Shown: positions 1-64,000 of the stretch, in pieces | How positions within the stretch are numbered: the first letter of the stretch is position 1 | Layout of the letters: every line of letters begins with the position of its first letter | Assembly: GCA_002868945.1 (NCBI GenBank) | Contig: PKTX01000057.1 | Coordinates: 1 to 64,000 of the forward strand | Reading direction: 5' to 3' | Origin: Desulfobulbaceae bacterium | GTDB lineage: Bacteria > Desulfobacterota > Desulfobulbia > Desulfobulbales > SURF-16 | DNA length: 64,000 nucleotides | Made by a program: the position numbers and the translations under genes | The notes under the pieces: generated by a model | Database searches by the model: none | What the model saw: only the letters and a program-made list of their open reading frames with translations | What the model was told of the DNA's origin: nothing

Positions 1-149
1 TCTGGCAGTACACTGGAAGATGTGACTAAATCCCACAAAAAAGGATAACGGATTCGTCTTTCCTCTTGACAAAGAGTCAACCATATCAGAGGTGAGAGGG
101 CGGGGCGACAAAGCGGCAGCAGGCACCCGGGAGGGCTCCCGTGACGAGA

Positions 150-533
150 TCAATAAAAGCGTTCGAGGGTCTCAAGGAGGCTGGATATTTCAAGGGGTTT
201 GGCAAGATAGGCATCGGCGCCGGCCGCCTGGCAGTCATCGAGATTGCTCCTGGTGTTGTAGGCGGTTATGGCGATGATCGGTGTTTTGCGGCGCTGCTCT
301 TTCTTTTCCAGGCGGCGGATAAGGCGGCAGGCCTCAATGCCGTTCATTTCAGGCATCTGAATGTCCATGATAATAGCGGTAAAGTCGTCGGCCTGCCACT
401 GCGCCACCGCCTCCCTGCCGTTCACCGCTTCCGTGGGGATGATGTCATGCATCCTGAGGAGATCGGCAAGGAAAAGGCGGTTGAGTGGCTCGTCATCCAC
501 CACTAATACTTTATTGATTCTGGCGCTGGCCAA
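150..533 (-). CDS. Stand-alone response regulator receiver (CheY-like)
   Basis: This 127-residue protein is a single receiver domain with no output domain. The acidic pocket (D13, D14), phospho-acceptor D57 in IIMDIQMP, switch T90 and K112 in LAKPLE are all present. It is the last gene of a minus-strand run with two histidine kinases and a periplasmic binding protein, so it is probably phosphorylated by one of them and acts by protein contact or as a phosphorelay intermediate. It lies 136 bp after the hybrid kinase gene. The family is certain; the partner is inferred from position. Confidence 0.93.
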   Translation of the reverse strand: MASARINKVLVVDDEPLNRLFLADLLRMHDIIPTEAVNGREAVAQWQADDFTAIIMDIQMPEMNGIEACRLIRRLEKKEQRRKTPIIAITAYNTRSNLDDCQAAGADAYLAKPLEISSLLETLERFY

Positions 534-669
534 TGGTTTCTCCTGGCTGTATCTCTTGGAAAGGGAAGATACCCTGACACTAATAAGGTTTGTTAGAAAG
601 GGCGATATTTTTTTCGCCTGCCATGCAAAAAAGCGGACAGGCCGGGGTCGAGCTCCAGGCTGGAGCGGC

Positions 670-2499
670 TTAGCAACGGACTTCGTTGTTGGCCAGCAGT
701 ACAGGGTATTTTTGGTAGGTGGGGATGGTGATACGAAAGAGGGAGCCCTCCCCCAGGGTGGATTGAATTTCCAGGTGATAGCCCAGCTTTTTGATCAGGG
801 AGGCGGTAATCGAAAGGCCGAGACCGGTGCCCTCGCCCGTCGGCTTGGTGGTGAAAAAGGGGTCTGTGCAGTGTTGGCGTGTCTCCTCCGACATGCCGAT
901 GCCGTTATCCTCCACCTCAATGATCACAACGGCGGTGAGATCGTCGCCGCCCCTGGCAAGCCCCAGCTTTTGGGTGTCTTCGGTCTCCGGCTCCTTGTCA
1001 AAGAGCCGCACCCATACCTGCATGGGAAAGTTTTTGATGGCCTCATTCTTTTTGCTGACGGCATAGCGGGCATTGGCCAGCAGATTAATGATGATCTGTT
1101 CCACCTCAAGGTTGTTGGTGGTGATGTACGGCACCGCCTCGCTGGTTTCCTCGTGCAGCTCGATAAGGGCCATCCGGAACTGTTCACGGAAAAAGGTGAG
1201 AGCGTCGTTGATGGTCCAGTAGAGGTTGGTGTCGTTGGTTTTATCCTTGGAGGGTGTCGAGAAGATGCGCATGTGCTCAAGGAGCTGCATTACTTTTGCC
1301 ACCTGGCTGCTCATCTCCTTGGCAATGGCTGCCTGGGGCGCGTCCTCCTTGTTGCGGCTCAGGTATTGCTGGAGCTGGTCGGCGCCCAGGTTGATGTGGC
1401 TCATGGGCAGGTTGATCTCGTGGCTCAGACCGCGGGCCATTTCACCAATGGCGGTCAGACGGCCGGCATAGGCAAGCTGCTCCTGTTTGGCGATAAGTTC
1501 CTCATTCATCTCGTCGCGATACACCGCTTCGCCGATGAGGCTGGCCGCGCTTTTGGCCGCGGAAATTTCCAGATCGGGCCAGGTCCGCTGCCTGGTGCAA
1601 TCAGTGATGACCAGCAGGCCCCAACAGCGTTTGTGAACCATCATCGGCAGGCATATCAGGGACTCGATATGGTGCTCTTTGAGATGGGCCGCCTCGTGGC
1701 CGGGCAGGGCGTCTCTGTTGGTGATAATGGCCTCTCCCTTCTGGAAGATGGCCAGCCAGCGCTGCAGGTGATCGGCTGAGAAGTTGAATACCTTTTCGAA
1801 GGGAGGGATGGCGGTCGTGTCGATTGACTCGGAGCACCATTCGAACTCCAGCAAGGCGCTTTTCTGTTCAAAGGCATCCTGATGGCAGCTGTAGATGTTG
1901 ACCTTGGAGGCGGCCATGGCCAGACCAAGCCTGGCCAGGAGCGGTTCGGTAAAGTCGCGCCAGCGGCTGCTGCTGATGATTTTCTGGGCGGTGTCACTGA
2001 CGGCGCCGAGGATGAGGTCACGCCGCACCAGGGAGTCCTTGAGGCGGCGGCTGTTCTGTAATTCTTTTTGCAGCTGCTCATTTTTGTGGCGCAGCTGTTC
2101 GAGCAGGGATCTGTTCTCCTGGGTGAGGCGATATTTCTCCGCCGCCTTGTTGAGGATATCCAGGAGAAGGTCTTCCTGCCATGGTTTGGTCAGGTAATGA
2201 TAGATCTCCCCCTTGTTGATGGCAGCCATGATATCGGCCGGATCGCTGTAGGCGGTGAGCATGAGGCGCACCGTGTCGGGATAGAGGGTGCGGATCTCGG
2301 CCAGCAGGTCGGCGCCGGACATGCCGGGCATGCGCTGGTCGGCCACCACCAGGGCAATGTCGCTGTGTTTTTTAAAGCAATCCAGGGCCGTTCGGGCCGA
2401 ATCCGCGGTCAGCACATGAAAGTGGTGTTTCATGGCCATATTGAAGTTGGTGAGATTCACAACTTCGTCGTCAACGTAGAGCAGTTTAAGCTTGTCCAT
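670..2499 (-). CDS. Receiver-GAF-histidine kinase hybrid sensor
   Basis: This 609-residue soluble protein has no membrane segment. An N-terminal receiver domain (D10-D11, phospho-acceptor D54, T82, K105) is followed by a coiled coil at about 115-155, a GAF-like region at about 165-325, and a kinase core. In the core H360 lies in GLSHEINLP, N476 in INLLANARYA, and the G boxes are DNGIGM and GEGTGLGLS. The receiver-first order suggests it is driven by an upstream kinase, plausibly the membrane kinase encoded just before it (101 bp away). It shares an operon with a stand-alone receiver. The GAF assignment rests on position and a hydrophobic beta pattern and is less sure than the other domains. 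Confidence 0.9.
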   Translation of the reverse strand: MDKLKLLYVDDEVVNLTNFNMAMKHHFHVLTADSARTALDCFKKHSDIALVVADQRMPGMSGADLLAEIRTLYPDTVRLMLTAYSDPADIMAAINKGEIYHYLTKPWQEDLLLDILNKAAEKYRLTQENRSLLEQLRHKNEQLQKELQNSRRLKDSLVRRDLILGAVSDTAQKIISSSRWRDFTEPLLARLGLAMAASKVNIYSCHQDAFEQKSALLEFEWCSESIDTTAIPPFEKVFNFSADHLQRWLAIFQKGEAIITNRDALPGHEAAHLKEHHIESLICLPMMVHKRCWGLLVITDCTRQRTWPDLEISAAKSAASLIGEAVYRDEMNEELIAKQEQLAYAGRLTAIGEMARGLSHEINLPMSHINLGADQLQQYLSRNKEDAPQAAIAKEMSSQVAKVMQLLEHMRIFSTPSKDKTNDTNLYWTINDALTFFREQFRMALIELHEETSEAVPYITTNNLEVEQIIINLLANARYAVSKKNEAIKNFPMQVWVRLFDKEPETEDTQKLGLARGGDDLTAVVIIEVEDNGIGMSEETRQHCTDPFFTTKPTGEGTGLGLSITASLIKKLGYHLEIQSTLGEGSLFRITIPTYQKYPVLLANNEVRC

Positions 2500-2600
2500 G
2501 GTTTCCTGAGTGAGCGGATTCCCCGGGTAATGTCGGTTTTCCCCTCCGGTGCAGGCGCCGGGCCGACTGCTTCCTTGTCCGGCCGCCTTGCAAGGGGCTG

Positions 2601-4340
2601 TTACAGGGGTAGTATAACCTCAAAGGTGCTGCCGCGTCCATCTTCACTGGTCACTTCTATGCGACCGTTATGCTGCTTGATGATCTGATAGCTGATGGCC
2701 AGGCCAATGCCGGTGCCTTGGCCGATCTCCTTGCTGGTATAAAAGGGGTCGAATATCTTCGGCAGATTTTCCCGGTTGATGCCTATGCCGGTATCCTGAA
2801 AGCGTATATGGGCCTCGTTGTTGTCGGCAAAGGTTGTGATGGTCAGGTGGCCGCCCGCAGGTGCCATGGCGTGCAGGGCATTGTTCATGATATTGAGAAA
2901 CACCTGATTTATGCGGTCGGCCCGACAATGTACAGGTGGTAAGTCGCCGTACTCCTTGATGATCTTAACATGATCCAGGTGCTCTTTGTCAAGAAATGTG
3001 ATGGTGGAGTCCAGCGAGGCGTTCAGGTCAAGGCTGGCAGTGCTCTGCTCATCGGACCTGGAGAAGGTTTTCAGGTCGGCGATGATCTTTGTGGTGCGTT
3101 GCACCCCTTCGCGAATATTGGCCATGAGCTGGTCCAGGGAGTCAAAGACCTCCTCTTCGCTCAGGCCCTTGTGTAAGCGCAGGGCCTCCTCCCTTTTTTC
3201 GGCAGTGGGCTGGCGGCAGGCGCCGGCAAAGGCCTCGATGAGACGCCTGATGTCGGCCATGGCTCTGTTCAGGGAGGGCAGGGCGCCGGAGATGAAGTTG
3301 ATGTTGTTGTTGATCTCATGGGCCACACCAGCCACCACCTGGCCGATGGCCGCCATCCGTTCCGACTGGATGAGCTGGCTTTCCGTCTCCCGCAGTTCCT
3401 GCATGGCCTGCTCCAGTTTGCGGTTGACCTCTTCAAGATATTCCTGGCGTTTGATGAGCTGGCTGTTGGCCCGGGCCAATTGCGTGGTGCGTTGCGCGAC
3501 CTTGCCTTCCAGGTCATGGTTGAGGGCGGTAATGGTCTGAAAGGAGGAGTCGAGGTCCTTGATCAGGTTGGTGACCGTGCTGTCAAGCAGGCCGATTTCG
3601 TCGTGGGTTTCACTGATATTCTTCTCCTGCTTGATTCGGGCGATAAGCTGTTTCAGCGGTTGGGTCAGCCGCCGAAAGATCAGGATGGTACCGCTGATCA
3701 GCAGGCTGAGGATAATGAGGATGACCAGGCCGCTTCTGACCAGGATATGGTCAAGCTCCTCCTGGTACTGTTTCTTGGAGATGACCATGGTGACATAGCC
3801 GAGGGTCTCCTGCTGCGGGGGCGGGATGTTCCGACTGAAGGCGTCAAAGTAGAGGGTGTCTTCGTACAGGGCATCCTTGCCGGCCGGTCTGGGAGAGGAG
3901 AGCACCGGTGTCCAGCAGGTGAAGAAGTCCGGCCATTCCCTGAAAAAGGAGTTTTCCCCGCTGCCGGCCGCCATGATGGCGGCCGAGGCGGGCGGCGTGA
4001 TGCCCTGCTCGGAATGGAAGAGACGGCTGCCGATCACCTTGCCGTCGGCGGTGAGGATCTGCACCTGCAGGAGGTTGCCGAGATCATCAAGATTGGCCAG
4101 GGAGCGCTGCAGGTTGTCGACATTTTCGGTAAAGAGGTCCACGTCAATGGATTTGGCCAGCAGGGCGGCAATGGTCAAAGCGTTTTCCCGGGTATAGGTG
4201 CGGAAGGATTTCTGCTGGAGACGGATAAAGGTGTAGTTGAGGAGTGCCGCCATGAGCAGCAGGGTGGCGATAAAGATGCAGATGAGCTTGGCCGAGTAGC
4301 TCGATTTTATCTGGCGCAGCAGGCGGGGCAGGGAAATCAT
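2601..4340 (-). CDS. Membrane sensor histidine kinase
   Basis: This 579-residue inner-membrane kinase has TM1 at about 18-38, a periplasmic sensor region at about 40-200 and TM2 at about 203-224. A HAMP-like linker and a long coiled coil (about 275-325) follow. H341 is the phospho-site in GVAHEINNN, and the ATPase domain shows IMNNALHAM, DTGIGI and GQGTGIGLA. Its start overlaps the end of the upstream binding-protein gene by 4 bp, so translation is coupled. That suggests the binding protein delivers the signal to the periplasmic domain. The ligand cannot be read from the sequence. Confidence 0.93.
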   Translation of the reverse strand: MISLPRLLRQIKSSYSAKLICIFIATLLLMAALLNYTFIRLQQKSFRTYTRENALTIAALLAKSIDVDLFTENVDNLQRSLANLDDLGNLLQVQILTADGKVIGSRLFHSEQGITPPASAAIMAAGSGENSFFREWPDFFTCWTPVLSSPRPAGKDALYEDTLYFDAFSRNIPPPQQETLGYVTMVISKKQYQEELDHILVRSGLVILIILSLLISGTILIFRRLTQPLKQLIARIKQEKNISETHDEIGLLDSTVTNLIKDLDSSFQTITALNHDLEGKVAQRTTQLARANSQLIKRQEYLEEVNRKLEQAMQELRETESQLIQSERMAAIGQVVAGVAHEINNNINFISGALPSLNRAMADIRRLIEAFAGACRQPTAEKREEALRLHKGLSEEEVFDSLDQLMANIREGVQRTTKIIADLKTFSRSDEQSTASLDLNASLDSTITFLDKEHLDHVKIIKEYGDLPPVHCRADRINQVFLNIMNNALHAMAPAGGHLTITTFADNNEAHIRFQDTGIGINRENLPKIFDPFYTSKEIGQGTGIGLAISYQIIKQHNGRIEVTSEDGRGSTFEVILPL

Positions 4341-5257
4341 GGGGACACCTCCTGCCGGGTGGATTTCAGCTTGTTGAGGATGAGGCTGTTCTGCCTGAGC
4401 TGCACCTTCTCCATGACGAGGGGGGTGATCCGGGCCGCATCGGCACCGTTCTGTATCAGTTGGGCCAGCATGGCGGCCTTGCGGCTCATCTCGTCAATAT
4501 CCAGGCGCACGGCAAGGCTTGCCCCACGGCTCAGGTATTTTTCCGAAAAGGCCAGGAGGGGGACTTTGTGTTGCAGAGAGAAGAGGTAGAAACTTTTTTC
4601 CGCCTGAGGGGCCAGGATGGTTTGGTCAGGGGGCAGCCAGACCAGGTCCACTCGACCGGCCAGGTCGGCGAGCCGCTCGGCCACCTCTTGGGATCGGTTC
4701 ACCGGCTGCAGGACAAAGGTGAAGTTTTTGCTGTTGGCCAAGGTGGCGGCGATCAGGTCGCCGGTATGTGCCGGGTTGTAGACCACCCCCACCCGCTGAA
4801 GGGTGGGTAACAGATCATGCAAGGCCCGGAACTCCGCACCTGGCCTGGGTTGCAGGAGAACGCCGGTGGCCTGGTGGTCGGCAGGCAGAATTTTTTCAGG
4901 AGAGGGCACCAGAAGGTAGATAACAGGGATTTTACCCGGCAGCTGGACGCTTCGGGACAGGGCGCGACTGCCCAGGGCGACAATGAAATCGGGCCGGCGT
5001 TCGACAACGGCAGTGCCCAGGGCATCGTCTTGCTCATCTTGCGTCAAGGTGACGCTGCGAATGATGTGGGGTTGGATGGTCTTGAGACCGCGGCCGGGTG
5101 CCATGGTGTTGAAGTGCTGCTCAAAGGCCTTGCGGGCCACGAGGTACGGCTCGGCCGGACTGGAGAGCACGGCCAGAATCTCAGCGGCCCGGACCTGGGA
5201 AGATACGGACAGCAAAAGAAGGATGGCGAGACAGACTCGTTTGAGCATGGATGACAT
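4337..5257 (-). CDS. ABC transporter substrate-binding-like periplasmic protein
   Basis: This 306-residue protein has a signal peptide (LAILLLLSVSSQVRA). The fold pattern resembles the ABC_sub_bind (DUF534) family: IVALGSRAL, PVIYLLVPSP, RVGVVYNPAHTG and LLAFSEKYLSRGASLAV. I chose the start at 5257 because a GAGGGG ribosome-binding site lies 7 bp upstream; an ATG at 5296 has no such site. No permease or ATPase gene is adjacent. Instead it is 4 bp overlapped with a sensor kinase gene, so a sensing role is more likely than transport. It is the first gene of the minus-strand operon, divergent from a TonB-dependent receptor gene. Confidence 0.85.
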   Translation of the reverse strand: MSSMLKRVCLAILLLLSVSSQVRAAEILAVLSSPAEPYLVARKAFEQHFNTMAPGRGLKTIQPHIIRSVTLTQDEQDDALGTAVVERRPDFIVALGSRALSRSVQLPGKIPVIYLLVPSPEKILPADHQATGVLLQPRPGAEFRALHDLLPTLQRVGVVYNPAHTGDLIAATLANSKNFTFVLQPVNRSQEVAERLADLAGRVDLVWLPPDQTILAPQAEKSFYLFSLQHKVPLLAFSEKYLSRGASLAVRLDIDEMSRKAAMLAQLIQNGADAARITPLVMEKVQLRQNSLILNKLKSTRQEVSP

Positions 5258-5840
5258 ATATAAACCCCTCGGTGCTGCAAGGGGGAAAAGTGGCAAAGGC
5301 AGGGGGGAACAAATCGGCTACCTAATAGCCCGTGGGTAGGCCGTACTGGACAGAGAATATATATACTAACCATTTTGCGGGGATAATTGCAATACCTTGT
5401 CAGGCGACGGCCCGGACCGCTCCCCACCTGGTGCGGCGTTTTGTCTCCTGACGCCTGCATGTATTCTGTTTATCTCGTGTTTTCAGGCGGTTACGGACAA
5501 AAGACTTGCGGCAAGGCCCGGAATTCTTTATATGATAATAATTGCCTGGGTCATATTTCCGGTAAAGGGCCCCGGCTGGCCGGCATTTTTGGGGACTGGA
5601 TACGGAGCTGTTGGCAGGCGGGTCATACAACCTTGTTGGCGGGCCAGAGTCCTGCTTTTCCGTGGTCTTTGTCACCAGCGCAAGGAGCGGCTGTTGCACT
5701 TGGGGCGCCGCATTTTGACACCGTATCAGCAGAAGGCGCAGGATGAGAGATCGTCGCGCCCAGGAGCTTTTCAGGCGGGTTGCCATGACCGGCACCAAGG
5801 GGCAGCAGGGCCTTTGCCGAAGTTGAGGGCGGGAAGAGAG
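5258..5840. promoter_or_regulatory. Divergent intergenic region between sensory operon and receptor operon
   Basis: This 583-bp gap separates the two operons and must hold both promoters. An AT-rich patch (ATATATATACTAAC at about 5358-5371) could serve the minus-strand operon; read on that strand, TTGCAA and TAGTAT lie 18 bp apart. A 28-codon frame with a usable ribosome-binding site runs from 5743 to 5826 and ends 14 bp before the receptor start; it might be a leader peptide. The frame of the receptor gene is open back to 5397, but that stretch reads unlike protein. No cobalamin or other riboswitch consensus was recognised. Confidence 0.4.
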
Positions 5841-7730
5841 ATGAAAGAATGTATGATCACAAGGGTGGTGTGGGGCGCTTTGCTGCTCTATCCCTCCGCC
5901 GGATGGGCGGCCGCCAAGGTGGAGGATGATTTTCTCAATCTCTATTTTGAGGAAGGTCATGAGGTGGAGGCCGCCACCCGCGTTGCCACGCCGATGAGCC
6001 AGGTGGCGGAAAACGTCACCATCATCAGTGCCGAGGAAATTGAGCGGATGAATGCCCATAGTGTCGACGATGTCCTCAATCGGGTGGCAGGGGTGTATGT
6101 CGATTATTCCGGTCTCGGTTTCAATCAATCTTCGTCCATATATATACACGGTTCGGGCTGGGAACATGTCGTGGTCCTGCTCGATGGGGTACGGGTCAAT
6201 AAGGCCTCGGTGGAGATCGCCTTTGCCAATATGATTCCGGTTCGTGCCATCAAGTGCATTGAGGTGATCAAGGGGGCGGCCTCCTCCACCTGGGGATCGG
6301 CTTTGGGTGGGGTCATTAATATCATTACCAAGGATACCGGCTCCACTGCTTTACCGGAAGGCTCCGTGACCACCTCCTACGGCGAGAAGGGGAGCCACGA
6401 CATTACTGCCGAACTTGACGGCAAGGTCAGTCGGCTGAGCTATTATGTCTATGGCGGCAACCAGGAGTCGGATGGACTGACTGAGGGGCGCTCCTTTAAG
6501 AACAGTTCCGGCTACGGTAAGGTACGGCTGGACCTGCCCAGCAATATGAGTCTGGAGGTGTCCGGTCTCTACACCAGGCCGGAGTACCGGGACAGCTTTT
6601 GGCGGGCAGCTGACTTCAGCCAGAATCTTGATGACAAGAATACCTTTATCAGCAGCCGCTTTGACGCCCTGTTAACGGATGAACTCAACCTGCATGCCGA
6701 GCTCTTTCGCTTTGACAATGATTATCGCTCGGTGCGGCAGACCATCAGCCTGCCCGAGACCCCGATCTGGGATTTTTTCAACGACCAGGAGAGCCGGGGG
6801 GCTGCCCTGCGTTTTGATTATTCGCTAGGCGACCATCGGCTGGTGGCCGGCGCCGACTACCAGCGTAATGAGATCCAGATGACCTGGAAGTATCGGACCT
6901 GGTCCCCCGCCTATTATGCCATGGATCAGCTTGATGAGGACGTCTCCGGTTATTATATCAATGGCACCTTTGTGTTTGATAGACTCTCCGTGACACCGGG
7001 GCTGCGGTGGGACCACATCTCCACGGTCTCCGATGAATTGCTCAGCCCTTCCCTGGGCTTGACCTATAAGATGACAGAGAGCAATCTGCTGCGGGCCTCG
7101 GTCTCCAAGGGCTTCCGCAAGCCACCAGTGATCTACCTGGAGGGTGATCCGGTCTATGGCCCCTGGTACTTTAATCCCTACCTCGACCCGGAAAAGAACT
7201 GGACCTACCAGGTGGGCCTGGAAAGCACAACCATTCCCTATCTGCATGTCAAGACCACCCTCTTCTTCCACGATGTGGAAAACACCTGGGATTATGATGC
7301 TACCTGGACCCTGGTGAATACCGAGCGCAGCCAGCGTCAGGGTTTTGAGATGGAGGTGGCCACCGAGCCGCTCTTTTATACCTCGCTCAAGGCCAACTTC
7401 ACCTATACCTATTCCGATCTGACGGCTGACCGGGGCGACCACTCCAGCACCGCCAATATCATCCTGCTGTTTGATCATCCCGACATTGTCACCGCCGAAA
7501 TATCAGGGCATTATATCAAATGGGGAGACTATCTTGCCGACCAACCTGCCGAGTATAACAAGGCCATGCTCTGGGATATCAGCATTAATCGCCGGCTTTA
7601 CGAGACAGAGGATTTCGGGGCAAGCCTCTTTGCCTCGCTACGTAATATCTTTAACGGCAATCAGTATGTCAGTGCCCGCTGGCCCAATGCCCCGCGTTAT
7701 GGCGAGGCCGGCCTTAGGTTTCGTTTTTAA
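5841..7730 (+). CDS. TonB-dependent outer-membrane receptor, copy 1
   Basis: This 629-residue receptor has a signal peptide ending near GWAAA, a plug domain and a 22-strand-type barrel ending in the usual aromatic residue (GLRFRF). Plug hallmarks are VTIISAEEIERMNA, DVLNRVAGVYV, LLDGVRVN and GSALGGVINIITK. The start at 5841 has GGGAAGAGAG immediately upstream. Mature residues begin with VEDDFLNLYF, shared with the next receptor. Such receptors import scarce ligands such as siderophores, cobalamin or peptides using TonB energy. The neighbouring peptide and radical SAM genes suggest a peptide-derived ligand, but that is inference. Confidence 0.92.
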   Translation: MKECMITRVVWGALLLYPSAGWAAAKVEDDFLNLYFEEGHEVEAATRVATPMSQVAENVTIISAEEIERMNAHSVDDVLNRVAGVYVDYSGLGFNQSSSIYIHGSGWEHVVVLLDGVRVNKASVEIAFANMIPVRAIKCIEVIKGAASSTWGSALGGVINIITKDTGSTALPEGSVTTSYGEKGSHDITAELDGKVSRLSYYVYGGNQESDGLTEGRSFKNSSGYGKVRLDLPSNMSLEVSGLYTRPEYRDSFWRAADFSQNLDDKNTFISSRFDALLTDELNLHAELFRFDNDYRSVRQTISLPETPIWDFFNDQESRGAALRFDYSLGDHRLVAGADYQRNEIQMTWKYRTWSPAYYAMDQLDEDVSGYYINGTFVFDRLSVTPGLRWDHISTVSDELLSPSLGLTYKMTESNLLRASVSKGFRKPPVIYLEGDPVYGPWYFNPYLDPEKNWTYQVGLESTTIPYLHVKTTLFFHDVENTWDYDATWTLVNTERSQRQGFEMEVATEPLFYTSLKANFTYTYSDLTADRGDHSSTANIILLFDHPDIVTAEISGHYIKWGDYLADQPAEYNKAMLWDISINRRLYETEDFGASLFASLRNIFNGNQYVSARWPNAPRYGEAGLRFRF

Positions 7731-7835
7731 TGGGATGTTTTTTTGCTGTGGGGCTAGCACAGTGAGAAGGTCTTTGTTTACCGCCCATGGCGGATGTTTG
7801 GAGGAGTGAATTTTTTGAAGATACGAGGGGGAGGA

Positions 7836-9716
7836 ATGAAGAAGTCTTGTTTACCCGGCATGCTTGGGGTTGTTCTGCTGGTCGGTGCAGCGCCGGGATT
7901 TGCCCAGGAGCGGCCCAGTGGTACGGTTGAGGACGATTTCCTCAACCTCTATTTTGATGATAAGCAGGTGGTGGAGGCCGCCACCCGCGTGGCCAAGCCG
8001 ATCAGCCAGGTGGCGGAAAACGTCACCATCATCACCGCCGCCGAGATCGAGCGGATGAACGCCCATAACCTCGATGATGTCTTGAACCGGGTGGCCGGCG
8101 TTTATGTCAAGTACCATGCCCAGGATTTTAACGGCAATACCCTGCTCGCCATCCATGACTCCTCCTGGCAACAGGTGGCGGTCTATCTCGACGGCGTCAA
8201 GATCTCCAAGGCCACCCAGGACCTAAGCTATGTCAATATCGTCCCCGTCCGTATTGTCAAGCGCATTGAGGTGATCAAGGGCGCTGCCTCCTCTACCTGG
8301 GGCTCGGCCCTGGGCGGCGTCATCAACATCATCACCAAGGATACCGGCGACACACTGCGGCCAACCGGTTCGCTGCATGCCTCTTACGGTGAGTTCGGCA
8401 GCCAGGACTATAGCGCCGAGGTGGCCGGTACGATTTCTCGGTTGGGCTATTACCTCTCAACAGGCTGGCAAAAGTCGGACGGCCTCAAGGACGATAAAGA
8501 GTTTGACAATACATCCTTCTACGGCAAGGTGGACCTGGCGCTGCCGGCCAATATGATCCTGGCCGTTACTGCGGGATATACAGCGCCGGAATACAAGACA
8601 GGGCATTTTCCGCTCTTGGGTTTTGAGGAGTACACCGATGATCGGAATATCTTTTTCTCCACCGCCCTTGATGCCCGTCTTGCCGACAACCTTAATTTCC
8701 ATGTCAACGGCTATCTCTACGATAACGACTATAACCTCAACGCCTTCAGCCTTGCGGACGGCAGCGTCTGGTGGGACGATACGGACAAGCAATATACGGA
8801 TGGGATCAATACCCGTTTAAACTGGTCCCTGCTCAACCAGGAGATCGTTGTCGGCATCGACTATCTGCGTAACGAGCTGAAGCGGTACGACGAGCTGGCC
8901 GGCACGGCGGCCGATCATCTCAGCGAGGATCTGCTCGCCTACTACGTGAACGACACCATCCATTACGACAAGCTTACCATTACCCCCGGTCTACGCCTGG
9001 ACAGCTCAAGCGAGGTCAAGGATGTGGTGAGCCCCAGCCTCGGCGTTACCTATTTGCTCCGCGCCGATACCCTGCTCAGGGCCAGCGTGGCACGGGGATT
9101 TCGGAAACCGCCGGTGGTTTGGACGGACGAGGTCAATGGCCTCTGGTATGCCAACAAGGACCTTGACCCGGAGCTGGTCTGGTCGTACCAGATCGGTATT
9201 GAGACCGGGGCAGCCCGGTTTTGCCGCCTCAAGGCCACCCTCTTTTATCACGATGCCATGGATGCCCTGCAGTGGTCTGCTACCACCTGGCAGATGGAAA
9301 ATAGCGGCGAGGAGGAACGTACCGGCTTTGAGGTGGAGATGGAGACCTTGCCCTGGTATGATTTGACCCTGGTGCTCAACTATACCTACAGCCACATCTC
9401 CACCATGGACAAGGAGCATGGCATTAACCAGGAGGCCAATATCATCGTCACCTACGACAACCCGGATATCATCACCCTGGAGCTTTCCGGCCATTATGCC
9501 AATTTCGGCAATCTCCACGCCCCGCCCGCCTTTAACCCGGAGGATAACTCCCTGGTCTGGGAGCTGAGCGCCACCAAACGGCTCTGGCAAAAAGAGCGGT
9601 TGCAGGCTGATCTCTTTGTGGTGGGCCACAACCTGACCAATGAAAGCCAGTTTATCGACGAGCTGCTGCCCAATAGCCCGCGCTGGCTTGAGGCCGGCCT
9701 GAAATTTCGTTTTTAA
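7836..9716 (+). CDS. TonB-dependent outer-membrane receptor, copy 2
   Basis: This 626-residue paralogue of the preceding receptor has the same mature N-terminus (VEDDFLNLYF), plug (DVLNRVAGVYV, YLDGVKIS, WGSALGGVINIITK) and barrel end (GLKFRF). I chose the start at 7836 because GGGGGAGGA sits just before it and the signal peptide MKKSCLPGMLGVVLLVGA follows. The plugs are nearly identical, whereas the barrels diverge in the parts that face the ligand. This suggests a tandem duplication with divergence for two related ligands. It lies 105 bp after copy 1 and 89 bp before the peptide gene. Confidence 0.92.
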   Translation: MKKSCLPGMLGVVLLVGAAPGFAQERPSGTVEDDFLNLYFDDKQVVEAATRVAKPISQVAENVTIITAAEIERMNAHNLDDVLNRVAGVYVKYHAQDFNGNTLLAIHDSSWQQVAVYLDGVKISKATQDLSYVNIVPVRIVKRIEVIKGAASSTWGSALGGVINIITKDTGDTLRPTGSLHASYGEFGSQDYSAEVAGTISRLGYYLSTGWQKSDGLKDDKEFDNTSFYGKVDLALPANMILAVTAGYTAPEYKTGHFPLLGFEEYTDDRNIFFSTALDARLADNLNFHVNGYLYDNDYNLNAFSLADGSVWWDDTDKQYTDGINTRLNWSLLNQEIVVGIDYLRNELKRYDELAGTAADHLSEDLLAYYVNDTIHYDKLTITPGLRLDSSSEVKDVVSPSLGVTYLLRADTLLRASVARGFRKPPVVWTDEVNGLWYANKDLDPELVWSYQIGIETGAARFCRLKATLFYHDAMDALQWSATTWQMENSGEEERTGFEVEMETLPWYDLTLVLNYTYSHISTMDKEHGINQEANIIVTYDNPDIITLELSGHYANFGNLHAPPAFNPEDNSLVWELSATKRLWQKERLQADLFVVGHNLTNESQFIDELLPNSPRWLEAGLKFRF

Positions 9717-9759
9717 TTGAGCGGCCGCTGTGCTAACATCTTTATATTGTTAGATAGTT

Positions 9760-9775
9760 GCTGCCAATCGGCAGC
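9760..9775 (+). other. Short hairpin between receptor 2 and peptide gene
   Basis: A perfect inverted repeat GCTGCC-AATC-GGCAGC is followed after five bases by TTTTAATTGTT. It could be a weak terminator or an mRNA processing or stabilising hairpin at the boundary between the receptor message and the peptide message. Confidence 0.45.
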
Positions 9776-9805
9776 ATGGCTTTTAATTGTTACCAAGGGG
9801 GATGT

Positions 9806-9901
9806 ATGAAAAAGATTGTTGTTGTTAACCCGGGTGTTTCCGTCAAGCAGGTGGCCAACTCCCCAAGCTGTTGCGACACTGGTCCCAATGCAGTGCGCTA
9901 G
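9806..9901 (+). CDS. Short Cys-Cys peptide, candidate RiPP precursor
   Basis: This 31-codon gene is preceded by AAGGGGGATGT, a good ribosome-binding site. The peptide has a lysine-starting, hydrophobic leader part MKKIVVVNPGVSVKQVA and a small polar C-terminal part NSPSCCDTGPNAVR with a Cys-Cys pair, as expected for a leader and core. It ends at TAG, so no selenocysteine is involved. A strong intrinsic terminator follows at once, and a radical SAM/SPASM gene starts 76 bp downstream. Short precursors beside SPASM proteins are the usual layout of radical-SAM-modified peptides such as the geopeptide type. I cannot confirm membership of a named family without a profile search. Confidence 0.75.
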   Translation: MKKIVVVNPGVSVKQVANSPSCCDTGPNAVR

Positions 9902-9928
9902 GGCTCTAGACAGAAGGTAAACGGTAAA

Positions 9929-9959
9929 AGAGGGGCGGCGTTTTGCTGCCCCTCTTTTT
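9929..9959 (+). terminator. Intrinsic terminator between peptide gene and maturase gene
   Basis: An 11-bp stem (AGAGGGGCGGC pairing with GCTGCCCCTCT, one G-U pair) with a 5-base GTTTT loop runs into five Ts. It lies 27 bp after the peptide stop. It should end most transcripts and leave the maturase to read-through, giving far more peptide than enzyme. Confidence 0.88.
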
Positions 9960-9977
9960 GTATAAGGTTGTTTTGAA

Positions 9978-11282
9978 ATGATACTCTCCGGCTATCTGCT
10001 TGAGTTTGCGCATCCTACTGATCCCACTGCCGCCATCCTCTTTTCCACCCGCAGCGGTGCCCAGGTCGTCATAGATCATGACTCCCTGGCCAGCCTGCGC
10101 CGTGGTGAGCCGGTTGCCGGCAACCAAGCCCTGGCCGATATCGGCATGCTGGTGGCGGATCACCAGCAGGAACGTTACGAGGTGCATGGTTTTGTTGAGC
10201 AGGTCAATCGTCTCAGCGACCACCTGTCAGTGGCGGTTATTCTGGGCATGCACTGCAATTTTTCCTGCACCTATTGCTATGAAGGCAGTCTTAAGGGCGC
10301 CTTTGCCATGGCTGACGACACCCTGGCGCAGCTGGTGCGCTTTGTGGTTGAGCAGGGCCTGGCCCAGGGCAAGAGCAGTATCCGGCTTGATTTCTATGGC
10401 GGCGAACCCTTTCTCTATATGGAGAAGATCAAGGAAATCTCCCACCGGCTAAAGAAGGCCCTGGCGGTCAGTAATAGCAGCTATGACTTTGTTTTGGTCT
10501 CCAATGGCTCCCTCATGACCCGCCAGAGGGTTGAAGAGTTATTACCTCTGGGGCTCAGTGGCATCAGGCTTACGGTGGATGGCCCGGCCGAGCTGCATAA
10601 CGCCACCCGGCCTTTTGCCGGCGGGGGCGGCAGCTTTGCACAGATTCTTGCCAATATCAAGCAGTGTGCCGGCCTTGTGCCGCTGCGGCTTGGCGGTAAT
10701 TATAGCCGTGATACATACCAGCGATTTCCGGAGATGTTTGCCGAGCTGGCTGCGGCCGGTGTTGAGCCGGGGGCGTTTGAGACCATTCGTTTCTTTCCGG
10801 TCATGCAGCCCGATGAACGTTTTTCAGCGCTAGGCTTTCACGGCGGCTGCAGTTCGGTCACCGAGAACTGGCTGCCTGAGGCTGCCATCTTTTTGCGTGA
10901 ACAACTGTGGCGCCACGGCTGCCTGCAGCAGACCAGCATGCCGACCCCCTGCATGGTGGACCGGGATGACGCCTTTACCATCCATTATGACGGCTCAATC
11001 TACCAGTGCCCGGCCCTGGTGGGCCAGGAGGAGCTGATCTGCGGCGATATCTGGCAGGGCATGACTGATTACGACAACCAATATGATCGGCACAACTGGC
11101 AGCATCACCAGGAGTGCCGCGATTGCATCTATCTTCCCCTCTGCCTGGGCGGCTGCCGCTACATGAAGTACCGCAGCCATGGCAGCATGGATGTGGACTG
11201 TAAAAAGTTCTTTCTGGATGCGACCCTGGAGCACTTTGTCCGCCAGGATGTCCGCTACCGGCACGGTATCCCCGCACAATAG
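9978..11282 (+). CDS. Radical SAM/SPASM peptide maturase
   Basis: This 434-residue protein has the radical SAM cluster C93-X3-C97-X2-C100 (CNFSCTYC) after an N-terminal segment of about 80 residues. DFYGGEPFL (the glycine-rich SAM motif) and LTVDG follow. The C-terminal third is Cys-rich in the SPASM pattern, including GSIYQC and CRDCIYLPLCLGGCRY, which would bind auxiliary Fe-S clusters. SPASM proteins modify ribosomal peptides by forming thioether, C-C or similar cross-links, or act as sulfatase activators. The adjacent 31-residue Cys-Cys peptide is the obvious substrate. There is no sulfatase gene nearby and no separate PqqD-like recognition gene. Confidence 0.88.
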   Translation: MILSGYLLEFAHPTDPTAAILFSTRSGAQVVIDHDSLASLRRGEPVAGNQALADIGMLVADHQQERYEVHGFVEQVNRLSDHLSVAVILGMHCNFSCTYCYEGSLKGAFAMADDTLAQLVRFVVEQGLAQGKSSIRLDFYGGEPFLYMEKIKEISHRLKKALAVSNSSYDFVLVSNGSLMTRQRVEELLPLGLSGIRLTVDGPAELHNATRPFAGGGGSFAQILANIKQCAGLVPLRLGGNYSRDTYQRFPEMFAELAAAGVEPGAFETIRFFPVMQPDERFSALGFHGGCSSVTENWLPEAAIFLREQLWRHGCLQQTSMPTPCMVDRDDAFTIHYDGSIYQCPALVGQEELICGDIWQGMTDYDNQYDRHNWQHHQECRDCIYLPLCLGGCRYMKYRSHGSMDVDCKKFFLDATLEHFVRQDVRYRHGIPAQ

Positions 11283-11338
11283 AACCCGCAGGTCAGCTTC
11301 CGGAGTGGACGTGCCGTATTTTTTCTACCACAGAGGCA

Positions 11339-11385
11339 CAAAGACACGAAGAGACCAACATGCGGCAACTTTCTTCGTGTCTTTG
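11339..11385. repeat. Perfect 14-bp inverted repeat between convergent genes
   Basis: CAAAGACACGAAGA at 11339-11352 pairs perfectly with TCTTCGTGTCTTTG at 11372-11385 around a 19-base loop. It sits in the 172-bp gap between the convergent maturase and proX genes. It may be a bidirectional transcription barrier or a copy of the CACAGAGGCACAAAGACACGAAG-type intergenic repeat seen in many proteobacteria. Confidence 0.6.
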
Positions 11386-11454
11386 CACCCTCCCTCAAGG
11401 GGGTATTAAACAGAATGCCCCTGTAGTTTTGTCTGAAAACCGTGAACGCCTCGC

Positions 11455-12540
11455 TTAGCGGGCCGCCTTCCTGGCTGCGGCCAGCCACCGGTCAAAGAGG
11501 CTGCGGTGGGCCTTGATCCAGCCCCGGGCGTGGCGCTCGATATCGGCGGTGGAGTTGTGGCCCTGGCTCATCATCATGTTCTGGGCGCTGACATCGCTGA
11601 TGGGGACCTGCATAATGGCAAAGAGACGGGCGGCAGCCGGATTCCTGGCGGCAAACTCCTTGTTGGCCACGATGCGCATGGAGTTCATCTGAAAGCCGTA
11701 GTTCTTGCCGTTGGCCAGGGTGGTATCGATACCGGCCCGGTCGCCGGGCAGGGAGGAGAAGGGCACCTCCAGCCAGACCACGTCGCGGCCCGGTACCAGC
11801 ACGCCGCTGACCCAGTAGGGCGTCCAGGTGTAGTAGAGGATCGGTTGGCCGTTGCGATAGCGGGAGATGGTATCGGCGATGATGGCGGCGTATTTGCCCT
11901 GGTTGTGGGTGACCGTGTCTTCCAGGCCAAAGGCCTTCAGTTGATGCTCGACCACCGCCTCGCAGCCCCAGCCCGGATTACAGCCGGTGAGATCGGCCTT
12001 GCCGTCGTCGTTGGCATCAAAAAGCTTGGCCAGCTTGGGATCCTTGAGCTGGCCGATGTTGCTGATCTTGTATTTCTCGGCCGTCTTTTTGTCGATCAGA
12101 TAGCCCTGGGCCGCACCTGAAATGTAATGACCCTTGCGGTAGAAGACCTTGTCGCCGCCGGCCTTGAGATACTTGTCGCGATGAAGCGGCGCCCAGTTCA
12201 CCGCCATAAAGGTGGCGTCACCATTGGCAATGGAGGTGTAGCCCACATTGTAATCCACCTCCTTGATGGGGTGAACATCATAGCCCAATTCGGCCAGGGC
12301 CTTGACCACGATCAGGGTCTGGAAGGTCTCTTCCGCCACCGGGCTCTGCACCGGCACCACCTCGACACCCTTGCCCGGCAGGCTGGCAGCCTGGGCATTG
12401 GCAGTCAGAAAAAGCAGTAGGCAGGCTGCCAGTATGGTTGGTATCTGAAAGGTTATTGCCAGGGACCTTTTTCGTAGGCCCTTGCCTTTCATTCTGTGTT
12501 GCGGCCTGTTCGGGACGTACACGTGTCTGAAAAATGTCAT
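11455..12540 (-). CDS. proX: Glycine betaine/proline ABC transporter substrate-binding protein
   Basis: This 361-residue periplasmic protein has an unusually long, basic N-terminus before the hydrophobic signal ([17 protein letters not shown]). Aromatic residues typical of a quaternary-ammonium box are visible in VNWAPLH and [13 protein letters not shown]. The start at 12540 has GGAAG at the right distance; a second ATG at 12492 would give a normal-length signal but has no ribosome-binding site. It lies 22 bp after proW in a proV-proW-proX order. It supplies compatible solutes during osmotic stress. Confidence 0.92.
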
Positions 12541-12562
12541 GGGAGCTTCCTTGCTGGGTGGT

Positions 12563-13666
12563 TTAGGTGGAGGAGGTTTGCTTGGCCGACGCTGTGTCAG
12601 ATCTGAGCATCTTATAGAGCAGGCCCACCGGTCCGGCCTCGTACCAGTGGCGTACACTGCGCTGACGTGGATCAATACCCATGGCCTGGGTGAGACGATC
12701 GAGCAGGATGGCAAGCAGCACAATGCCCAGGCCGCCGATGGCAGCCAGACCCATGTCAAGGCGGCCGATGCCGCGCAGCACCATCTGGCCCAGGCCGCCC
12801 ACCGCAATCATCGAGGCGATCACCACCATGGACAGCGCCAGCATCAGGGTTTGGTTGACCCCGGCCATAATGGTGGGCATGGCCAGCGGTAACTGCACCT
12901 TGAACAGCAGTTGGCGGGGGCTGGCACCAAAGGAGTTGGCCGCCTCCACCAGCTCCTGCGGCACCTGGTGGATACCGAGGATGGTCAGCCGGATAATGGG
13001 CGGCAGGGCGAAGATGATGGTCACCACCACCCCCGGTACATTGCCGATGCCAAAGAGCATGACAATGGGCACCAGGTAGACAAAGGCCGGTGTGGTCTGC
13101 ATGGCGTCCAGAATGGGGCGGACGATGCGCGAGGCCCGGTCGTTACGGGCCAGGCCGATTCCGATGGGTAGTCCCAGCAGCAGGCAGAAAAAGACCGAGG
13201 TCAGGACCAGGGCCAGGGTAACCATGGCCTGATCCCAGGCACCGATGGCGCCGATGACAAAGAGCGAGGCGCCGGCGGCAATGCCCAGCCGCAGGCCGGC
13301 AATCTGCCAGGAGATCAGGGTGAAGATGGCGATCATCAGCGGCGCTGGTGTGGCCTGCAGCACGGTCTGAAAGGCGGTGAGTATATAGTCGATGGGTACG
13401 CTGACCGCCTGGAAAGCGGCCCGGAAATTATCCACCAGCCAGTTGATGCCCTGTTCCACCCAGTCGTCAAAGGGCACCAGCGGCTGGGCAAAGGGGTGGC
13501 TCCAATCAAAGCCCTGGTCGGCGGGGGCGGGTTGGCTGGTGAGCCAGTCACTGGCAGTGTCGCTGCCCGGCTGCGGTGCCCCCCAGGGGTTGGTGGCCGG
13601 CTCGGCCGGCGCACTGCTCCATGGATCGGTGGTCGGACTGCCCGTGGGTTCCGCGTTGCTGGCCAT
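12563..13666 (-). CDS. proW: Glycine betaine/proline ABC transporter permease
   Basis: This 367-residue inner-membrane permease has a Pro/Ala-rich cytoplasmic N-terminus of about 80 residues followed by several membrane segments. The EAA loop that docks on the ATPase reads [19 protein letters not shown]. The long soluble N-terminus is usual for ProW. Its ATG overlaps the proV stop codon by one base, so translation is coupled. Confidence 0.93.
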
Positions 13667-14862
13667 TATTCGTTTTCCTCCCTGTCCAGGGCCTTGAGCA
13701 GGCGGCCCTTGGTCACTACGCCCTTATAGATCATATCCTCGTCAACAACCGGCACACCGTAGGCGGCGTCGGCCACATCGCCGATCACCGCGGCCAGCGG
13801 CGTATCCGGCGCCAGGGTCAGGCTGTCTTCGAGCAAGGCCGACTCCAAGGCCTGGTCGGCGTCAATGGTCTTCAGGAGGGTATCCTGCGATACGAGCCCC
13901 ACGTAACGGTTGTGGTGATCAACAATAATCGCATACCTGCTCTCATGTTTTTGCAGGATATCCAGGACCTCGGCCGGTTTGGAGCGTTCCTGGCGGTTGA
14001 TGGTCAGGGCCCCCTGGTGGTGGGCGATGTCGTGGGCCTGAAAGACGTTGGAGACATCAACACCCCGGAAAAAGGAGCGGACATAATCGTTGGCCGGGTT
14101 GTGGAGAATGTCGTCCGGGGTGCCAACCTGAACCACCTCGCCCGCCTCCATGATGGCAATACGGTCACCGATGCGCATGGCCTCGTCAAGATCGTGGGAG
14201 ATAAAAACCACGGTGCGCTGGTCCCTGGCCTGCAGGCGCAGCAGTTCGTCCTGCATCTCGGTGCGGATCAGGGGGTCAAGGGCGGAGAAGGCCTCGTCCA
14301 TGAGCAGGATCTCCGGATCGTTGGCCAGGGCCCGGGCCAGGCCGACCCGCTGCTGCATGCCGCCGGACAGCTCGTCCGGATAGGAGTCGGCATAGGCGTC
14401 CAGACCGACACTGGCCAGGGCTGCCATGGCCTGCTCGTGCCGCTTTTTGCTGTCGGCCCCGGCCAGCTCCAGGCCAAAGGCGGTGTTGTCCAGGACATTC
14501 ATGTGGGGCATCAGGGCAAAGGACTGAAAGACCATGCTGATATCGTTACGCCGCACCTGGCGTAGTTCTTCGGCTGAGATGGCGGCAATATCCTTGCCGC
14601 CCAGATAGACATGGCCGCTGGTGGGCTCGATGAGGCGGTTGAGCAACCGTACCAGGGTGGATTTGCCGGAGCCGGACAGTCCCATGATGACAAAGACCTC
14701 GCCCCGGTCAATGGTAAGCGAGGCGCTCTTGACGCCAACGGTGAGGCCGGTCTCGCTGAAGATCTCGTCCTTGCTGAGGCCCTGCTCAAGCAGGGGAAAG
14801 GCCCGCTCCGGCTCGTCACCAAAGATCTTATAGAGGTTTTTTACTTCCAGTTTGACGGTCAT
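13666..14862 (-). CDS. proV: Glycine betaine/proline ABC transporter ATP-binding protein
   Basis: This 398-residue ATPase shows Walker [10 protein letters not shown] (61-69), signature LSGGMQQRV and Walker [10 protein letters not shown]. Two CBS modules make up about residues 285-395 and in this family sense ionic strength to gate transport. It is the first gene of the proVWX operon. It should energise uptake of betaine or proline. Confidence 0.95.
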
Positions 14863-15192
14863 AATTCCTTGGGGTGGCCTGGGTGATGGCGAGATACGAT
14901 TGTCCCCACTCTACAGGATGCAGGAGTTTTTTCAAGGCGGCCCGGCAAATGATGCAGAACTGACGAGAGAAGCAGTGAGGTGGAGCGATGTCCAGGGTTT
15001 ATTTTCTAAAGTCCGGCAAGTCTCAATTGCTGCTGGCCACGGAACCCACCGAAAAACACAGAAAACGGCAGGGTGGTTTGGGCCATAGCCAGCTCTAAGG
15101 CCCTGTCTGTTGATGAGCGGAAGGTTGTCCGTGTCTCTTCCGTGGGTTTCGTGGCAGATAGTCTGCACGCCTATCGGCAAATATTTGATTCT
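14863..15192. other. Gap with dispersed inverted repeats upstream of proV
   Basis: This 330-bp stretch has no credible gene. It should carry the proVWX promoter. Two related segments in opposite orientation (CCACGGAACCCACCGAAAAACA at 15037-15058, and CCGTGTCTCTTCCGTGGGTTTCGTGG at 15129-15154) belong to the widespread CCACGGAA-type intergenic repeat and can pair with each other. Confidence 0.45.
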
Positions 15193-15663
15193 TCAGCCAA
15201 GCAGGCCTGGCCAGTCCAGTTCGTAAAACATGGTGTGGAGCAGGTGGTCGTCGTTGCCCAGCCGCACCGTGATGTTGCTGAAGGTGGCCCGGGCCAGCGG
15301 TTCCACCAGGCGCGGCGGGCACACCGTGTCGTTGCGGCCCATGACGAGCAGGGTAGGGATGACCAACGCCTTTTGGGGAGGTGTGAAGTCGCTGAAGTTG
15401 AGGGCCGGGGCCAACAGGATCAGGCGGCGGATGCGCTCGGCATGGTTGATGGCAAAACAGGTGGCCATCAGACCGCCGAAGCTGGAGCCGATCAGGGTGA
15501 GATCACTCTGGCTGCGGCATATCTCGGCAAGCTGCAGGAGGCGCTGGTTGAGGTCGCCCTGGAAGTCGGGCCGGATTACCGCCGGGAAATGGTCGGCGAA
15601 ATAGCGCCCCTTGGTGCCGCGACTGGAGGAGTCAAGGCCATGGAGAAAGAGTGTGGTTGCCAT
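15193..15663 (-). CDS. YqiA/UPF0227-like alpha/beta hydrolase
   Basis: This 156-residue protein starts with FLHGLDSSSRGTK (oxyanion region). The nucleophile elbow GSSFGG, an acid (MGRNDTVCPP) and a histidine near DDHLLH complete a likely Ser-Asp-His triad. The length and HG-LDSSSRG start resemble the small YqiA-type esterases. The start at 15663 is chosen because the open frame upstream of it reads as nonsense. The substrate is unknown. It lies 22 bp downstream of the TauE-like gene on the same strand. Confidence 0.8.
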   Translation of the reverse strand: MATTLFLHGLDSSSRGTKGRYFADHFPAVIRPDFQGDLNQRLLQLAEICRSQSDLTLIGSSFGGLMATCFAINHAERIRRLILLAPALNFSDFTPPQKALVIPTLLVMGRNDTVCPPRLVEPLARATFSNITVRLGNDDHLLHTMFYELDWPGLLG

Positions 15664-15685
15664 CTGAGGGGGGAATGTGGAAGGG

Positions 15686-16051
15686 TTATTTCTGCCAGAA
15701 GAGGTAACCGGCCAGGCCAAGGAGGATGGCGGCAAAAATCTTTTTGAAGCTGCCGGTGGAGACCTGTTCCACCAGGCGGGCGCCGACCTGGGCCCCGGCA
15801 ATACCGCCAAGACCGAGGAGCAGACCGGCCCGGTAATCGACATGGGCCAGCTTGTTGTGGGCCACCAGGGCGGAAACGGCAATGACCAGAATGGCCACAA
15901 AGGAGGTGCCCACCGCCTTCTGGGCGTTGTAGCCCAGGAAGATGAGCAGGGGAATCATCAGAAAACCGCCGCCCAGGCCGGTAAAGGAGGCCCCCACCCC
16001 CACCAGGATGCCGAAGAGAACAAGAAGCACGGAATTGGTCATTTCAGTCAT
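15686..16051 (-). CDS. Half-size TauE/SafE-type membrane protein
   Basis: This 121-residue protein has about four membrane segments and the family motif FTGLGGGFLMIPLL. TauE/SafE exporters of sulfite, sulfoacetate and similar anions usually have about 250 residues in two repeats; this has only one. It may work as a dimer or be a partner subunit. The start at 16051 is supported by AAAGG 7 bp upstream. Confidence 0.8.
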   Translation of the reverse strand: MTEMTNSVLLVLFGILVGVGASFTGLGGGFLMIPLLIFLGYNAQKAVGTSFVAILVIAVSALVAHNKLAHVDYRAGLLLGLGGIAGAQVGARLVEQVSTGSFKKIFAAILLGLAGYLFWQK

Positions 16052-16070
16052 GTTGTCACCTTTCCTCGAA

Positions 16071-16226
16071 GGCCATCTTGAATACGGGACTCCGAAATAT
16101 GATGATCCCGTAAAAAGTCGATGGCAGCCCAAGCCCATGACGTTGAATCGGCAGGATAGGCACTGTGCTGATGGCTGTGCCTTGCTTTTTACGAGGCCAT
16201 CAAATATCTCATGATGCAAGATATCC
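16071..16226. repeat. Degenerate copy of the TCTTGAAT-ended repeat
   Basis: The ends GGCCATCTTGAATA and (inverted) ATGATGCAAGATATCC match the ends of the elements at 21553, 56344 and 59489. A CGGGACTCCGAAATAT piece of the shared cassette survives inside. It sits just upstream of the TauE-like gene. Confidence 0.55.
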
Positions 16227-16383
16227 TCTCTACAGTTTTTTGACGAGTCCAGCAAGGGGAAGAGGTGTGCGGCTCTGGTGCCCCCCTCTTCTTCCTTAGA
16301 CTGCCGCGTATCTCAGGTCCTTGCCGTGACGATGGAGATGCAAGGTTCAAGGTGCAAGAGGCAAGGGGGCTTGCGGGGTGCGT

Positions 16384-16418
16384 TGAGCCTGTCGAAACGC
16401 CCTTCGACAAGCTCAGGG
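16384..16418. repeat. REP-like inverted repeat
   Basis: TTGAGCCTGTCGA and TCGACAAGCTCAGG form an imperfect hairpin around AACGCCCT. This GAGC-TGTCGA type of palindrome is common in proteobacterial intergenic DNA. The whole gap 16052-16597 otherwise holds no gene. Confidence 0.6.
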
Positions 16419-16597
16419 CATGTTATCGCGAGAGAATGGGTCGGCGCAGGACAGCTGCCACAGCCCCGCCATCTGCCTCGCTTCCCTCGGCATATTGAAA
16501 AAACAATTTCCATAATATCAGATAGATATCATGGCATGTTTTTTCGAGCACCTTTTATCTGTTGAAAAAAGGCGGAAAAGGGCTAGAGGTGAAGGCT

Positions 16598-17320
16598 ATG
16601 TTCGCCTCTTTTTTGCCGTCATCCGGAGCCGCGTCCGCCGCCGGCCGCAGACCCCTGCCCCTGCTCGTCCTGCTGCTTCTCTCCTTACTGCCGGCCGTGA
16701 CCACCTGGAGCGCCTTTTATCTGGAGGTGTGGCCCTACATCATCTATCCACTGGCCAAGATCAGCCTGGTGCTTCTGCCCTTTGCCGTCTGGCGTCTTGT
16801 TGGTGGCAGCTGGTGGGCTGGTCTGCCGGACATGGGCCTGGCCCCTCCCTCCCGGCGGGGAGTGGTCAGCGGTCTTCTGCTCAGCATTCTGATTGGGGCC
16901 GTCTTTTTTCTCCTGGCCGCTGATCTGCCGGGCAGCGCTATCCGGCAAAAGCTGGAGAGCCTGGGTATCCTGGACTATTACTGGTCGGCAGGCTTCTTTA
17001 TCCTGGCCGTGAACTCTGCCCTGGAAGAGTGGTACTGGCGCGGTTTTTTGCTGGCTGAATGGCGAAATCATGTTAAACAACCAGCGGTTATTATTGCTGG
17101 CGGCGGTCTCTTCTTCGGCTTCCATCATTTCTTTACCCTGTTGCCTTATTTCTCCCTGGCGCCTGTCCTGCTTTTTACCGGCGCCACCATGCTGGCCGGT
17201 GCCCTCTGGAGCTGGCAGCGCCTGCAGGGCTGGTCGCTGCTTGATTGTTACCTCAGCCATCTTATCGCTGATGTAACCATTATCATGGTCGGCGCCATTC
17301 TTGTTTTTCCGGCTGTGTAG
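16598..17320 (+). CDS. CPBP-family intramembrane metalloprotease
   Basis: This 240-residue membrane protein shows the CPBP (Abi/CAAX protease) motifs: EEWYWRG with the catalytic Glu pair, FHHF and HLIAD, within seven or so membrane segments. The ATG at 16598 has GAGG 8 bp upstream and fits better than a TTG at 16562. Bacterial members are linked to peptide processing or immunity, but no substrate is evident here. It stands alone between repeats. Confidence 0.85.
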   Translation: MFASFLPSSGAASAAGRRPLPLLVLLLLSLLPAVTTWSAFYLEVWPYIIYPLAKISLVLLPFAVWRLVGGSWWAGLPDMGLAPPSRRGVVSGLLLSILIGAVFFLLAADLPGSAIRQKLESLGILDYYWSAGFFILAVNSALEEWYWRGFLLAEWRNHVKQPAVIIAGGGLFFGFHHFFTLLPYFSLAPVLLFTGATMLAGALWSWQRLQGWSLLDCYLSHLIADVTIIMVGAILVFPAV

Positions 17321-17353
17321 CCTGGTTAATGGCTTGAAATATCGTCATTTATT

Positions 17354-17388
17354 GTGAGAGGTGAGAGGTGAGAGGTGAGAGGCGAGGG
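17354..17388. repeat. Heptamer tandem repeat
   Basis: Four perfect copies of GTGAGAG (17354-17381) and a fifth degenerate one (GCGAGGG) lie 84 bp upstream of the LplT-like start. Copy number of such a repeat could vary between strains. Confidence 0.85.
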
Positions 17389-17471
17389 ACGCGGGAGGGC
17401 GAAGTGTACATCGGCTGCCTGAGCCGGCCTGGGTGCGGCAAGATGGGGGGGCAAAGAGGTACGACAAAACA

Positions 17472-18740
17472 ATGTATTCACCTGAAATAAAAGCACAGAT
17501 TCGCCAGGGCCGCTCCCGCTTTATTGCCATGGCCATTACCTACTTCCTGGGCGCCTTTAATGATAATTTCTTCAAACAGGCGGCCATGCTGCTGGCTGTG
17601 GGCGTCGGTCTGAGCGGTCTGCAGGGTACGGCCACCATGCTCTTTGCCCTGCCCTTTATCCTCTTTTCCGCCCATGCCGGCTGGTTTGCCGACCGTTTTG
17701 CCAAGAAAAACGTGGTGGTGGGCGCCAAGTTTCTTGAACTGCTGGCCATGCTGGCCGGGGCCTATGGCCTCATTACCCTGAATTGGCCCTTTATTCTGGC
17801 CATGGTCTTTATCATGGCAGCTCAGTCGACCCTCTTTGGCCCGGCTATTAACGGTTCCATTCCCGAACTTTATCCCAAGGAGTATGTCACCACCGCCAAT
17901 GCCGTCATCAAGCTGGTCACCACCCTGGCCATCCTGGCCGGCATCGGTCTGGCCGGCCTGGCCCTGGACCAGGCCTGGTTTGCCACCGCCATTCCCTTTG
18001 GCCGCCTGCTGGTGGCCATACTCGTCCTACTGGTTTCGATCCTCGGCCTCGTTGTCAGTTTCGGGGTGGTCAAGCGGCCGGCGGCCGGCGCCAAGGAGAG
18101 GTTTCCCTGGCTGGGGCCGCTCCACTCCCTGGCCGATCTCTGGCAGGTGCGTCGTGATCCGCTGCTCTTTACCGCCATCTGCGGTGATGCCTTTTTCTAC
18201 TTCATCTCCTCCATTGTCGTGTTGGTGATCAATGTCATGGGCCTCACGGAGCTGGGTCTGTCACAGACCATGACCAGTCTGCTGGTGGTGGCCCTGATGG
18301 TGGGGGTGTGCGGCGGCGCCTTTCTGGCCGCCAAAATTGCCGACGGTCCGCACTGGTACCGGGTCATGGCGCCGGCCGTTCTGGTGATGGCCACCGGTCT
18401 GGCCGCCACCTTCATGGCGGTGCAGTTGGGCACCACTCTCCGTTTTCCTCTGGTGGTCGGTGCCCTGGCCCTGGCGGGTTGCGGCGGCGGCCTCTTTCTT
18501 ATACCGTTGGCAAGCTTTATTCAGGTGCGGCCCCGACCGGACCGGAAGGGCAAGATCATTGCCGCCTCCAATTTTGCCGCCTTCAGCGGCATCTTTCTGT
18601 CCGGCACCTGTTTCGAGCTGCTTGATCGCGCCTTTGCCCCCAGCAGTGCCATGCTGGTCCTGGGTCTGGCAGCGGGGCTGGCCGCCCTCTGTTTTCGAAT
18701 GGCCTTTCAATGTTATGGCACAAGGCAGTGCCATGCTTGA
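17472..18740 (+). CDS. lplT: LplT-like lysophospholipid transporter (MFS)
   Basis: This 422-residue protein of the major facilitator superfamily has about 12 membrane segments. The N-terminus FLGAFNDNFFKQA and the next loop AGWFADRFAKKNVVVGAK are characteristic of the LplT branch. In E. coli LplT flips lysophosphatidylethanolamine inward for reacylation by Aas, and an aas-like gene follows here after 164 bp. A GTG at 17433 is an alternative start but lacks protein-like sequence. The symbol rests on motif and partner gene. Confidence 0.82.
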   Translation: MYSPEIKAQIRQGRSRFIAMAITYFLGAFNDNFFKQAAMLLAVGVGLSGLQGTATMLFALPFILFSAHAGWFADRFAKKNVVVGAKFLELLAMLAGAYGLITLNWPFILAMVFIMAAQSTLFGPAINGSIPELYPKEYVTTANAVIKLVTTLAILAGIGLAGLALDQAWFATAIPFGRLLVAILVLLVSILGLVVSFGVVKRPAAGAKERFPWLGPLHSLADLWQVRRDPLLFTAICGDAFFYFISSIVVLVINVMGLTELGLSQTMTSLLVVALMVGVCGGAFLAAKIADGPHWYRVMAPAVLVMATGLAATFMAVQLGTTLRFPLVVGALALAGCGGGLFLIPLASFIQVRPRPDRKGKIIAASNFAAFSGIFLSGTCFELLDRAFAPSSAMLVLGLAAGLAALCFRMAFQCYGTRQCHA

Positions 18741-18787
18741 CGGTGTCGTGAAAAGTCGCCAACTGCTTCCTTGCCGTCCATTATCTC

Positions 18788-18820
18788 GTTGCTGCGGCCT
18801 ACCCCGTACGCCGCAGCAAC
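18788..18820. other. GC-rich 11-bp hairpin between lplT-like and aas-like genes
   Basis: GTTGCTGCGGC pairs perfectly with GCCGCAGCAAC around an 11-base loop. There is no T-run, so it is more likely to affect mRNA stability or attenuation than to be a classic terminator. Confidence 0.5.
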
Positions 18821-18904
18821 CGAAATGGAGGCGTCTCCCATGCGCTGTTTTACTGCTGACGATTTTTGCTTAGCCATCATCAATAGAATTATTACGGATT
18901 GATC

Positions 18905-21526
18905 ATGCTTGATATTATTGTTTTTATTATGCGCTCTCTGCTGCGGCTGCGTTATCGCGTTACCCTGCAGGGGCTGGATCGTATTAAAGCGTCCGATGCA
19001 GATCAGGGTATTTTGTTTCTGCCCAACCATCCGGCCCTTATTGATCCGCTGATCATGTACGTCACCCTGCATGGCCGTTTTCGGCCCCGGCCCCTGGCGG
19101 ATGAGAGCCAGGTCGACCTGCCGGTGGTGCGCCACCTTACCAAGCTGGTGCGCTGCGTCACCATTCCCGACCTCGCCGTCAAGGGGCGCCACAGTCGGCA
19201 GCAGGTTCTTGCCGCCATGGATGAGATTATCGCCTCTCTCCACCAGGGCGACAATGTTCTGCTCTATCCTTCGGGACGCATCTATCGCAGCCGGTACGAG
19301 TCGATTCGCGGCAACGGCGGTGTTGCCGCCATCCTCAAGAAGGCGCCCGATATCCGCGTGGTGCTGGTGCGGACCACGGGTCTCTGGGGCTCCTCCTTCT
19401 CCCAGGCCAGCGGCCGCACCCCCAGCCTGCTGGCCGATATCTTCAAGCACCTCTTCTATGTGATCGCCAATGGCATCTTTTTCATGCCCAAGCGCCGGGT
19501 GGTCATCGAGTTCAGCGAGCCGAATGACATTCCTCACTCTGGCGAACGGTTGGTGTTAAATCGCTATCTGGAGGATTTTTATAACAGTACGGCACCGGCA
19601 AGCGCCTTTGTGCCCCACTTCTGGTGGCAGGGCAGCAGGCCGCGACCCATGCCGGAACCGGGCATTAAAAAGATGAGCGGTGATCCGGCCGCGGTGAGCG
19701 ATGTCGTGCGCGGCCAGGTCGTTGCCAAGCTTGTCCAACTAAGCGGCATTGAGACGATCAATGATCAAGACAATCTGGCCGCTGATCTCGGCATTGACTC
19801 TTTGGGTATTGCCGAGCTGGCCGTCTGGATTGAGCAGGAGTTCGGCTACACCGTTGATGACCTGGAGAGCTTAAACAGGGTGAGTGATTTGCTTCTGGCC
19901 GCCGCCGGTCGGATGATCAGCCGTAAAAACGACCAGGTGGATATGCCGCCCGCCTCCTGGTTTGCCGATACGGACGAGGCCCCCCTTGGCCTGGGCCGAG
20001 GAGAGACCATCACCGAGCTCTTTGTGCAGCAGGCCAGAAAAAAGCCGGCCAAGGTGCTCATTGGTGATCTGCGCAGCGGAGTGCGCAGCAACCGTGATAT
20101 TGTCACGGCCCTCCATCTGCTGGTGCCCGCCTTTGCCAAGATCCCCGGCCGCAATGTCGGCCTGCTGCTGCCGGCCGGTGTCGGCTGCACCGTGGCCTAT
20201 CTGGCCCTGCTCTTTGCCGGTAAGACACCGGTGCTGGTCAACTGGACGGTGGGCGAGGCAAATATGGCCTATTGTCTCGACAAGGTGGGGGTCGACAAGG
20301 TGATTTCGGCCAAGGCGCTGGTGACGCGTCTGCAGGCCCAGGGTATCGGGCTGGACGCCCTGCAGGTGGAGTGGCTGCATCTTGAGGAGCTGGCCCGGAC
20401 CTTTACGCCTGCCGCCAAGATCGGCGCCAAGCTCAAGAGCTATGGCGGGTGGCGGCTTCTTGCCGATCATGGTCGGAGCGATGATCTTGCCGCCATCCTC
20501 TTTACCTCCGGCTCCGAGGCCCGGCCCAAGGCCGTGCCGTTGACGCACCGCAACTTTCTCACCAATCTGCACGATGTGGCCCAGGTTCTGCAATTTCACG
20601 GCACTGACAGTCTACTCGGCATGCTGCCGCCCTTCCACTCCCTGGGTCTCACCGGTACCCTGCTGCTGCCGCTTTGTATGGGGATGAAGACGGTCTACCA
20701 TGCCAATCCCACCGAGGCCGGCGTGCTGGCCAAGATCTGCGAGGTTTACCGGACCACGGTATTGATCGGCACTCCCACCTTTTTAAATGGCATTCTGCGG
20801 GCTGCCGAGCCGGGCCAGCTCGACACTCTGCGCCTCGTCTTTACCGGGGCCGAGAAGTGCCCCGAGCATGTCTATGCCGCCATGGCCAGGCAGTGCCCCC
20901 AGGTGGTGATGTGCGAGGCCTACGGGGTGACGGAATGCGCCCCCGGTGTCAGCCTGAATCGGCCCGATGGACCGGTGCCGGGCACCATCGGCCCGCTGCT
21001 GCCCTCCATGGCACATGCTATTGTTGATGTGGAGACGCGGCAGCCGGTTGCCCTCGGCGAGCAGGGTATGCTGCTGGTGCGTGGTGCCAATGTCTTTGGC
21101 GGCTATCTCCACCATGACGGCGAGCAGCCCTTTGTGGAGCATGACGGCAGGCAGTGGTATGAAACCGGTGATCTGGTCTCTGAGGATGAGAGGGGGATTC
21201 TGCGTTTTTGCGGCCGCCTGAAGCGTTTTATCAAGCTGGGGGGCGAGATGATCTCCCTGCCCGCCATTGAGGCGGCCCTGCTGGCCGCCTTTGCCGATGA
21301 TAACGACGAAGGCGTGCCCTTGGCGGTGGCGGCCACCCCGGATGAGGAGCAGCCGGAGGTGGTGCTCTTTGTGGCCATGGCCCTGAACAGGGCTGATGCC
21401 AACAGGGCGATCCGGGCGGCCGGCCTCTCCGCCCTGCATAACGTCAGACGGCTTGTCGAGGTGGAGGAGATCCCGGTGCTCGGCACCGGTAAGACCGATT
21501 ACCAGAGTCTGCAGAAGATGCTTTAG
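18905..21526 (+). CDS. aas: Acyltransferase-ACP-acyl-ACP synthetase fusion (Aas-type)
   Basis: This 873-residue protein has three parts. An acyltransferase domain (about 1-240) carries the HPALID H-X4-D motif and YPSGRIYRS. A carrier-protein domain (about 265-335) has DLGIDSLGI with Ser299 as the likely phosphopantetheine site. An AMP-forming ligase (about 365-873) shows ILFTSGSEARPKAVPLTHRN and YETGDLV. E. coli Aas has the acyltransferase and ligase but no carrier domain, because free ACP binds it. Here the acyl group could pass within one chain to lysophospholipid. It sits after the lplT-like gene as in enterobacteria. Confidence 0.88.
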   Translation: MLDIIVFIMRSLLRLRYRVTLQGLDRIKASDADQGILFLPNHPALIDPLIMYVTLHGRFRPRPLADESQVDLPVVRHLTKLVRCVTIPDLAVKGRHSRQQVLAAMDEIIASLHQGDNVLLYPSGRIYRSRYESIRGNGGVAAILKKAPDIRVVLVRTTGLWGSSFSQASGRTPSLLADIFKHLFYVIANGIFFMPKRRVVIEFSEPNDIPHSGERLVLNRYLEDFYNSTAPASAFVPHFWWQGSRPRPMPEPGIKKMSGDPAAVSDVVRGQVVAKLVQLSGIETINDQDNLAADLGIDSLGIAELAVWIEQEFGYTVDDLESLNRVSDLLLAAAGRMISRKNDQVDMPPASWFADTDEAPLGLGRGETITELFVQQARKKPAKVLIGDLRSGVRSNRDIVTALHLLVPAFAKIPGRNVGLLLPAGVGCTVAYLALLFAGKTPVLVNWTVGEANMAYCLDKVGVDKVISAKALVTRLQAQGIGLDALQVEWLHLEELARTFTPAAKIGAKLKSYGGWRLLADHGRSDDLAAILFTSGSEARPKAVPLTHRNFLTNLHDVAQVLQFHGTDSLLGMLPPFHSLGLTGTLLLPLCMGMKTVYHANPTEAGVLAKICEVYRTTVLIGTPTFLNGILRAAEPGQLDTLRLVFTGAEKCPEHVYAAMARQCPQVVMCEAYGVTECAPGVSLNRPDGPVPGTIGPLLPSMAHAIVDVETRQPVALGEQGMLLVRGANVFGGYLHHDGEQPFVEHDGRQWYETGDLVSEDERGILRFCGRLKRFIKLGGEMISLPAIEAALLAAFADDNDEGVPLAVAATPDEEQPEVVLFVAMALNRADANRAIRAAGLSALHNVRRLVEVEEIPVLGTGKTDYQSLQKML

Positions 21527-21552
21527 GGACAAGGGTCCGACCTCGACCCTTG

Positions 21553-21768
21553 AGGGTGTCTTGAATTATTAGATTTGTCGGAGTCTCGCTTCGCTCCCTT
21601 ACCTGTTCGAGTTTGAGAAGCATAGAAAATAAAAACCGCGCCCTGAAAGAGGTAAGGGAGCCTGCGACACTCCGGGTGCCCTTGCGGTGCAGCATATCAG
21701 GTATATGTGAGGACTTTTATTCTCGTAGCGACGAAGAAATCGGACAAATCGGAATGTTGAGACACGGG
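21553..21768. repeat. TCTTGAAT-ended dispersed repeat, copy 1
   Basis: About 216 bp, closely similar (by eye over 80 percent) to the reverse complement of 59489-59707. The left end is AGGGTGTCTTGAATTATT; the right end is worn (GAATGTTGAGACAC). Inside are the inverted cassettes CGGAGTCTCGCTTCGC...TTACC and GGTAAGGGAGCC...ACTCCG. No long reading frame is convincing. It fills the gap between the convergent aas and AMMECR1 genes. Confidence 0.8.
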
Positions 21769-21811
21769 GGGCGGAGGTTTCGAGCCTTTGTGGTGTTGTG
21801 TCTTCTGCTTG

Positions 21812-22381
21812 TTATTCGCTGAAGTGCTGGACCTGGTAGGTGGCGATGGTTACCCCCTCGGTGCGCCAGGCCTGGCTGGACAGGCCTGCCTTCATGGCCA
21901 GGTGGGCGAGAAACTCTTCCGGCCTCGGCAGTTGCTCCCACACTTGGGGCAGGAAGGTGGCCTGGAGATTGCCCAGGCCGAGGATGACGCCGTCCACATG
22001 GGGTCGCAGTTTGGCGAGCAGGTCGGACGGATCGCTGAAGGTCAGCGGCTTCGGGGGGCTGAGAATGGAGATCTCTACCTTGATCCGGGCCAGTTCCTCT
22101 GCCCTGACCGGGCTGAAACGATGATCCTGGAGGGCGGCGTTTTCCGTCTGATGGCGGATGGCGTCCACCAGGGGCTCGGTGCCGACCAGCGAGCCGATGC
22201 AGCCTCGAAGTTCGCCGTTTTTCTTCAAGGTAACAAAGACCCCCTGCTTCTGCTGAAAGGCGGCATCGCTGAGGGCTTGCTGGTCCGGCTCCTCGTCCCG
22301 GCTGACGCCAAGGAGGGAGTTGAGTGTCTGCCGGGCCAGGCGGACCAGCATTTCCCCCTGCCGTGCTGAGAGGCCGGCCAT
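21812..22381 (-). CDS. amrA: AmmeMemoRadiSam system protein A (AMMECR1 domain)
   Basis: This 189-residue protein carries the AMMECR1 hallmark LRGCIGSL and downstream HVDGVILGL. It shares one base with the upstream MEMO-type gene (TAATG), a tight coupling seen wherever this pair occurs. The radical SAM third member is not in this window. The function of the system is not established; the family call is firm. Confidence 0.92.
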   Translation of the reverse strand: MAGLSARQGEMLVRLARQTLNSLLGVSRDEEPDQQALSDAAFQQKQGVFVTLKKNGELRGCIGSLVGTEPLVDAIRHQTENAALQDHRFSPVRAEELARIKVEISILSPPKPLTFSDPSDLLAKLRPHVDGVILGLGNLQATFLPQVWEQLPRPEEFLAHLAMKAGLSSQAWRTEGVTIATYQVQHFSE

Positions 22382-23193
22382 TATTTTCCCTCCGTAAAGG
22401 CAATGGCGCCGTAGCCCACCACCCGGGAGCGATCACCGGCCGTGTCACCGCTGTTTGTATAGTGGAGCAGTTGGGGTTGCCAGCCTTTGGCCCGGGCCAG
22501 GTGCAGAAGGATCCGGATGCCTGCCATGCCGCAGGCCTGGTTGTCATTGGCGGCCAAGGCCTTCAGGTCGAAATCAATAATGGCCTGCAGGGTCTGGTGG
22601 TCCCTGGCCACGGCCTCGTCGTAGTCAAGGAAGTGGGAGAGGTCGCTTGAGACCACCACGAGGAAATCGTCGTTGACCAGGGGGGCCAGGGCCTGGGCGG
22701 TTGCGGCGCCATCGGCCTGGCCCACCACCAGGGGCAGCAGATTGAAGGATTTCAATGATTCCTGGAGAAAGGGCAGGATGACCTCCAGGGAATGCTCGGC
22801 CTGTTCCGAGGCAATATTGTGCTGGAAGAGATGCGGATAATCGGCCAGCAGTGTGGCACCCAGGTCGGAGAGTGGGATGTCGCCCAGCGGCGTCCTGTAG
22901 GTGTCGGCTGCACTGACGGCACAGCCGGCCACGCCGACATGGTGCGCCGGCCCCAGCAGCAGAACGGTTTTATAGTGACGGGTGTGCAGAAGTGAGGTGC
23001 CGTGGGCTGCGGTGAGGCCGGAAAAGATATAACCGGCATGGGGCAGGATCAGGGCGCGCAGGCGGCTACTCCCCAGGTCGAGGTGTCGGGCCGCGGCCTG
23101 TGTGTGGAGATCTCGGATCAGGGCGCGCAGCGAGGCAGGGTCGGCCGGGTAAAAACTGTCTGCCCAGCGGCATGGACGGATGGTGGCTGTCAT
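22381..23193 (-). CDS. amrB: AmmeMemoRadiSam system protein B (MEMO family)
   Basis: This 270-residue MEMO-type protein contains FYPADP, LILPHAGYIFSG, LLGPAHHVGV, SSDLSHFLDYDEA and a GYGAIAF end. These include the conserved His and Asp positions of the dioxygenase-like fold. The ATG at 23193 has GAGAGG 8 bp upstream; a TTG at 23199 is less likely. It lies 12 bp downstream of yifB and overlaps the AMMECR1 gene. Confidence 0.92.
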   Translation of the reverse strand: MTATIRPCRWADSFYPADPASLRALIRDLHTQAAARHLDLGSSRLRALILPHAGYIFSGLTAAHGTSLLHTRHYKTVLLLGPAHHVGVAGCAVSAADTYRTPLGDIPLSDLGATLLADYPHLFQHNIASEQAEHSLEVILPFLQESLKSFNLLPLVVGQADGAATAQALAPLVNDDFLVVVSSDLSHFLDYDEAVARDHQTLQAIIDFDLKALAANDNQACGMAGIRILLHLARAKGWQPQLLHYTNSGDTAGDRSRVVGYGAIAFTEGK

Positions 23194-23205
23194 GGGCAAA
23201 TCCTC

Positions 23206-24735
23206 TCAAATGGCGGCACGGCGGTCAATGCGACGATACTGCAGGGCCTCGGCAATATGCGCGGCGGTGATCTGCTCCTGGCCGGCAAGATCGGCGATGG
23301 TGCGGCCGATCTTCAAGATGCGATTATAGGCCCGGGCCGATAAGCCGAGACGTGCCATGCCTTGTTCTAGAAGTGTAAGGCCAGACGGCTCAACAACGCA
23401 ATATTTTTTCAGGTCGGCACTGCTCATCTGGCTGTTGGCGTAAAGGCGCCGCCGTCCCTTGAAACGGGCGCTCTGGCGGGCCCGGGCCGCTATCACCCTC
23501 TTTCTGATCGCCGCGGAACTTTCTCCGGCAGGACCGTGGGTCATCTCTTTGAAGGGCACGGCCGGCACCTCCAGGTGGATGTCGATGCGGTCGAGCAGGG
23601 GGCCGGAAAGTTTGTGCCGGTAGCGTTTGATCTGCAGGTCGTTACAGGTGCAGCCGTGCAGATCGTCGCCCAGGTGGCCGCAGGGACAGGGGTTCATGGC
23701 TGCCACCAGCATGAAACGGGCCGGGAAATCCAGGGAGGTGGAGGCCCGGGAGATGGTCACCGTGCCATCCTCCATGGGCTGACGCAGCACCTCCAGGACA
23801 TGCTTTTTATACTCGGGAAATTCATCAAGGAAGAGGACGCCGTTATGGGCCAGGGAGACCTCGCCCGGCTTGGGCTGGTTGCCGCCGCCGATCAGGCCGG
23901 CATCGGAGATGGTGTGATGCGGGGCCCGGAAGGGCCGTTGCCGGACCAGGCCCTGGTCCGCTGCCAGCAGACCCATGATGGAGTAGACCTTGGTCGTCTC
24001 CAGGGCCTCTTCCAGGCTGAGATCGGGCAGGATGGTGGCCAGACGTTTGGCCAGCATGGTCTTGCCGCTGCCCGGGCTGCCGGAGAGCAGGATGTTATGG
24101 CTGCCGGCCGCCGCCACCTCCATGGCCCGTTTGACATGCTCCTGGCCCTTGACGTCGCTGAAGTCCGGACCGCTCACCGGACAACTGCTCCAGTGCTGCC
24201 GGGCCGTGACAACCGGTATCTTGAGGCGGTCGACAAGGAACTCCACGGCCTGATCCAGGGAGTCCAGACCATAGACCTCAATGCCCGTCACCATGGCCGC
24301 CTCCCGGGCATTGTCCTGCGGCACCAGAATAGCCTTTTTGCCGATGTCGCGGGCCGCCGTCACCATGGGCAGGATGCCCTGCACCGCCCGTAGTTTACCG
24401 TCCAGGGAGAGTTCGCCGGCCAGGACCATGTTCGCCAGTTTGTCCTGGTTGAAGGGCTGGTCCGCCGCCATGATACCGATGGCAATGGGCAGGTCGTAGC
24501 TGGTGCCTGCCTTTTTCAGGTCGGCCGGCGCCAGGTTTACCGTAATCCTGCGGTTAGGGAAATTGTAGCCGCTGTTCTTGATGGCAGCCTTGACCCGGTC
24601 CTTGCTTTCGCGGACGGCGCCTTCGGCCAGGCCCACCGTGGAGAAGGCGGGTAGACCGTTGGCGATATCGACCTCCACCTCAACGGCGAGGCCGTCCACC
24701 CCGGCCAGGGCTATGGTGTGAATTTTTGCAAGCAT
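23206..24735 (-). CDS. yifB: YifB/ComM-family Mg-chelatase-like AAA ATPase
   Basis: This 509-residue protein has the N-terminal Lon-S5-like domain typical of YifB, Walker A SGSPGSGKT, ISRASTSLDFPARFMLVAA and a zinc-type CPCGHLGDDLHGC loop. In naturally competent bacteria ComM is a branch-migration helicase; elsewhere its role is unclear. It lies 46 bp downstream of the ArsC-like selenoprotein gene and just ahead of the MEMO gene, likely one operon. Confidence 0.93.
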   Translation of the reverse strand: MLAKIHTIALAGVDGLAVEVEVDIANGLPAFSTVGLAEGAVRESKDRVKAAIKNSGYNFPNRRITVNLAPADLKKAGTSYDLPIAIGIMAADQPFNQDKLANMVLAGELSLDGKLRAVQGILPMVTAARDIGKKAILVPQDNAREAAMVTGIEVYGLDSLDQAVEFLVDRLKIPVVTARQHWSSCPVSGPDFSDVKGQEHVKRAMEVAAAGSHNILLSGSPGSGKTMLAKRLATILPDLSLEEALETTKVYSIMGLLAADQGLVRQRPFRAPHHTISDAGLIGGGNQPKPGEVSLAHNGVLFLDEFPEYKKHVLEVLRQPMEDGTVTISRASTSLDFPARFMLVAAMNPCPCGHLGDDLHGCTCNDLQIKRYRHKLSGPLLDRIDIHLEVPAVPFKEMTHGPAGESSAAIRKRVIAARARQSARFKGRRRLYANSQMSSADLKKYCVVEPSGLTLLEQGMARLGLSARAYNRILKIGRTIADLAGQEQITAAHIAEALQYRRIDRRAAI

Positions 24736-24781
24736 AGTGTGGTGCGACAGGCAAAGAGGGCGGCGCAGACCGCCTTGATCT

Positions 24782-25123
24782 TCAGGAACCTGTCACTTCC
24801 TGGTAGAGTTCGTCGTTGTAACCGATGTAAAAGGTGTTGCCGCGCCGCAGGGTGGGAGCGCGCAGATTACCGGTGCGCCCCAGCATTTTTTGCATGATTT
24901 CTTCTTTATTGTCGGAGGTGGGTCTCAATATCCGGATCTTCTTGCCGTCGGCAATAAAAAGCTGATCCGCCTGCCGCACCAGCTGCCAGGCCGCTTCCCC
25001 TGCCACGCTCTCCCTGCCGGCGTTTATCTCTTCCTTGATGGTGATTCCGTTTTGTGCAAGGGCCTGCCCGGCCTTTTTGCAGGAGGTTCATGCCTTGCGC
25101 AGGTAGGCCCAGTCGATAGTCAT
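24782..25123 (-). CDS. ArsC/Spx-like thioredoxin-fold selenoprotein (in-frame TGA = Sec12)
   Basis: Read through one TGA (25088-25090), this is a 113-residue protein. The start at 25123 has AAGGAG 8 bp upstream. The TGA falls exactly at the first position of a redox motif: YLRKA-Sec-TSCKKAG (UxxC). The end, LRAPTLRRGNTFYIGYNDE, matches the ArsC/Spx fold with a cis-proline. Directly after the TGA a hairpin (25055-25081) with a GG-containing apical loop fits a bacterial SECIS. A conventional call would start at 25006 and lose the active site. It heads the yifB-amrB-amrA run. The role is probably thiol-based redox. Confidence 0.87.
25055..25081 (-). promoter_or_regulatory. SECIS-like hairpin of the ArsC-like gene
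   Basis: Starting 6 bases after the TGA, TGCAA pairs with TTGCA and an inner GGCC with GGCC, leaving an apical GGGCA loop about 19 bases from the TGA. Distance and G-rich loop agree with bacterial SECIS elements that bind SelB. Confidence 0.65.
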
Positions 25124-25250
25124 AGAATTTCTCCTTTTTACACGGTATGATAAAGATCTGAAGCCATGGTAATGAGCGCGCTCTTTATCTGTCAACGGAA
25201 TTAAGGCGTCTGGCACATATTGTCCCTGAGGTCGGCCCTGGCGAGGCCGG

Positions 25251-25312
25251 AATGCAGGGGCCGGAACAACGGATTTTTGAGCTTTTCTACTCTTTTCTGA
25301 CTCCTGAATTCT
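25251..25312. repeat. Short GAATTCAGGAGTC-type repeat
   Basis: About 60 bp running from GAATGCAGG to TTTCTGACTCCTGAATTC. Relatives are at 26484-26569, 29291-29352 and, inverted, 49291-49347. The gap 25124-25420 holds this repeat and the leader motif at 25351, and no gene. Confidence 0.65.
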
Positions 25313-25350
25313 CGAGGAATCATAAGTGTGAGACGATTTTTAAACCATTT

Positions 25351-25386
25351 AATATCGAGTAGTTATCTCAACTCAGAAAGTTGAGG
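25351..25386 (+). promoter_or_regulatory. Shared leader motif, copy 1
   Basis: AATATCGAGTAGTTATCT is followed by a small hairpin CTCAACT-CAGAA-AGTTGAG. The same arrangement precedes prpE, the epimerase gene and korD at 29541, 37054 and 44791. It ends 34 bp before the next start codon. Confidence 0.55.
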
Positions 25387-25420
25387 CCATCTTGAATTAT
25401 TACAAGAGGAGGTTCTGTTT

Positions 25421-25630
25421 ATGAAGGTGCGCTGTTTTTCCCCCTGTGAATTTGATGTGGGCGAGATGATCTATATAGATGGCGGCAAAAGAAAGGGCGA
25501 CTGGCGGGTTGTGGCCCTGGACGAAAAGTCCGTCACCCTGCGTTGCCCCATGAGCGGCAAGGAGTTTACCTGGAGCCGCTTTTGCTATGAGGTGGGTGAA
25601 ATAGATCGGCCCGCCTTTATCGGCTCTTGA
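25421..25630 (+). CDS. Small conserved-looking hypothetical protein
   Basis: This 69-residue protein has an excellent ribosome-binding site (AGGAGG, 9 bp before the ATG). The sequence looks like a compact beta-rich domain: MKVRCFSPCEFDVGE, then GDWRVVALDEKSVTLRCP and a WSRFCYEVGE end. Four cysteines in CFSPC and RC/FC positions could bind metal. It lies between the two candidate selenoprotein genes and 67 bp upstream of the second. I do not recognise its family. Confidence 0.7.
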   Translation: MKVRCFSPCEFDVGEMIYIDGGKRKGDWRVVALDEKSVTLRCPMSGKEFTWSRFCYEVGEIDRPAFIGS

Positions 25631-25697
25631 CTGTCGGCCCGCCCGCTGCCGCCTGCGCTTTTCTCCTCGGTTGCCGAGTCTCTGCAAGGAGTTTTTT

Positions 25698-26207
25698 ATG
25701 AAAAATCAAAGCTGGGTCGTGTTGGCCGCCTCTTTCTTCCTGTTGGTGACCGGCGGCTGTACCGCCTTTAATGCGCCGCCTAACCGGACCAATCTGACAC
25801 CTGATTATTATCCCCTGAGCACTGATCCGCATACCACGAGCTATATGGACCCTGACAGCGGTGAGGAAAGGGTGGTCTATGACCTGAATGGCCATTGGAA
25901 GGTGTGGCTCGGCTATGCCGATGCCGTGGCTATTATCCAGGACGGCGATACCTTTGTCGGTAAAACCGTGCTGGGCGGTGGCTGCTGATCGCATGCCTAT
26001 GACCCTGGACGGGTCATTATCAAAGGTCATGTGGACGGCAATCTTATCCACTGCGAAAAGCGCACGGCCGCCAATGACTGGGAAAAGAGTGTGACGGCCA
26101 TAACCGGCCATGCCGAGGCCTTTTACTGTCTGGGCTGGCCCACCAGACTTTTTGAACGCCTGGGACCCACGGAAAAGTATTGGCCTTTGCAGGAGAGAAA
26201 GTATTAA
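25698..26207 (+). CDS. Candidate novel selenoprotein lipoprotein (in-frame TGA = Sec97)
   Basis: Read through one TGA (25986-25988), this is a 169-residue protein. The start at 25698 has AAGGAG 7 bp upstream. A lipoprotein signal ends in LVTGGC. The TGA lies in KTVLGGGC-Sec-SHAYDPG, a Cys-Sec pair. After it the frame stays open for 72 codons with codon use like the first part, Cys residues in IHCEK and FYCLGW, and a TAA end. A perfect 7-bp hairpin with a TGGAC loop at 25999-26017 fits a SECIS. The alternative is a nonsense mutation in a lipoprotein gene. I do not recognise the family. Confidence 0.72.
25999..26017 (+). promoter_or_regulatory. SECIS-like hairpin of the lipoprotein gene
   Basis: ATGACCC pairs perfectly with GGGTCAT around TGGAC. 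The loop starts 18 bases after the TGA and contains GG, both as expected for bacterial SECIS elements. Confidence 0.65.
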
Positions 26208-26215
26208 CTCGGCTT

Positions 26216-26359
26216 TGTGTCTTTGTTAATATATTGAAACTTCGTTTTTTTTGTGGTTTTTTTGTTTGGCCCAGCTGTGGAAGGCTGAGGAGAGAGGCGT
26301 AAGGCGTCAGGGAAGTCAAACAATTCCCTGAGCAAGAATTTTTTTGCTCCTCTCTCCTG
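26216..26359 (+). repeat. Structured hairpin repeat, copy 1
   Basis: Closely related to 36893-37037. The 3' half folds into an outer stem GGAGAGAGG/CCTCTCTCC enclosing two smaller stems, CAGGGAA/TTCCCTG and AGCAA/TTGCT. The gap 26208-26665 has this element and the repeat at 26484, and no gene. Confidence 0.6.
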
Positions 26360-26483
26360 TATCGTGGCGAGATCTCGGAGACTGGAGCGTACCGAATGCA
26401 CGCATTCGTCTCAACTTTCAGGTTTGTGATATCTTGTTGATATTGTGTGGAGTGATGGGGGTGACGAAGTTCTTTTAACATGC

Positions 26484-26569
26484 CTGAATGCAGGTGCTGC
26501 AATCGAGAAGTCGGAACGACTGCTTTTTAAGCTTTTCTCCTGTTTTCTGAATCCTGACTCCTGAATTTT
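26484..26569. repeat. Short GAATTCAGGAGTC-type repeat
   Basis: Contains AAGTCGGAACGACT followed by TTTTCTGAATCCTGACTCCTGAATT, matching 29291-29352 closely and 25251-25312 more loosely. Confidence 0.65.
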
Positions 26570-26665
26570 CGCTGCATCACCCGTCTGGAACAGCTTGTAA
26601 TTCCTTTTCGGAAAGGTGAGCCTTAACCCATTTGCGGCGCCGCAGGGCGCCTTGGTAGTCATGCC

Positions 26666-27652
26666 ATGACCACTATCCTGGTCGCTGATATCGGCGGCAC
26701 GAAAATAGATTTTGCCATGCTTGATGCCCGGCGACCCTTTCAGGAGCCGCTGCATGTGGAGCAGCTGGCCAGCAATCGCTTCGCCTCCCTGGCCGAGGCT
26801 CTTGCCGCCTGCCGGGCCCGCCTGCCGGCCACGGTAGAGTATGCCAGCCTGGCAGTTGCCGGACCGGTTGTCGATCAGCAGGTCAGCTTTACCAATCTGC
26901 CCTGGCAGGCCGAAGCCGCGGATCTGGCCCGGCAGGCGGGCCTGGCAGGCGTCGTCCTGGTCAATGACCTTGCCGCCCTGGCCGAGGGGGTGGATCTGCT
27001 CGGGGAGGACGATCTTGCCTCCCTGAAACCGGGCACGGTCCAGGCCGGCGGCAACAGACTGGTGGTGGCGCCCGGCACCGGCCTGGGCGCGGCCCTGGTC
27101 CTTGCCGGTGGCAAGGTGCAGGCCACAGAGGCCGGTCATCTCAGCTTTGCGCCCCGATCCGCCGCCGAGACAGAGCTCCTCACTTTTATGCACAGGGAGC
27201 ATGACCATGTCTCCTTTGAGATGCTCTGTTCCGGCATGGGCATCGGCAACCTCTTCGACTACCTGCAGGGCACGGGGCTGCCCGTACCGCTGGAGGCGGC
27301 GCAGTGGCCCAGGGAGGAACTCGCCCCTCTGTTGGCTCGGCGGGCCCGGGCCGCGACCATCCACTGTCCCCTCAGCAGCTGTACCTATGAGATCTTTTTT
27401 GATATTCTGGCGGAATTCTGCGCCAATCTGACCCTGGTATCCCTGCCGGCCGGCGGTATCTATCTGGGCGGCGGTATGCTTCCCCACCTCCACCGCCTGC
27501 TTGATGCCCGGCGGTTCAGGCGTCGTTTTGAGGCGCGCGGTAAGATGCAGGCTGTGGTGAAGCCGATACCGGTTTTTTTAATCAACCATCCCCACCTTCC
27601 CTTACTGGGCGCCTATCAGGTGGGACGACGGACCTTTCTCGATGAAAGATAA
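26666..27652 (+). CDS. glk: Glucokinase (ROK-unrelated Glk family)
   Basis: This 328-residue enzyme phosphorylates glucose with ATP. It shows the phosphate loop VADIGGTKIDFA, VNDLAAL, APGTGLGAAL, TEAGHLSFAP and a GGIYLGGGM stretch. These are the motifs and length of the bacterial Glk family. There is no sugar transporter nearby. Its last 11 bases overlap the start of the following membrane protein gene. Confidence 0.92.
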   Translation: MTTILVADIGGTKIDFAMLDARRPFQEPLHVEQLASNRFASLAEALAACRARLPATVEYASLAVAGPVVDQQVSFTNLPWQAEAADLARQAGLAGVVLVNDLAALAEGVDLLGEDDLASLKPGTVQAGGNRLVVAPGTGLGAALVLAGGKVQATEAGHLSFAPRSAAETELLTFMHREHDHVSFEMLCSGMGIGNLFDYLQGTGLPVPLEAAQWPREELAPLLARRARAATIHCPLSSCTYEIFFDILAEFCANLTLVSLPAGGIYLGGGMLPHLHRLLDARRFRRRFEARGKMQAVVKPIPVFLINHPHLPLLGAYQVGRRTFLDER

Positions 27653-28355
27653 GCTTGTCCAGAAGATAGTTATTGTTGCCCTGGGCACCTTGGCGGCAGC
27701 CCTCTACTTCTTCCTTGATCTGGATCACTACCTGACCCTGGAGTATGTCAAGGCCTCCCAGGCCCGTTTCCAGGAACTCTATGCCGGGCACGGTACATTG
27801 GTGGTGGCCGGCTATATGGCGATCTACATCGCGGTAACCGCCCTGTCGCTGCCCGGCGCCACCATCATGACCCTGGTGGGCGGTGCCCTGTTCGGCCTGG
27901 CGGCCGGTACGGTGATCATCTCATTTGCCTCGACCATCGGTGCCACCCTGGCCTGTTTTGTCTCCCGTTTTATTTTGCGCGACTGGGTGCAGAGGAGGTT
28001 TGGCCAACGGCTGGCCGCCATTGATCAGGGTGTGGCCAGGGAGGGGGGCTTTTACCTCTTCACCCTCCGTCTGGTGCCGGTCTTTCCCTTTTTTCTTATC
28101 AACCTGGCCATGGGCGTCACCCGCTTGCCCCTCTGGAAGTTTTACTGGATATCGCAACTGGGCATGCTGCCCGGCACCATTGTCTATGTCAATGCCGGCA
28201 AGGAGCTGGGCCGGATCGACTCCCTGGCCGGTATCTTGTCGCCCAGCCTTTTTTTCTCCTTTGTTCTCCTGGGGCTGTTTCCCCTCACCACCAAAAAGAT
28301 CCTGGCGGCCATCAAGAAGAGAAGGGGGCTGACCACCGACAATCCGCAAGGGTGA
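27642..28355 (+). CDS. TVP38/TMEM64-family (DedA-like) membrane protein
   Basis: This 237-residue protein has about six membrane segments. The VTT-type motif appears as SLPGATIMTLVGGALFGLAAG and FVSRFILRDWVQRRFG, with LRLVPVFPFFLINLAMG later. Such proteins are thought to act in lipid or ion transport. It starts inside the end of glk, so the two are co-translated, although no functional link is evident. Confidence 0.9.
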   Translation: MKDKLVQKIVIVALGTLAAALYFFLDLDHYLTLEYVKASQARFQELYAGHGTLVVAGYMAIYIAVTALSLPGATIMTLVGGALFGLAAGTVIISFASTIGATLACFVSRFILRDWVQRRFGQRLAAIDQGVAREGGFYLFTLRLVPVFPFFLINLAMGVTRLPLWKFYWISQLGMLPGTIVYVNAGKELGRIDSLAGILSPSLFFSFVLLGLFPLTTKKILAAIKKRRGLTTDNPQG

Positions 28356-28380
28356 TGCCGGGCCTGGACGCCGCACTCGT

Positions 28381-28800
28381 TTAGCCCACAGCCGTTCCCT
28401 GCAAAAGAGACGACGTGTTGATTTTCTTTTTGATCGTTTCCTGGAGCGGTGTGCCTGCGGTCGCGGCCAGCAGACACCGGACAGCCTGGCCTAGAATCTC
28501 TTCCACGCTGGGCGGGGCCGCGGCCCGGTCCAGGGCGCCTCGCCGGGCCTCGTGCTGCTCATGGGCCTCGGTGATGAGGATTTCCGCCACTGTTTCCAGG
28601 GCCTCGTTATCCTCCAGCAGAAGGGCGGCCCAGAGGAGATGCTCGCTGTCAGGGTTTATCTTGCTGTCGTTATGGTGGAATTGCCGCTGAAGGCGCATGA
28701 CGGCCTTTTTTTTGACGAGACCTATCTGCAGGCGCTGTTTGAGGCGGGCTGGGTCGGGTTCTCTGCCCTGGTGCAGGTCGTGGAGCATTGCCGTGAACAT
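28381..28800 (-). CDS. Helical hypothetical protein
   Basis: This 139-residue protein starts MFTAMLHDLHQG and is mostly helical and charged, with a central LLWAALLLEDNEALETVAEILI. There is no signal, membrane segment or recognised motif. A start at 28788 is also possible; neither has a strong ribosome-binding site. It converges on the TVP38 gene with a 25-bp gap. I do not recognise the family. Confidence 0.6.
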   Translation of the reverse strand: MFTAMLHDLHQGREPDPARLKQRLQIGLVKKKAVMRLQRQFHHNDSKINPDSEHLLWAALLLEDNEALETVAEILITEAHEQHEARRGALDRAAAPPSVEEILGQAVRCLLAATAGTPLQETIKKKINTSSLLQGTAVG

Positions 28801-29290
28801 GGTGGTTGGCTCTTTTGTGCTGGTCTGTTGTCGAAAAAGGCGCCTTGGTCGCCGCGCCCGGAATACCTGTTGTCTTTCAGGGAGTGTCTGGCCGGGAGGT
28901 ATCCGGCTGTGGCAAGGATACCCCGTTGCCTGGTGTCGGTGCAATTGACAAATGCGGGAAGGGATGCTAAAAAAGGCTTTCTGTGCGTATTTATACCCGG
29001 GTGGTTTTACCAGCTTTCTTGCCGAGTACTTGCAACCAGTCGCAACTTTCTGACCTGGTTACCATCGAACCTCAGCTATCATTCCTGGAATGATGCTGGA
29101 GGAGACCGGCCCGCCGGACGATACAGAGATAATGGTGAGGCATCAGGCCGCTCATCGCTCACTCCGAATAGCCGTGGGGGCTCCTCCAGGGCACCATTTT
29201 TTGCCTGATGATGAAATGCTGATTGGAAACATGGTGGTAAGCAGAAAAAATAATAGTCGGAATATCGAATAAATGGTTGCACCCATGCCG

Positions 29291-29352
29291 GAATTCAAAA
29301 GTCGGAACGACTGATTCTTAAGATTTTCTTCTGTTTCCAGACTCCTGAATTC
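29291..29352. repeat. Short GAATTCAGGAGTC-type repeat
   Basis: GAATTCAAAAGTCGGAACGA at the left and CAGACTCCTGAATTC at the right. Related to copies at 25251, 26484 and 49291. Confidence 0.65.
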
Positions 29353-29357
29353 TTATT

Positions 29358-29502
29358 TAGTGTCTGTCCAGAAATAGGTCATTTCGTTCGAGATCAAGGA
29401 CTGCGAGAAAAATAAGCACAGGCATATATACGATATTCCGAGCATTATTTTTTGAGCATGACGCAGAGATCGGGCGAAAGGGCCATTTCTGGACAGGCAC
29501 TA
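29358..29502. repeat. 145-bp MITE-like element, copy A
   Basis: Ends TAGTGTCTGTCCAGAAATAG and (inverted) TAGTGCCTGTCCAGAAATGG form terminal inverted repeats of about 19 bp. It has no transposase frame. It is nearly identical to 43751-43895, with further copies at 44366, 51474 and 60469. It lies 80 bp upstream of prpE. Confidence 0.85.
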
Positions 29503-29540
29503 TTTATCCACAAGTCCTCTTTCCGGACAGACACTCGTTC

Positions 29541-29560
29541 TCTCAACTCGGAAAGTTGAA
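29541..29560 (+). promoter_or_regulatory. Shared leader motif, copy 2 (prpE)
   Basis: TCTCAACTCGGAAAGTTGAA repeats the small hairpin of 25368-25386 and lies 23 bp before the prpE start. The upstream TATCGAGTAG part is absent here. Confidence 0.5.
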
Positions 29561-29583
29561 TCATTAATCAGTGAGGATGTGCC

Positions 29584-31473
29584 ATGCCATATAATGACAT
29601 TTTTGCCCGGAGTATCTCAAATCCGGAAACCTTCTGGGCTGAGGCCGGCAGGGCCATTGACTGGTATCAGGAGCCGGAGGTCATTATAGATGACACAAAT
29701 CCTCCTTTTTATCGCTGGTTTACAGGTGGGAGACTCAACACCTGTTACAATGCCGTTGATCGCCATGTGGCAGACGGGCGGGCCGAACAGGTGGCCATTA
29801 TTCATGACAGTCCGGTTACCGGCACCATCAGCCGCATCACCTATGGCGAACTGCAGGAGCGGGTGGCCCGTTTTGCCGGCGCCCTGCGGGACAAGGGGGT
29901 GGACAAGGGGGACACGGTGATCATCTATATGCCGATGATCCCGGAGGCGGCGGTGGCCATGCTGGCCTGTGCCCGTCTCGGCGCCATCCATTCCGTGGTC
30001 TTTGGGGGCTTTGCCCCCAGTGAGCTGGCCCAGCGCATTGATCACGCCCGGCCCAAACTGCTGGTCACGGCAAGCGGTGCCATTGAGGGCACAAAGACCC
30101 TGGCCTATAAACCCTTGGTGGACAAGGCCCTGGATATTGCCGGGCATGCTGTTGATTCGGTGATCGTCTTTGGCCGTGATTTTGTCGAGGCCGACTTGCG
30201 ACCCGGCCGCGACTATCTCTGGCAGGATCTGGTGGCTGCCGCCCCGCCTGTCGACTGCGTGCCGGTGGAGGCCACCGACCCCCTTTACATCCTCTATACC
30301 TCGGGCACCACCGGCATGCCCAAGGGGGTCATGCGTGATAACGGCGGCCATGCCGTGGCCCTGCACTGGTCCATGAAAAACGTCTATAACGTGGAGCCCG
30401 GCGATGTCTTCTGGTCCGCCTCGGATGTCGGCTGGGTCGTGGGCCACTCCTATATTGTCTACGCGCCGCTTCTGGCCGGCTGTACCACTGTTTTCTATGA
30501 GGGCAAGCCCATCGGCACCCCGGATGCCGGTGCCTTCTGGCGGGTGATTGCAGAGCATGGTGTCAAGACCCTCTTTACGGCGCCCACGGCCTTTCGGGCC
30601 ATAAAAAAAGAGGATCCCCAGGGCGAGCTGTGCCGCACCTATGACCTGAGCTGTTTCGAGGCCCTCTATCTGGCGGGCGAGCGCCTGGATCCCGATACCT
30701 ACCACTGGGCCGTGGATCTGCTGGATGTGCCGGTTATTGATCACTGGTGGCAAACCGAGACGGGCTGGGCCATTGTTGCGAATTGCCGTGGCATTCAGGA
30801 GCTGCCGGTCAAGGCCGGCTCACCCACCAAGCCGGTCCCCGGCTACGATGTGCGCATCGTTGATGAGAGCGGCAAGCTGCTTGGCGCCAATCAGGAGGGC
30901 AATGTGGTGATCAAGCTGCCCCTGCCGCCCGGTACCCTGGCCTCGCTGTGGCGGGATGACGAGAAGTTCGAAAAATCATACATGACCACCTTCCCTGGTT
31001 ACTACGAAACCAGTGACGGCGGATATATTGATGAGGACGGCTATGTCTATATCATGGGCCGCATGGATGATGTCATTAATATTGCCGGCCATCGCCTCTC
31101 CACCGGTGCCATGGAGGAGATCATCGCCACCCATGCCGATGTGGCCGAATGCGCGGTGATCGGTGCGGCTGACCAGCTCAAGGGCCAGCTGCCCGTGGGC
31201 CTGGTGGTCCTCAAGGCGGGCCGGAGCCGGGACAGTGACGAGTTGGCCGCGGAATTGGCCGGTATGGTGCGCGCCAGCATCGGCCCCATTGCCTGTTACC
31301 GCACCACCGTGGTGGTGGATCGCTTGCCCAAGACCAGGTCCGGTAAGATTCTGCGGGCCACCATGCGCGCCATTGCCAATGGCAAGGAGTATCGGATGCC
31401 CTCCACCATTGATGATCCGGTCATCCTTGATGAGGTCACCGATGCCCTCAAGGGGCTTGGTTTTGCAGGCTGA
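29584..31473 (+). CDS. prpE: Propionyl-CoA synthetase
   Basis: This 629-residue AMP-forming ligase activates propionate to propionyl-CoA. Motifs include YTSGTTGMPKGVM, WWQTETGWAI, the YETSDGG loop and the acyl-transfer lysine in KTRSGKILRATMR. Length and motif spelling fit PrpE rather than Acs, and it heads the methylmalonyl-CoA operon. GAGG lies 8 bp before the ATG. During propionate oxidation it competes with CoA transfer; in fermentation it may run as an acyl-CoA recycling step. Confidence 0.9.
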   Translation: MPYNDIFARSISNPETFWAEAGRAIDWYQEPEVIIDDTNPPFYRWFTGGRLNTCYNAVDRHVADGRAEQVAIIHDSPVTGTISRITYGELQERVARFAGALRDKGVDKGDTVIIYMPMIPEAAVAMLACARLGAIHSVVFGGFAPSELAQRIDHARPKLLVTASGAIEGTKTLAYKPLVDKALDIAGHAVDSVIVFGRDFVEADLRPGRDYLWQDLVAAAPPVDCVPVEATDPLYILYTSGTTGMPKGVMRDNGGHAVALHWSMKNVYNVEPGDVFWSASDVGWVVGHSYIVYAPLLAGCTTVFYEGKPIGTPDAGAFWRVIAEHGVKTLFTAPTAFRAIKKEDPQGELCRTYDLSCFEALYLAGERLDPDTYHWAVDLLDVPVIDHWWQTETGWAIVANCRGIQELPVKAGSPTKPVPGYDVRIVDESGKLLGANQEGNVVIKLPLPPGTLASLWRDDEKFEKSYMTTFPGYYETSDGGYIDEDGYVYIMGRMDDVINIAGHRLSTGAMEEIIATHADVAECAVIGAADQLKGQLPVGLVVLKAGRSRDSDELAAELAGMVRASIGPIACYRTTVVVDRLPKTRSGKILRATMRAIANGKEYRMPSTIDDPVILDEVTDALKGLGFAG

Positions 31474-31506
31474 ACCGCACCGTGCAGCCCCTTTCAGGAG
31501 GCCGTG

Positions 31507-32667
31507 ATGAAAATTCATGAGTACCAGGCCAAGGAGCTTTTTGCCAGGGCCGATATTGCCGTGCCCCGGGGCCGCCTGGCAACCACACGTGCGGAGGCGA
31601 TGCAGGCCGTTACCGACCTGGGTGGCTATCCGGTGGTGATCAAGGCCCAGATCCATGCCGGCGGCCGCGGCAAGGGCGGTGGGGTCAGGCTGGCCCACAA
31701 CCATGCCGAGGCAGAGGCGGCCTGTCGTGACATCCTCGGCATGCAGCTTGTCACGCCGCAGACCGGTGCCGCGGGCAAGCGGGTGGAGAAAATCCTGGTG
31801 GAAGAGGGCCTGACCATCAGCCGGGAGCTCTATCTGGCCATGCTGCCTGATCGGGACACGGCCACCATCATGATCATGGCCAGCACCCAGGGGGGCATGG
31901 ACATTGAAGAGGTGGCTGCGCACAGCCCGGAAAAGATCATGCGGGTGGCAGTTAACCCCCTCCTTGGCCTGCAGCCCTATCAGGTCCGCCGCCTTGTCTA
32001 CGGCCTCGGCTTCACCGGTGCGGCGGCCGCATCCTTCAGCTCCCAGATCTACAAGCTCTATGCCCTCATGGTGGCTCGCGATTGCTCCCTGCTGGAGATC
32101 AACCCCCTGGTGGTCACCAGCGCCGACCAGGTGGTGGCCCTGGATGCCAAACTGGACGTGGACGGCAACAGCCTCTACCGGCATGCCGATATTGCCCTTA
32201 TGCGTGATGAGACGGAGGAGGATCCCCTGGAGGTGGAGGCCTCCCGGCATAATCTCAACTATATCAACCTGGACGGTACCATCGGTAACATGGTCAACGG
32301 TGCCGGACTGGCCATGGCCACCATGGATATCATCAAGCAGGCCGGCGCCGAGCCTGCCAATTTTCTTGATGTGGGCGGCGGCGCCTCGGCCGACATGGTG
32401 GAGCAGGGCTTTCGCCTCATTCTCAGCGATGAGCGGGTCATGGGCATTTTGATCAATATCTTCGGCGGTATTCTGCGCTGCGATGTGCTGGCCGAGGGCG
32501 TTGTGCAGGCAGCCCGGGCCGTGGATATCAAGGTACCGGTGGTGATTCGCATGGAGGGCACCAATGTTGAGCAGGGCCGCGCCATTCTGGCTGACTCCGG
32601 CCTTAATCTGATCACCGCCACTGATCTGGCTGATGCGGCGGCCAAGGTGGCCGCCATTGCAGGGTAA
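31507..32667 (+). CDS. sucC: Succinyl-CoA synthetase beta subunit
   Basis: This 386-residue subunit has an ATP-grasp N-terminus ([33 protein letters not shown]) and the C-terminal [15 protein letters not shown] ligase part. With SucD it converts succinyl-CoA and ADP to succinate and ATP. It lies 33 bp after prpE. The ATG at 31507 directly follows a GTG and has AGGAGG upstream. Confidence 0.95.
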
Positions 32668-32672
32668 AGGAT

Positions 32673-33554
32673 ATGGCTATTTTTGTTGACGGGACAACCC
32701 GTCTGCTTGTCCAGGGCATCACCGGGCGCGAGGGACTCTTTCACACCAGAGAGTGCCGTGCCTACGGCACCAGGGTGGTTGCCGGTGTTACGCCGGGCAA
32801 GGGTGGGCGGCAGGTGGATGGTGTGCCGGTCTTTGACACCGTGCTGGAGGCGGTGCGCACAACCGGGGCCAATACCTCGCTGATCTTTGTGCCGCCAGCC
32901 TTTGCCGCTGACGCTGTTATGGAGGCGGCCGACAGCGGCATCTCTCTGGTGGTCTGTATCACCGAGGGCATTCCCGTGCTTGATATGCTGCGGGTCAAGA
33001 ATTTTCTGGCCCTGAAGGAGTGCCGTCTCATCGGCCCCAATTGCCCGGGCATTATCAGTGCCGGTGTGGCCAAGGTGGGTATCATGCCTGCCGCCATCCA
33101 TAGGGCGGGGGGCCCCATTGGCGTGGTCTCACGCTCCGGCACCCTGACCTATGAGGTGGTGGATCAGCTCAGCCGCCACGGCCTGGGACAGACCACCTGC
33201 CTCGGTATCGGCGGTGACCCGGTTGTCGGCACCTCTTTTGTCGATGCCCTGGCCGCCTTTGCCGCGGACGATCAGACCCGTGGGTTGGTGCTGGTGGGGG
33301 AAATAGGCGGCTCGGCTGAGGAAGAGGCGGCTCGTTTTATTGCGGCGGAAGTGGATAAGCCGGTGGTGGGCTTTGTGGCCGGACTGACGGCGCCGCCCGG
33401 CCGGCGCATGGGGCATGCCGGCGCTATTATCAGCGGCTCAACCGGCACGGCTGCCGCCAAGATCGCCGCCATGGAGGCGGCCGGCATTCATGTCTGTAAA
33501 GATCTGGGGACACTGGGCCGGTTCTGTGCCACGGTGTTTAAGGATATCCTATGA
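32673..33554 (+). CDS. sucD: Succinyl-CoA synthetase alpha subunit
   Basis: This 293-residue subunit binds CoA through its Rossmann domain ([26 protein letters not shown]). The phospho-histidine is in [10 protein letters not shown]. It starts 5 bp after sucC and overlaps the B12-binding subunit gene by 4 bp (ATGA). The tight link to the mutase subunit ties ATP formation to methylmalonyl-CoA turnover. Confidence 0.95.
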
Positions 33555-33955
33555 GGAAAATGTATCGTGTGTTAATCGGCAAACCCGGTCTTGACGGCCA
33601 TGATCGGGGGGCCAAGGTCATTGCCCGGGCCCTGCGTGACCACGGCTTTGAGGTGATCTATACCGGTATCCGCCGTCTGCCGGCCGAGATTGCCGCTGCG
33701 GCCGTGCAGGAGGATGTGGATGTCGTTGGCCTTTCCTCTCTCTCCGGTGCCCATCTGCGCCTCTTTCCCGCCGTGGTGGAGGAACTGGCCCGGCTCGGTG
33801 CCGAGGATATTGCCGTGATTGGCGGTGGTGTTGTCCCTGCCGAGGATATTGCCGCCCTGCAGGAGGCCGGTATCAGTCGAATCCTGACACCGGGCGCCAG
33901 CTTGCAAGAGGTGATCCATGCCTTTGAGACGGCCTGTGAGGAAAGGGAGGGATAA
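33551..33955 (+). CDS. Methylmalonyl-CoA mutase small subunit (B12-binding)
   Basis: This 134-residue protein is a stand-alone cobalamin-binding domain: [16 protein letters not shown] contains the DxHxxG lower-ligand histidine, [11 protein letters not shown] the Ser loop, and VIGGGVVP the GG loop. It would pair with the 548-residue catalytic subunit encoded at 35172, with the MeaB gene between them. ATG at 33560 is an alternative start. Confidence 0.93.
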
Positions 33956-34084
33956 GAAGTGAGTATTCAGAATTCAGGATACAGGATGCAGGATGCAGAA
34001 GATGCATGGAAGGCGCCGCAAAGATCGCTTTTCCTTACTTCTCACTTCTGGATCCTGCATACCCACTTCTGAACCCTGAGGATT
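33956..34084. repeat. Intergenic inverted/direct repeats between mutase subunit and meaB
   Basis: The 129-bp gap holds ATTCAGAATTCAGGATACAG with GGATGCA repeats, and an inverted match TCTGGATCCTGCATACC further on. It resembles the ATTCAGG-type intergenic repeats elsewhere in the window. No gene is visible. Confidence 0.5.
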
Positions 34085-35020
34085 ATGACGGAAATCGGCA
34101 AGATTATCACAGGGGTGGCGCAGGGCGAGGCGCGGGCCATTGGTCGGGCCATCTCCATGGTTGAAAACCATGCCGCCTCGGCCCCGGCCCTGGTGGAGGC
34201 CTTGGATGGGCAGCGGATTGCCGCCTGTCTGGTGCTGGGCATCACCGGGCCGCCCGGTGCCGGTAAGTCAACGCTCACGGCGCGGCTCATCCAGGAGTAT
34301 CGGCGGCGTGGCCGGCGCATCGGCATTGTGGCCGTGGATCCGTCGTCGCCCCTTTCCGGCGGGGCCCTGCTGGGCGATCGGGTGCGGATGATGACCCATA
34401 CCCTGGACCCGGACGTGGTGATCCGCTCCATGGCCAGCCGCGGTCGCCTCGGCGGTGTCTGCGGTGCGGCCGGCGCAGCGGTGCGGATCATGGCCCACAG
34501 CGGTTGTACGGTGGTGTTGATCGAGACGGTGGGGGTGGGCCAATCGGAAATGGATGTGGTGGGCATTGCGGACCTGACGGCCATGGTTCTGGCCCCCGGC
34601 CTCGGTGATGATATTCAGGCCATGAAGGCCGGTCTCCTTGAGGTGGCGGATCTGCTGGTTGTTAATAAGGCGGATCTGCGTGGCGCTGATCGTCTCATTC
34701 TTGACATGGAGAGTGTGGCACTGCAGCGTCAAGACAAACAGGGCAGGGCTGTGCCGGTCTGTGCCACTGTTGCCGATCAGGGCCAAGGCGTAGCCGCCCT
34801 GGTTGATCACTTCCACCGGCTGCACCGGGAAATCGAGGCTTCGGGCGCCAAGGAGAGGCACCGCCGCCGGGCCAGGCGCGCCGAGGTTGCCGATTGGGCC
34901 ATGGAACTGCTGCGCCCCCGTATTATTGAGGCGGTTGCGGCCAGGTCCACGCTGGATGGAGATGCCCTGGTGCTGGCCCGGCAGATCCTCACGGAAATGG
35001 GATTGGCACCCAGGAAATGA
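34085..35020 (+). CDS. meaB: Methylmalonyl-CoA mutase chaperone GTPase MeaB
   Basis: This 311-residue G3E-family GTPase shows Walker [10 protein letters not shown], switch motifs [16 protein letters not shown] and ETVGVGQSE, and the base motif NKADL. It loads and protects the cobalamin in the mutase. It lies between the genes for the small and large subunits. Confidence 0.95.
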
Positions 35021-35171
35021 TGGCATTGCCAAAAGAATCGTCCATCGCTTCATTGCCGCAGAGCTGACGATCTTTGTCGAGCCGTCCAGGAGATGGTCTT
35101 TTTACAAGGCCATTAACAAAGAGAGGAAGGTCTATCTTTGCCCTTCCTTGCCACACAAACGGCTGAAGATT

Positions 35172-36818
35172 ATGACAGACCACCCATCCCATCGCGCCTG
35201 GCAGGAGAATGAACTGGCCACCTCCCTGGCCCGTTTCCCGGAACGCTATGACGCCTTTTACCACCATGGCGGCGTCGAGATTCCCAGGCTGGCGCTACCG
35301 GCATCCATTGATCAGCACTATGAGGAGCGTCTCGGCTTTCCGGGGCGCTACCCCTTTACCCGCGGCGTGCAGCCCACCATGTATCGCGGTCGACTGTGGA
35401 CCATGCGGCAGTATGCCGGTTTTTCCACGGCGACCGAGTCCAATAAACGCTACCGCTATCTGCTGGAGCATGGCACCACCGGCCTCTCCGTTGCCTTTGA
35501 TCTGCCCACCCAGATCGGCTACGATTCCGACCATGCCATGGCCATGGGCGAGGTGGGCAAGGTGGGAGTGGCCATCGATTCCCTGGCCGATATGGAGCTG
35601 CTCTTTGACGCCATTCCCCTGGACAAGGTCTCCACCTCCATGACCATCAATGCGCCGGCCATGGTGTTGATGGCCATGTATGTGGTTGTCGCGGAAAAGC
35701 AGGGCGTCTCGGCCGATCAGCTGCGGGGCACCATCCAGAACGATATTCTCAAAGAATATGTGGCGCGCGGCACCTATATCTTCCCGCCCAAGCCCAGCCT
35801 GCGCCTGATCACCGATATCTTTCGCTGGTGCGGTACCAGAACACCCAACTTCAACACGATCTCCATCTCCGGCTACCATATCAGGGAGGCGGGCTCCACC
35901 GCCGCCCAGGAGGTGGCCTTTACCCTTGCCAACGGCATTACCTATGTCAAGGCGGCGCTGGCGGCCGGCCTGGAACTCGATCACTTTGGCCGCCGTCTCG
36001 CCTTTTTCTTTAATGCCTCCTCGGATCTGCTGGAGGAGGTGGCCAAGTTTCGGGCTGCCCGTCGCCTCTGGGCCGGCATCATGAAGGAGCTGGGGGCCGC
36101 CAAGCCGGCGAGCTGCATGCTGCGCTTTCATGCCCAGACGGCCGGCAATACCCTCACTGCCCAGCAGATCGACAATAATATCGTCCGCGTTACCCTGCAG
36201 GCCCTGGCGGCGGTGTTGGGCGGCACCCAGTCGCTGCATACCAACTCGCGCGACGAGGCCCTCAGCCTGCCCACCGAGGAGTCGGTGCGCATCGCCCTGC
36301 GCACCCAGCAGATCATTGCCCATGAATCCGGTGTGGCCAGTACGGTGGATCCCCTGGCCGGCTCTTATTTTGTTGAACAGCTCACCGACCGCCTTGAGGC
36401 AGAGGCCAGGGAGCTGATGGCCAGGATCGAGGCGACCGGCGGCGTGGTGGCCGCCATTGAAGATGGTTTTATCCAGCGCCAGATCGAGCATGCCGCCTAT
36501 ACCTATCAAAAAGAGATCGAGTCCGGCGAGCGCATTATTGTCGGGCTTAATAAATTCCAGGTGGATGAGGAGGTGCGGCCGCCGTTGCTCAAGGTCGCAC
36601 CCGGCGTGGAGGCCGATCAGGTGGCCCGGCTGCAGCGGCTTAAGGCGGAGCGCGACAACAAGCAGGTGGAAAGATGCCTGGCTGCCCTGCAGTCTGCCGC
36701 AGCCGGCCAGGACGAGCTCATGGAACCGGTGCTTGCCTGCGTGCGGGCCTATGCCAGCCTGGGTGAGATCTGTGATGTGTTGCGCCAGGTCTTTGGCGAG
36801 TATCGCGATCGCCAGTAG
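35172..36818 (+). CDS. Methylmalonyl-CoA mutase large (catalytic) subunit
   Basis: This 548-residue TIM-barrel subunit interconverts succinyl-CoA and methylmalonyl-CoA. It shows [46 protein letters not shown] and the [16 protein letters not shown] stretch. It lacks the C-terminal B12 domain, which is encoded separately at 33551. The ATG at 35172 is where the family begins; the open frame upstream is not protein-like. A 151-bp gap separates it from meaB. Confidence 0.95.
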
Positions 36819-36892
36819 AAAAGGTGTAGGGCAGCGGCTTGTTGCAATGGTAAGGTGGTGGGGACAGAGCCGGGTGACATAAAAAGAGTGCT

Positions 36893-37037
36893 CAACATTC
36901 TTGCTTGGTAATGTGCTGAAATTCCGTTTTTTGCACTGTTTTTGTTTGGTTTAGCGATGGAGAGGATGAGGAGAGGTGTGAGGCGTCAGGGGAAGCAAAA
37001 AATCCACTGAGCGAATGCTTTTTTTGCTCCTCACTCT
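36893..37037 (+). repeat. Structured hairpin repeat, copy 2
   Basis: Related to 26216-26359. The outer stem GTGAGG (36979-36984) pairs with CCTCAC (37029-37034) where copy 1 has GAGAGG with CCTCTC, so one pair changes on both sides. It occupies the gap between the mutase and epimerase genes. Confidence 0.6.
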
Positions 37038-37053
37038 TCACCGGCAAAACAAA

Positions 37054-37090
37054 TAATATCGAATATTTGCTTAAACTTAGAAGGTTGCAA
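37054..37090 (+). promoter_or_regulatory. Shared leader motif, copy 3 (epimerase)
   Basis: AATATCGAATATTTGCTTAA followed by ACTTAGAAGGTTGCAA matches the motif at 25351 and 44791. It ends about 23 bp before the epimerase start. Confidence 0.5.
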
Positions 37091-37113
37091 ATAGTATAAG
37101 GAAGGGAACCAGG

Positions 37114-37518
37114 ATGTTAAGCCAGATAGACCATATCGGTATAGCGGTGCACTCCATTGCCGAGGCGCGTAAGTTTTATGAAGAGGCCCTGGGGCTGGTC
37201 TGCGAGGGTCAGGAAAGCGTGGCGTCGCAGCAGGTAAACACCGCCTTTTTTCGTATCGGCGAGCTGCATATCGAGCTGCTTGAACCCACCCATCCGGAGA
37301 GTGCCATTGCCGTTTTTCTGGCCAAACGGGGCGAGGGTATTCATCATATCGCATACCGCACCGACGATATCGGCCGACAGTTGCAGCAGGCCGCCGATCA
37401 GGGCTGTGCCTTGATTCATGAAAGGCCGATCAAGGGAGCGGCCGACAAGGAGGTTGCCTTTCTCCACCCCCGCTCCACCTTTGGTGTGCTCACCGAGTTC
37501 TGTTGTCCGCCGAAATAA
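37114..37518 (+). CDS. mce: Methylmalonyl-CoA epimerase
   Basis: This 134-residue vicinal-oxygen-chelate enzyme interconverts the R and S forms of methylmalonyl-CoA. Metal ligands are visible in QIDHIGIAV, LHIELLEP and GIHHIAYRT; the end reads LTEFCCPPK. It sits between the mutase and the carboxyltransferase genes, which use opposite stereoisomers. AAGGAAGGG precedes the ATG. Confidence 0.95.
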   Translation: MLSQIDHIGIAVHSIAEARKFYEEALGLVCEGQESVASQQVNTAFFRIGELHIELLEPTHPESAIAVFLAKRGEGIHHIAYRTDDIGRQLQQAADQGCALIHERPIKGAADKEVAFLHPRSTFGVLTEFCCPPK

Positions 37519-37560
37519 TCCCGTCGCCAAAAAAAATCTGGCGCAGGAGAGCAAGAAGAG

Positions 37561-39114
37561 ATGTCATTAATAGAGAAAAAACTTGAAGACCTCATGCAGA
37601 AACGGACCGAGGCCCGTCTCGGCGGTGGTCAGGAACGTATTGACGCCCTGCATGCCAAGGGCCGCCTCACGGCCCGCGAACGGATCAACCTGCTGCTTGA
37701 CGAAGGCTCCTTTGAGGAGTTTGACATGTTCAAGACGCATCGCTGTCATAATTTCGGCATGCAGGAGAAGGTCTTCCTGGGCGATGGCGTGGTCACCGGT
37801 TATGGTACGGTGGCCGGCCGACTGGTCTATGTCTATGGCCAGGATTTCACCGTCCTGGGCGGCTCACTCTCAGAGACCCTGGCCGAAAAGGTGTGCAAGG
37901 TCATGGACCTTGCCATTAAAAACGGCGCGCCCATTATCGGCCTCAATGATTCGGGCGGCGCCCGTATCCAGGAGGGCATCGAGGCCCTGGCCGGCTATTC
38001 CGAGATTTTTCAGCGCAACGTCATGGCCAGCGGCGTGGTGCCGCAGATCTCCGCCATATTCGGACCCTGCGCCGGCGGCGCCGTCTACTCGCCGGCCCTG
38101 ACTGATTTCATCGCCATGGTCAAGACCAACAGCTATATGTTCCTCACCGGTCCCAAGGTGGTGAAGTCGGTGACCCATGAGGATGTCACGGTTGAGGAGC
38201 TTGGCGGCGCCGACATGCACGCCTCGGTCAGTGGTGTGGCCGATTATGCGGCTGAAAGCGGCGTGGAGGCCATTGCCTATGTCAGGAAATTACTCTCCTT
38301 TGTGCCGCAGAACAACATGGAGAATGTCCCGCTGCTGGCCACCACTGATCCGCCGGATCGGCGTGATGAAAGCCTCAACAGCCTGATTCCGGACAGTGCC
38401 AACGAGGCTTATGACATGAAGGAGGTCATTGTCCGCACCGTGGATGACGGTGATTTTTTCGAGGTAAAGGAGCAGTTCGCCCCCAATATCATCACCGGTT
38501 TCGGCCGCTACAACGGCCACAGTGTCGGGATTGTCGCCAACCAGCCTCTCCATCTCTCCGGGGTGCTTGATATCAACTCGTCGATCAAGGCGGCCCGCTT
38601 TGTCAGGTTCTGCGACTGCTTCAATATCCCGGTGGTCACCCTGGTGGATGTTCCCGGCTTTTTGCCCGGCACCAATCAGGAGTATAACGGTGTCATCCGC
38701 AATGGTGCCAAGATCCTCTATGCCTATGCCGAGGCCACCATCCCCAAGGTGACGGTGGTGACCAGAAAGGCGTATGGCGGCGCCTATTGCGTCATGAGCT
38801 CCAAGCATCTGCGCGGCGACATCAACTATGCCTGGCCCTCGGCCGAGATAGCGGTGATGGGCGGCAAGAGTGCCGTGGAGGTCCTCTATTCCCGCGAGGC
38901 CCGCAAGGCCGATGATCCCGCCGTCTTTTTGGCCGAAAAGGAGAAGGAGTATTGCCAGACCATGGCCAATCCCTTTGTGGCGGCCCGCCGTGGTTATATT
39001 GATGATATTATTGAACCGGCCCGCAGCCGTTTTCGCATCATCAAGGCCCTGGAGATGCTGAAAAACAAGCGTGACACCAATCCCATGAAAAAACACGGCA
39101 ATATCCCGCTATGA
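37561..39114 (+). CDS. mmdA: Methylmalonyl-CoA decarboxylase/carboxyltransferase alpha subunit
   Basis: This 517-residue carboxyltransferase of the PccB/MmdA family moves CO2 between methylmalonyl-CoA and biotin. It shows [40 protein letters not shown] and [17 protein letters not shown]. The OadG-like, biotin carrier and sodium-pump beta genes follow directly. That favours a sodium-translocating decarboxylase (or reversible transcarboxylase) rather than ATP-driven carboxylase, since no biotin carboxylase gene is present. Confidence 0.92.
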
Positions 39115-39500
39115 ATCTTTCCTTGGCAGACATAAGCTTCAGCAATCTCTTTACCCCTGAGCTCAATGCCGTGCTCTTTGCTCTCTTTGGTCTGCTCCTG
39201 GTCTTTGCCGGTCTTTCTGTGGTCAGTATCTATGTTGCCATGCTTCCCAAGGTGCTGGGCTTGCCTGCCTTGCTCAGGAAAAGAAGGGCCAGGGCGGCCG
39301 GTGGCGACGGCGCCGATGAACAGGAGACCCTCCTGGCCATTGCCGTTGCCCTGCATCTGCACAGTGATTTTCCCGAGGAAAATGAAAAAATAACATGGAA
39401 GAGCCATGGTGAGATGGATTCGCCGTGGAAAATTTCGGGCCGGGTTCAGGGCCTGGCCAGCCGTACCCATACAGGGCGCAGTACCTTGATGGGCAGATGA
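39111..39500 (+). CDS. OadG-family sodium-pump gamma/delta subunit
   Basis: This 129-residue protein has one N-terminal membrane segment ([20 protein letters not shown]) and a charged soluble tail. Size, topology and position match the small OadG/MmdD subunit that holds the decarboxylase complex together. It overlaps the mmdA end by 4 bp. The tail is poorly conserved in this family, so the call rests partly on context. Confidence 0.82.
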
Positions 39501-39516
39501 GTACTTTTCGGAAATT

Positions 39517-39969
39517 ATGCGTGAATACAAGCTTTCCATAAACGGCAACCCCTATTGCGTCTCCGTGTTGAAGGTCACGGATGAAGAGGTGGTGGCCGAG
39601 GTGAACGGCGTCAAACATGTTGTCGCCATTGATGAGATCAAGACATTGAACCCGATTGCCGGTCTGCCGCCCGGCGCCGGTGAAACCGCGGCGCCGGTGG
39701 CCCTGGTGCCGCCTGTGCAGCCAAGCACGGCACCGGCCACCTCGTCTGCCGACAGCAAGGACCTCATCACCTCTCCCATCCCCGGCCATATCCTGGAGGT
39801 GTGTGTCTCCGTGGGTGAAGAGGTGCTGGCCGGCCAGAAACTCCTGGTCCTGGAGGCCATGAAACTGGAAAACATTATCACGGCGCCACGGACCGGGGTG
39901 ATCAAGAAACTCCTCGTTGCTCAAGGAGATGCGGTCACCCACGGCCAGGCCATGGTTGAACTGGATTAG
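39517..39969 (+). CDS. Biotin carboxyl carrier subunit
   Basis: This 150-residue protein has an N-terminal beta domain, a Pro/Ala-rich linker (about 48-80) and a C-terminal biotinyl domain. The biotinylated lysine is in LEAMKLEN, where Leu replaces the usual Met after Lys. It carries CO2 between the carboxyltransferase and the membrane beta subunit. It starts 16 bp after the OadG-like gene. Confidence 0.92.
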   Translation: MREYKLSINGNPYCVSVLKVTDEEVVAEVNGVKHVVAIDEIKTLNPIAGLPPGAGETAAPVALVPPVQPSTAPATSSADSKDLITSPIPGHILEVCVSVGEEVLAGQKLLVLEAMKLENIITAPRTGVIKKLLVAQGDAVTHGQAMVELD

Positions 39970-39980
39970 GCGGATAACCT

Positions 39981-41108
39981 GTGGATATCTCAATTTTCTT
40001 TGCCAATTCAGGTTTTGCCCACATGACGTGGGGCAATGGCGTGATGATCGTCATCGGCCTGATTTTTATTGTGCTGGCCATTACCAAGGATTATGAACCA
40101 CTCCTCCTGGTGCCCATTGGTTTTGGTATCCTGCTCGGCAATATCCCGCCCATTGCCAATATGCCGTTGGGCGTCTATGACGAGGGCAGTGTATTGCGCT
40201 ATCTCTATGCCGGCGTGACCACAGGCATCTACCCGCCCCTGATCTTCCTCGGCATCGGTGCCATGACCGATTTTTCCACCCTGCTCTCCAATCCCAGGTT
40301 GATTCTGCTGGGGGCAGCCGCGCAGATCGGCGTCTTTCTGACCTTTGCCGGTGCCATTGTTTTGGGCTTTTCCGTCCAGCAGGCCGGTGCCATCGGTATT
40401 ATCGGCGGTGCTGACGGCCCCACCGCCATTTTTCTGGCCTCCATGATCGCCCCTGAGCTGCTGGGCCCCATTGCCATTGCCGCCTATTCCTATATGGCCC
40501 TGGTACCGGTGATCCAGCCCCCCGTTATGTATCTCCTTACCACGAAAAAGGAGCGGCGTATCCATATGAAGCCGCCGCGTCAGGTGTCACGGCGCGAGAA
40601 TATTATCTTCCCCATAGTCGCCTTTTTGATCTGCGCCCTGCTGGTGCCCGGTTCCATGACCCTGCTGGGCATGCTCTTTTTCGGTAACCTCCTCAAGGAA
40701 TCAACGGTTACCGAGCGCCTGGCCAACTCGGCCCGTAACGCCCTGATTGATATCGTTACCATCCTGCTCGGTTTTACGGTGGGGGCCTCCACCCAGGCCC
40801 AGACCTTCCTGAATCCCCACTCTGTTTTCATCTTTGTGCTGGGTGCCCTCTCTTTTATTATTGCCACGGCCGGTGGTGTGCTCTTTGCCAAGTTCATGAA
40901 CCTCTTTCTGCGGGACAAGATCAACCCCTTGGTGGGCGCGGCCGGTGTCTCGGCAGTCCCTGATTCGGCCCGGGTGGTGCAGGCCGTGGGCCAGAAAGAG
41001 GATCCCAGCAATTTCCTGCTCATGCACGCCATGGCCCCCAATGTCTCCGGCGTTATCGGCTCTGCCATTGCTGCTGGTGTGCTCTGGTCCGTCCTGGGTA
41101 ATTTCTGA
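39981..41108 (+). CDS. Sodium-translocating decarboxylase beta subunit
   Basis: This 375-residue membrane subunit decarboxylates carboxybiotin and pumps sodium. The functional Asp lies in IGGADGPTAIF, a conserved Tyr in YSYMALVP and the Asn/Ser helix in NVSGVIGSAIAAG. It starts with GTG and has AGGCGGA upstream. It ends the propionate operon. Depending on direction, it either conserves decarboxylation energy or drives carboxylation of propionyl-CoA with a sodium gradient. Confidence 0.93.
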   Translation: MDISIFFANSGFAHMTWGNGVMIVIGLIFIVLAITKDYEPLLLVPIGFGILLGNIPPIANMPLGVYDEGSVLRYLYAGVTTGIYPPLIFLGIGAMTDFSTLLSNPRLILLGAAAQIGVFLTFAGAIVLGFSVQQAGAIGIIGGADGPTAIFLASMIAPELLGPIAIAAYSYMALVPVIQPPVMYLLTTKKERRIHMKPPRQVSRRENIIFPIVAFLICALLVPGSMTLLGMLFFGNLLKESTVTERLANSARNALIDIVTILLGFTVGASTQAQTFLNPHSVFIFVLGALSFIIATAGGVLFAKFMNLFLRDKINPLVGAAGVSAVPDSARVVQAVGQKEDPSNFLLMHAMAPNVSGVIGSAIAAGVLWSVLGNF

Positions 41109-41310
41109 GTTTTTTCGCCTGATGATGCCGGTTGCCTGATTTTGCCATATCGCCTGTTCCTGGTGATGTTGCCGCCGGGGAGTCCTGCAAAATCGAGACT
41201 GGGCAATGTAGCTCTCCGGTTTAATGCCGGAAATGACTAAAACCACCCCAAGCCTCACCCGTTGAGCAGTGCCACGGATTGCGGCATGGTGATTTTGATA
41301 CGGAGTGCAT

Positions 41311-41349
41311 AAAAAAAGGCCTGCCGGCAGATTGCCGGCAGGCCTTTTT
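41311..41349. terminator. Bidirectional intrinsic terminator
   Basis: AAAAAAA then GGCCTGCCGGCA, a short GAT loop, TGCCGGCAGGCC and TTTTT. The 12-bp perfect stem with A and T runs on its two sides should stop both the propionate operon from the left and the chemoreceptor transcript from the right. Confidence 0.92.
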
Positions 41350-41377
41350 GGATGAATGTCGTGCAGTGAAATGCGAC

Positions 41378-43381
41378 TTAAAAATCCTCAAAGTCGTCAT
41401 CATCAAAGGGGATGATCTCTTTTGCCTCTTTTTTGGCCTTTGGGGCAGGGGAGGCGGGCAGCTGCTGCTGTCTGTTCGACCCGGCCCTGCCTTGCTTGGC
41501 TGTGGCCTGACGATGCACCGGTTGCGGCACATCGCCTTCAGAGTTGCCATGGCGACTGGCACGGCTCCCTTTACCACCAACCATTCTCTGGAGTTCCCGC
41601 ACCGTCTGATCCATGGCCATGATCTGCGAGGCCAGCTCCTCTGATGCGGAGGCCGTTTCCTCGGCCGAAGCGGCATTCTCCTGGGTTACGTTTTCAATCT
41701 GCGAGATGGATGAGTTGATGGTCTCAATGCCACGGGCCTGCTCACCGGAGGCCGTGGATATTTCGGTGATCAGGGTGGCGATCTTCTCTGAGGCCTCATT
41801 GGCCACATGGAAGGTCTTGTTGGTTTCACCGGCCAGGTCGGTGCCGGTGCGGATCTTGGCCACCGTGGCATCAATAAGCGCCGAGGTTTCACCAGCCGAT
41901 TCGGCGGCCCGCATGGCCAGGTTACGTACCTCATCCGCCACCACTGCAAAGCCGGCACCAGCCTCACCGGCCCGGGCCGCCTCCACAGCGGCATTCAAGG
42001 CCAGGAGATTGGTCTGAAAGGCGATTTCGTCAATGGTTTTAACGATGCGCTGGGTATCTTCACTGGCCTTGGAGATTTCCAGCATCGACTCGCTGAGGCG
42101 GGTCATGGAGCTGTTTGCCGATGTCATGTTCTCCTTGACGCCCTTCATGCTGCTATCGGCCTGCTGGGTGTTATCGGCATTCTGTCTGGTCAAGGCGTTG
42201 ATCTCTTCAATGGAGGAGGAGGTATTCTCCAGACTGGCGGCCTGTTCCGAGGCTCCGGCTGCCATGCTCTGGCTGGAGGCGGCAATATGGCCGGAAACCG
42301 CGGTGATCTGGCGGGAGGCCTCTGCCATGGTGTTCACCGCCGAAGTCAGTATGGTTATGATGTTTCTGGAGGCGGTCAGGGCGATAAGAATGCCCACCGC
42401 CAGGGTTGCCAGGCTGAGGATGACCACCATGAGCCGGCTCTTCTTGCCGGCGTCCAGCATGGCCTTGTCGGTCATCATGTTTTCCGAGACATACTCTCTG
42501 ATTTTGCCGATGCCGGCCACGGTCTGCCGCATGGTGGGCAGGGTGACGGTACTGTAGATTTCATTGGCCTTCTGGACGCCGAGGAGATCCTGCTCCGCCT
42601 CGTAGCGCAACTCATTGAGAAGTGAAATGGTGCTGTTGAGGTGGAGCATAATGGTATTCTGCATGAGGTCCATGGCCGCCTCAAACTTCTCCTCCGCCAG
42701 CAGCTTTTTGGCGTCGGCTGCTGTGTGGTGCATGGCGTTATGGCTGGAGTGCAGGGCGTCCCAGAACTCCTTGATGTCGGCACTGGCATTGTTGTATGCG
42801 TTTTGGGCCTGCTCGGTCTGTAGGAAGGTACCCAGCTTGCAGGTTTTGGGATCGGTGGAAACGCCTTTGACGGATGTTTGTTTCTTAATAATGGCGGTGA
42901 GGAGTCTGGTGGCCCAGGCCTGGTGGGCCGCCTCGATTTCAACGATGCGGATGGGCAGGGTGGGGTCGGCCGGCGTATATGCCTCTTCAATGGCGATTGC
43001 CGAGGCATGCATCTTCTCGTGCGGTTTTTCCAGATCCTTTAACAGGGGCGCCAAGCCGGGCAGCATCTCTTCCGCCTGGCGACGGCCTTCGCCATAGAGC
43101 CATTTGCCCAGCTTGCACTCTTTATGATCGGTCTGGACGGTGAGGCTTGTCACATCCTTGTTGGTGAGCAGGCTGTTGACCTGCTCGGACCAGTTGAGAT
43201 GATCCACCTCCCGCTGGGCCAGCGTGCCATCCAGCTCCTTGGTGTGGATTACCTTTTCGGCATTGGCGATAATGGTGCCCACGCCGATATAGCTGATAAT
43301 GGTGATGGCAACCAGCAGGGTAAGGACAATCCCAAAGCCCATGATGATTTTTCGACCGATGGTCATATTTTTCCAGTTCAT
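41378..43381 (-). CDS. Methyl-accepting chemotaxis protein with two CZB domains
   Basis: This 667-residue receptor has TM1 at about 11-33 and TM2 at about 312-335. The periplasmic part carries two zinc-binding CZB-type units. The first has HLNW, CKLGKWL and PHEKMHA; the second has HQAW, CKLGTFL and HSSHNAMHH. The cytoplasmic signalling hairpin includes [21 protein letters not shown] linker and the acidic tail [10 protein letters not shown] end the protein. CZB domains sense zinc or oxidants such as hypochlorite. A sigma-28-like promoter lies about 140 bp upstream. Confidence 0.93.
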
Positions 43382-43518
43382 CTATACTCCCCCGAGTGTA
43401 CAAAAAAATGGCCAGTATGGTTGATGCGTCCAGGCCTCCTGAGCGATACGCAATCTGTGGGCTTGTCGCCATAAACTGTGTGGGAAATGCGGCCTGAAGG
43501 TTAAAAAATAACTTTTAT

Positions 43519-43545
43519 TTAATCGGGTATAGTGCTTTTTTGTTA
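43519..43545 (-). promoter_or_regulatory. Possible sigma-28 (FliA) promoter of the chemoreceptor
   Basis: On the minus strand TAACAAAA is followed after 11 bases by CCGATTAA, close to the flagellar consensus TAAAGTTT-N11-GCCGATAA. Confidence 0.42.
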
Positions 43546-43658
43546 GAAAAAGATCAAGGAAAATAAAGATCATTGGTGGCATTATGCCGCACAAATCCGT
43601 TGGGAGTGACAGAGTCGGATATGCTGCGGGACCGGAGGCTGCGGCGCCGGCGGGAAGG

Positions 43659-43699
43659 GATAGCGGCGGGCCTGTTCCTTTGGAAGGCCCGCCGCTATC
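43659..43699. other. Perfect 15-bp hairpin upstream of chemoreceptor
   Basis: GATAGCGGCGGGCCT pairs fully with AGGCCCGCCGCTATC around an 11-base loop. It has no T-run. A remnant of the TCTTGAAT-type repeat (two ATTATTCAAGAT-like ends at 43709-43740) follows. Together with the element at 43751 these fill the 511-bp gap 43382-43892. Confidence 0.6.
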
Positions 43700-43750
43700 A
43701 ACATATCTGATTATTCAAGATGGCCTTACTTATTCAAGATACCTATTACT

Positions 43751-43895
43751 TAGTGTCTGTCCAGAAATAGGTCATTTCGTTCGAGATCAAGGACTGCGAG
43801 AAAAATAAGCGCAGGCATATATTTGATATTCCGAGCATTATTTTTTGAGCATGACGCCGAGATCGGGCGAAAGGGCCATTTATGGACAGGCACTA
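43751..43895. repeat. 145-bp MITE-like element, copy B
   Basis: Same length and almost the same sequence as 29358-29502. Its right end, GGACAGGCACTA, provides the TAG stop codon (43893-43895) of the SlyD-like gene on the minus strand. Confidence 0.87.
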
Positions 43896-44318
43896 CTTAA
43901 CCTCAACAATTTCAATGTCGAAATTCAAGGTCTTACCGGCCATGGGATGGTTGACATCCATCTTGACACTCTCTTCGTTGATTTCAGCCACGGTGGCCGG
44001 GACGGGTTGGCCCTCCTGGTTGGTCAACTGTAACATCATGCCCACTTCCAGCTTCATGTCTTCAGGGAAGTTGGCATTGGGGATGTCGATGAGAAGCTCT
44101 TCATTGCGAGGGCCGTATGCCTCATCCGGGCTGAGGGTGAACTTTTTTGTGTCACCCTCGGCCATGCCGACCACGGCCTGATCAAAACCGGGAATCATCT
44201 GGCCGGCGCCGACTTCAAAGGTCAATGGTTCACGTTCCCGGGAGCTGTCAAAAACCTCGCCATCCTCAAAGGTACCTGTGTAGTGGACGCTGACCTGATT
44301 TCCTGCTGCAATTGTCAT
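43893..44318 (-). CDS. SlyD-like FKBP-type peptidyl-prolyl isomerase
   Basis: This 141-residue protein shows VSVHYTGTFEDGEVFDSS, GAGQMIPGFDQAVVGM and a chaperone flap region (EAYGPRNEELLIDIP) followed by VDVNHPMAGKTLNFDIEI. This is the FKBP fold with an inserted flap as in SlyD, without a histidine-rich tail. The start at 44318 has GGAG 8-9 bp upstream. Repeat elements lie on both sides, and the downstream one supplies its stop codon. Confidence 0.9.
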   Translation of the reverse strand: MTIAAGNQVSVHYTGTFEDGEVFDSSREREPLTFEVGAGQMIPGFDQAVVGMAEGDTKKFTLSPDEAYGPRNEELLIDIPNANFPEDMKLEVGMMLQLTNQEGQPVPATVAEINEESVKMDVNHPMAGKTLNFDIEIVEVK

Positions 44319-44365
44319 TGGTAAATTCTCCATGAATATGGGGTGCGGACCTAAAGATGGCGCGT

Positions 44366-44512
44366 CTGGTCTCTGGCCATACATGGCCCTGGCGATCGAT
44401 CTCCGGAATGAGCTCAAAAAAAATGCTCGGCTCCTCGGATAGAGGCCTGAGCTTCTCTTTGCGGCATCCCTTGATTTCGGACGAAAAGAGCTCTTTCGGC
44501 CGGACACGCGTG
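44366..44512. repeat. 145-bp MITE-like element, degenerate copy
   Basis: About 147 bp with recognisable blocks: CCATACATGGCCCT at the left, GAGCTCAAAAAAAATGCTCGG in the middle, CCTTGATTTCGGACGAAA and CCGGACACGCG at the right. It lies 48 bp upstream of the SlyD-like gene. Confidence 0.6.
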
Positions 44513-44790
44513 TAGGTCACAAAAAATATGGTTGCTATAGTTAAAAAATAGTCACCATTTATGAGATTTATTCCCTCACTCTACCCTTGATTACTGAAAA
44601 AATCTCAGAAAATACGGATTTTTTTTAGTTTATGGCATCGATTGAGTGTATTGTTGAGATGTTACTGCTCTTCTGGCCCTTTTCGCTTGCTTTCGGGCGT
44701 GGGTGATGTTCAAGGAGTAGAGGAGTGCGATGTGAGGAGCAAAAAAACAGGCTGGTTGCGGATTTTTCTGATGCCCTTGGCGCTTCATCA

Positions 44791-44827
44791 TAATGTCGAG
44801 TAGTTATCTTAACGGTAGAAGGTTGAA
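44791..44827 (+). promoter_or_regulatory. Shared leader motif, copy 4 (korD)
   Basis: TAATGTCGAGTAGTTATCTT followed by AACGGTAGAAGGTTGAA matches the copies at 25351 and 37054 and ends about 21 bp before the korD start. A partial inverted copy of the structured repeat (GTGAGGAGCAAAAAAA at 44731) lies upstream. The gap 44319-44847 holds no gene. Confidence 0.5.
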
Positions 44828-44847
44828 TTAAGAAGAAAGGTTTTGAG

Positions 44848-45183
44848 ATGGTTCCTGTAAAAAAAGGCACGTCCTCCAAGAAAGGGGCAGCCGGTTCTGA
44901 AAAAGCCTCACCAAATGATTATTGGCAGAGGAAACTGGAGCTGGACCGGCAGGGCATCAAGCTCTTTTCCCAGACGATATATGAAAAGTGGTGTAAATCA
45001 TGTGGTATCTGTGTGGCCCTCTGTCCTAAAAACGTCTATGAGAAAGATGAAAGAGGCGGCCCGGAAATAGCCAGGCCTGATGATTGTATCGGTTGTCGGG
45101 TCTGTGAGCTCCATTGCCCTGATTTTGCCATGTCCATCAGCGAGCGCTATCCCGATCGCCGTGGACAACGGCGCCATGACTGA
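44848..45183 (+). CDS. korD: 4Fe-4S ferredoxin subunit of 2-oxoacid oxidoreductase
   Basis: This 111-residue protein has a charged N-terminus and two 4Fe-4S motifs, CKSCGICVALCP and CIGCRVCELHCP. It starts the korDABC operon and passes electrons from the TPP site to ferredoxin. GAAAGG lies 7-10 bp before the ATG. Confidence 0.92.
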   Translation: MVPVKKGTSSKKGAAGSEKASPNDYWQRKLELDRQGIKLFSQTIYEKWCKSCGICVALCPKNVYEKDERGGPEIARPDDCIGCRVCELHCPDFAMSISERYPDRRGQRRHD

Positions 45184-45273
45184 GGCGCAACCTCCTTGCT
45201 CGCGCGGTCTTGCCCTGCCGGCAGCGTCTGGATCGGCCTGCCGATTAACAAAGAGATATTATTTAAATAAACC

Positions 45274-46416
45274 ATGGATAACAGCCTAGATGTGAACAAG
45301 AAGTATCTTCTCCAGGGCAACCAGGCCATTGTTGAGGGGGCCCTGGCCGCCGGCTGCCGCTTCTATGCCGGTTACCCCATTACGCCTTCCTCGGAGATTG
45401 CCGAGGAGATGAGCCTCAAGTTGCCGCGTCTCGGCGGCACCTTTATCCAGATGGAGGATGAGCTGGCTGCCATGGGGGCCATCATCGGCGCCTCCCTGGC
45501 CGGTGTCAAGTCCTTGACCGCCACCTCCGGGCCCGGATTTTCCCTGATGCAGGAGAATCTCGGTTTTGCCTGCATGACCGAGGTGCCGGTGGTGGTTGTC
45601 AATGTCATGCGCGGCGGCCCCTCCACCGGCATGCCCACCTCGCCGGCCCAGGCCGATGTCATGCAGGCCAGATGGGGCACGCATGGTGACCATGCCGTCA
45701 TTGTCATGGCAGTGTCGTCCGTGAGTGATGCCTATGAAATTACCATCCATGCCTTTAACCTGTCGGAAAAATATCGGGTGCCGGTTATCCTCCTGGCCGA
45801 TGAGATTGTCGGCCATACCAGGGAGGCCATCACCCTGCCGCCCAATAAGAAAATGGAGGTTTTTAACCGTATCACGCCCAGTGTGCCGCCGGAGTGGTAT
45901 GAGCCCTATGAGGATAACAGCCGCGGTGTCCCACCCATGGCTGCCATGGGTTCGGGCTACCGTCACCATGTCACCGGTCTGATGCACGACAGCAAGGGCT
46001 ATCCCTGTTTCAGGCCTGATGTGGTCAAGGCCTTTCACAAAAGGATGTATCGGAAACTGGCCGGCGGCGCCGGCGATATCCAGATGACCAAGAGCTATAT
46101 GCTCGACGATGCCGAGGTGGCGGTGATTACCTTCGGGGCGGTGTCCCGCTCGGCGGTGCGCGCCGTGAAAATGGCTCGAGAACAGGGCATCAAGGCCGGT
46201 TTTCTGCAGCTGGTCACCCTCTTTCCCTTTCCCAAGACCGTGGTGGATTCGCTCCTCCGGCAGTGCCGCGCCGCCCTGGTGCCGGAGATGAATATGGGCC
46301 AGATCGTCCGCGAGGTTCGCGCTGTCAACAATCAGGCGGTCATTAAACAGCTCAACCGTTTTGACGGTTTGATGATCACCCCGAATCAGATTTTCGAAAA
46401 ATTAATGAATATGTAG
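45274..46416 (+). CDS. korA: 2-oxoacid:ferredoxin oxidoreductase alpha subunit
   Basis: This 380-residue subunit shows GNQAIVEGALAAGCRFYAGYPITPSSEIAE and TSGPGFSLMQEN, typical of KorA without a fused gamma domain. The operon order D-A-B-C and subunit sizes fit 2-oxoglutarate:ferredoxin oxidoreductase. It would connect succinyl-CoA to 2-oxoglutarate for biosynthesis or a reverse or complete TCA cycle. The exact 2-oxoacid is inferred. Confidence 0.9.
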   Translation: MDNSLDVNKKYLLQGNQAIVEGALAAGCRFYAGYPITPSSEIAEEMSLKLPRLGGTFIQMEDELAAMGAIIGASLAGVKSLTATSGPGFSLMQENLGFACMTEVPVVVVNVMRGGPSTGMPTSPAQADVMQARWGTHGDHAVIVMAVSSVSDAYEITIHAFNLSEKYRVPVILLADEIVGHTREAITLPPNKKMEVFNRITPSVPPEWYEPYEDNSRGVPPMAAMGSGYRHHVTGLMHDSKGYPCFRPDVVKAFHKRMYRKLAGGAGDIQMTKSYMLDDAEVAVITFGAVSRSAVRAVKMAREQGIKAGFLQLVTLFPFPKTVVDSLLRQCRAALVPEMNMGQIVREVRAVNNQAVIKQLNRFDGLMITPNQIFEKLMNM

Positions 46417-46504
46417 CAGCCTGTCGCAAGAGGTGGCGGGCGTTGCTCTGGTGCCACCGCAGATTTTCAGAGAGGCTGGTGCGAGGCCGAGGAGTTGAAA
46501 GAGT

Positions 46505-47410
46505 ATGGTTGAACATGCTGCCAAGGTGCGTCACGATTTTTTACGCCATGACATGCAGTTTCCCCATGTCTGGTGTCCGGGCTGCGGTCTGGGCATTGTT
46601 TTGGGGGCCCTGATTCGGGCCACGGCTGATCTTGATATTCCCCAGGATGAGCTGGTGTTGGCCTCCGGTATCGGCTGCACGGGCCGGATGCCCGCCTATG
46701 TTGACTTTAACACCCTGCACACCACCCATGGCCGGTCCCTGACCTTTGCCACCGGTATCAAACTGGCAAACCCCGGCCTCACCGTCCTGACCGTGATGGG
46801 TGACGGCGACGCCACGGCCATCGGCGGCAACCACTTCATCCATGCGGCCCGCCGGAATCTCAACATGACCGCCATTATTGTCAATAATCGTATCTATGGC
46901 ATGACCGGCGGCCAGTATTCACCGACCACGCCCTATGGTGACAAGGCCACCACCGCGATGTACGGCAATATCGAGCATGCCTTTAATATTGCCGAACTGG
47001 CCGTAACGGCCGGGGCCTCCTTTGTGGCCCGTGGCACCGTGCACCATGTGCCCCAGCTTGATACGTTGATCAAAAAGGGTATCAGGAAAAAGGGTTTTGC
47101 CGTTATTGAGGTGATCTCAAACTGCCATACCTATTACGGGCGCCAGAATAACATGCCCGATCCGGTTGCTCATCAACTGTGGATGAAGGAGAATGCCGTC
47201 AGCGTCGGCAAGGCAGCCAAGATGAGTGCTGAGGAGATGGCCGGCAAATTCAGTATCGGTGTGCTGGCCGATGTTGATAAGCCCTTTTATTCGGAGGAGT
47301 ACGCCAAGATCAGACAGCGGGCCTGCGACGAGGTTGCCCCGGATGTGGACGAGGCGGAGATCAAGTGTGAACCGGATCGTTCCGATGAATTTATCAGCGG
47401 CAGCCGTTAG
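46505..47410 (+). CDS. korB: 2-oxoacid:ferredoxin oxidoreductase beta subunit
   Basis: This 301-residue TPP-binding subunit has HVWCPGCGLGIVLGAL, the TPP motif GDGDATAIGGNH with VNNRIYGMTGGQ, and ISNCHTYYGRQN near the end. It follows korA by 88 bp. Confidence 0.93.
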   Translation: MVEHAAKVRHDFLRHDMQFPHVWCPGCGLGIVLGALIRATADLDIPQDELVLASGIGCTGRMPAYVDFNTLHTTHGRSLTFATGIKLANPGLTVLTVMGDGDATAIGGNHFIHAARRNLNMTAIIVNNRIYGMTGGQYSPTTPYGDKATTAMYGNIEHAFNIAELAVTAGASFVARGTVHHVPQLDTLIKKGIRKKGFAVIEVISNCHTYYGRQNNMPDPVAHQLWMKENAVSVGKAAKMSAEEMAGKFSIGVLADVDKPFYSEEYAKIRQRACDEVAPDVDEAEIKCEPDRSDEFISGSR

Positions 47411-47534
47411 CAGCCCGGTGAAAAAAACGTAGCGAACCCGGCCGAGACAAGAAACAGGAGGGTGAAAATGGACGCCCGGAGGAGGGACGGGTGCCTGCGG
47501 CACTCCGAAACAACCTGTTTCTAGGACACCAATT
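47411..47534. repeat. Worn repeat between korB and korC
   Basis: Begins CAGCCCGGTGAAAAAAACGTAGCGA, like the end of the element at 49427, and contains GGTGCCTGCGGCACTCCG, a remnant of the shared cassette. No second end is visible. Confidence 0.5.
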
Positions 47535-47551
47535 GCGAGTTAAGGAGAGAG

Positions 47552-48148
47552 ATGGAAAAGGATCGGTATGAGATGCGTTTCGGCGGCTCCGGCGGCCAGG
47601 GTGTCATCACGGCGGCGGTGATCATGGCCGAGGCGGCCGGTGTCTATGACGGGTATCACGTCTGCCAGACCCAGAGCTACGGGCCCCAGTCACGGGGCGG
47701 TAATTCCAAGGCGGAGCTGGTTATCAGTCGTCGGGAAATTGATTATCCCAAGGTGATCAAAATGGACTGTCTGCTGGCCATGAACCAGGCGGCCCTGGAC
47801 GATTATTTCTATGACTTTGAGCCAAACGGCCTGCTGGTGGTGGATGCCACCTTTGTTGAGCAGACCCCCACCAGTCGGACCATTTCCCTGCCCTTTACGG
47901 CCATGGCCAGGGAGCTTGGCAAGGAGCTGGTGGCCAATATCATTGCCGTGGGCGCGGTGGCCAGGCTGTGCGGCAAGGTTTCCCTGGAGAGCGTCGAAAA
48001 GGCGGTGATTGCCAGGGTGCCGGCCAAGTTTCGCGAACTCAATGAACAGGCCTTGATTGCCGGTATCAAGGCCGCCGAGGAGGTGGATCTCGACAGACTG
48101 CCTCGTTCCATTCCCCTTGAGGATGTGTATGGCGATCCCACCGGTTAG
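47552..48148 (+). CDS. korC: 2-oxoacid:ferredoxin oxidoreductase gamma subunit
   Basis: This 198-residue subunit starts with FGGSGGQGVITAAVIMAEAA and continues QSYGPQSRGGNSKAELVIS, both diagnostic for the gamma subunit. AAGGAG lies 6 bp before the ATG. It is the last gene of korDABC. Confidence 0.95.
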   Translation: MEKDRYEMRFGGSGGQGVITAAVIMAEAAGVYDGYHVCQTQSYGPQSRGGNSKAELVISRREIDYPKVIKMDCLLAMNQAALDDYFYDFEPNGLLVVDATFVEQTPTSRTISLPFTAMARELGKELVANIIAVGAVARLCGKVSLESVEKAVIARVPAKFRELNEQALIAGIKAAEEVDLDRLPRSIPLEDVYGDPTG

Positions 48149-48164
48149 GCCGCAATCTCCTCTT

Positions 48165-49172
48165 TTACCATTCCGGCACCAGGGTGATGGGTTGGCCACT
48201 GCCTAATTTGACACTGTCCAGCCGGCTCAGGTTGTTGTGATCAATCATCTGCCGCAAGGTTTCCACATAGATTTCTCCCCTCTCCGAATAGTTGCGTAAG
48301 CCGGCGGCCAGATGGTAGCCGCTCAGGGGTTCCCTCCTGCTGCGCATGCGGCTGCGTATCTCCCTGAATTGCCGATAGGCCTTGTTGGTGTTGAGATTCT
48401 TGGCAAAGGCTGCCATGGAATCAAGGGGCGTGGCAAAATCGGCAATGCGATAATCCCCCATGCCGCTGCGTTGTTCGCTGGGCATCAGACCGCTGCCCCA
48501 GCGCCATTGGCCAAAAAGGGCATTACCCTCCTGGGCAAAGCGTGATGTGGCATAGCCGCTTTCGTAGGCGGCCTGACCAAGGGCCATGGAGATGGGGATA
48601 ATATCAATGCGGCGCTGCAGGGTGGTGATGTGATGTTCACGCAACTCCGCCCGGTAAGAGGGATCAATGACCCGATAGTCGATTGCCAGGCTGCGCAGCC
48701 ATTCCGCCTCGGCAGGATTGAGGGCACTCTGCCTTCTCTTGCGGATGAGCTCGTGGAGGTGGTGCCGTTCTTCACTGATTATCTCATTGACCCGCAGAAC
48801 AAGGGGCAGCATGGTTCGGTAAAACAGATCTTTTTTAAAGGAGACGCTTTCGTTGTCGGCCCAGTTGTTGTTGATGCTGGCCAGATAGATACGGGGGACG
48901 TCCACCCGACCATGGGCGAGATTGTCCATGGTAAAGCCTATCTTGTCATAAAAGTTCCAAACAGCACGGGCCGAGGAGACCTTGAGCTTTCTGGGCGGCG
49001 CCGTAAAGGGGACATGTTTGACAGGTGAGCTGAGAACGCTTTGCCCGGTGCTTTCCTCTGGGTCATCGTGGCGTTCGGGGATGCTGAGAAACAGGGCAAG
49101 CCCCAAGAGCAGGAGGCTTGTTGCCAGGCCGAACCACTGCAGAATGTACGGTGATGGTTTTATCGTGTTCAT
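48165..49172 (-). CDS. Bax-like glucosaminidase, membrane anchored
   Basis: This 335-residue protein has one N-terminal membrane anchor (YILQWFGLATSLLLLGLALF) and a periplasmic glucosaminidase domain. AAYESGYATSRFAQEGNALFG holds the catalytic Glu. It resembles the Bax family, thought to cleave peptidoglycan glycan strands. The start at 49172 puts the anchor at the N-terminus; 49238 is possible and neither has a strong ribosome-binding site. It converges on korC with a 16-bp gap. Confidence 0.86.
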   Translation of the reverse strand: MNTIKPSPYILQWFGLATSLLLLGLALFLSIPERHDDPEESTGQSVLSSPVKHVPFTAPPRKLKVSSARAVWNFYDKIGFTMDNLAHGRVDVPRIYLASINNNWADNESVSFKKDLFYRTMLPLVLRVNEIISEERHHLHELIRKRRQSALNPAEAEWLRSLAIDYRVIDPSYRAELREHHITTLQRRIDIIPISMALGQAAYESGYATSRFAQEGNALFGQWRWGSGLMPSEQRSGMGDYRIADFATPLDSMAAFAKNLNTNKAYRQFREIRSRMRSRREPLSGYHLAAGLRNYSERGEIYVETLRQMIDHNNLSRLDSVKLGSGQPITLVPEW

Positions 49173-49290
49173 AACTGCTTGCGATGGACTCTTTTCTGTT
49201 GGCTGCCGACTGTGCCGGGGTGGAGTGGGAGCAGACATTATGTATGGCGACAATTTTTGTCAAGTTTATGGCCATTTGGGATAGGAATTG

Positions 49291-49347
49291 AGGATGCAGA
49301 ATTCAGGAAACAGAAGAAAGGCTTGGAAATCAGTCGTTCCGACTTTT
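49291..49347. repeat. Short GAATTCAGGAGTC-type repeat, inverted
   Basis: AGGATGCAGAATTCAGGAAA ... AATCAGTCGTTCCGACTT is the reverse-oriented relative of 26484 and 29291. Confidence 0.6.
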
Positions 49348-49426
49348 TGTATGTTGAAAAAAAAATGGAATTTCAAAATGTTAACAAAGACGGAAGATTG
49401 ACGAGTCAAGATGGGCGGCAGACTAA

Positions 49427-49626
49427 CAGCCCGTTGAAAAAGGTAGCGAGCGAAAATGAGGCGAAAAAATGCGCGCCCGCAGGAGGTAAGGGAGCCTGCG
49501 ACACTCCGAGTACCCTTGGGGTGCAGTTTACATGGGGTTTAGGAGCATTTCGGAGTCTCGCTCCGCTCGCTTACCTGAACGAATTTTGACGACGCATCAG
49601 TAGCGCAGTAGTTTTTCAACGGGCTG
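49427..49626. repeat. 200-bp element with CAGCCCGTTGAAAAA ends
   Basis: Terminal inverted repeats CAGCCCGTTGAAAAA and TTTTTCAACGGGCTG bound a stretch without a gene. Inside are the same two cassettes as in other repeat families: GGTAAGGGAGCC...ACTCCG and CGGAGTCTCGC...GCTTACC. The right end touches the recO stop codon. With the repeat at 49291 it fills the gap 49173-49626. Confidence 0.8.
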
Positions 49627-50379
49627 CTAAGGGAAGGGCAGCTCTTTCCAGGAGAGGATGTCCCGCTGCAGGAGAAAGTTGTTGTGGGTTTGAAAGAGGG
49701 CCATGGCCTCTTGCAGCGATTGTTTGCTGAAGTGCAGACGCGACCATTTGTCAACGGGGAGACCGCGTGCCTTTTCCAGCAGCCTGATGGTGCCCAGCGA
49801 CAGAACAAGGGTGCTGTTGCCGACAGGCGCCGTTGCACAGCGGCCGCAGATGACGCCGTTGCGGGGTGGCGAAAAGGTGTAGGCCTGACCGGCGCTTACC
49901 TCTGTGCCGCACTGGCAACAGGTGGAAAGGTTGAGGTGAAAGCCGAGCAGGGTGAGCAGGTGGAGTTGAAAGAGCAGCAGGGAGGGGAGCGGCGCCTTGC
50001 CGTTTAGTTTGTCGTAGGTCCAGCAGAGAAGGTGGAAGATGTTCTCGTCTTGATCATGCTCGACTGTCCAGTTGAGGATGAGTTCACTGGCCAGGGTGGC
50101 ACAGACAAAAGATCTGTAGTTGCTGCGTAGGTTTGGAAAGGGATTGCGTAGCTCTGCCTCGTCTATGCGCATCAGCGACGAGACCTTGTTGTCGGCAAAG
50201 AGGATATGGAGATGGTTGAAGAGCTCCAGTTTGCCGACAAAACGTTTCTTGCTTCTTTTGGCGCCCTTGGCAATGGCGGTTATCTTGCCGAAATCAGCAG
50301 TGAAAAACGTTATTATCTTGTCCGATTCGCCATGGTCGAAGATCTTCAGAACCACGGCCTCGGTTTCGTGATGGGCCAT
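49627..50379 (-). CDS. recO: DNA repair protein RecO
   Basis: This 250-residue protein has the N-terminal OB fold (TEAVVLKIFDHGESDKIITFFTADFGK) and a zinc-finger pair, CCQCG and CGRC. It loads RecA on gapped DNA with RecF/RecR. It lies 2 bp downstream of the RodZ-like gene. The stop codon directly abuts a repeat element. Confidence 0.93.
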   Translation of the reverse strand: MAHHETEAVVLKIFDHGESDKIITFFTADFGKITAIAKGAKRSKKRFVGKLELFNHLHILFADNKVSSLMRIDEAELRNPFPNLRSNYRSFVCATLASELILNWTVEHDQDENIFHLLCWTYDKLNGKAPLPSLLLFQLHLLTLLGFHLNLSTCCQCGTEVSAGQAYTFSPPRNGVICGRCATAPVGNSTLVLSLGTIRLLEKARGLPVDKWSRLHFSKQSLQEAMALFQTHNNFLLQRDILSWKELPFP

Positions 50380-50381
50380 GG

Positions 50382-51440
50382 TTAACGGTTAAGATCGGCA
50401 GGCAGGCTGATGGCAAGGGGGCCATCTGTTTCGGCAAGGGTTATGGGGGAACCGTTCAGTGTCATTTGCAGACCATCGGCCGGGGAGGCCTGGATGGTGA
50501 TCTCGCCTTGGGCCTGCCAGGAGCTCTCTTCTCCGGCCGTGAAGATATAGCGTTCGGGCTGCCGGTTGTCCTGGGCAATGGAGATTCTGGTTCGTTTGAC
50601 AAAGCGGATATGCAGCTCAACAGGCTCGGTCGCAGCCGGTTTTGCGCCGGTGGCGAGCCGGGTTTTCGCTGGGCTCGGTTTGATCGACAGGGCGGCCTCT
50701 TCTTGTGCGTCAAGAGGGGCAGCGGCTGCCGGGGGAAGGTCTGCGTTCTGTCGGGGAGCAGGGGCCGGGCTGCTCCGGGCCGTTGTGATTTTTTGAGGTG
50801 CCATGGCCTGTGGGGCCGGCTCTGTCGCTTGGGGCGGCTCAAGGCCTTCACGGGGAATCTTGCCTGGAGATTGCGGTGAGACCAGCAATGTTTCGCGGTT
50901 TTCGACGGGCTGCGGCGTCTGCCGGGACTCTGCGCTCACCTGATCGGTGCTCCGGCTCACGGCAGGCGGCCGGGCGCCGGCCGGGTCGGGGATGGAGGTG
51001 GCGTCGGACTGAAAGAAGAAATAGGTCATGACGGCCAGCACAATAATGATGGCCAGAATGAGAAAAAAGGGCCGGGAGAGGATGAGGGGCGAGGATTCCG
51101 ACATGCTCTGCACGGCCAGAAATTTCGGAACAGTGCGCTGAACGCCGCCCCACTCCTTGTCAAAGCGTTCCAGGATCTCGGCCTGGTCCAGGCCGAGATG
51201 TTCGGCATACAGTTTTATAAAACCCTTGGTGAAGGCAGTGGCCGGCAGCCGGCTTTGATCGCCCGTCTCAATGGCCTCCAGAGTGTCCTGGCGGATGCGG
51301 GTTGCCGCGGCCACCTCGGCAATGGTCTTGCCCCTTTTTTCCCGCTCCTGCTTGAGGTAGAATCCCAAGGGGTGGTTCGCATCAGCAGAGGCGGGCTCAT
51401 CGTTTGCTCCCGACCATGTTTTTTTGCTGTTTTCAGGCAT
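50382..51440 (-). CDS. RodZ-like helix-turn-helix membrane protein
   Basis: This 352-residue protein has an N-terminal HTH_25-type domain (LGFYLKQEREKRGKTIAEVA, then TAFTKGFIKLYAEHLGL). A single membrane segment (PFFLILAIIIVLAVMTYFFF), a long Pro/Ala-rich linker and a C-terminal DUF4115-like beta domain complete the RodZ plan. RodZ links MreB to the cell envelope. ATG at 51440 has GGGAAAG upstream; longer starts would fall in the adjacent repeat element. Confidence 0.88.
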   Translation of the reverse strand: MPENSKKTWSGANDEPASADANHPLGFYLKQEREKRGKTIAEVAAATRIRQDTLEAIETGDQSRLPATAFTKGFIKLYAEHLGLDQAEILERFDKEWGGVQRTVPKFLAVQSMSESSPLILSRPFFLILAIIIVLAVMTYFFFQSDATSIPDPAGARPPAVSRSTDQVSAESRQTPQPVENRETLLVSPQSPGKIPREGLEPPQATEPAPQAMAPQKITTARSSPAPAPRQNADLPPAAAAPLDAQEEAALSIKPSPAKTRLATGAKPAATEPVELHIRFVKRTRISIAQDNRQPERYIFTAGEESSWQAQGEITIQASPADGLQMTLNGSPITLAETDGPLAISLPADLNR

Positions 51441-51473
51441 AGGCTTTCCCGCGGAGTGGCGACTGTGGATATT

Positions 51474-51669
51474 TAGTGCCTGTCCAGAAATGGCCCTCTC
51501 GGAGTCTCGCAAAATCGCTTACCGGCCCGATCTCTGCGTCATGCTCGAAAAATAATGCTCGGAGGTAAGCGAAACGAAGTGGAGACTCCGATATCGAATA
51601 TATGCCTGTGCTTATTTTTCTCGCAGTCCTTGATCTCGAACGAAATGACCTATTTCTGGACAGACACGA
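51474..51669. repeat. MITE-like element, copy C with inserted cassettes
   Basis: Matches the reverse complement of 29358-29502 but is 196 bp long. Two extra segments account for the difference: CTCGGAGTCTCGC...GCTTACC at about 51498 and GGTAAGCG...GGAGACTCCG at about 51564. They are inverted relative to each other. It lies upstream of the RodZ-like gene in the 301-bp gap 51441-51741, which has no gene. Confidence 0.85.
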
Positions 51670-51741
51670 TTTAACAAGTTGGTATTTGTCCATAAATGAC
51701 CCGTGCGCCCTCAAGGCGGTGTGTACGTGGCAACGGTCATC

Positions 51742-52707
51742 CTACAGTTGTTCCTTGATATAGGAATTTTCACGCAGCAGAACGAGCCACTTGTCAAATT
51801 TTTCCTTGAGCTTCCTTTGCAGAATCAGGTCGCGGATTTCCTCGTGCACCGATTCCAGGGGGGCCTGGGTAATGATGTTGCCCGATTTGGCCGACAGGAC
51901 CTTGAAGAACTGGAAACTGTCGTTGTGCTCAATGAGTTCACTGATCTCGCCGGGCCGCAGGTCGGCCAGGCCTTCGCGCATGGCCGGCGAGAGCTCGTCA
52001 CGTTTAAAGACACCGATATCGCCGCCGTCCGCGGCTGACGGCAGCTCCGAGTAGGACTGGGCGATTTCCTGGAAGTTTTCGCCGGCCTGTACCATGCCGC
52101 GCAGCTGCCGGGCCCGGCGTCTCGCCTCCTCCTTGGAGGCGGATTTGCCGCCCGGCCCCCACTGGCAGCCGATCTGCAGGATATGCAGGCCGTCGTCTTT
52201 AGTCTGGCCATATTCGTTATGGTAATACTCTTCAATCTCTTCGTCGGTGACCACGACCTTGGAGTGGATTTCTATACTGAGCAGGCGTTGGCGCAGAATC
52301 TGACTATGTAGATTCTTCTTGTAGCCGGCCGGCGTGAGGCCGGCCTTGGCAAGTTCGGCGGTGAACTCTTCCTCCGACAGATTGTTCTGTTCCATCATCC
52401 GGTAATATTGGAGATCAACCTCTTCATCGCTTACCTCAATGCCGCGTTCCGCGGCCCGTTGTTCGATGAGTTTGCGTTCTATGAGGCCTTGGAGAATCTC
52501 TTGGCGGGCCGCGGCCAGGGTTTCGGCCCGCTGTTCAGGGGGGACCTGTTGGCGAATTCTGTCAAAATGGAGGGCGCCCTCACTGTTGAGTTCGGAGAGG
52601 GTGATCAGGCCATCATTGACCACGGCAACAACACGGTCGATAACCTCAGCCTGGGCCAGGCCTGGGAGCAGAATCAGGAAGAGAAGGGTACGAAGGAGGT
52701 ATGGCAT
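51742..52707 (-). CDS. SurA-like periplasmic peptidyl-prolyl isomerase
   Basis: This 321-residue protein has a signal peptide (LLFLILLPGLAQA) and a SurA N-terminal region (EVIDRVVAVVNDGLITLSEL). One parvulin domain follows (LHILQIG, GGDIGVFKRDELSPAMREGLADLRPGE). E. coli SurA has two parvulin units; this has one. It probably escorts outer-membrane proteins to the BAM complex. It lies 56 bp after mfd on the same strand. Confidence 0.9.
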   Translation of the reverse strand: MPYLLRTLLFLILLPGLAQAEVIDRVVAVVNDGLITLSELNSEGALHFDRIRQQVPPEQRAETLAAARQEILQGLIERKLIEQRAAERGIEVSDEEVDLQYYRMMEQNNLSEEEFTAELAKAGLTPAGYKKNLHSQILRQRLLSIEIHSKVVVTDEEIEEYYHNEYGQTKDDGLHILQIGCQWGPGGKSASKEEARRRARQLRGMVQAGENFQEIAQSYSELPSAADGGDIGVFKRDELSPAMREGLADLRPGEISELIEHNDSFQFFKVLSAKSGNIITQAPLESVHEEIRDLILQRKLKEKFDKWLVLLRENSYIKEQL

Positions 52708-52763
52708 AGGAAAATCTGTAGTTGAGAGTTTTGATTTTATACGTGATGATAGGTAGTTAGCTG

Positions 52764-55700
52764 TTATATATCATCGGCGCGCAACAGCTGCAACACTTTT
52801 TTGGCGGCAGCGAATATGGCCTCGGCACTGCGAGTCGATGTTGTTACCACCAGGCGATTGTCCGGCGTCAGCCGCATGTTGCCCTTGGAGGTGCGGACCA
52901 TAAGGAGTATCTGCTCCGGGAGCACCGGTGTTTCATCCAGGAAGGAGAAGGCCAGTGTGCCTGGACCCTGGTCAAGTTTATTGATACAAAGAGGCCGCAT
53001 GGCAATCTTAAGTTCGATAATTTCCAGGAGATTTTCCGTTGCCGCCGGGATTGCGCCGTAGCGGTCAACAAGCTCGTCGCGCAGGTCGGCAAGCTGTTCA
53101 GTTTGGCTCAGGCTGGAAATCTTGCGGTAGGCGATATAGCGCTGTTCGCCGTCCGGAATATAGGAAGAGGGGATAAGGGCGGAGAGCTGCAGGTTGATCT
53201 CCGGTTCAAAGTCGGGCAGCTCCGTGCCGGCCGTATCATCGAGGCCGCGCCTCTTGAGATCCTCCACGGTGCGCTGCAGCAAATCAAGATAGAGATCGTA
53301 ACCCACGGCGGCGATGTTGCCGCTCTGTGATTCACCCAGGATATTGCCGCCGCCGCGGATCTGCAGGTCACTCATGGCCAGCTTGAAACCACCGCCCAGC
53401 TCGTTGTAATCCATCAGGGCCCGTAGCCGCTGTTTGGCATCCTTGGAAAGACCGTCCAGTGAAGGCACCAGAAGGTAGGCATAGGCCTGCTGGCGGGAGC
53501 GGCCCACCCGACCGCGGAGCTGATAGATGCCGGCCAGCCCGAGCCGGTCGGCCCGGGTGATGATGATGGTGTTGGCATTGGGGATATCAAGGCCTGATTC
53601 AATAATGGTGGTGCAGACCAGTACATCAATGCGATGGCCGACAAAATCGACCATGATCTCCTCCAGGGTCTTGCCCGGCATCTGCCCGTGCGCCACGGCC
53701 ACCCGTGCCTCGGGCACCAGTTTCTGGAGGCGGGTGGCGATTTCATGGATGGACTGGACGCGGTTATGGACCAGAAAGACCTGGCCGCCGCGCTGCATCT
53801 CCTTGATAACCGCCTCCTTGATGACCAGGTCGTCATGGCGGGCCACAAAGGTCTTGACGCTGCGTCGATGCCGGGGAGGGGAGCTGATGACCGACAGATC
53901 GCGGACCCCGAGGAGGGAGAGCTGCAGGGTGCGGGGGATGGGGGTGGCGGTGAGGGTGAGCACATCGACGTTATGGCGCAGTTTCTTGAGCTTTTCCTTG
54001 TGGGCCACGCCAAAGCGGTGTTCTTCATCAATGATGAGCAGGCCGAGACGGTTGAACACCACATCCTTGGAGAGCAGACGGTGGGTGCCGATCACCACAT
54101 CCACCCGACCGTGGCCGGTATCGCGGATAATCTCCTTTTGTTCCTTGGTGCTGCGGAAACGGTTCAGGCTCTCCACTCGTACCGGAAAACCGCTGAAGCG
54201 CTCCCTGAAGGATTCGGCATGCTGCTCGGCCAGCACCGTGGTGGGCACCAGCACCGCCACCTGATAGCCATCCTCCACCACCTTGAAGGCGGCGCGGATG
54301 GCCACCTCGGTCTTGCCGTATCCCACATCGCCGCAGACCAGCCGGTCCATGGTGCGGGGCGAGGTGAGGTCGTCAAGGCAGCTGTTGATGGCCCCCAGCT
54401 GGCCGTCGGTCTCATCGTAGGGAAACGACTCGGTGAGTTCATGGAAGAGTTCGCCCGGCGCCGAAAAGGCGTGGCCCTCGGCCACCTGTCTCTTGGCATA
54501 GAGTTTCAGGAGATCCTGGGCTACCTTCCAGACCGCCTCCTTGACCTTGCTCTTGGTCTTGGCCCAGGCCTTGCCGCCCAGGGCGTCGATCTTCGGTTTC
54601 TTGTCGGTGAGGCCTTTATACTTGCTCACCATGTTGAGCCGGTCAATGGGCACGTAGAGCTTGTCGTTATCCTTGAACTCGATGTGGAGAAAGTCGTTGC
54701 TGACAGTGCCATGGGTCATGTTGACAATGCCCTGGTAGATGCCGATGCCGTGCGTGGCATGGACCACCAGCTCACCGGCGGCCAACTGGTCGAAACTTAC
54801 CGACTCGCCGGCAGCCGGATGTTTACGGCGGCTGCGGGGGGCGAGCTGTTTTTCGCCAAAGAGTTCTGTTTCGGAAAAGAAATGGATCTTTTCCAGGGGC
54901 AGATCAAAGCCGCGGCTCAGGGATTCCGGCAGTAAAACAACCTGATCCGCCACGGCGCCCGGCTCCGTAAGGGGCAGGTCGCGGGCCTGGACCGTCAGGC
55001 CGTGTTGGCTCAAGATGTCATGGAGGTTGCCCAGATGACGTTGCGAGCGGCAGGTAATGATCGCCTGGTGGCCCTGTTCCTGTAAGGTCTGAATGTGATC
55101 CACCAGCGGCGTGATCAGCCCCTCCTTGCGGCGCCGCAGGTCAAGATCCTGTTTGAGCAGGGTATGATTGCCGCAGGATATGGTTATGGTCTCCTGGTCG
55201 GGGCTGATAAAGTCATGGACCTGCAGCCGGCTGAAAGATGCCAATTTGTCGGCGAGTTCCTCCTCTGTGACAAAGAGGTGGGCCGGATTCAGGGCCGGCT
55301 GCCTGCCGGCCACGGCCTCGGCATGGTTGGAGTCGATCCGTTCGCGCACCAGCTGCAGCGACTGTTGTTGAGAGAGGGCGTCGATCTCAATGATCACCGT
55401 GTCGCGGCCCACCACATCGAGCACCGTATCCGTGCCCTGGTAAAAGAGGGGCAGGAAAAATTCGATACCTGGAAAGGGACAGCCTGTCCCGAGATACTCC
55501 TCTATTTTACGACTGGGCTCGGCCGCCCATTGTTCACGTTCGGCAAGCTCGGTAAAGCGTGCGGTGATCCGTAGTCTCTCATCCTCGGAGGCGGGAAAGA
55601 GGATATCGCTCACCGGCAGGATGATGGTCTCGTCGATCTCCTTGAGAGAGCGCTGGCTGATGGGGTCGAAGTAGCGAATCGACTCCACCGTGTCGCCGAA

Positions 55701-56285
55701 GAAGTCGAGGCGCAGGGGGGCATCAAAGAGTTCGTGACCCGGTATGGCAAAGGGGGGTGGGAAGATATCGATAATGCCGCCCCGCACCGTGAATTCGCCG
55801 CTGTTCTGTACCAGGGAGACATGTTCATAGCCGCTGCGCTGCAGTTTGGCCACCAGGTCGTCCCGGTCAAGATCCTCGCCGCGCTCAACGGGTTCCGCCA
55901 GGCTGTCAAGGAGCTTGACCGGCGCAATTCTTCTGAGCAGGGCGTCGGCGGCAATCACCATCACGCGGCTGTGGCCCTCGGCCATCTGGTAGAGGGTGGC
56001 CAGTCTGGCCGCCACGGTATGCGGGTCCGGGCTCAGCGGTGTGTAGGGCGGGATGTCGTAGCTTGGAAAGTTGAGGACCGTGGCCGAGGTGAAGATCTGC
56101 AGATCCCGTTCCAGGGAGGCGGCCATATCCTCGTTGGGGGCGATGAGGAGGAGGGGGCGGTTCAGCTCCCTTTGACAACGGGCGGCAAAAAGGGCAACGG
56201 CCGGCGGGCGCAGGCCAGAGACATTGGTGATCTGGCCGGGGCTGCTTTTTTGGAGATGGGTGAGCAGTTTATCCATGGCGCTCAA
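52764..56285 (-). CDS. mfd: Transcription-repair coupling factor
   Basis: This 1173-residue protein has the full Mfd plan: a UvrB-like N-terminus (about 1-330), the RNA polymerase interaction domain and the RecG-type helicase. The helicase shows GDVGYGKTEVAIRAAF, IDEEHRFGV and the C-terminal translocation motif GGGFKLAMSDLQIRGGGNILG. It removes stalled RNA polymerase and recruits UvrA to damage. Length is normal. Confidence 0.97.
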   Translation of the reverse strand: MSAMDKLLTHLQKSSPGQITNVSGLRPPAVALFAARCQRELNRPLLLIAPNEDMAASLERDLQIFTSATVLNFPSYDIPPYTPLSPDPHTVAARLATLYQMAEGHSRVMVIAADALLRRIAPVKLLDSLAEPVERGEDLDRDDLVAKLQRSGYEHVSLVQNSGEFTVRGGIIDIFPPPFAIPGHELFDAPLRLDFFGDTVESIRYFDPISQRSLKEIDETIILPVSDILFPASEDERLRITARFTELAEREQWAAEPSRKIEEYLGTGCPFPGIEFFLPLFYQGTDTVLDVVGRDTVIIEIDALSQQQSLQLVRERIDSNHAEAVAGRQPALNPAHLFVTEEELADKLASFSRLQVHDFISPDQETITISCGNHTLLKQDLDLRRRKEGLITPLVDHIQTLQEQGHQAIITCRSQRHLGNLHDILSQHGLTVQARDLPLTEPGAVADQVVLLPESLSRGFDLPLEKIHFFSETELFGEKQLAPRSRRKHPAAGESVSFDQLAAGELVVHATHGIGIYQGIVNMTHGTVSNDFLHIEFKDNDKLYVPIDRLNMVSKYKGLTDKKPKIDALGGKAWAKTKSKVKEAVWKVAQDLLKLYAKRQVAEGHAFSAPGELFHELTESFPYDETDGQLGAINSCLDDLTSPRTMDRLVCGDVGYGKTEVAIRAAFKVVEDGYQVAVLVPTTVLAEQHAESFRERFSGFPVRVESLNRFRSTKEQKEIIRDTGHGRVDVVIGTHRLLSKDVVFNRLGLLIIDEEHRFGVAHKEKLKKLRHNVDVLTLTATPIPRTLQLSLLGVRDLSVISSPPRHRRSVKTFVARHDDLVIKEAVIKEMQRGGQVFLVHNRVQSIHEIATRLQKLVPEARVAVAHGQMPGKTLEEIMVDFVGHRIDVLVCTTIIESGLDIPNANTIIITRADRLGLAGIYQLRGRVGRSRQQAYAYLLVPSLDGLSKDAKQRLRALMDYNELGGGFKLAMSDLQIRGGGNILGESQSGNIAAVGYDLYLDLLQRTVEDLKRRGLDDTAGTELPDFEPEINLQLSALIPSSYIPDGEQRYIAYRKISSLSQTEQLADLRDELVDRYGAIPAATENLLEIIELKIAMRPLCINKLDQGPGTLAFSFLDETPVLPEQILLMVRTSKGNMRLTPDNRLVVTTSTRSAEAIFAAAKKVLQLLRADDI

Positions 56286-56343
56286 AAAGAATCGCCACAG
56301 CAGAACGACGTGCTGCCATGGCGATAAAAGGGTTATTTTTTAT

Positions 56344-56486
56344 GGCCATCTTGCATACTTGCTGTTTCGGCCTATTTTTCCGTCGCTACGAAAACAAAAA
56401 ATGCTCAGATATAGCGGATATGTTGCGTGCCCGTAAGAGGAAAGCGAGCCTGCGACACTCCGAAAGATCTCATTGTGCAAGATAGC
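56344..56486. repeat. TCTTGAAT-ended dispersed repeat, short copy
   Basis: Ends GGCCATCTTGCATA and (inverted) GTGCAAGATAGC. It keeps CCGTCGCTACGAAAA and one cassette (GGAAAGCGAGCCTGCGACACTCCG) but lacks the middle of the copies at 21553 and 59489. It lies between mfd and bamA. Confidence 0.7.
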
Positions 56487-56497
56487 TTTTTGCCGTC

Positions 56498-59254
56498 TTA
56501 GAAGGAACCACCAATGGAGAAGTCCCAAATGGAAGAGTCTTCGTCGTCACGGGGATCAAGATTCTTGCCCCACTCCAGGCGCAGCGGCCCCATGGGGGAG
56601 AGCCAGCGGAAGCCGAAGCCGGCGCCATGGCGCAGGGTGGAGAGGTCCCAGTTTTCCGAGAAATCTTCGTAGCTTGAACGATAATAAGGTTCACTGGGGT
56701 CGGCCTTGTAGGTCCGGTCCCAGACTTGACCGGTATCGTAGAAGACGACACCGCTTAAGCCCGCCTCCTCGAAGAGGGGAAAGGTGAATTCCAGATTCAT
56801 GTAGGCCATTTCCGTACCGCCGATCCTCTCGTTGGTTGCGGTGTCGCGCGGACTGATCTTACCGTTTTCAAAGCCGCGTACCGTGGCCAGGCCGCCCAGG
56901 TAGAAGCGTTCGTAAACCGGCAGCTTGCTGGGGTTATAGAGCGGATCGGTGGAGGGCAGACCATTGCCCGGATCATCCTCGTGGATGTAACCGGCCGCCA
57001 CCTTGGCATGGAAGACCACCTTCCAGAATACCGGGAAATACCAGCTGCTGGAGGCCTCGGTCTTGGTGAACTCGCTGTCGCCGCCCAGGAAGCTACCCGC
57101 CTTTTTGGTGGAAATCATGTTGCGCGAGCCGCTGCTGGGCAGATAGCGCCGGTCCCTGGTGTCGCGCGATAAACCGACGGTGATAAAACGGGTTGTTTCG
57201 ATATCCTTGGAATCAATGATGATCTGTGAGGCTATGAGTTCGTTTATATCACTGAGCTTGGAGTCGTCCACGCCAATGCTGGAAAAGGCGTGCCATTTTT
57301 CCCAGACCGGATAGCCGAAGCGCAGTGCCCCACCCCGTGATTCCTTGGTGTAGTCGTCATAGTCATACTCCCAGCTGTAGAGGTCGAAACCGAAGAGGAG
57401 TTTGGAGTCGTTGAGGTGCGGTTCGGTGAACTTCAGGTTGTAGCGGGTGCTGGTGCCGCCGATATTGGCCTGCAGGCTGAGATGCTGGCCGCGCCCCAGA
57501 AAGTTGTTCTGGCTTACCTCGGCCATGAACATCAGTTTGTCCACCGAGCTGTAGCCGGCGCCGATGGAGAAGGTACCGGTGGGCTTTTCCTTGACATCCA
57601 CCACCACGTCCATCTTGTTTTCCTCGGTGGTGGGTTGTGGCGTGATGCTGACATCTTCAAAGAAGTCGAGGCGTTTCAGGCGGGCCGTGGATTTTTTAAT
57701 GGCCGTGGTGTCAAAGATGTCATGCTCATCCATGACCATTTCCCGGCGGATAACCTTGTCACGGGTGCGGGTATTGCCCCGGATGATGATACGGTTGACA
57801 TGGACCAGGTTGCCTTTGTTGATGTGCAGGGTGACGTCCACGCGCTTGTTGACGCTATCCTTTTTGGTCTGCGGTGAGATGTCGGCAAAGGCATAGCCTT
57901 GTGAGGCGTAGAGGTCGGTGAGGGCCAGGGTGTCGTTGCGCAGCACCTCGCGGGTGAAATAGCGTTCGTCGCCAAGGTTCGTTTTGGCAAGGAGCTCCTC
58001 CTTGTCTTCCAGCAGGTCGCCCTCTATGTCATAGAGGCCGACCTTGTAGCGTTCACCCTCGTCAATATTGAAGGTGACGTGGAGCCATTCATCCCTTTTT
58101 TCAATGATCGGTTCGGCAATCTTGACATCAATAAAGCCGTGATTCTGGTAAAAGGCACCGATGCGATTGGCGTCCTCCTTGGCGGAATCACGTTTTAGGA
58201 CACCCGATTCCGTAAACCAGGAGAACCAGCCCTTTTCCGAGGTGACCATGATATCAAGGAGCTCGCCATCGCTGAAGGTCATGTTGCCGTTAAAGGCAAT
58301 ATCCCTGATATAGACCTTTTTTCCCTCAACAATGTAGTAGTTGACGCTGACATAATCCTTTTTCGGGTAAGTGATTTTGGTGGTCACCCTGGTGTTATAA
58401 AAACCTTTGGACTTGTAAAACTGTTTGATCAGGCTTGCGGATTTGTTGACCTGCTGGGGGCTGTAGATGGTGCTGGGCGTCACGGTGAGCAGCTCGCGGA
58501 TATCTTTTTCACTTACCTCTTTGGCCCCGTGGATTTCCACCTTGGCAATGATCTCTTTCTCCTCCACGACAAAGGTGACCTCTTTTCCCTTGTCGCTGCC
58601 ACGAACCTCGATGGAAACGTCATTGAAATAGCCCATCTTGAAGATGGCGCGCAGGTCCTGGCGCAGGCGGCCAGGGTTGTATGCGTCGCCCTGTCTGTTT
58701 TCGATGTGGCGCAGAATGGCACCGCTGTCAATACGGGTGTTGCCCTTGATGTTGATGGCGGCAATACGGTGCAGGCGACCGGTATAGGCGGTTATTTCCT
58801 TGGTGAGGGAAGCGACGGTGGCGGCCAGGTTGGTCTGCCTGGCCTCTCCGAAGGTGGATGACTTGGTGGTCTGCTCCAACAGGTCAAAAAGGGTGAGATC
58901 GATGGCTATGGTCTCACCGAGCTTGGTGGCGCTGCCCGTTACAATATAGTCATAGTCATGGTCGGCGGCAAAGGCGCTGATCTCTTTATAAGAGGGGGGC
59001 CAGATCCCTTCGTAGTAAAAGATCTCCTTTGCCTGTCGGCGGCTGAAGTAGTCTTGATCTTCCGCTGCCACGGCGGCTGCCAGGGCCTCGTCCATCTGTT
59101 GCGAGAAATTGTCGCCCTGTAGGCTTTTTGTTTTCAGGGGCAGAAAGAGGGTGTTGGTGGTGTCCGCCGCCTGGGCGGGAAGGGGGTGGGACAGCAGTGT
59201 CAGGCAGAAAAACAGCGTGAAAAAGGTGCTAAGCGACAGTCTTTGATGATGCAT
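56498..59254 (-). CDS. bamA: Outer-membrane protein assembly factor BamA with N-terminal extension
   Basis: This 918-residue protein has a signal peptide (to about residue 29), five POTRA domains (first beginning at RIAAINIKGNTRIDSG) and a C-terminal barrel ending in SIGGSF. E. coli BamA has about 810 residues. The difference is a periplasmic domain of about 120 residues before POTRA 1, including DYIVTGSATKLGETIAIDL, which recalls the TolB/FlgO-type N-terminal fold. It assembles barrel proteins in the outer membrane. GGAAGAG precedes the ATG at 59254. Confidence 0.93.
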   Translation of the reverse strand: MHHQRLSLSTFFTLFFCLTLLSHPLPAQAADTTNTLFLPLKTKSLQGDNFSQQMDEALAAAVAAEDQDYFSRRQAKEIFYYEGIWPPSYKEISAFAADHDYDYIVTGSATKLGETIAIDLTLFDLLEQTTKSSTFGEARQTNLAATVASLTKEITAYTGRLHRIAAINIKGNTRIDSGAILRHIENRQGDAYNPGRLRQDLRAIFKMGYFNDVSIEVRGSDKGKEVTFVVEEKEIIAKVEIHGAKEVSEKDIRELLTVTPSTIYSPQQVNKSASLIKQFYKSKGFYNTRVTTKITYPKKDYVSVNYYIVEGKKVYIRDIAFNGNMTFSDGELLDIMVTSEKGWFSWFTESGVLKRDSAKEDANRIGAFYQNHGFIDVKIAEPIIEKRDEWLHVTFNIDEGERYKVGLYDIEGDLLEDKEELLAKTNLGDERYFTREVLRNDTLALTDLYASQGYAFADISPQTKKDSVNKRVDVTLHINKGNLVHVNRIIIRGNTRTRDKVIRREMVMDEHDIFDTTAIKKSTARLKRLDFFEDVSITPQPTTEENKMDVVVDVKEKPTGTFSIGAGYSSVDKLMFMAEVSQNNFLGRGQHLSLQANIGGTSTRYNLKFTEPHLNDSKLLFGFDLYSWEYDYDDYTKESRGGALRFGYPVWEKWHAFSSIGVDDSKLSDINELIASQIIIDSKDIETTRFITVGLSRDTRDRRYLPSSGSRNMISTKKAGSFLGGDSEFTKTEASSSWYFPVFWKVVFHAKVAAGYIHEDDPGNGLPSTDPLYNPSKLPVYERFYLGGLATVRGFENGKISPRDTATNERIGGTEMAYMNLEFTFPLFEEAGLSGVVFYDTGQVWDRTYKADPSEPYYRSSYEDFSENWDLSTLRHGAGFGFRWLSPMGPLRLEWGKNLDPRDDEDSSIWDFSIGGSF

Positions 59255-59488
59255 ATTACAATCTCTTCCTTGCTGAGGATGACTAAGTTCTTGATGCAGC
59301 CGCAAAGCTGCCAAGCTGAAAGATTGGTGAAAAATGGCGGTTTGGTTCAGATAGCCGCGCTCCTGTCTGCTGTCAACATGGACCGGCGCCCCTGTAAAAG
59401 GGCGTCAGTTTAGCGGCATTTTTTTTAAAAGTCATGATAAAAGTCCGTCGCTGCCGTGGTCGCTTCGGCAAAGGGTCATTTTCTCTCT

Positions 59489-59707
59489 AGGGTATCTTGA
59501 ATAATTGCCATTTTGGCCGATTTCATCGTCGCTACGAAAATAAAAATGCTCACATATCATTAATATGCTGCACCCCAAGGGCACCCGGAGTGTCGCAGGC
59601 TCCCTTACCTCTTTCAGGGCGCGCTTTTTATTTTCTATGCTTCTTGAACTCGAACAGGTAAGCGAGCGGAGCGAGACTCCGAAATATCTCATTATTCAAG
59701 ACACCCT
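59489..59707. repeat. TCTTGAAT-ended dispersed repeat, copy 2
   Basis: 219 bp with inverted ends AGGGTATCTTGAATAATT and AGGGTGTCTTGAATAATG. It is the inverted counterpart of 21553-21768 and better preserved. Both shared cassettes are present. It lies between lolD and bamA in the gap 59255-59752, which has no gene. Confidence 0.85.
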
Positions 59708-59752
59708 CTACTGTGGTATGGGATTGCTGTTTTACATGAGCTTTCCCGTTCT

Positions 59753-60445
<693 letters not shown>

Positions 60446-60468
60446 GCGGGGGCTCTGTGCGTGAGAAC

Positions 60469-60615
60469 AGTGTCTGTCGATAAATGGCCCTTTCAGCGTC
60501 TCGGAGACGTGCGTGGCAGGCCGATCCCTGTGTTGTGCGTATAAAAGGAAGTGACCCTGCCTCTCTTTTCGCATTACCGGGATCCCGGAAAGGACTTCTT
60601 CTTGGACGGACACGA
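60469..60615. repeat. 145-bp MITE-like element, degenerate copy
   Basis: 147 bp from AGTGTCTGTCGATAAATGGCCCTTTC to GGACGGACACGA. Ends and length match the intact copies, while the middle has drifted. It lies just upstream of lolD; nothing else is visible in the gap 60446-60851. Confidence 0.6.
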
Positions 60616-60851
60616 TTTGTAAAAGGCGTGTCTGACGTATTTTTTTATAAAAATCTGTTGGACAGTACGATAACTTGGCTGATAAGGCAAGAAAAGGAAG
60701 CGGGCCGCCTTCAAAAAAATGGAAGTTATCAAGCTGTTGGCGTGTGAATGGTTTATACGTCAAGTAATTGCTGTTTCTGATTCGGGCACTAAGGAAAAGG
60801 TTCCAGAAAACTGGCCTTTCGCCGGCCCATCAACCTTTAGGGAGAAGAGAG

Positions 60852-61277
60852 ATGATCAAAAAATGCAAGGCATTCTCTGTCGGAGCCGGACTGGCCCTGG
60901 CTGTTTCGGCCTGCTCCGGCAGCGGGCCGGAGCTTCAGGAGGGCATGTGGGAGATTACCACCGAGGTAAATATGCCCGGGATGCCCATGCAGATTCCGGC
61001 CATGGTCCACCGGCAGTGCCTGGGGCCGGATGATGTCGTGCCCAGGCAGGGGCCGGCCCAGCAGGAGATTTGCGACTATTCCAAGGCCAGGATACGCGGC
61101 AATACAGTGAGCTGGACCGTGGAGTGCACCAGTCCCGGCGGTACCACCACCACGGTCGGCGAGATCACCTATCGCGGCACCACCTTTGACGGGAGCCTGC
61201 AGGTGGCCATGAGTGGCGCCGTGGAGATGAGCGGCACCAATCACATCTCCGGCCGTCGGGTCGGCGACTGTCAGTAA
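60852..61277 (+). CDS. DUF3617-type lipoprotein
   Basis: This 141-residue protein has a lipoprotein signal (AGLALAVSAC) and the ELQEGMWEITTEVNMPGMP start of the DUF3617 family, with four further cysteines. The function of the family is unknown. GGGAGAAGAG precedes the ATG at 60852. It runs opposite to the surrounding lol genes and its last 7 bases overlap the end of the permease gene. Confidence 0.82.
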   Translation: MIKKCKAFSVGAGLALAVSACSGSGPELQEGMWEITTEVNMPGMPMQIPAMVHRQCLGPDDVVPRQGPAQQEICDYSKARIRGNTVSWTVECTSPGGTTTTVGEITYRGTTFDGSLQVAMSGAVEMSGTNHISGRRVGDCQ

Positions 61278-62500
61278 CGCAGGGCCTTGGACGGTTCCAC
61301 GCGGGCTGCCTGCCAGGCCGGGTAAATGGTGGCGGACAGGGTGATGAGCACCGCGGCAATGGCAATGAGGCTGACATCAAGGGGCAGAACCTTGATGGGC
61401 AGGGTGGAGATGGGATAGACGTCACTGGGCAGTTCGATGAACTGATAGCGGCTCAACAGTTCGCATACCGCCAGGCCGCCCCCCAGGCCCAGCAGGGTGC
61501 CGCTGATGCCGATAAAGAGCCCCTCATAGATGAAGATGCGCAGGATCTGTTTGGCCGAGGCCCCCATGGCCTTGAGGATGGCAATGTCCTTGTTCTTTTC
61601 CATGACCACCATGATCAGGGTGGAGATGATATTAAAAGCGGCCACCAGGACAATAAGGGTGAGGATAATGAACATGGCGGTCTTTTCCAGCTTCAGGGCG
61701 GAAAAGAGGTTGAAGTTCATGGCCATCCAGTCCTTGACCACAAAGTCCTGTCCCAAGGTGTCTCGCAGTTGGGCCGCCACCTGGGGGGCCTGGTCGATTT
61801 TTCTGATGGTCACCTCCAGGCCATGCACCTGCGCCGGCATGTCAAAGAAACCCTGGGCGGTGTTCAGGTCGATATAGACCAGGGTCGAGTCATACTCGTA
61901 CATGCCGGTTTCAAAGATGCCGGTTACCCGGCACGATTTGATGCGCGGCACAATACCCATGGGCGACATGGGACCGGAGGGGGAGAGCAGGCGCAAGCGG
62001 TCCCCCATGTGGACGCGCAGTTGTTTGGCAAGCTGGGCGCCGATGATAATGCCCGGCGGTTCACCGGGCGAGGCGGGTAACAGGTCGGCCAGACCTGTGC
62101 CGTGGATGAGTTGGTCGGGCAGGGACAGGACGCCTCCGGCGGATTGCGGATCAATGCCGCGTACCACACAGCCGCTGCCGCCGCTGCCTGTGGTGATCAT
62201 CGACTGGCCATAGACGTAGGGGGTGGCGCCGGTGACCTCCCGGTGATTGCGGACCTTCTGCAAGACCTGCTCGTACCCCTGCATGGCGCCGCTGAACCTC
62301 TGCACGACGATGTGGGAGTTGACGCCGAGGATCTTGTCGCGGAACTCTTCGGTAAAGCCGGTCATCACGGCAATGACAATGATCAGCGCCATGACCCCCA
62401 CGGCCACGCCTGCCACGGAAATGAGGGAGATCAGTGAGATGAAGCCCTTCTTGCGGGTGGATTTGAGGTAGCGCAGGCAGACGAAGAGTTCAAAGTTCAT
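61271..62500 (-). CDS. LolC/LolE-family lipoprotein-releasing permease
   Basis: This 409-residue permease has a first membrane segment preceded by LRYLKSTRKKGFISLISLISVAG, a large periplasmic domain and three C-terminal membrane segments of the FtsX/MacB type. Only one permease gene is present, so it probably forms a homodimer (LolF-type arrangement) with LolD. It starts 7 bp after the lysS stop codon. Confidence 0.92.
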   Translation of the reverse strand: MNFELFVCLRYLKSTRKKGFISLISLISVAGVAVGVMALIIVIAVMTGFTEEFRDKILGVNSHIVVQRFSGAMQGYEQVLQKVRNHREVTGATPYVYGQSMITTGSGGSGCVVRGIDPQSAGGVLSLPDQLIHGTGLADLLPASPGEPPGIIIGAQLAKQLRVHMGDRLRLLSPSGPMSPMGIVPRIKSCRVTGIFETGMYEYDSTLVYIDLNTAQGFFDMPAQVHGLEVTIRKIDQAPQVAAQLRDTLGQDFVVKDWMAMNFNLFSALKLEKTAMFIILTLIVLVAAFNIISTLIMVVMEKNKDIAILKAMGASAKQILRIFIYEGLFIGISGTLLGLGGGLAVCELLSRYQFIELPSDVYPISTLPIKVLPLDVSLIAIAAVLITLSATIYPAWQAARVEPSKALRY

Positions 62501-62507
62501 GGGTGGG

Positions 62508-63989
62508 TTATCTGCCCTCTGGGCGCAGGTGGGGAAAGAGGATAACGTCGCGGATGGACGAGGAGTTGGTGAGCAGCATGGCCAGACGGTCAATCCCGAT
62601 GCCCTCGCCGGCCGCCGGCGGCATGCCGTACTCCAGGGCCCTGACAAAGTCATAATCCACCTCGGGAAAGATCTCCTCGTCGTCACCGCGCTCCGCCACC
62701 TGTTGCTCCAGGCGTTGACGCTGATCAATGGGGTCGTTGAGCTCACTGAAGGCATTGGCTATCTCACGACCGGTGATAAAGAGCTCAAAGCGATCGGTGA
62801 CCGTCGGATCTTTATCGTTGCGGCGCGCCAGGGGCGAGACCTCGGTGGGGTAGGCGGTGATAAAGGTGGGGTTGATCAATTTTTCTTCCACCAGCAGGTC
62901 AAAGAGTTCCATCTTGGCCTTGCCCGGGCCGGCCATCTCCTCAAGCTCCAGCCCCTTTTCCCTGGCCAGGACCATGATCTTGGCCGGATCGGCCAGAATG
63001 TCGGCACTGATACCGCCCACCTGCTGCAGGGCCTCATCCATGGTGTAGCGTTTCCAGGGCGGCGTCAGGTCCACCTGCTGCTCGTCGAACTCGATGGTCA
63101 GGGTGTTGTTGACCTTCTGGCAGATGGCGGTGATCATCTCCTCGGTAAGGTTCATCAGATCCTCATAGTCGGCATAGGCCTGATAGAATTCCAGCATGGT
63201 GAATTCCGGATTGTGCCGGGTGGAGAGGCCTTCGTTGCGGAAGTTCCGGTTGATCTCAAAGACCCGTTCAAAGCCGCCCACCAGCAGTCGCTTGAGATAG
63301 AGCTCCGGGGCAATGCGCAGAAAGAGGTCCATGCCCAGGGCATTGTGGTGCGTCTGAAAGGGCTTGGCAGTGGCGCCGCCGGCAATGGGCTGCATCATCG
63401 GGGTTTCCACCTCCATGAAGTGGCGGTCTTCGAGAAATTCGCGGATGAGGCGGATGATCTTCACCCGTTTGCGAAAGGTGTCGCGCACCTCGGGATTGAC
63501 GATGAGGTCGACATAGCGCTGGCGATAGCGGATCTCCACATCGGTGAGGCCGTGGAATTTCTCGGGCAGGGGGCGCAGGGACTTGGTTACCGGCGTAAAG
63601 GTCGTGACCTGGATGGTCGGCTCCCCCTTTTTGGTACGAAAGAGGCTACCGGTGCAGCCTATGATGTCGCCGATATCGAGCTTCTTGAAGATCTCAAACT
63701 GGTGGTCGCCAACCGCCTGTTTCTTGATGTAGATCTGGCCGCGGCCTGATTCGTCCTGCAGCTGCAGGAAGGCGGCCTTGCCGAAGTCGCGCATGGCAAT
63801 AATGCGACCGGCCACGGTATACTCGCTGTCGCCCAAGACATAGTCGCCGTCGTCATAGGCCTGCTGGGGCAGGGCCTGACGCAGCGAGTGGCGCGGCTTG
63901 AAGTCGTTGATGTAGAGATTGACGCCCAGTTCCGCCATTTCAGCGGCCTTGGTTCGACGTTGTTGCAGGGTCTGGTTGAGGTCTTCCAT
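62508..63989 (-). CDS. lysS: Lysyl-tRNA synthetase, class II
   Basis: This 493-residue enzyme charges tRNA-Lys. It has an N-terminal anticodon-binding OB fold ([20 protein letters not shown]). The class II motifs include [18 protein letters not shown] (motif 2) and [14 protein letters not shown] (motif 3). The length is normal and the gene is complete within the window. lysS leading into lolC/E is a common arrangement. Confidence 0.97.
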
Positions 63990-64000
63990 TTATATCATCG

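Follow-up and report, generated by a model that had tools for sequence, protein, structure and literature searches.

A single in-frame TGA (25986-25988) divides a lipoprotein gene in the window, the 64,000-nucleotide stretch of a Desulfobulbaceae contig (PKTX01000057.1) analyzed here. Does this codon end translation, or is it decoded as selenocysteine (Sec)? The reading frame lies on the forward strand (25698-26207) and begins with an ATG 6 nt downstream of a sequence-assigned ribosome-binding site, AAGGAG (25686-25691). As an earlier note on this DNA had described, the TGA is preceded by codons for the residues GGGC and followed by 72 sense codons and the stop codon TAA (26205-26207). With the TGA decoded as Sec at residue 97, the product has 169 residues and carries the motif GGGC-U-SH at positions 93-99. 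On comparison with its homologues and with the Sec genes of its own genome, we consider it highly likely that the open reading frame encodes a selenoprotein in which the UGA specifies Sec. Automatic annotation would give two fragments or a 96-residue stub.

The N terminus has a signal peptide and a lipobox cysteine, both read from the alignment by eye, with the signal peptide and lipidated Cys-21 encoded by 25698-25760. The lipobox of the window protein, VTGGC, is imperfect at position -3; the homologues have a canonical LSGC. The residue at position +2 after Cys-21 is Thr rather than Asp. Lipoproteins with a +2 residue other than Asp are generally sorted to the outer membrane, and outer membrane sorting on the periplasmic side is therefore expected from the lipobox and this residue. 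Following export and lipidation of Cys-21, the mature protein would be held in the envelope, most likely at the outer membrane, facing the periplasm.

Homologues and the Position of the TGA

Three intact homologues were identified, two in the same genus (L005/L002, 79% identity; L006/L003, 75% identity) and one in a sister genus (L007, 64% identity). The codon at the position of the TGA is TGT, TGC, and TGT in these genes, so an invariant Cys-Cys pair reads Cys-Sec in the window. All three homologues continue past this position to the same C terminus and contain long stretches that do not vary, among them DGNLIHCEKRT and FYCLG. Because the family as recovered is small, with members in two genera, the Cys/Sec pairing rests on these three intact sequences. 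Under the standard code the TGA would be a true stop, yielding a truncated lipoprotein of 96 residues. However, none of the three homologues ends at residue 96, and the most conserved half of the protein, including the invariant residues Cys-119 (26052-26054) and Cys-144 (26127-26129), lies beyond the TGA and is still under selection. We regard termination at this codon as very improbable.

Selection on either side of the TGA was assessed by Nei-Gojobori counts, which give rough dN/dS ratios here because dS is high. After the TGA, dN/dS was 0.06 between the window and L005, 0.13 between the window and L006, and 0.09 between L005 and L006. Before the TGA, the corresponding values for the window were 0.14 (L005) and 0.29 (L006). 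Residue changes private to the window lineage number two before the TGA and two after it. Judged by these counts, the sequence following the TGA is under purifying selection with no signs of decay. The in-frame UGA is thus flanked by conserved coding sequence on both sides.

The lipoprotein gene is present as a single copy in its own genome. In all four genomes with an intact gene it is found at the same place, adjoined by comM (encoding a YifB-type ATPase) and an ArsC-like gene. It is absent from this place in G002, a fourth genome from the same genus, which has a gap of 76 nt between the gene for a 69-residue protein and that for glucokinase. A decayed copy from which the middle has been deleted is found elsewhere in G002, away from the usual locus (L031 6869-7067, contig 11). 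Profile searches covering 258 genomes from the order and class and 395 from the phylum recovered no members beyond those already known. No homologue was found in viral contigs, plasmids, or phages, nor in 13 further genomes searched near the ArsC-like gene, even with every HMMER filter disabled and with readthrough of TGA. The order and class, phylum sample, viral, phage, and plasmid sets yielded no Sec-containing homologue from a second species, leaving the window gene as the one Sec member. Across the sets searched the family looks narrow, with members in two genera.

Selenocysteine Machinery and the Hairpin Downstream of the TGA

The same genome contains SelA (E = 2.5e-161), SelB (E = 1.8e-109), a tRNA-Sec with anticodon tca, and SelD, the gene for which has a UGA within its own frame. 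Further UGA-containing genes are those for a peroxiredoxin, an FlpD-type protein, and the ArsC-like protein adjoining the lipoprotein. This complement of genes indicates that the genome very probably decodes Sec.

The earlier note had also pointed out a perfect hairpin, ATGACCC/GGGTCAT, and its coordinates proved exact. The element (25999-26017, forward strand) starts 10 nt after the TGA and has a 7-bp stem, the loop UGGAC, and a minimum free energy (MFE) of -10.4 kcal/mol (z = -1.9). Published limits for a bacterial SECIS (bSECIS) element are a stem of 4-16 bp, a loop of 3-9 nt with G at loop position 1 or 2, a UGA-loop distance of 16-37 nt, and an MFE of -7.5 or below (PMC13188914). With a stem of 7 bp, a 5-nt loop starting UG, and a UGA-loop distance of 17 nt, the lipoprotein hairpin is inside all four. 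The SECIS element of the peroxiredoxin gene in the same genome (10-nt spacer, 7 bp, loop GGTC, UGA-loop distance 17 nt) is identical to it in spacer, stem length, and UGA-loop distance. Those of the SelD gene (7 bp, loop GGA, 20 nt) and the FlpD gene (7 bp, loop GTT, 23 nt) have the same stem length; the hairpin of the ArsC-like gene has a shorter stem of 4 bp with a bulged extension. An Rfam search of the window gave no match.

In a scan of all TGAs in the window with an open frame on both sides, the lipoprotein TGA ranked joint first by hairpin stem. Comparable hairpins (perfect stem of at least 7 bp, loop of at most 6 nt with a G among its first two nucleotides, spacing of 16-25 nt) follow 39 of the 11,946 codons of the window genes (0.33%). 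When the synonymous codons of the lipoprotein gene were reshuffled, a comparably good hairpin arose in 4.3% of cases (p about 0.04 given the protein sequence). Taken alone, the hairpin is only moderately significant, and so it is the homologues that settle the case: hairpin and Cys/Sec pair together are convincing.

The main competing explanation is a recent nonsense mutation, or a sequencing or assembly error, that turned TGC into TGA at the second Cys of an ordinary Cys-Cys lipoprotein, with the hairpin present by chance. A single base change would be enough, the TGA occurs in this one genome only, the decayed copy in G002 implies that the gene is dispensable, and the 4.3% rate in the synonymous reshuffling shows that chance can supply such a hairpin. 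Against this, 62 single substitutions could create a stop in the lipoprotein gene, and the change of codon 97 from TGC to TGA is just one of them. It would have had to fall on an invariant Cys directly before an element found after 0.33% of codons; the multiplied odds, reckoned post hoc, are roughly 5e-5 to 7e-4. Selection downstream of the TGA is not relaxed. Furthermore, where we examined matches to other families in the same genome, the only inner stops were TGA, and these occurred only in known Sec families. We therefore judge mutation or error to be improbable. UGA can in general be read through, and near-cognate suppression would insert an amino acid other than Sec. The Sec machinery, the SECIS element, and the Cys at the homologous position all favor Sec instead, and suppression is the least credible of the alternatives.

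Decoding as Sec would proceed through SelB and Sec-tRNA-Sec acting at the UGA under the guidance of the bSECIS element, giving a 169-residue lipoprotein with a vicinal Cys-96-Sec-97 pair (codons 25983-25985 and 25986-25988) in a GGGCUSH loop. The pair most likely originated when the second residue of the invariant Cys-Cys pair was converted from Cys to Sec. No equivalent SECIS element was found in the Cys homologues. One of them, L006, could fold into a comparable hairpin if G-U pairs are allowed, but the loop of that hairpin does not begin with G. The GG of the window loop belongs to the GGA codon of Gly-104, where the Cys homologues have Lys or Asp. Comparison with these relatives would thus make the making of a SECIS element visible, as a Lys/Asp-to-Gly replacement in the loop and base changes that perfect the stem. 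With Cys relatives at the same locus, the Cys-to-Sec change appears to have been caught at a stage open to base-by-base dissection.

Known Relatives and Candidate Function

Sequence searches of Pfam, NCBIfam 20.0, and the PDB returned no significant match for the lipoprotein. No NCBIfam model matched any of the four family members at E values up to 10; in that library the neighboring ArsC-like protein does match a model, NF041106. A catalogue from 2026, with 119 families and subfamilies of prokaryotic selenoproteins, contains no similar lipoprotein. By the computational criteria now applied the protein counts as a selenoprotein; by these searches it is outside every Pfam and NCBIfam family and represents a family undescribed in the catalogue, in agreement with the apparent novelty to which the earlier note had pointed. 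It would add to the bacterial selenoproteome a lipid-anchored envelope protein outside the searched profile libraries.

The earlier note had found the adjacent Cys-Sec unfamiliar. This holds for the carrier family, which is new, but not for the motif, which is already known: adjacent Cys-Sec is listed for SaoL, SaoC, SaoB, HgcA, MbdU, KCU-star, and the Csac_0668 family, and Sec has been suggested as a metal ligand in SaoB and SaoC (PMC13188914). These proteins, several of which are tied to metals, share the pair with the lipoprotein but belong to other protein families. The hypothetical deep-Sep selenoproteins DG, DW, and DF come from sulfate reducers, DG and DF from the class Desulfobulbia (PMC12013277). 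Like the lipoprotein, they are selenoproteins of little-known function that were recognized by the same Cys/Sec logic (PMC12013277). Their motifs (GUxG in DG, GxU in DW, none in DF) differ from Cys-Sec, and their models (NF049953, NF041197, and NF049942) are not among the NCBIfam matches of the lipoprotein. The lipoprotein is set apart from them by the NCBIfam scan and these motif differences, since the catalogue gives motifs and not alignments.

Two AlphaFold models of the lipoprotein had pLDDT values of 49-50 and, aside from the signal peptide, contained only β-structure, with eight strands. The mature protein is probably all-β on these models. Fold searches with the low-confidence models gave a best Foldseek E value of 0.52 and a best VIA-align Z-score of 3.4, and no fold could be named. 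Comparison with the thioredoxin fold found neither CxxU nor UxxC at the lipoprotein site and no Pfam match, alongside the low-confidence all-β models. As both models are poor, the fold and function of the lipoprotein are weakly founded.

The residues invariant in the family include four chalcogen positions, 96, 97 (Cys or Sec), 119, and 144, together with His-99. With these five residues invariant, the natural readings are a site for soft metals or one for selenenylsulfide redox chemistry, and Cys-96, Sec-97, Cys-119, and Cys-144 may together form a soft-ligand site. The glycine run preceding the Cys-Sec pair would give the pair mobility. We give soft-metal or metalloid binding a little less than an even chance. 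It is ranked slightly ahead of reversible selenenylsulfide/disulfide redox chemistry, a possibility that we hold somewhat less strongly, because several of the catalogued Cys-Sec families are metal-linked. More tentatively still, the protein could represent a new family of outer membrane all-β lipoproteins whose Cys-Sec pair and two further invariant Cys serve to capture or reduce soft metals or metalloids within the envelope, Sec having been acquired recently and within one genus.

The adjoining ArsC-like gene (24782-25123, reverse strand; NF041106, E = 2.3e-34) is divergent from and independent of the lipoprotein gene and is presumably the selenoprotein that the earlier note had counted first. 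Its UGA (25090-25088) lies in a UxxC motif. Both proteins are selenoproteins of the same genome, but the ArsC/Spx-like neighbor has no signal peptide and no sequence relation to the lipoprotein. We found no functional link between the two, the ArsC-like gene being widespread in the family without the lipoprotein. The UGA of the ArsC-like gene is kept in 16 of the 17 genomes with a match and replaced by Cys in one (L048).

In two sister genomes a cereblon-type CULT-domain protein is encoded directly upstream of the lipoprotein gene (L033 9232-9816; L032 4209-4649, forward strand); it is absent at the corresponding place in the window. The L033 protein matches cereblon isoform 4 in the PDB (E = 1.3e-22), and its gene is separated from the lipoprotein gene by 13 nt. 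About 6.4 kb of L032 (7096-13542), between a VTT-domain gene and a gene for a 187-residue protein, is absent from the window. The 69-residue protein, which belongs to no known family, is encoded in the window at 25421-25630 (forward strand). It is 78-85% identical within the genus, and in further genera it is likewise encoded beside the ArsC-like gene.
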